Shown piece by piece: positions 1-20,148 of a stretch of DNA of 20,148 nucleotides. Within the stretch, counting starts at the first letter, position 1. Each line of letters opens with the position of its first letter. A program made the translations under genes and the position numbers. The DNA is from a virus, in IMG/VR virus record IMGVR_UViG_3300037042_002387, positions 1 through 20,148 of that record. The stretch is one strand, 5' to 3'. Under the pieces are notes generated by a model. It saw only the letters and a list, made by a program, of their open reading frames with translations. It had not been told where the DNA came from and did no database searches.

Positions 1-2
1 TC

Positions 3-1691
3 GCATTAGGTTATGCGATTAACGCTTTAATAGATTTTGTTAGTAATACTGATGATGCGACTGCGGCTCAAGAACGACTCGCTAAACAACTTGCAACTGT
101 CAATCAAATCTTGGAGATGGATCTGGCGGATGCTGCCAGACGACAGAAACTCCGTATAGCAGAACTCAAAAGAGATGGTGCTGATGAGAAACAAATAAGG
201 GAACAAGGGGTTGCTGACCTCAAGGAAAACTTGAAATTAACTCAACAGGCATTAGAGGAAAATAGATTATTAGAGAGTAAGGTATTAAGAACAGGTGAGG
301 GGGAATTAAAAGAGGTCTATGCTCAACAATACGCACTTGAGGAAAAACAAGCACAACTAATCAATGACATTAGGGTTCAGACAATCAATAACGAAACTGA
401 AGCCAATAAAGAGAGAGAGGCACAAAGACAAAAGAACCTTGTATCTGCTCAAAAGGCAGCGACAGAAGAGTTAAAAATAGAACAAGAAAAAGAAAGAAAA
501 TTAAAAGAAGCACAAGCAGTTCAGAGAGAGGCTGAATTGTCATTATTGGATGCTCAAGATAGAGAAATTCAAGAGAGGATTACAAGATTCAATAGTGAGT
601 TAGTCAAACTTAAAGAAGCAGGATATACAGATTTTACAGCATTAGAAGAGGAGTTTAGAATTGATATTGATGCGATTGATTCCAAATATAATGAGGAGAG
701 AAAAACAAAAGAAAAACAAGAAGCGGATGATGCTATAATCAGAGCGAAGGAAAGACAAGATGCTTTTTTACAAGAACTTGATTCAAGAAGTCAGGCGGAA
801 ATCACAAGTATTCAAAACAAGTATGGTGATTTTGCAAGGTTCGATGAAATGTATTATGAGGAACTACGAAATCAATATACTCAAGATGAAACATCACTAC
901 GAAATGCACTTGCTAAAAAGGAAATAACTCAAGCAGAATATGATAAAAGATTTGCTCAAACCTCAAGGGCTCGTAGAGAATTAGATAAATTAGAAACTAC
1001 TTCATCTCTTGAAAAAACTCAACTGATTGGGGATGCGTTTGGTCAATTATCAAATATTGTTGGTCAGGAAACTGCGGTAGGAAAAGGATTTGCGGTCGCA
1101 AAAGCAACCATTGATACTTATTCATCTGCGGTGTCCGCATATAACGCATTAGTAGGTATTCCTGTAATTGGTCCGGCATTAGCCGCAATTGCGGCAGGAG
1201 CCGCAGTCGCATCAGGTATTGCTACGGTGAAGAAAATTGTGGCAGTTCAAGTTCCAAACTCACCAGGTGGAGGGGGAGGTAATTTACAGACAACACCATC
1301 AGGACCAGCAGAGAGACCATCAGCAATAAATGTGTCCGCATCACCAATCAAGTTTGCGGTTGGTGGATTGGTAAGAGGGCCTGGATCTGAAACATCAGAT
1401 TCAATACCAGCAATGTTGAGTGATGGGGAGTTTGTTGTAAATGCTCGTTCAACAAGATTATTTCAACCCATATTAGCAGCAATAAACTCATCATCAGATG
1501 TACCAGGTTTTGCTATGGGAGGATTGGTAGATAAAGACAGAAATAGACCAGCAAAAGACAATACAGACAGCATAGCAGAAGCAATCAATGTCGCATTCAG
1601 AGACCAACCTATTAGAACTTATGTTACTGCGGGTGAGATTTCAAACGAACAACAATTCGATAGAATCATAAAATCCCGTTCTTTAATATAA
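3..1691 (+). CDS. Phage tail tape measure protein, C-terminal part (5' end outside the window)
   Basis: The reading frame is open from the left edge (position 3), so the TTG at 111 is not a start and the gene begins upstream. About 560 residues are visible. The first two thirds are highly charged, Glu/Lys/Gln-rich coiled coil. A hydrophobic, Ala/Gly-rich segment follows (SAYNALVGIPVIGPALAAIA and beyond, about nt 1130-1250), then a Gly-rich linker (SPGGGGG). The tail holds two AxGGLV motifs flanking SDSIPAMLSDGEFVVNA, a C-terminal signature common in tape measure proteins. In the family this protein sets tail length inside the tube and helps DNA entry through the envelope. It implies a long-tailed phage (siphovirus- or myovirus-like). 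The next gene starts 37 nt downstream. Identification is strong; the N-terminal part cannot be judged. Confidence 0.9.
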   Translation, partial: ALGYAINALIDFVSNTDDATAAQERLAKQLATVNQILEMDLADAARRQKLRIAELKRDGADEKQIREQGVADLKENLKLTQQALEENRLLESKVLRTGEGELKEVYAQQYALEEKQAQLINDIRVQTINNETEANKEREAQRQKNLVSAQKAATEELKIEQEKERKLKEAQAVQREAELSLLDAQDREIQERITRFNSELVKLKEAGYTDFTALEEEFRIDIDAIDSKYNEERKTKEKQEADDAIIRAKERQDAFLQELDSRSQAEITSIQNKYGDFARFDEMYYEELRNQYTQDETSLRNALAKKEITQAEYDKRFAQTSRARRELDKLETTSSLEKTQLIGDAFGQLSNIVGQETAVGKGFAVAKATIDTYSSAVSAYNALVGIPVIGPALAAIAAGAAVASGIATVKKIVAVQVPNSPGGGGGNLQTTPSGPAERPSAINVSASPIKFAVGGLVRGPGSETSDSIPAMLSDGEFVVNARSTRLFQPILAAINSSSDVPGFAMGGLVDKDRNRPAKDNTDSIAEAINVAFRDQPIRTYVTAGEISNEQQFDRIIKSRSLI

Positions 1692-1714
1692 GAATGGTAA
1701 TTTTTTAAGTTTTT

Positions 1715-1724
1715 TATATTTATA
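1715..1724 (+). promoter_or_regulatory. TATATTTATA motif before the protease gene
   Basis: A TATATTTATA block ends 4 nt before the ATG at 1729. The same ten bases stand before 7260 and 16044 and at 15050. It resembles the Bacteroidetes -7 box TAnnTTTG with the last G changed to A, but no convincing -33 TTTG lies upstream. The short distance to the ATG would give a very short leader if it is a -7 box. It could instead be an A/U-rich translation enhancer. Confidence 0.35.
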
Positions 1725-1728
1725 AGTA

Positions 1729-3378
1729 ATGAATACGACAAAAATCATTGAATTATTTATTGATGACGATTATGAAGAGGCTGGTATTGAAGCAATTTCA
1801 TTAGTATCAAAACCTGCTCATGATGAAACTTGGATGGCGTTCAAGAGAGATGAATGTTCTTGTGGGACTCAACAAATGTCAGAAGAGGTGATTGACGAAT
1901 ACAGTCCTTATACGATTGTAGCAGATGATTTTTGTAGTCATAATCCAAATTTTGCTACACTTGGTGAGAGAGTTGGAGAACTTGAAAAAGATGGTTGGGA
2001 GATTGTGAGAGTAGAAAAGATTACTCCACAAGTTATCCACCAAATGAATCAACAGAAATTCTCTGATCCAAACTCACCATCATTTTTAGATACAGACAAT
2101 TATAGAGTCAGGTATAAATATGTAGGTCCAAGAGATAGTAAGAATAGACAATTCTGTGCTGATATGTTGTCCTTCAATAGAATATATCGTGAAGAAGACA
2201 TATCACAACTTTCTAACCCTGACTTTGGTGTATATGACATATTTTTATATCGTGGTTCATATAACTGCCGACATACTTGGGTTAGATTGATATACAAAAA
2301 AGAGGGTAGAATTATCAATTCAGGATCCTCCACAAGAGGTCTTGAAGATGCTGAAGCACAATCAGCAATAGCACAACCTGATACACGACCAGAAGCAACA
2401 ATCAATTCTCCAAATCCAAGCAAACAATGGAAGCCAGGAATGCCGAGAACAGGTCCAAACCTATTTGCTGAAACAGAGGGTTTAGAGGGGGCGTGTTGGG
2501 AAGGATACGAAGCGATTGGTACAAAGATATTAGATGGTAAAGAAGTCCCTAATTGTGTCCCTATTAAGATGACAGAGGACGACTTCGCTGAATCAATCTC
2601 TGACTATCCCGAAGGTGTTAAAGACGCAGCAGCGAAGGCAGTTAAGTGGGCAGAAGAGAATGGTTGGGGTTCTTGTGGAACTCAAGTGGGTAAGACAAGA
2701 GCATCACAACTCGCAAAGGGAGAACCTATTTCAGTAGATACATTAAAACGCATGTATTCCTATCTATCAAGACATAAGGTTGATTTGGAAACATCCAAAT
2801 CTTATGAAGATCAATGCGGTCGCCTCATGTATGATAGTTGGGGAGGTGAAGCCGCTTTAACTTGGTCAGAGAGAAAATTAAAACAGTTGGAGAATATGAA
2901 AATGGTATTCTCTGTTGTTGATGAAGAAAAGAAAATCATTGTTGGTGCTGCTATGGTGCCAAACAAGATGATACATAGATATGATAATTTAGGTAATCTG
3001 TATTATGTATTTTTCTCAAAGGAATCCATCAAAAAGATGGCAGACAAATTCTTAAAGGAAAAGAGAACAGATGAAACCTCAATAGAGCACAACGGATTAA
3101 AGTTGGGTTCAGACAAAGTTTATATTACAGAATCTTGGGTATCAGAAGACCCCATCTATGACAAGTCAAATAAATACGGGTTTGAATTACCTGTTGGAAC
3201 TTGGTATGTTATGATGAAGGTTAAAGATGACAAGGTTTGGAAACTAATAAAAGACAAAGCCCTTACAGGCTATTCTGTGGAGGGTCTATTCGCAGAAAAA
3301 TCGTTCTTCTCAAAGGAGGACAAACAAATAAACCAAATAAAACAATTACTTAAATCAATAAAAGATTATGACAAGTAA
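1729..3378 (+). CDS. Chimeric head morphogenesis protein: MuF-like segment plus XkdF-type (S78_2) serine protease
   Basis: 549 residues with several recognisable blocks. Residues 5-40 carry the XkdF-type N-terminal signature IEAISLVSKPAH. Residues 125-190 resemble the C-terminal end of MuF-like head morphogenesis proteins (YVGPRDSKNRQFCADML, then YRGSYNCRHTW). Residues 250-280 carry GACWEGYEAIG...PNCVPI. Residues 285-380 form a compact domain (DYPEGVKDAAAKAVKWAEEN, GWGSCGT, MYSYLSRHK, CGRLMYDSWGG). Residues 390-525 are the protease domain (IVGAAMVPNKMI, IEHNG with His454, ITESW, GYSVEG with Ser516), with His454 and Ser516 the likely catalytic pair by analogy to S78 prohead proteases. The C-terminus (525-549) is a short Lys-rich helix. 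Expected role: processing of scaffold and capsid during prohead maturation. The next gene overlaps its end by 11 nt. The protease assignment is good; the MuF-like segment is an inference from Cys/His spacing and wording of the motif. Confidence 0.75.
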   Translation: MNTTKIIELFIDDDYEEAGIEAISLVSKPAHDETWMAFKRDECSCGTQQMSEEVIDEYSPYTIVADDFCSHNPNFATLGERVGELEKDGWEIVRVEKITPQVIHQMNQQKFSDPNSPSFLDTDNYRVRYKYVGPRDSKNRQFCADMLSFNRIYREEDISQLSNPDFGVYDIFLYRGSYNCRHTWVRLIYKKEGRIINSGSSTRGLEDAEAQSAIAQPDTRPEATINSPNPSKQWKPGMPRTGPNLFAETEGLEGACWEGYEAIGTKILDGKEVPNCVPIKMTEDDFAESISDYPEGVKDAAAKAVKWAEENGWGSCGTQVGKTRASQLAKGEPISVDTLKRMYSYLSRHKVDLETSKSYEDQCGRLMYDSWGGEAALTWSERKLKQLENMKMVFSVVDEEKKIIVGAAMVPNKMIHRYDNLGNLYYVFFSKESIKKMADKFLKEKRTDETSIEHNGLKLGSDKVYITESWVSEDPIYDKSNKYGFELPVGTWYVMMKVKDDKVWKLIKDKALTGYSVEGLFAEKSFFSKEDKQINQIKQLLKSIKDYDK

Positions 3379-4393
3379 AGAAGCAATCAAAAGAATAATG
3401 AATGTTCTAAATTTCACCAGTCAAAAGTTTTATGAGTCAAAAACCGAACAAGGTGTGGCTATGAAAATGGAAGATGAATTGGAGGTTGGAAAAGTTCTTT
3501 ATGTTGTGACTGACGAAGGTATGATTCCTGCTCCAAGTGGAAACCACATTATGGAGGACGGCACTGAAATCGAAGTCGATGAGATGGGTTCTGTTTCTAA
3601 AATCAAAATGGGGGATTACACCTATGGAGAAACTGAAGACGAAAAGTTGGAAGACAAAAAGAAAAAAGAAGACATCGTAGATGAAGATATGGCTGAATCC
3701 CAAGAAATGGAAATCCCTATGGAAGATGGAGACATCAAACTTAAAGATGGATCCGTTCTACGAATGGGTAGTGATTCTATGGAATCAGGAGTTAAAGTTA
3801 AAAAAGTCGGTTATGATGGTACATTGTCAGCAATTGCTGATGGTACTTATGAGACAAGTGGAGGTAAAATGTTGAATATCGTAGGTGGTCAAATTCAAGG
3901 AGTTCAATCCAAAGCGGCAGATGAAGCCAGAGGTGGAATGTTCGTTGAAGCGAAAACCGCAGATGGAGCAACAGTAGATTCCTCAACTTATGATGTAGGA
4001 GAAAAAATTGAACTTGTAAAAGAGGACGGTGAGAAGGTTCCAGCACCTGATGGTGAGCATCAAGTAATGCTAAAAGATTCTGAAGGAAAAGAAGTCAAAA
4101 TCAGAGTTATGGTAAAAGACGGAAAAATTGTTGAGAGAGAGAATGTTGAAGAGAAGGCTGACGAGTTCGCAGCACTTGCTGAAGCGTTTGCTACAACAAT
4201 TAAGAGGTTGGAAATCAAACTTGATGAAATGGCTAAAAAGAATGAGGTTCTTGAAGCGAAATTCCAAAAGTTCTCTAATGAGCCTGCTGGTTCAAGAGTA
4301 ACTAAAAATCAACCAATAAACAATGATTCGTTTTCTTCCCTTAATTCAAAGGTGGAAGGATTCAGAAGATTGAGAGAGAGTATGTCTCGATAA
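3368..4393 (+). CDS. Acidic repeat and coiled-coil protein, probable capsid scaffold
   Basis: 341 residues, very acidic. The body holds three degenerate repeats of a beta-rich unit built around xPAPxGxHxMxDGxExxV: residues about 40-80 (IPAPSGNHIMEDGTEIEVDE), 115-165 (IPMEDGDIKLKDGSVLRM) and 215-260 (VPAPDGEHQVMLKDSEGKEV). The C-terminal 80 residues form a helix with heptad-like spacing (FAALAEAFATTIKRLEIKLD), followed by a basic/polar tail. Position directly between the protease and the major capsid gene, acidic charge and terminal coiled coil all fit a scaffolding protein cleaved by the upstream protease. The ATG at 3368 lies inside the end of the protease gene, suggesting coupled translation. 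Scaffold function is inferred from context, not from a motif. Confidence 0.55.
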   Translation: MTSKEAIKRIMNVLNFTSQKFYESKTEQGVAMKMEDELEVGKVLYVVTDEGMIPAPSGNHIMEDGTEIEVDEMGSVSKIKMGDYTYGETEDEKLEDKKKKEDIVDEDMAESQEMEIPMEDGDIKLKDGSVLRMGSDSMESGVKVKKVGYDGTLSAIADGTYETSGGKMLNIVGGQIQGVQSKAADEARGGMFVEAKTADGATVDSSTYDVGEKIELVKEDGEKVPAPDGEHQVMLKDSEGKEVKIRVMVKDGKIVERENVEEKADEFAALAEAFATTIKRLEIKLDEMAKKNEVLEAKFQKFSNEPAGSRVTKNQPINNDSFSSLNSKVEGFRRLRESMSR

Positions 4394-4420
4394 TTAAATA
4401 AAAATAAAATAATAAATAAA

Positions 4421-5392
4421 ATGAAAAAAAATCTTTCAAAATTACAATTTTCTTATGATTTGGGAGGCTTATCTGCGTATGTGGATCAGTTAAACTCTGA
4501 CATCATATCGGAAGCAGTATTGTCTCCAGTGACAATGAATTATGTGAATGTAATTCCTGGTATCAAAGGAACACAGAATGTCAATTTGCTATCTGAAACT
4601 CTTTCTGTTCAAACAGGTACTACTTGTGGATGGAATAACGAAGGTGCTGTAACTTTCACCGTGGCACCTTTAACGGTTCAAGCATTAAAAGTAAATCAAT
4701 CCCTTTGCTTACAGGAACTTAACACTCTTTGGTTAGGTCAGTATATGAATAGTGGATCATACAATGAGACCGCTCCATTTGAGGCTGCGATAATCGACCT
4801 TCAGACAAAGCAAATCAAGAGATATAATGAGGACTTGTTGTGGAATGCGTCATCAGGAACATCAACATTCTCTGGTTTCAAAGAATTATTCGCAAACACT
4901 GCTGGTGTTGTTAAATTGACAGGTCAAACTGCTCTATGTTCTGTAACAGGTTCTTCTACAGTTGAGAAGGCAAACGCTATATTGGCTCAAGTTGATAACT
5001 TAATCAACGCTATGGATAGAAACATCTATGAGAGAGAAGATAATATCGTGTTTATGTCTCAAACTCAATTCAAATGTTATTTGACTGCGGTTCGAAATGT
5101 CAATAATTTTTACATTGATAGTGCTGAATTCAAAATCGGTGGTACTGTTTATTCTGTATTCCATCCACAAACTAACATTAAGGTTGCGGGAGTTCCCGGA
5201 CTCAATGGCAGTAACTTAATCGTATTAGGTTCTCAACAATATTTCTTGGTTGGGGTCGATTTGGCTTCTGACGAGGATTCATTTAGAGCGTGGTGGTCAC
5301 AAGATTTTCAGGAGGTCAGAATGATGGTTGCTTGGAAATTAGGAACTGCAATAGCGTTTCCACAATATTTTGTAACGAACGGCTTATCATAA
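4421..5392 (+). CDS. Major capsid protein (HK97-like)
   Basis: 323 residues, with the size, composition and position of an HK97-fold major capsid protein. Features seen: an N-terminal arm (LSKLQFSYDLGGLSAYVDQL), a region with NVIPGIKGTQNVNLL that resembles the E-loop/P-domain entry, a long helix region (APFEAAIIDLQTKQIKRYNE), MDRNIYEREDNIVFMSQTQF in the A-domain, and a C-terminal stretch with DFQEVRMMVAWKLGTAIAFP. The neighbours are scaffold/protease upstream and a probable tail tube protein downstream. The leader is pure A/T (aataaataaa) with no Shine-Dalgarno, as is usual for highly expressed Bacteroidetes genes. No sign of truncation. I cannot place it in a named family but am fairly confident of the role. 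Confidence 0.8.
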   Translation: MKKNLSKLQFSYDLGGLSAYVDQLNSDIISEAVLSPVTMNYVNVIPGIKGTQNVNLLSETLSVQTGTTCGWNNEGAVTFTVAPLTVQALKVNQSLCLQELNTLWLGQYMNSGSYNETAPFEAAIIDLQTKQIKRYNEDLLWNASSGTSTFSGFKELFANTAGVVKLTGQTALCSVTGSSTVEKANAILAQVDNLINAMDRNIYEREDNIVFMSQTQFKCYLTAVRNVNNFYIDSAEFKIGGTVYSVFHPQTNIKVAGVPGLNGSNLIVLGSQQYFLVGVDLASDEDSFRAWWSQDFQEVRMMVAWKLGTAIAFPQYFVTNGLS

Positions 5393-5404
5393 TCCAAATA
5401 TTAT

Positions 5405-5427
5405 TTGGGGAGGGTTTTCCTCCCCAA
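5405..5427 (+). terminator. Hairpin after the major capsid gene
   Basis: Perfect 9-bp stem TTGGGGAGG/CCTCCCCAA with a 5-nt loop, starting 12 nt after the capsid stop codon. There is no T-run after it, so it may be a partial terminator or a 3'-end stabiliser that raises capsid mRNA relative to downstream genes. Confidence 0.55.
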
Positions 5428-5463
5428 TTGAACAAATAAACAAAAAATATAAATTTATACAGA

Positions 5464-5991
5464 ATGGCTTGTAATTTAACAGCGGGTATTCAACTTGGAT
5501 GTAGAGACAACACAGGGGGTTTAGCAACTCTTTGGATTACTGATTACACAAATGTAACCAGTTTGACATCTAACACAGGTGATACGATTACCGCAATATC
5601 AGGAACAGGAACATTTTATGAATTCCAATTGATAAGAACCTCATCACAACTAACTGAAACAGTGAATGCTTCGTTAGAAAATGGTACAGTTTTCTATCAA
5701 GGGGAAATCGTAACTTATTTCAGCAAACTTGGTCAAGACAAGAGAAACATCTTGAAGACCCTTGCTCAATCACAGAGATTGGCAATCGTGGCAGAAGATA
5801 ATAATGGTCAGTATTTCTATTTGGGTCAAACCTACGGCTGTTTCATCAGTGCTGGTACATCAGTAACTGGTAAGGCTCTTGGAGATGCGAATGGATACAA
5901 TATGACCTTCCAATATCTCGAACCAAATCCAATGAATCAACTATCAGGTTCTTTAGCGTCAATCGCTACAGGAATCACAGTTCAAGGATAA
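5464..5991 (+). CDS. Probable tail tube (major tail) protein
   Basis: 175 residues beginning MACNLTAGIQLGCRDNTGGL. Beta-rich, with a central charged helix (GQDKRNILKTLAQSQRLAIV) and a C-terminal GYNMTFQYLEPNPMNQLSG stretch that resembles the end of tail tube or similar self-assembling beta-barrel proteins. Length, position straight after the capsid gene and flanking hairpins on both sides fit an abundant structural protein. Hairpins just before and just after it suggest its transcript level is set independently. It could instead be a head decoration or stopper protein. The start at 5464 lies just after a palindromic TATAAATTTATA; there is no Shine-Dalgarno. Confidence 0.5.
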   Translation: MACNLTAGIQLGCRDNTGGLATLWITDYTNVTSLTSNTGDTITAISGTGTFYEFQLIRTSSQLTETVNASLENGTVFYQGEIVTYFSKLGQDKRNILKTLAQSQRLAIVAEDNNGQYFYLGQTYGCFISAGTSVTGKALGDANGYNMTFQYLEPNPMNQLSGSLASIATGITVQG

Positions 5992-6006
5992 TAAAAAGTA
6001 ATATTC

Positions 6007-6033
6007 AACATGGGGACAAACTGTCCCCATGTT
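6007..6033 (+). terminator. Perfect 12-bp hairpin after the probable tube gene
   Basis: Stem AACATGGGGACA pairs with TGTCCCCATGTT around a 3-nt loop (AAC), 16 nt after the stop at 5991. What follows is A/T-rich (atatttaattt) rather than a T-run, so termination is probably partial. The right arm contains an ATG (6029) in frame with the next gene, which is better seen as part of the hairpin than as the start. Confidence 0.6.
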
Positions 6034-6046
6034 ATATTTAATTTAT

Positions 6047-7231
6047 ATGCTGATAATCAAAACCAATCAATTAAATTCCCTCGTGGTAACCGTATCGCAG
6101 AACTCTACGATACCAAACCCTGAATGGTTATTTTCCTTCACACACATTTTTTCCAAACAACAGGTTAGATTTATTCCGACTGACATATCTGTATCAAGAA
6201 GTAGATATGATGAGTTTGAATTTATTGAAGGACAAGGTGTTGGTGAGATTGCCTTCCCGTTCGAAGGTCAGTACAATTATGCAATTTTTCAACAGCCAAG
6301 TGGATCGGGGAATCTAAATCCTGCTCTATCAGATGGTGCTGTTGAATATGGAACTGCGATTGTACTTGTGTCATCAGCAGACACAACAAATGAATACTAT
6401 GTTGAGTTTATTTCTAATAATGAATTTAACTCAAATTACATATTTGCGCCAAATGAGTTGAATCCACCAACTCCAACTGCGAGTGCTACACCAACAACAA
6501 CTCCAACTCCAACTACAACAAATACACAAACTCCAACACCAACAAATACTCAAACACCAACTACTACTCCAACACCAACTACTACTCCAACACCAAGTCC
6601 ATTACCACCAACAACAACTTTTATTACATCCACAGGTATTACAACAACAGGAACAACATACACATTTAATGATGTTCCTATTGGTGGTAGTGGGTTGATT
6701 GCTGTTTCAACACACGCAGAAGGGACATCAGGAAGAACACTGACTTCGGTTTCTATAAATGGTGTTTCAGCAACCATAGCATCTCAAATAAATGGTGGTG
6801 CCACCTTACCAACTAATACTAATACAGGAATAGTTTATTTAAGAGTTACAGGTGGAACGACAGCAAATATTACAATAACTTATTCATCATCAGTTTTTAG
6901 ATGTGGTATTGGAGTTTGGAGAATACAAAATAATATTAGTGATACACCAATACAATCTCAAACATCACAATCAAACTTTGGTACAGGATTGACAATAACA
7001 TTTACAGGATTGAGCACCAATAATATTGGTATTTGTGCTCAAACTAATGGAATACATAATACACCTATAACTTGGACTAATGCCACCGAAGATTATGATT
7101 TTGATTTTGGTGATTTTACATTTCGTATATCAGGTGCAGATTTCATTACTACAAGCGCAGGAAATAGGACAGTATCAACATCACATCCAAACTCCAACGC
7201 AAATGGTTTAGTTGGAGTTGTATGGAGTTAA
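6047..7231 (+). CDS. Structural protein with Thr/Pro linker joining two beta domains
   Basis: 394 residues from the ATG at 6047. An in-frame ATG at 6029 lies in the arm of a strong hairpin and is a less likely start. Residues 1-138 are a globular beta-rich domain (LVVTVSQNSTIPNPEWLFSF, VRFIPTDISVSRSRYDEFEF, GQYNYAIFQQP). About 50 residues of Thr/Pro/Asn/Gln low-complexity linker follow (nt 6464-6619). The C-terminal 200 residues are Ser/Thr/Asn/Gly-rich and beta-sandwich-like (TGITTTGTTYTFNDVPIGGS, TLTSVSINGVSATI, FRCGIGVWRIQ), ending VGVVWS. This layout, a virion-anchoring domain, stiff linker and exposed binding domain, fits a capsid- or tail-exposed adhesin. Function is inferred; I recognise no named family. 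It sits between the tube and portal genes. Confidence 0.6.
   Translation: MLIIKTNQLNSLVVTVSQNSTIPNPEWLFSFTHIFSKQQVRFIPTDISVSRSRYDEFEFIEGQGVGEIAFPFEGQYNYAIFQQPSGSGNLNPALSDGAVEYGTAIVLVSSADTTNEYYVEFISNNEFNSNYIFAPNELNPPTPTASATPTTTPTPTTTNTQTPTPTNTQTPTTTPTPTTTPTPSPLPPTTTFITSTGITTTGTTYTFNDVPIGGSGLIAVSTHAEGTSGRTLTSVSINGVSATIASQINGGATLPTNTNTGIVYLRVTGGTTANITITYSSSVFRCGIGVWRIQNNISDTPIQSQTSQSNFGTGLTITFTGLSTNNIGICAQTNGIHNTPITWTNATEDYDFDFGDFTFRISGADFITTSAGNRTVSTSHPNSNANGLVGVVWS
6464..6619 (+). repeat. Thr/Pro-coding low-complexity tract with an 18-bp tandem repeat
   Basis: Built of ACA/ACT/CCA codons. It contains two perfect head-to-tail copies of ACTACTACTCCAACACCA (6560-6577, 6578-6595), coding TTTPTP, with looser copies around them. 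Such tracts expand and contract in whole codons, so the linker length could vary without a frameshift. Confidence 0.85.
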
Positions 7232-7244
7232 TCATGACAAATAA

Positions 7245-7254
7245 TATATTTATA
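7245..7254 (+). promoter_or_regulatory. TATATTTATA motif before the portal gene
   Basis: Exact TATATTTATA, ending 5 nt before the ATG at 7260. Same motif and nearly the same spacing as before the protease gene (1715). No clear -33 box at the expected distance. Confidence 0.35.
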
Positions 7255-7259
7255 GATAT

Positions 7260-8450
7260 ATGGAAGATAAAAAAATAGATAGTGATTTATTCAGAGTGTT
7301 TCAAGGACAACAAGCACGAGTACCAATCATTGAAGAACAGCCAGGATATAATAATAGAACGCCGTGGGTATTCTACGGTATCGCAAATCTTGCTCCCCAA
7401 GAACTAATCCGTCTCTACAACAGTTCTCCGACCCACAGAGCGTCGATAATGTCAAAGTGGTATGGTGTTAGGGGTGAAGAAATATCGTTGAAGGACGGGG
7501 ATAATTCTCGTCTTATGATGGTAAATTCATTGGGAGATTCCTTATATGATATTTGGAATAAATGCACTTTGGATTTTATTCTTTATGGAGCATTTGCTGT
7601 CAATATTGTCTATAAAAGAGATAGGGATTTAGGGTTTGAAATGTATGCTATGGATGCATCAAAATTGAGAGCCGAGAGAAATGACCTTAATGACCATGTG
7701 AATAATTACTATTACTCTTCTGATTGGGCTAATATTAAAAAGTTTCCACCAAGAAAATTACCAGCAATGAATTTCAATGCTGATGACCCATCACAGGTAT
7801 TTTATTATACAACTCACACACCTGGCGCAGAATACTATGCCTGTCCAACATATTGGGGAGGTGCTACAAGTATTTCAACAGAGGTGGAAATATACAACTG
7901 GTTTCACTCAAATATTGTTAATGGATTACAACCATCTTTATTTGTGGCTCTCAATTCAGGAATTCCTGCACCTGAACAGAGACAAGAGATTTTTGAGACC
8001 TTAACCGCAAAATATGGAGGAAGCAACAATCCTGGTAAGTTGATGCTGACCTTTGCTAATTCCAAAGAAGAAGCACCTGAAATCACATCAATCGGTACAA
8101 ATGGAACTGATACAATGTTTATTGAATTAGCAAAAAAGGTTCAAGAGTCGATTCTCACCAGCCATCAGGTCTCCTCGGCGAATTTGTTGGGTATTCAAAC
8201 TCCGGGATCTTTGGGGGTTCCGGATCATCTAGAAGCACAAAACCATTTTCAGCACCTTGTAATTTTTCCCATCCAAAAAGAGATTCGTGGTGTGTTCGAG
8301 AAATTATTAAGATTGAGAGATAACAAACCAGCAGAAATAGAAATTAAACAATTTGAGATGGTAACCACTCCTGACGCAGCACCTATTGAAACGGTGAATG
8401 TAAATAAGGATGTTGCTGTTGATGAAAATAAAGACGAAACCATAGTATAA
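7260..8450 (+). CDS. Phage portal protein (PBSX-type)
   Basis: 396 residues matching the PBSX-type phage portal family in layout: an N-terminal region with PWVFYGIANLAPQELIRLYN, a core with LGDSLYDIWNKCTLDFILYG and GFEMYAMDASKLRAERND, the YYTTHTPGAEYYACPTYWGG segment, the stem region NWFHSNIVNGLQPSLFVALN, and the crown-side PGKLMLTFANSKEEAPEI plus SILTSHQVSSANLLGI. It forms the dodecameric ring at the capsid vertex through which DNA is packaged and to which the tail attaches. The C-terminus (DVAVDENKDETIV) is acidic and disordered. Only 1 nt separates it from the adaptor gene downstream. Its position after the capsid gene and far from the terminase is unusual. Family call is firm. Confidence 0.9.
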   Translation: MEDKKIDSDLFRVFQGQQARVPIIEEQPGYNNRTPWVFYGIANLAPQELIRLYNSSPTHRASIMSKWYGVRGEEISLKDGDNSRLMMVNSLGDSLYDIWNKCTLDFILYGAFAVNIVYKRDRDLGFEMYAMDASKLRAERNDLNDHVNNYYYSSDWANIKKFPPRKLPAMNFNADDPSQVFYYTTHTPGAEYYACPTYWGGATSISTEVEIYNWFHSNIVNGLQPSLFVALNSGIPAPEQRQEIFETLTAKYGGSNNPGKLMLTFANSKEEAPEITSIGTNGTDTMFIELAKKVQESILTSHQVSSANLLGIQTPGSLGVPDHLEAQNHFQHLVIFPIQKEIRGVFEKLLRLRDNKPAEIEIKQFEMVTTPDAAPIETVNVNKDVAVDENKDETIV

Positions 8451-8451
8451 T

Positions 8452-9063
8452 ATGTCAGCACTAATTCCTCAAAATGTATTGCTCATTTCCGAGCAGAAAT
8501 TAAAAAATTACAGTGACATTGACCAAAATGTTACAACTGCGGTATTATTACCTTTTATATCTGTCGTTCAACAAACAAAGTTGGAATACATAATTGGCGG
8601 CAAATACTATAAAGAATTATTGGAAGGGGTAATCAACTCAAACTTGAGTACGAATGACTTGAATTTCCTTGAATACTTTGCTCAACCATTATTGATTTGG
8701 GCTGCTTATGCGGAGGCATTACCATCTGTATTCATGAGAATTAAAAATAATGGTATTGTGACTGGTGCCGAAAATACTGTAACCATCAAAGAGATGGAAT
8801 ATATGCAAACTCGGGCTGATGACAGGTCTCAATTCTTTGAGCAAAGAATGATTGAACAAATCATTTGGAATTCTAACTTATATCCATCTATATTCAACTA
8901 TTCTACACAGAATGGGATGCGCCCGCATTTGGGCAAGAACTACTATTCAGGTGTTGAATTATCACTTGGTAGATTTTCAGGTTATGACATCGCAACAGGA
9001 ATGCAAAAAGCAGGTATTGGTTATTATTCTGGTCCCGAGTACGCATGTCTTTGGGGGTATTAA
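8452..9063 (+). CDS. Head-tail adaptor-like protein (DUF6712-like)
   Basis: 203 residues, starting 1 nt after the portal stop. The N-terminal half is helical (TTAVLLPFISVVQQTKLEYI, KYYKELLEGVI, FLEYFAQPLLIWAAYAEALP), as in the helical adaptor proteins that dock under the portal ring. A segment IKEMEYMQTRADDRSQFFEQ and a YPSIFNYSTQNGMRP motif follow; the C-terminus is Gly/Tyr-rich and looks flexible. The wording LLPFISVVQQTKLEYIIGG...YYKELL resembles DUF6712 proteins found beside portals in Bacteroidetes phages. Adaptor role is inferred from that resemblance and from tight coupling to the portal gene. Confidence 0.6.
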   Translation: MSALIPQNVLLISEQKLKNYSDIDQNVTTAVLLPFISVVQQTKLEYIIGGKYYKELLEGVINSNLSTNDLNFLEYFAQPLLIWAAYAEALPSVFMRIKNNGIVTGAENTVTIKEMEYMQTRADDRSQFFEQRMIEQIIWNSNLYPSIFNYSTQNGMRPHLGKNYYSGVELSLGRFSGYDIATGMQKAGIGYYSGPEYACLWGY

Positions 9064-9073
9064 ATAATTGTAT

Positions 9074-9328
9074 ATGAACGAAACACTAATTTTACTCATA
9101 TCAAATGGAATTACTGCTTTAGCAGGATGGTTTATAGGTCGTAGAAGACAACAAGCCGACACAGATAATCAGGTGTTAAAAAACCTTGAAATATCTGTGA
9201 ATTTATATCGTCAAATTATAGATGATCTAAAAAAAGAAATTGAATCCTTGAATATAAAAGTTCAGGAATTGGAGTCAAAAATAGATAAACTCCATAATGA
9301 AAATAAAATATTGAAATCTAAATTGTAA
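9074..9328 (+). CDS. Small membrane-anchored coiled-coil protein
   Basis: 84 residues from the ATG at 9074; an in-frame TTG two codons earlier (9068) is a weaker alternative. Residues 4-22 form one hydrophobic segment (LILLISNGITALAGWFIG) followed by RRRQ, which would leave the rest in the cytoplasm. The remaining 60 residues are an almost continuous charged coiled coil (LYRQIIDDLKKEIESLNIKV, LESKIDKLHNENKILKSKL). Such single-TM coiled-coil proteins are frequent next to structural genes in Bacteroidetes phages. Roles in lysis (holin or inner-spanin-like) or in head-tail assembly at the membrane are both possible; nothing in the sequence decides. Its stop overlaps the next start (TAATG). Confidence 0.65.
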   Translation: MNETLILLISNGITALAGWFIGRRRQQADTDNQVLKNLEISVNLYRQIIDDLKKEIESLNIKVQELESKIDKLHNENKILKSKL

Positions 9329-10191
9329 TGCCCATCCCCTCAAGAAGAAAAGACGAAGACAAGGACAAGTTTGTATCCCGTTGTATTAGTGAAATAATTG
9401 ACGAATACGGACAGGAACAAGCGTCAGCGATATGTTATACCAAATCAGAGGAGAAAATGTCTGTATCGGTCTCTAATGAGGTCGAGGAGGTATTCGTCTT
9501 GAAACCAAAGAAGACCGAATCGAGAGGGAAGTATTTGTCGAGATGTTCCGCTCACCCAAAGATGAAGGAACGAATGAAGGATATGAAGGAACGAATGGGT
9601 TTCTGTCTATCAAGTTTCAATGAATACTACAAGTATTGGGCTAAATTGGAATCATTCGGTGAGAAGGATACAAAGGGAACTGTTCTTGGGGATTGTATCG
9701 CAGGTAAAAAAGCACAGGGATTAGATTATAAAGAAGCCTACGCCAGATGTGCGTCAAAGGTAGTTGTTCCAAACACTCCAATATCTATGGATGAGGACAA
9801 TTTATTGATTGAGCCAGTTGAATTTCAAGAGTGCCCACCAGCAACATTGGATATTCCATTAAACATTGCCAACAGACAGAAATGTATTGACCAAGCCAAT
9901 TATGGACCATTAGACCCAAATCTTCCAAATGACGATTATTGGAAGAAAAAGGCTGACCAATTTAATACAACTCCACAGCAAGCAAAAAAAGCGTTATGTG
10001 GGAATTGTGCGTTCTTTGTTCAGACAAAGGAAATTATGAATTGTATATCACAAGGATTGGGAGATGTTGGAGTAGATCCATACGACTCAATTAAAGCGGG
10101 AGATTTAGGATATTGTGAGGCTTATGATTTCAAATGTGCTGCGAGTAGAACTTGTGATGCTTGGGTTGTGGGTGGTCCAATAACTGATTAA
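9328..10191 (+). CDS. Cys-rich protein with duplicated SRC motif and C-terminal six-Cys domain
   Basis: 287 residues. The start ATG overlaps the previous stop. The N-terminal part has two related units: KDKFVSRCISEIIDEYGQEQ ending in C36, and RGKYLSRCSAHPKMKERMKD ending in C93. A third Cys-containing stretch is LGDCIAGKKAQ...YARCASK. The C-terminal domain (residues 220-284) has Cys at 224, 227, 239, 263, 270 and 276 in CGNCAFF...MNC...GYCEAYDFKC...TCDAWVVGGP. That spacing recalls the small HiPIP-like Cys clusters seen in marine phage structural proteins, and could bind an Fe-S cluster or zinc. It sits between head/membrane genes and the propeller gene, so a virion role is likely. Metal binding is an inference from Cys spacing. 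Confidence 0.5.
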   Translation: MPIPSRRKDEDKDKFVSRCISEIIDEYGQEQASAICYTKSEEKMSVSVSNEVEEVFVLKPKKTESRGKYLSRCSAHPKMKERMKDMKERMGFCLSSFNEYYKYWAKLESFGEKDTKGTVLGDCIAGKKAQGLDYKEAYARCASKVVVPNTPISMDEDNLLIEPVEFQECPPATLDIPLNIANRQKCIDQANYGPLDPNLPNDDYWKKKADQFNTTPQQAKKALCGNCAFFVQTKEIMNCISQGLGDVGVDPYDSIKAGDLGYCEAYDFKCAASRTCDAWVVGGPITD

Positions 10192-10218
10192 ATAAATTAT
10201 AAATAAAAAACAAAAAAT

Positions 10219-11694
10219 ATGAGTTTTTCAATATCAAATACATCTTCATCGGCTGTCATTACAGAAATCACAACGCCGAGTAGTGTGACTGGTGAATTAA
10301 CCATCACAAGTGGTTCATTACCACTATTTACTGGTGGATTTATTAGTGGTACTAATACCACAATAGACAACCAAAAAGGATCTCCATACGGAACATTCCA
10401 AATGTTCTTACAACAAGGGGATGCTCTAATCGACACCTATGTCAATAATACATTATATTCAAGTGAGAGATATTCATCTGGTATTGTGGAGGTTCAAACC
10501 CCAATCATAACATCAGGAGATAGTTTAACTATGTCTGTGTCTGACCCTTCATTTGATTGTTATTCTATCGGAGCGGCGTTTGCTGGTGGTGCTATTGAAC
10601 CTGAAAAAATTACACAACAATCGGATGGTAAATTAGTGATTGGAGGTTATTTTACAACTTATCAAGGAGTATCTGCGAATAGAATTGTAAGATTGAATAC
10701 TGATTTCAGTATTGATGATACATTCGATTATGGAACTGGTTTTAACGCAGAGGTAAATGCTGTGGCAATTCAGTCCGACGGAAAAATATTAGTAGGAGGT
10801 AATTTTACTTCTTATAAGGGGACTTCAAGAAATAGATTAGTTAGATTGAATACCGACGGATCTTTGGATACGACCTTCTCAATCGGAACTGGTTTTAGTG
10901 CGGTTGTTTGGTCTGTCGTAATTCAATCAGACGATAAGATTTTAGTAGGAGGTAATTTTAATTCTTATAGTGGAGTATCTAAATCAAAAATAGTTAGATT
11001 GAATACTGACGGGTCAATAGATAATACTTTTACCACTCCTACTGTGAGTAGTGTAATTTTTGATATTAGTATTCAAACAGACGGAAAAATACTTGCTTGC
11101 GGTGATTTCACACAAGTTAGTGGGTCATCGGTTTATAATAGAATAGTTAGATTTTCAACGGGAGGAACTGTTGATACAAGTTTTGTCACCGGCACATTTA
11201 GTGGTGGGCAATTTTCTTCTGGTGGTTATGTTGTCGTAGCACAACCTGACGGAAAAATTATGCTTGGTGGTGATTTTGGTAGTGTTAGTGGAGTTTCAAG
11301 TTCCAAAATAGTTAGATTATTAAGTGGTGGAACTCGTGATACAAGTTTCTCTGTTGGAAGTGGATTTACTCAAAACGGAGCAAGTACAACAGCATTTGTT
11401 GTGGATATAACCCCAACTCAAAACGGCAAGTATCTTATTAGTGGTGCGTTTGACACTTATAGTGGAACATCAGCGAACGCTATGACTAGATTAAATAGTG
11501 ATGGAAGTATTGATACGACCTTTAATCAAGGAACGGGATTAGTTTATGACGATGTAAATGGATTTAGTATGCCGAGTAATGTTCTATCTAATGGAAATAT
11601 TGTCGTTGGAGGTATATTGAGTGGATACGACGGAGTATCAACTGGCACTTTGGTCGTTGTAGATCCGTTTGGACAGTTATTAAATTGTGAGTAA
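10219..11694 (+). CDS. Delta-60 repeat seven-bladed propeller protein, probable adhesin
   Basis: 491 residues. The first 130 form a beta-rich N-terminal domain (SVTGELTITSGSLPLFTGGF, GTFQMFLQQGDALIDTYVNN) that probably attaches to the virion. Then come seven blades of the delta-60/DUF5122 type, each about 45-60 residues around QSDGKILVGGNFTSY...NRIVRLNTDGSIDTTF: the blades begin near residues 132, 183, 234, 285, 340, 395 and 450. Blades 2 and 3 are closest to consensus; blade 4 has GGTVDTSF; the last, NGNIVVGGILSGYDG, is the most diverged and ends the protein. Seven units suit a closed propeller. Propellers at the end of a phage structural operon are typical receptor-binding or carbohydrate-binding parts, but there is no direct evidence for the ligand. 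A strong terminator follows. Confidence 0.8.
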   Translation: MSFSISNTSSSAVITEITTPSSVTGELTITSGSLPLFTGGFISGTNTTIDNQKGSPYGTFQMFLQQGDALIDTYVNNTLYSSERYSSGIVEVQTPIITSGDSLTMSVSDPSFDCYSIGAAFAGGAIEPEKITQQSDGKLVIGGYFTTYQGVSANRIVRLNTDFSIDDTFDYGTGFNAEVNAVAIQSDGKILVGGNFTSYKGTSRNRLVRLNTDGSLDTTFSIGTGFSAVVWSVVIQSDDKILVGGNFNSYSGVSKSKIVRLNTDGSIDNTFTTPTVSSVIFDISIQTDGKILACGDFTQVSGSSVYNRIVRFSTGGTVDTSFVTGTFSGGQFSSGGYVVVAQPDGKIMLGGDFGSVSGVSSSKIVRLLSGGTRDTSFSVGSGFTQNGASTTAFVVDITPTQNGKYLISGAFDTYSGTSANAMTRLNSDGSIDTTFNQGTGLVYDDVNGFSMPSNVLSNGNIVVGGILSGYDGVSTGTLVVVDPFGQLLNCE

Positions 11695-11738
11695 TTATTA
11701 TTGATTACCAAGATACTATTTAGTATATTTATTTTTGT

Positions 11739-11794
11739 GGGGGGGAGAATCTCTTGTTTTTTCCCATTTCAGTTAGATACCCAATCTTCCCCCC
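11739..11794 (+). terminator. G-run/C-run inverted repeat after the propeller gene
   Basis: Seven Gs (11739-11745) plus AGA can pair with TCTT plus six Cs (11785-11794) across a loop of about 35 nt. It is probably part of a double terminator with the hairpin at 11802. A similar G-run, TCTCTT, TTTTTCCC arrangement recurs at 12353-12390. Confidence 0.4.
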
Positions 11795-11801
11795 GTCCCT
11801 T

Positions 11802-11836
11802 AAAAAGTCAGACCTAAAAAATCTGACTTTTTTTTT
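11802..11836 (+). terminator. Rho-independent terminator closing the virion module
   Basis: Stem AAAAAGTCAGA/TCTGACTTTTT (11 bp) with a 9-nt loop and a run of nine Ts (11828-11836). The A-run before the stem and T-run after it make it potentially active in both directions. Confidence 0.85.
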
Positions 11837-11845
11837 GTTTATACA

Positions 11846-11878
11846 TTTGACTTTTTAGGTAGGTATAGTTATATTTTG
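11846..11878 (+). promoter_or_regulatory. Bacteroidetes-type promoter for the small-gene region
   Basis: TTTG at 11846-11849, a 20-nt spacer, then TATATTTTG at 11870-11878, close to the Bacteroidetes -33 TTTG and -7 TAnnTTTG with one extra base in the -7 box. It lies just after the terminator and 19 nt before the ATG at 11898. Confidence 0.55.
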
Positions 11879-11897
11879 TTATAAACAAATTAGAAAA

Positions 11898-12077
11898 ATG
11901 GGAATGACAAAGAGATTACTAGAAGACATTATTGACGAAGAATTATATTCTTGCGATATGGATTATGAATACGAAAAGTGGGTGGAGAACAAACAACTCC
12001 AAGACCAACAGGAATACATTAAAAATTATATGGAAATGAAATCAGCATTTGAGGAGATGCTCGCAGACAAATACTAA
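11898..12077 (+). CDS. Small acidic protein, unknown function
   Basis: 59 residues, MGMTKRLLEDIIDEELYSCD at the start, then a helix rich in Glu, Lys, Gln and Tyr, ending FEEMLADKY. It begins 19 nt after a good promoter-like site and ends 1 nt before the next ATG (12079), so the two are probably co-transcribed and translationally coupled. Acidic helical proteins of this size at the start of an early region are often host-takeover factors, but I recognise no family. An alternative start is the Met at residue 3 (GGAATG). No Shine-Dalgarno; the leader is A-rich (tagaaaa). Confidence 0.7.
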   Translation: MGMTKRLLEDIIDEELYSCDMDYEYEKWVENKQLQDQQEYIKNYMEMKSAFEEMLADKY

Positions 12078-12078
12078 T

Positions 12079-12330
12079 ATGAACACACAACAAGTATTAA
12101 AAGATTATACATCGATTGTGATTGCCAGACAATCAGCGTTAAAAGCAACTCAATCATTAGTTGAGTCACATAAGTTAAAATTATCCATGGCTCAATTTAT
12201 GAGGTTATGTGATAGATTTTATTCTTGGATAGAATCTGGTGATAGAAGATGGATAGACAAGGTTGATGAATTTTTCAAATTAGAGGAAAATAAAAACTTT
12301 GAAGAAGTGTTCAAAGACAATGAAATTTGA
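12079..12330 (+). CDS. Small protein, unknown function
   Basis: 83 residues from the ATG at 12079. An in-frame TTG at 12049 would place the start inside the previous gene and is less likely. MNTQQVLKDYTSIVIARQSA opens a helical N-terminus; the C-terminal half is LCDRFYSWIESGDRRWIDKV then an acidic Lys/Glu/Asn tail. Probably all-alpha. It shares a transcript with 11898-12077 and is closed by the terminators at 12353-12423. No motif I can name. Confidence 0.65.
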   Translation: MNTQQVLKDYTSIVIARQSALKATQSLVESHKLKLSMAQFMRLCDRFYSWIESGDRRWIDKVDEFFKLEENKNFEEVFKDNEI

Positions 12331-12346
12331 TATTTATTAGTAAGAC

Positions 12347-12396
12347 ATAAAAAAGGGGCTTCTCTTACATGCCATGTTTTTCCCCCCCTTTTTACC
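12347..12396 (+). terminator. A-run/G4 ... C7/T-run inverted repeat
   Basis: AAAAAGGGG can pair with CCCCTTTTT across about 30 nt that include a small internal hairpin (ACATG-C-CATGT). It directly precedes a compact terminator, so the two may act as a tandem pair. Confidence 0.45.
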
Positions 12397-12423
12397 TCAT
12401 CAATCGTGATGAGGTTTTTTTTT
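12394..12423 (+). terminator. Rho-independent terminator
   Basis: Stem ACCTCATCA/TGATGAGGT (9 bp), loop ATCG, then nine Ts (12415-12423) and further T-rich sequence. Ends the 11898-12330 transcript. Confidence 0.9.
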
Positions 12424-12443
12424 ATTTTTTTTTTACAAATAGT

Positions 12444-12500
12444 TTTGCGGTCTGAAATATATTCACCACCTTTACATCTCACACTTAAACACACAAAGAA
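12444..12500 (+). promoter_or_regulatory. Promoter/leader cassette, copy 1
   Basis: TTTG at 12444-12447, 19-nt spacer, CACCTTTA at 12467-12474, then a leader with TCACACTTAAACACACA just before the ATG at 12501. First of the repeated promoter/leader units. Unlike the later copies it follows a terminator rather than a gene end. Confidence 0.7.
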
Positions 12501-12818
12501 ATGACAGAAATATTAAAAAGATTTAATGACTATGATAAATGGTTCATCGATGGTTTGACTAACCAAATGTGCGGTGATTATTCAGACGAAAATTTCGACT
12601 GCAAACCTGAAAACATCCCATTCCAAACATTGATTAAAATAATGGAATTATATGTTCAAATTTGTGAGGACAATATCTTTTTCCGTCTTGATGTTGAAAG
12701 GAGATGGGAAGATTTCAAAGACAAAGATGGAATTTTCCAAGATTTATATGATGATATTTTTGAAGAACATAATGATTTTTTCTTTGAATTATCTCAAGAA
12801 TATCCCTTACCTTCGTAA
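12501..12818 (+). CDS. Small acidic protein, unknown function
   Basis: 105 residues, strongly acidic (many Asp/Glu, several Phe/Tyr/Trp), for example IFQDLYDDIFEEHNDFFFEL. Likely all-alpha. The last residues, YPLPS, matter for regulation: the bases coding LPS-stop (TTACCTTCGTAA) contain a -7-like box for the next gene. The gene at 13629 also ends ESLPS and has the same arrangement. No family recognised. The high negative charge makes a DNA-mimic or inhibitor role possible, but that is speculation. Confidence 0.7.
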   Translation: MTEILKRFNDYDKWFIDGLTNQMCGDYSDENFDCKPENIPFQTLIKIMELYVQICEDNIFFRLDVERRWEDFKDKDGIFQDLYDDIFEEHNDFFFELSQEYPLPS

Positions 12819-12841
12819 TTCACACTTAAACACACAGACAA
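12783..12841 (+). promoter_or_regulatory. Promoter/leader cassette, copy 2 (inside the 3' end of the upstream gene)
   Basis: TTTG at 12783-12786, 21-nt spacer, TACCTTCG at 12808-12815. The -33 box and most of the -7 box are coding sequence of the gene ending at 12818. The leader TTCACACTTAAACACACA is identical to that of other copies. Confidence 0.55.
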
Positions 12842-12973
12842 ATGAAACTAACAAAAAACAACATCCTATCAGTAATCAAAGAACATGATATTTTCTTGTA
12901 CTTTGATTGTTTGAATCTGACTTATCCAAACCTTAAAAAATTTTATAGACAAAATTTTGTAGAGTCAGAATAA
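12842..12973 (+). CDS. Very small protein related to the next gene at its N-terminus
   Basis: 43 residues, MKLTKNNILSVIKEHDIFLY then FDCLNLTYPNLKKFYRQNFV and ESE-stop. The start MKLTxNxI and the motif pattern xxYFxxxxxxPNxxxFxxxxF are shared with the 96-residue product of 13013-13303. It therefore looks like a short or internally deleted paralogue joined to a shared 3' end. It has its own promoter cassette and a normal start and stop, so it is probably a real gene. Function unknown. The final VESE is shared with the products of 13013 and 13343. Confidence 0.6.
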   Translation: MKLTKNNILSVIKEHDIFLYFDCLNLTYPNLKKFYRQNFVESE

Positions 12974-13012
12974 TTTATCACCTTTGTATTTCACACTTAA
13001 ACACACAGAGAA
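12956..13012 (+). promoter_or_regulatory. Promoter/leader cassette, copy 3
   Basis: TTTG at 12956-12959 (within the Phe-Val codons of the upstream gene), 19-nt spacer, CACCTTTG at 12979-12986, then TTCACACTTAAACACACA and the ATG at 13013. The unit from gene end to leader is nearly identical to copies 4 and 5. Confidence 0.75.
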
Positions 13013-13303
13013 ATGAAACTTACCGAAAATCAGATTGAAACTATTGTCCGATTAAAAACAGAGGATAAACTTTATTATTTTGGGACTTATGATTCTAACC
13101 CAAATTATACAGATTTTCTTGAGAGAACATTTGGGGAAGATTATCACGAATTGCACGATGAGTGGCAAAGATGTTATGACTTTGAATTTGATATGGATTG
13201 GTATGTATATCAAGTTACTGATGTCATGAGTGAAGACATGACACAATGGATTGAAGAAGGATTAGAAATAAAAAAAGAAATTCTTTTGGTAGAATCAGAA
13301 TAA
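13013..13303 (+). CDS. Small acidic protein, unknown function
   Basis: 96 residues, acidic and aromatic-rich: MKLTENQIETIVRLKTEDKL, YYFGTYDSNPNYTDFLERTF, YHELHDEWQRCYDFEFDMDW, ending EILLVESE. Its N-terminal half is related to the 43-residue product just upstream (12842). The C-terminal half has no partner in the window. It starts from cassette copy 3 and its last codons carry the -33 box of copy 4. No recognised domain. An early host-interaction role is plausible from size, charge and setting only. Confidence 0.7.
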   Translation: MKLTENQIETIVRLKTEDKLYYFGTYDSNPNYTDFLERTFGEDYHELHDEWQRCYDFEFDMDWYVYQVTDVMSEDMTQWIEEGLEIKKEILLVESE

Positions 13304-13342
13304 TTTATCACCTTTACATCTCACACTTAAACACACAGAAAA
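13285..13342 (+). promoter_or_regulatory. Promoter/leader cassette, copy 4
   Basis: TTTG at 13285-13288, 20-nt spacer, CACCTTTA at 13309-13316, leader TCACACTTAAACACACA, ATG at 13343. The -33 box lies in the codons for Leu-Val of the upstream gene's LVESE ending. Confidence 0.75.
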
Positions 13343-13585
13343 ATGACAGCATCACGCAAACTTTATTTAATCGGTTACTACTTGGAACGATTTGAATCTA
13401 CTAATGGAGAATTTGAATTAGGTCCATACTCAATTAGAAATATCATAAATTTTATTATGAATGATTCTGAATTAGATGAGATTTCTAATGAGGATGTAGA
13501 TGTAGATTTTGTAGAAACTTATTTTCAATTAAATGATATAGAACTTGCAGAATGTATGACCGATTTTTTGGTAGAATCAGAATAA
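13343..13585 (+). CDS. Small acidic protein, unknown function
   Basis: 80 residues: MTASRKLYLIGYYLERFEST, then GPYSIRNIINFIMNDSELDE and a very acidic middle (ISNEDVDVDFVETYFQLNDI), ending MTDFLVESE. The body is unlike the neighbours, yet the last five residues and the DNA through to the next leader match the upstream gene's ending almost base for base. That is what a new reading frame inserted between two copies of a shared cassette would look like. Function unknown. Confidence 0.7.
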   Translation: MTASRKLYLIGYYLERFESTNGEFELGPYSIRNIINFIMNDSELDEISNEDVDVDFVETYFQLNDIELAECMTDFLVESE

Positions 13586-13628
13586 TTTATCACCTTTGTA
13601 TTTCACAATTAGACACACAAAAACAACT
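13567..13628 (+). promoter_or_regulatory. Promoter/leader cassette, copy 5
   Basis: TTTG at 13567-13570, 20-nt spacer, CACCTTTG at 13591-13598, leader TTCACAATTAGACACACA (two changes from the common form). The -7 box overlaps an in-frame TTG at 13596, which rules that codon out as the start of the next gene if the promoter is real. Confidence 0.75.
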
Positions 13629-14105
13629 ATGAAAACTCAATTCAGAACAAACCCCGAGAATCTTGCATCACAAATCCTTTACAGAGAGGGACTTAATAAA
13701 TTTGATGTCGTAGAAATGATAGTCCAAGATTACTATGCGAACATTCCTGTTGAGAACACTCACTCGGTTTGGCTTCATTTTACAGAGAATGTTCTCAAAA
13801 GAAATAACAAAAAGATTTTCACATCATCCATCGAGAAACTATTATGGGATTCCTACCACAAAAATGTTTGTGGTAATCTCCGAGAATTGAAAGAGAGCGT
13901 TTATTCCTTCATGGAAGAGGTCGATTTGATTTGGTCTATTGATTATGTTGGTGATTTCCAAGATTTTGTAATGGATCATACATCCACATATTTGGATAGA
14001 TTTGATGACCATGTCGAATGGGCATTAGAAAATATCCCATCAGAAGATGAAGAAATTATTTCAACAGATGTTTGGAACTCTAACACCGAATCCCTACCTT
14101 CTTAA
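13629..14105 (+). CDS. Small protein, unknown function
   Basis: 158 residues from the ATG at 13629 (MKTQFRTNPENLASQILYRE). The longer frame from TTG 13596 starts inside the promoter and is rejected. The middle is helical with several Trp (SVWLHFTENVLKRNNKK, KLLWDSYHKNVCGNLRELKE); the C-terminal part is acidic (YLDRFDDHVEWALENIPSED) and ends ESLPS. That ending and the stop overlap the next gene's -7-like box, as in 12501-12818. Largest of the cassette-driven genes. No family recognised. Confidence 0.7.
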   Translation: MKTQFRTNPENLASQILYREGLNKFDVVEMIVQDYYANIPVENTHSVWLHFTENVLKRNNKKIFTSSIEKLLWDSYHKNVCGNLRELKESVYSFMEEVDLIWSIDYVGDFQDFVMDHTSTYLDRFDDHVEWALENIPSEDEEIISTDVWNSNTESLPS

Positions 14106-14127
14106 TTCACAATAAAAAATAATAGAT
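14071..14127 (+). promoter_or_regulatory. Promoter/leader cassette, copy 6 (degenerate)
   Basis: TTTG at 14071-14074, 20-nt spacer, TACCTTCT at 14095-14102 inside the LPS-stop codons, then TTCACA and a diverged A-rich leader to the ATG at 14128. Confidence 0.45.
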
Positions 14128-14406
14128 ATGAAAATAAATTTAGCGAAGAATATCAAATCAAGATTGATTGAATTTCTTGAATCTCAAATTGAGAGAGGTC
14201 GTATGGATATTGGTGATTATCTATTTGTGGAAGATCTATTGATGGATGACGATGGATATGCTGATTGGTTGAATACTAATTGGTGGATTATCAAAGAATA
14301 CAATATGTTATATGTTCGTGATTTTATGACATGGTCATATCTATTGGATTCGGAAGCGTCAAGTCCTGTTAAATTAGAATATTATTTTAATGAGAATTGT
14401 GTGTAG
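14128..14406 (+). CDS. Small acidic protein, unknown function
   Basis: 92 residues: a basic start (MKINLAKNIKSRLIEFLESQ) followed by an acidic, Trp/Tyr-rich body (IGDYLFVEDLLMDDDGYADW, WWIIKEYNMLYVRDFMTWSY). Probably helical. Last gene of the cassette array, ending at a clear terminator 8 nt later. No recognised domain. Confidence 0.7.
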   Translation: MKINLAKNIKSRLIEFLESQIERGRMDIGDYLFVEDLLMDDDGYADWLNTNWWIIKEYNMLYVRDFMTWSYLLDSEASSPVKLEYYFNENCV

Positions 14407-14413
14407 TGTTAAG

Positions 14414-14439
14414 ACCCCTGCTATTCAGTAGGGGTTTTT
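14414..14439 (+). terminator. Terminator ending the small-gene array
   Basis: Stem ACCCCTGCT/AGTAGGGGT (9 bp including one G-T pair), loop ATTC, then five Ts. The stem also contains the stop codon of the convergent minus-strand gene. Without a T-run on the minus strand it should act mainly on + transcripts. Confidence 0.85.
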
Positions 14440-14843
14440 GTTTGTCTTGATAATGGATTTACACTACCATCTGGTAGAAAATGATTTTCGGTATTATATT
14501 CCCTTTTTTTATACTTCATAGGTTTTTTTAGTTTGGGATTATGTCTATCCAAAAATTGATGTGCTATATCTCCTTTTTCGACATCGTATCCCATTAACCT
14601 CATTATGTCATACATTTGTAGGTAATCTTCTTGGGTACAACCAGCAAGAGTATAATGTTTTGCTTCAGATTTTCTAAACTCTAAATTGAACTGATGGATT
14701 TTATTTTCATTTTTTTTAGATTTTAACCCCTTAACTTTACACATTTTACAGACCTTACTAATCCCATCTCTACATTCTTTACACTTGTAGAATGATGTTA
14801 TGTCTTTTTCAATCTCACAAGCATTACATTTAATTTTTTCCAT
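14421..14843 (-). CDS. Zinc-finger protein, unknown function
   Basis: 140 residues, the only convincing minus-strand gene. Residues 6-34 hold three CxxC pairs (CNAC...CKEC...CKMC) in the pattern of the zinc fingers found in front of phage HNH endonucleases and related DNA-binding proteins. The rest contains YTLAGCTQEDYLQMYDIMRL, MGYDVEKGDIAHQFLDRHNP and a Lys-rich stretch (KLKKPMKYKKREY); no complete HNH motif is visible. A mobile or selfish gene related to homing endonucleases is possible given the opposite strand and isolated position, but unproven. An inverted repeat (AATAC-CA-GTATT) lies 8 nt upstream of its ATG and could be an operator. It converges on the small-gene array, ending inside that array's terminator. 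Confidence 0.7.
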   Translation of the reverse strand: MEKIKCNACEIEKDITSFYKCKECRDGISKVCKMCKVKGLKSKKNENKIHQFNLEFRKSEAKHYTLAGCTQEDYLQMYDIMRLMGYDVEKGDIAHQFLDRHNPKLKKPMKYKKREYNTENHFLPDGSVNPLSRQTKTPTE

Positions 14844-15005
14844 ATCAATAAATACCAGTATTTCACAAAAAGTTTTTCGTTGGGGAAAAATAATCTTAAA
14901 AAGTCATAGGACTTATTTTTAGGGGTCAAGGTTCAACGATCTACCCATGACCTATGTGAAGATATATGTGGAGGTAAAAGTGTCTTAAATCCCTTAAAAA
15001 TATTT

Positions 15006-15170
15006 TTAATAATTTACTTGTTTATTATTTAACTTTTTTAGACGCTCACTATATTTATAATTGTAGTTGAACTGACAGGCAAGGTTCAATATCGCCCAAA
15101 GGGTATAATCGGCACGGAACGAGAGTATGGGTCTTACAGGTGGATAAATCCAAATAGGAAATTGAGACAT
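15006..15170 (-). CDS. Possible small minus-strand gene or gene remnant
   Basis: 54 residues from an ATG at 15170. The frame stays open upstream to about 15225 without another ATG, with a TTG at 15191. The sequence SQFPIWIYPPVRPILSFRAD then YTLWAILNLACQFNYNYKYS and a basic end (ERLKKLNNKQVNY) looks more protein-like than a random frame, and nothing lies opposite it. There is no promoter or family match I can point to, and the GC-richer DNA could equally be a structured RNA or the tail of a gene from elsewhere. Confidence 0.2.
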   Translation of the reverse strand: MSQFPIWIYPPVRPILSFRADYTLWAILNLACQFNYNYKYSERLKKLNNKQVNY

Positions 15171-15282
15171 ACCTGCTACAAAAAAGGTCAATAATGGATA
15201 GTAAGATATGGGGGAATGGAACTGGTCTTATGAAACTTATTGGGTGAGGTGTAAAAAAATAGGGAACTAGAGGTCTGCTTAA

Positions 15283-15314
15283 TTGGTATTTAATTGAAAA
15301 TTATTTATACTTTG
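15283..15314 (+). promoter_or_regulatory. Promoter-like site before 15353
   Basis: TTGG at 15283-15286, 19-nt spacer, TATACTTTG at 15306-15314. It has the same extended -7 form (TA, three bases, TTTG) as the site at 11870. Confidence 0.4.
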
Positions 15315-15352
15315 ATTATGAACAGAAAAATCAAACAAAACAATAACAAAAA

Positions 15353-15544
15353 ATGAGAGCACTAAAATACTACACAGACCACGAAGGTACAGAATACCTT
15401 GAAATTCAAAAATTAGATAATGAACAATTTGAAATAGAGGTTGGAGAACATTATACTGTAAATCACTATACACATACAATTTATCTAACAAAGGATTCAA
15501 TGAAAAAATTGGTAAAGGATTTAACTGAATTTATTGATGAATGA
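15353..15544 (+). CDS. Small protein, unknown function
   Basis: 63 residues: MRALKYYTDHEGTEYLEIQK, a beta-like middle (FEIEVGEHYTVNHYTHTIYL) and a helical acidic end (MKKLVKDLTEFIDE). A 12-codon frame (ATG 15318) ends with its TGA overlapping this ATG, so translation may be coupled to a leader peptide. Promoter-like site at 15283-15314. No recognised family. Confidence 0.6.
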   Translation: MRALKYYTDHEGTEYLEIQKLDNEQFEIEVGEHYTVNHYTHTIYLTKDSMKKLVKDLTEFIDE

Positions 15545-15581
15545 GCACCTACTACCATTTCAAAGAGGTAATGAATCGAAA

Positions 15582-15710
15582 ATGAGTTCAATAGATAGAA
15601 TGCTAATTCATCAGGAATGGTTAAAACAACAGCATGAAGAAATTAGACAAAGGATTCAATCAAAGATTAAAGTTGAAGAGAAGCCTGTGATTGGATTTAT
15701 CAAAGACTAG
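15582..15710 (+). CDS. Very small helical protein, unknown function
   Basis: 42 residues: MSSIDRMLIHQEWLKQQHEE, IRQRIQSKIKVEEKPVIGFI, KD. One charged helix followed by a short tail. A 14-residue frame (15541-15585) bridges the previous gene and this one, overlapping the stop of one and the start (ATGA) of the other, which suggests chained translation. Small, but it fills an otherwise empty gap and keeps an uninterrupted frame. Confidence 0.5.
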   Translation: MSSIDRMLIHQEWLKQQHEEIRQRIQSKIKVEEKPVIGFIKD

Positions 15711-15730
15711 TAATTTCTATATTTACTGGT

Positions 15731-15997
15731 ATGACTACCGAACAAAAAATTATAGATTTATTAGATGGGAAATACCAGTATGAGAATCTTGAATACTTTG
15801 AGTTAGATGAAGAACAAAGAGATATGATAGCAAAAACTATTGTAGATGAGTTCTTTTGGAAAATGAAAATAGATGAAGGATACAGACAATTCTATCTTGA
15901 ATTCATTGATTTTAGAATACAAGAATTACTCAAGGAAGAGAAATACGAAGCAACAGATCTGTATAAAAGATTAAAATTACAAATTATTTCAAAATAA
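15731..15997 (+). CDS. Small helical protein, unknown function
   Basis: 88 residues, rich in Glu, Lys, Tyr and Phe: MTTEQKIIDLLDGKYQYENL, ELDEEQRDMIAKTIVDEFFW, then LEFIDFRIQELLKEEKYEAT. Predicted to be all-alpha. A TATATTTA-like box (15718-15725) lies just before the ATG, and TACTGGTAT, the inverse of a motif seen at 14853 and 15773, spans the start codon. No recognised family. Confidence 0.6.
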   Translation: MTTEQKIIDLLDGKYQYENLEYFELDEEQRDMIAKTIVDEFFWKMKIDEGYRQFYLEFIDFRIQELLKEEKYEATDLYKRLKLQIISK

Positions 15998-16021
15998 TAT
16001 TGATACTTATACAATACTTAC

Positions 16022-16031
16022 TATATTTATA
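16022..16031 (+). promoter_or_regulatory. TATATTTATA motif before the HTH gene
   Basis: Exact TATATTTATA, 12 nt before the ATG at 16044, with a TTG at 16000-16002 and a 19-nt spacer. This copy fits the Bacteroidetes promoter geometry best among the TATATTTATA sites. Confidence 0.45.
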
Positions 16032-16043
16032 AAAAACAATATT

Positions 16044-16295
16044 ATGGAAATTTCTAATAGAAACGAAAAAAGAATTTATGATTTGATTATCAATGAAATC
16101 AACAAGAGAGGAATAAAATATACAGATATCACCAATGTAGAAATTGGTAGGATATTAGAAATTAGTCCCATCACAGCCAGAGATAAAGTCCTCAAACTTA
16201 TCAAACAAAATCATTTAACTAGTCTAGTTAATCATTTTGATGAAAACAACAAATACTTCCATAGGAAACTATTTAAGGGAGAGACACCTGGCTAA
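16044..16295 (+). CDS. Small helix-turn-helix DNA-binding protein
   Basis: 83 residues. Residues 8-60 read as a winged-helix/HTH domain: helix 1 EKRIYDLIINEINKRG, then VEIGRILEISPITARDKVLK as the HTH (VEIGRILEIS, turn, PITARDKVLKLIK), then a beta wing with KYFHRKLF. This resembles the replication-initiator or MarR-like HTH of small phage regulators. The sigma-like frame follows in the same reading frame after one TAA and seven codons, so the two may work together. Target unknown. Best guess is a transcription regulator of phage genes. Confidence 0.6.
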   Translation: MEISNRNEKRIYDLIINEINKRGIKYTDITNVEIGRILEISPITARDKVLKLIKQNHLTSLVNHFDENNKYFHRKLFKGETPG

Positions 16296-16316
16296 ATTTA
16301 CAAAAATGGGGAAATT

Positions 16317-16802
16317 TTGATTAACACTTGGATTGAAAACAACATTGAAGAAATAAAGAAAATTTGTAGTAGCATCACTCGTGGAGAAGATAGCGAGGAT
16401 CTACTACAATTATCTATTGAGCAATTCCTCAACAATAAAAAAGTCCCTACAATACCAGACAAAGAAAAACTATTTTTCTTTACACGAATAGTTAGAAATA
16501 ACTACAATTCCAAAAGTTCCCCCTACTACCATCAATATAAGAAATTCCAATTTACCAGTATCGAGAATATTGAAATTGAGTATTTAGAAGAAGAAGAACC
16601 CATCATAACATTAGATTGGGTCTATGATGAATTAAAGAAACTAGATTGGTATTACCAAAGAATGATGGAGATGTATATTGAAGAAGGATGTAGCATTACA
16701 AAACTATCTCAACGCACAACAATTCCACTTAATTCAGTTTCAAGGGACATCAATAAAATTAGAAAAATATTAAAAGAAAAAAGGAATGAGTTGCGGCTGT
16801 AA
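16317..16802 (+). CDS. Sigma-70-like RNA polymerase sigma factor (phage type)
   Basis: 161 residues starting at TTG 16317. The nearest ATG (16306) is in another frame and hits a stop after four codons, and the first in-frame ATG is too far inside. Residues 5-55 resemble region 2 of small sigma factors (DSEDLLQLSIEQFL, then FFFTRIVRNNYNS); residues 100-155 resemble region 4, a HTH (LKKLDWYYQRMMEMYIEEGC, SITKLSQRTTIPLNSVSRDI, NKIRKILKEK). The acidic linker (YLEEEEPI) joins them. It may direct host RNA polymerase to phage promoters. Immediately upstream is a DNA-binding HTH gene; downstream genes of the packaging module overlap in sequence. A small-terminase or regulator role is less likely. Confidence 0.6.
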   Translation: MINTWIENNIEEIKKICSSITRGEDSEDLLQLSIEQFLNNKKVPTIPDKEKLFFFTRIVRNNYNSKSSPYYHQYKKFQFTSIENIEIEYLEEEEPIITLDWVYDELKKLDWYYQRMMEMYIEEGCSITKLSQRTTIPLNSVSRDINKIRKILKEKRNELRL

Positions 16803-17082
16803 AAAAAACACTATGAAAGAAGAAAAAATAGTCCCGAAGGGTATAACACCAATTCAAGTAGTTCAGGTCTCCAGCACCTCTCTAAATTACTCTATTGAAG
16901 AAGTAATAAGAGCGAAGGACTACCTCAACTCAAAAGATAAAAAAGAATTAGAAAGAGATTTTGTATATCAACTACTAATCAGGACAGGAGGTCCAGCAAT
17001 CTACGGATACTGCGATCTAGTTTGTATGAAGGATATAAAGAACCATATTGATAAATTAGATAAACAATTACAAAATGGCTAA
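16786..17082 (+). CDS. Small protein with N-terminal CxC motif, unknown function
   Basis: 98 residues. The start ATG overlaps the last 17 nt of the sigma-like gene. It opens MSCGCKKN, an N-terminal CxC-Lys pattern common in small phage proteins of Bacteroidetes. A conserved-looking core (YSIEEVIRAKDYLNSKDKKE, DFVYQLLIRTGGPAIYGYCD) follows, then a helical end. An alternative start is the Met at 16813 (MKEEKIV), which would drop the Cys pair. Its 3' end overlaps the small terminase start by 8 nt, so it belongs to the packaging operon. Confidence 0.6.
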   Translation: MSCGCKKNTMKEEKIVPKGITPIQVVQVSSTSLNYSIEEVIRAKDYLNSKDKKELERDFVYQLLIRTGGPAIYGYCDLVCMKDIKNHIDKLDKQLQNG

Positions 17083-17527
17083 ACGAAATTATAAACCAAC
17101 TGGTAATCCCATTGGAAGACCATTACTGACATTAGACCAGTTCCCAAAAGATTGGAAAGAACAACTAGTTAAGATGGGGGAACAGGGAATGTTAGATGTA
17201 GATATCAAAGCATATCTTAATATATCAAATGATACATTCACTCGTTTATTGAATGATGAACCTGAATTTTTGGAAATCGTTTCACGCATGAGGACTTTAT
17301 CTCATACTTGGTGGATAAACATTTCAAGGAACTCATTTGCTAATGGAACATCAAAACAGGTAAATTCACAATTATACAGTTTGATACTCCGTAATAGATT
17401 CAAGGACGAATGGAATGCTGAATCCAAAATTGATATTACAACTCAAGGTGAGAAGATAGATTCGAATAAAAAGATTGAAGTAGAAATTATTAGAAAATCC
17501 ATAGATGGAGAGCAAAACAAAAATTAA
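17075..17527 (+). CDS. Small terminase subunit-like protein
   Basis: 150 residues. An N-terminal basic stretch with GNPIGRPLLTLDQFPKDWKE is followed by a HTH-like segment (MLDVDIKAYLNISNDTFTRL) and a helical region with LSHTWWINISRNSFANG and VNSQLYSLILRNRFKDEWN. The order GRP, HTH with SNDTF, WW, then NRF is one I associate with small terminases of Bacteroidetes phages, where the domain binds the packaging site. The C-terminal tail is charged. The position two genes before the large terminase supports the call. The methyltransferase start lies inside its last 23 nt. Confidence 0.65.
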   Translation: MAKRNYKPTGNPIGRPLLTLDQFPKDWKEQLVKMGEQGMLDVDIKAYLNISNDTFTRLLNDEPEFLEIVSRMRTLSHTWWINISRNSFANGTSKQVNSQLYSLILRNRFKDEWNAESKIDITTQGEKIDSNKKIEVEIIRKSIDGEQNKN

Positions 17528-18965
17528 TATAGATTTAAGATTAGGGGATTGTTTGGAGGTATTGAAGACAATACCAGATAATTCAGTTGATAGTGTGGTT
17601 ACGGATCCACCATACGGAATTGGGTTTATGAATAAGGAATGGGATAATCCCCAAAAACACATAGAACTAATTGAGAGAGAAACAAAGAGGTCTCTCGAAA
17701 GATTTGATGATGGTAAAAGTCCTGTTAAAGGTGGGTTCTCAAAAGGAGTTCAACCAGGTCTTCCAATAGGTGGAGCAAAGGAAGGTAAGTGGTTTCAGGA
17801 TTGGTGTGAGATATGGGCTCGTGAATGTTATAGAATATTGAAGCCAGGAGGACACGCATTATCATTTTCAGCACCAAGAACATATCACAGAATGGCTACA
17901 GCATTTGAGGATAGTGGTTTCCAAATCAGAGACCAAATTATGTGGGTATTCGGATCGGGATTTCCTAAAAGTCATAATATCGGTAAAGCAATAGATAAGA
18001 TTGAAGGGAATGAGAGAGAGGTAGTTGGAGAAAAGAAGAATAAGATAAATCTAAACGCAACAAAAGAAGGGGATAAATCCTTCTATGAAAACGCTTGGCA
18101 GAATAAAGATTATGTTGATTTACCTATTACAAAAGGTAATAGTGAATGGGAAGGTTGGGGAACAGCACTCAAACCAGCACACGAACCAATAGTGATGGCA
18201 AGAAAACCATTAAGTGAAAAGTCCATCGCAGAGAATGTATTGAAACACGGAACAGGTGGAATCAATATTGATGGTTCAAGGATTGATGTAAGTGAAAGTG
18301 AAAAGGTAAAAACAGAAGGACACATTAGAAAAGGAAATGTTATTGGTGATGAAAGAACATCAGTAGCAGCAGGACAATTTGGAGATGGAGCATTCGTAGC
18401 AGGAACAGATTTAACTAATGGTAGATTTCCTGCAAACATAATCTTTGATGAAGAGGCGGGACAACTATTGGACGAACAGAGTGGTAAGTCAAAGACCAAA
18501 GCAAACAAGAATTACAAACACTCAAACACAGAAACAGAATCAAATACATTTACAGGTAGAGGAACATATACTCCAAGAGAAGATGAAGGTGGAGCAAGTA
18601 GATTTTTCTATTGTCCCAAGACATCAAAAAAAGATAGGAACGAAGGGTTAGTAGTTGAAAAAGAAAAAAACAAAAGACCTATTGGTGTAGCATTTAATAA
18701 TGAAGATGACCTATTCCAACAAGGTACTGGCAACAATCATCCTACGGTAAAGCCTACTGACCTGATGAGATACTTAATCAATCTTGTAACCCCACCAAAT
18801 GGAACAACATTAGATCCGTTCATGGGATCGGGTTCAACAGGTAAAGCAGCAATCAGGTGTGGGGTCAATTTTATAGGAATTGAAAAGGAACAGGAATACA
18901 TGGATATAGCAAAAGCAAGAATAGAACACGAACAGAATAAACCAGTACAACAATCATTATTCTAA
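17505..18965 (+). CDS. DNA methyltransferase, beta class (N6-adenine or N4-cytosine)
   Basis: 486 residues. Motif IV, DPPYG, is at 34-38 and motif I, DPFMGSGSTG, at 437-446; motif IV before motif I makes this beta class (N6_N4_Mtase family). After motif IV come WFQDWCEIWARECYRILKPG and GGHALSFSAPRTYHRMA; HPTVKPTDLMRYLINLV precedes motif I. The long central part (about 150-400) with KPAHEPIVMARKPLSEKSIA is the target-recognition region and is specific to this type. It transfers a methyl group from SAM to a base in DNA. No restriction partner is visible, so it is an orphan enzyme, probably for protection from host restriction. It sits between the two terminase genes, overlapping the small one, so modification and packaging are expressed together. 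Confidence 0.9.
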   Translation: MESKTKINIDLRLGDCLEVLKTIPDNSVDSVVTDPPYGIGFMNKEWDNPQKHIELIERETKRSLERFDDGKSPVKGGFSKGVQPGLPIGGAKEGKWFQDWCEIWARECYRILKPGGHALSFSAPRTYHRMATAFEDSGFQIRDQIMWVFGSGFPKSHNIGKAIDKIEGNEREVVGEKKNKINLNATKEGDKSFYENAWQNKDYVDLPITKGNSEWEGWGTALKPAHEPIVMARKPLSEKSIAENVLKHGTGGINIDGSRIDVSESEKVKTEGHIRKGNVIGDERTSVAAGQFGDGAFVAGTDLTNGRFPANIIFDEEAGQLLDEQSGKSKTKANKNYKHSNTETESNTFTGRGTYTPREDEGGASRFFYCPKTSKKDRNEGLVVEKEKNKRPIGVAFNNEDDLFQQGTGNNHPTVKPTDLMRYLINLVTPPNGTTLDPFMGSGSTGKAAIRCGVNFIGIEKEQEYMDIAKARIEHEQNKPVQQSLF

Positions 18966-19138
18966 TGCCAAGAAGTAAAGTAAGAGGTGGTCGTAAAGCC
19001 CACAACAAAAGAGTCAAAGACAGAAATGAAAAACTACAAACTGTCTGGCAAAAAGCAGTAAATTTTGCTCATAAGAAACATAACGAACTAAAAGCACAGG
19101 CAGAGAATCAACCTGTGGAAATAAAAGTTAAAGAGTAA
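18965..19138 (+). CDS. Small basic protein before the large terminase
   Basis: 57 residues, very basic: MPRSKVRGGRKAHNKRVKDR, NEKLQTVWQKAVNFAHKKHN, then ELKAQAENQPVEIKVKE. The ATG overlaps the methyltransferase stop (TAATG). The start MPRSKVRGGxKAHxKRV is a pattern I associate with small proteins next to terminases in Bacteroidetes phages. Likely nucleic-acid-binding, perhaps a packaging accessory. Function is not known. Confidence 0.6.
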   Translation: MPRSKVRGGRKAHNKRVKDRNEKLQTVWQKAVNFAHKKHNELKAQAENQPVEIKVKE

Positions 19139-19141
19139 GAT

Positions 19142-20148
19142 TTGAAGATACAAACTACCAAGACCTTCGAAGACCTCCTGAATACTAATTATAGAAATTA
19201 TGTATTTCAGGGGTCTTCTCGTGCTGGTAAAACTTATAACATCATTTTATGGATGGTTATAAACATTCTCAATGAAGAGAACAAAGTATATTCAATAGTT
19301 CGTAAAACCCTCCCCGCACTCAAAGCATCAGTCCTCCGAGATCTAAAAGATATTCTTAACAAGTTAGATTTATATGACCCAAACAAGTGGCACACAGTTG
19401 ATGGATATGTTGAAATTGGAACTAATGTAATCGAGTGGTTCTCTCTCGATACGGAAGAGCGTGTCAGGGGTCGTAAAAGAGATGTATGTTTTGTGAATGA
19501 GGCAACAGAAATAACCTATGATGAATATGTCCAATTAAATCTACGAACATCAGAGAGGATGATATTGGATTTCAACCCATCATTATGGCAATCTTGGTTA
19601 TATGATTTGGATGGACAACCTGATACTTTTTATACAATCGTAACTTATAACGACAATCCCTTCCTACCCCAAAATCAAGTTGATGAAATTGAGAAACTCA
19701 AGACCAGAGACCAAAACCTGTGGAGGGTATTTGGATTGGGTGAGAAGGGTATTCCAACAAGGGTGGTATTCAACCATCAACAGATATACGATGACCTCCC
19801 CAAATCAGCAAAACTACTTGGATATGGGTGTGATATTGGTTTCAATGACCCCAACACATTAGTTAAGATTTATAAGGATGGGGAATCAATCTATTGTGAG
19901 GAACTATTGTATTTGAGAAATACAACCATATCTGACTTAATCTATAAGATTAAGGATTTGGGTCTCAATTTAACAGATGACTTTATTGTAGATTCAGCAG
20001 CACCCCAAGCAATAGCGGAGATGTCCCGAGCAGGAATCAACGCAAAACCAGTAAAGAAGGATACAATCCTATCAGGTATCGACCAAATCAAAAGACACAA
20101 TTTGTTTATCCATAAGGACTCACTCAATTTACAAATGGAGTTAAACTC
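19142..20148 (+). CDS. Terminase large subunit, N-terminal 335 residues (continues past the window)
   Basis: Starts at TTG 19142. The preceding stop of the basic protein (TAA 19136-19138) is in frame, and the first in-frame ATG would remove the Walker A motif, so TTG is almost certainly the start. Walker A GSSRAGKT is at 24-31, Walker B VCFVNEA at 115-121, coupling-motif-like DFNP at 143-146. The nuclease domain begins about residue 226 with GCDIGFNDPNTLV (catalytic-type Asp231) and continues FIVDSAAPQAIAEM (Asp284). This is the ATP-driven motor and nuclease that fills proheads (Terminase_3/6-like). The gene is open to the right edge, so the C-terminal part is missing. Confidence 0.92.
   Translation, partial: MKIQTTKTFEDLLNTNYRNYVFQGSSRAGKTYNIILWMVINILNEENKVYSIVRKTLPALKASVLRDLKDILNKLDLYDPNKWHTVDGYVEIGTNVIEWFSLDTEERVRGRKRDVCFVNEATEITYDEYVQLNLRTSERMILDFNPSLWQSWLYDLDGQPDTFYTIVTYNDNPFLPQNQVDEIEKLKTRDQNLWRVFGLGEKGIPTRVVFNHQQIYDDLPKSAKLLGYGCDIGFNDPNTLVKIYKDGESIYCEELLYLRNTTISDLIYKIKDLGLNLTDDFIVDSAAPQAIAEMSRAGINAKPVKKDTILSGIDQIKRHNLFIHKDSLNLQMELN

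Follow-up and report, generated by a model that had tools for sequence, protein, structure and literature searches.

The window analysed here, a 20,148-base IMG/VR virus record (WIN in comparisons), carries a plus-strand block of six small genes (12501-14406), probably an array of accessory genes bracketed by terminators; the phage itself is probably small and siphovirus-like, with a host in the Bacteroidota. As judged from sequence comparison, its promoter-bearing gene ends are likely to act as joints at which accessory genes are both expressed and exchanged. The left part of the window holds phage structural genes, among them a portal gene at 7260-8450 that matches Pfam Phage_portal with E = 1.5e-6, below that family's curated cut-off. 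The array is followed on the opposite strand by a gene that we read as HNH-like, without a confident Pfam match, and to the right of it lie more genes, including a DNA methyltransferase. The features of the array and its borders are:

12348-12422, plus strand: left array border, hairpins in tandem with a T-rich intrinsic terminator at their end (fold z = -5.9, equalled by 0/200 shuffles)
12444-12500, plus strand: unit 1, TTTG-N19-CACCTTTA and leader, noncoding
12501-12818, plus strand: g1, 105 aa, family F69, tail EYPLPS-stop encoding promoter 2
12783-12841, plus strand: unit 2, whole TTTG/TACCTTCG promoter within the g1 end, and leader
12842-12973, plus strand: g2, 43 aa, FVESE-stop end
12956-13012, plus strand: unit 3, -33 box coding (FVESE), stop in the spacer, CACCTTTG, leader
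13013-13303, plus strand: g3, 96 aa, family F90, LVESE-stop end
13285-13342, plus strand: unit 4, -33 box coding, CACCTTTA, leader
13343-13585, plus strand: g4, 80 aa, family F48, LVESE-stop end
13567-13628, plus strand: unit 5, -33 box coding, CACCTTTG, leader
13629-14105, plus strand: g5, 158 aa, SLPS-stop end, tail encoding the -7 box TACCTTCT
14071-14127, plus strand: unit 6, TTTG/TACCTTCT within the g5 end, short leader
14128-14406, plus strand: g6, 92 aa, family F20, last array gene here, ENCV-stop
14411-14438, plus strand: right array border, intrinsic terminator (z = -5.1)

An earlier note had proposed that each of the six genes is preceded by TTTG-N19-21-YACCTTY, and the pattern indeed has six matches in the window, all on the plus strand and at the unit starts listed above, compared with a mean of 0.23, and never six, in dinucleotide shuffles. 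Copies 2-6 have their -33 box within coding sequence of the gene before, and for copies 2 and 6 this extends to the -7 box (LPS-stop); these claims held, as did those of three VESE ends (genes 12842, 13013 and 13343) and two LPS ends. A 67-nt direct repeat is present in five copies at 12451-13641, and the -7 boxes of copies 1-6 read, in order, CACCTTTA, TACCTTCG, CACCTTTG, CACCTTTA, CACCTTTG and TACCTTCT. The leader (TTCACACTTAAACACACA..), said to be nearly identical in the first five copies, is so in copies 1-4, is only recognisable in copy 5 (TTCACAATTAGACACACA) and is reduced in copy 6. Two sub-alleles distinguish copies 1 and 4 (CACCTTTACATCTCAC..ATGACAG) from copies 3 and 5 (CACCTTTGTATTTCAC), and the first codons ATGAAACTnAC are common to copies 2 and 3, so unit sharing can extend into the coding start. 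Structured RNA within the units was considered and rejected, since shuffled sequences fold as well as units 2-6 (z -0.95 to +1.08), which also have no Rfam match. A terminator scan of the window array found none between the genes, only at the borders, with one terminator-like site (12394-12415) inside the left border element. The left-border hairpin (window 12348-12395), upstream of the first array promoter, has a conserved (T)ATGCCAT loop that is also seen in L006 (~8825-8870), L021 (~10150-10200) and L032.

Relatives were collected as ~90 IMG/VR loci from portal, g6, F12-family, g1 and g4 searches, and promoter statistics were computed for 17 arrays including the window (100 array genes), with 121 core genes as control. 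The array site of the relatives is flanked by conserved small genes (F7, F11 or F24) on one side and by the HNH-like gene on the other, and holds from none to ~14 small genes. The full promoter pattern, of TTTG/TAHYTTTG type and defined as TTTG-N18-22-YANNTTY within 85 nt upstream, precedes 49/100 array genes but 1/121 core genes (Markov control 1.7), and a -7-like box precedes 67/100 and 3/121, respectively. TTTG stands 19 nt (27 cases) or 20 nt (16) before the -7-like box and almost nowhere else. Among the 49 promoters, 25 contain the stop of the previous gene in their spacer, 6 are wholly coding and 18 are noncoding. The array promoter logo, TTTG ... TA(C/T)CTTTGT, matches the published Bacteroidetes consensus TTTG/TANNTTTG, and transcription from Bacteroidetes primary-sigma promoters starts 4-5 nt after the -7 box (PMC6847099). 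The arrays share the boxes of the sigma-ABfr promoter, TTTG / TAnnTTTG (PMC6847099), with a spacing sharply set at 19-20 nt throughout the phage family; they differ from it in preferring TA(C/T)CTTTGT, and the noncoding ones in extending the -33 box to TTTGnnnGTA rather than GAATCA. The earlier description of Bacteroidetes-type promoters fits the relatives, where -33 TTTG and -7 TAnnTTTG lie ~19-20 nt apart, whereas strict TAnnTTTG occurs in 0/6 window -7 boxes, each being 1-2 bases off consensus.

Two further kinds of upstream element were seen. One, the promoter-like sequence type TTGACT..TATATTTTGTTATA, differs from the array promoters, lies at window 11840-11897 and, in many relatives, 5' of the conserved F7 gene, and may represent another expression class. 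The other, absent from the window, is a leader motif, CGGGGACAGG-N-CTGAACA, a short CAG/CTG hairpin with fixed flanks directly 5' of the last array gene or genes, on different gene families (L084:7081, L087:7230, L089:7193, L021:12138, L063:6854, L082:3690 and 4047, L083:3959); Rfam gave no match to it in L082.

Similarity between the units of one genome goes beyond chance, at 12.05 as against 10.07 in permutations (sd 0.27), driven by WIN, L064, L032 and L062. L064 (5939-7700) has several near-identical noncoding units, TTTGTGGGTAATATAAAAACCCCTACCTTTG, in an array of the same kind with the promoter outside the genes. These observations bear on a simpler account, in which every gene requires a host-type promoter, promoters arose convergently in disordered gene ends of a tight genome, mosaicism is ordinary, breaks are left at gene boundaries by selection alone and the units are inert in recombination; we regard it as a serious possibility, although at clearly less than an even chance. 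Strict spacing of the promoter architecture would follow from it, and the C-terminus of g6 (residues 78-92) has low confidence in an otherwise helical structure prediction, which makes it likely that this tail is disordered and can tolerate change. It accounts poorly for genome-specific spacer and leader sequence beyond the consensus that is common to unrelated genes of one genome (WIN, L064), and the consensus fails to explain the GAATCAGAATAA tail, noncoding promoters having TTTGnnnGTA and not GAATCA.

Two tail classes recur on ~20 unrelated gene families. Class A, (L/F)-x-(E/D)-S-(E/K/N)-stop, was found in 17/35 array genes with a promoter after them, compared with 2/82 without one and 3/205 other genes, while class B tails (SLPL, LPS or PNFV, then stop) are the translated -7 box. 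The class A serine codon is TCA in 19/23 cases against a 42% background (p = 9e-5, for families that are not fully independent), and this points to the DNA rather than the peptide. Selection on the C-terminal peptide itself (VESE, ESK, ESN), for example as a stability or localisation tag that overlaps the promoter incidentally, would agree with recurrence of the tail on so many families in many phages, but we consider it very improbable given that the tail is almost confined to genes followed by a promoter, with one preferred serine codon. Moreover, g6 lacks the tail where no promoter follows, ending in NENCV or DENCV (WIN, L006), and its orthologs in L021 and L062, with a promoter embedded in the gene, end in AESE-stop; L064, with mostly noncoding promoters, is also without the tail, and the second tail class merely translates the -7 box. 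The promoter consensus was rejected as the whole explanation of VESE and accounts for it only in part, since noncoding promoters use TTTGnnnGTA. Overall, the comparison shows C-termini in unrelated families that appear to be shaped by regulatory needs of the DNA.

Tails persist where neighbours do not. The g1, g3 and g4 families keep promoter-bearing tails in distant phages with differing successors. Homologs of g1 are L083:3621 (65%) and L089:6863 (42%), and the L083 copy retains TTTG..TTACCTTTG in its tail (SLPL-stop) ahead of an unrelated gene. The g3 homolog L066:789 (45%) has an LVESEN-stop end, a promoter and then a different gene, and each of the g4 homologs L006:9227 (LVNPE) and L077:6250 (LVDSE) is followed by a promoter-like site and a different gene. 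Such retention by F48, F69 and F90 across distant phages is also what vertical inheritance would give, and to that extent suits convergent compact promoters. The gene bodies differ, as the earlier note had stated, with no homology detected by clustering or profile comparison. Repeated units in one genome could likewise stem from tandem duplication, the genes then being old paralogs that diverged in their bodies but kept similar promoters and ends. This was rejected, and we hold it to be very improbable indeed, because the bodies show no profile-profile similarity, the predicted folds differ (g6 all-helical, F12 alpha/beta) and the array families recur elsewhere, in other phages, in a different order.

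Gene order in the arrays is extensively shuffled: the same right neighbour was found in 3/70 ortholog pairs of arrays versus 345/647 of the core, the latter figure being lowered by loose clustering of multi-domain families. Near-identical phages (L084, L087, L088, L089) served as natural experiments. F39 (L088) and F105 (L089) are unrelated genes with the same units on both flanks; the sequence shared by the two phages extends through LEESN-stop, promoter, leader and ATGAAACTATC, breaks off, and is found again from the TTCCCTAACTTCG unit ahead of F12. L087 has an additional gene, flanked by unit sequence on either side, between F39 and F12, and a three-gene insert after F7 that yields a new promoter-bearing F7 end. 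Its F40 has an L089-type body, with tail and promoter of L084 type from ..AATTTTG onwards. The F31|F32 gap is empty in L084 and L088; in L087 it contains a gene of 72 aa and in L089 it contains F69, the g1 family. Both inserts end with identical promoter sequence. The position between F12 and F41 is variously occupied by F28, F70 or F78, and no promoter is present at the left edge of this swap. The edges of the insertions and body swaps lie mostly at the gene-end/promoter/leader unit. All 16 listed junctions lie <=35 nt from a start or stop, compared with 29% of array positions, a set that is partly non-independent and to which selection against broken genes contributes. Promoter units are missing from the junctions F12|F28, F31|insert and WIN 12354, and are therefore not required at joints. 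That breaks also occur at promoterless boundaries is expected if the units are inert and promoters merely convergent, but one recombinant breaks exactly at the joint between tail-promoter and gene body.

For the window itself, the earlier note had suggested probing related genomes with one unit. As an exact DNA probe the window unit is nearly private to its phage, with a close copy only in L006; relatives bear their own unit versions, and a search with the gene-end and promoter pattern found only L021. Window 13499-13619 matches L006:9380-9500 at 78%, covering the g4 end and unit 5 and stopping in the leader, after which unrelated genes follow (g5 in the window, F12 in L006). Left of g6, similarity to L006 begins at 14113, within the g6 leader. 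The opposite outcome, the same genes in the same order without unit-bounded variation, was looked for and not found. The proposed platform for swapping small genes in and out is thus largely supported, mostly in relatives, by the same architecture around different genes, shuffled order and unit-bounded swaps, with some joints lacking a promoter; the clearest swaps come from relatives that resemble the window at family level only.

Taken together, comparison shows strictly spaced putative promoters, promoter-bearing ends on unrelated genes, shuffled order and joints at or beside the units. We propose that about half of the array genes would have their own host-type promoter, usually borne by the preceding gene, whose last codons would supply the -33 TTTG. 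The stop would fall in the spacer or just past the -7 box, and a short leader rich in A would lead to the ATG of the following gene. If the units are active as promoters in infected cells, each gene end could form a socket that expresses whichever gene lands behind it, and short homology between units may help recombination to place new genes. Just short of an even chance, in our estimate, is the stronger version, in which last codons, promoter and leader would form a transplantable module grafted on unrelated genes in place of their natural C-termini, with exchange by short homology and immediate expression from the main sigma factor of the host. The units may cause recombination, or they may simply be the sole junctions that are tolerated; breaks at gene boundaries could also result purely from selection for intact genes and promoters. 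In the ~31.7-kb relative G001, none of the ORFs checked was recognised as a recombinase, so recombination functions would have to come from the host or a co-infecting phage. The 35,471-base G001 record (L097+L098) repeats its start at 31,657, which gives this genome size, and small differences between the two copies of the ends (for example MSCNLNSGIG versus MSCNVSAGIA) point to a mixed assembly.

Several known systems resemble the array in part. A comparison with the promoter-early stem-loop (PeSL) cassettes of T4-like phages, the nearest known kind, reportedly described by Arbiol 2010 and Comeau 2014, had already been drawn in the earlier note. These are mobile regulatory cassettes of T4-like myoviruses (PMC4503421), and the likeness lies in host-type promoter units between small accessory genes that are linked to gene shuffling among relatives. 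A putative early, host-type promoter is found here across the family, with window boxes 1-2 bases off, as is modular shuffling between relatives. Each PeSL unit has a stem-loop or terminator, whereas terminators here occur only at the borders; the promoter here is of Bacteroidota type and is embedded in the coding end of the gene before it, and the carrier is a small phage, not a T4-like myovirus. The array may therefore be said to work like PeSL cassettes, by analogy, but is not a member of that class.

SAS is a 13-bp motif abutting gene starts in cluster K mycobacteriophages, tentatively tied to translation initiation, and ESAS adds 17-bp inverted repeats (PMC3203893). Like the units, these are short repeats just 5' of many small genes of different families, in subgroup-specific versions; the unit here, in contrast, comprises promoter and leader and overlaps coding sequence. 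Identity with SAS/ESAS was rejected, as the 13-bp GGGATAGGAGCCC motif had no match at gene starts with <=2 mismatches allowed. The array genes also recall morons. Morons of lambdoid phages are accessory genes with their own promoter and terminator, inserted between other genes. Here, a gene usually bears the promoter of its successor, no terminators lie between array genes and terminators bracket the array as a whole. A limited search of open-licence literature found no description of a swap array with promoters in gene ends.

No annotated phage had DNA similarity to the array, unit matches being at chance level only. By portal, the nearest cultured relatives are Nonlabens phages P12024S and P12024L (25% identity), and no comparable promoter array was found in P12024S. 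A portal search of bacterial genomes gave no relative, so no host or prophage was identified. A candidate structured RNA lies to the right of the HNH-like gene: a stretch of ~120 nt (GGGTATAATCGGCACGGAACGAGAGTATGGGTCTTACAGGTGGATAAATCC; window 15060-15180, also L006 10850-10970 and L054 ~2560-2690 on the minus strand) that is strongly conserved and apparently noncoding, with no match in Rfam. The payload yielded no usable Pfam, PHROG or PADLOC match, and fold searches with g6 and F12 gave no significant match. The window array proteins are mostly acidic (pI 4.1-4.5 in 5/6); that such small, often acidic proteins would serve host takeover or counter-defence is only a guess.

For annotation, it matters that shared tails are not homology. 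A search for the tail-promoter signature could be a simple finder of rapidly exchanged genes in uncultured Bacteroidota phages, possibly including counter-defence genes. With each gene end being a ready promoter, small phages could gain and lose accessory genes while keeping expression intact.
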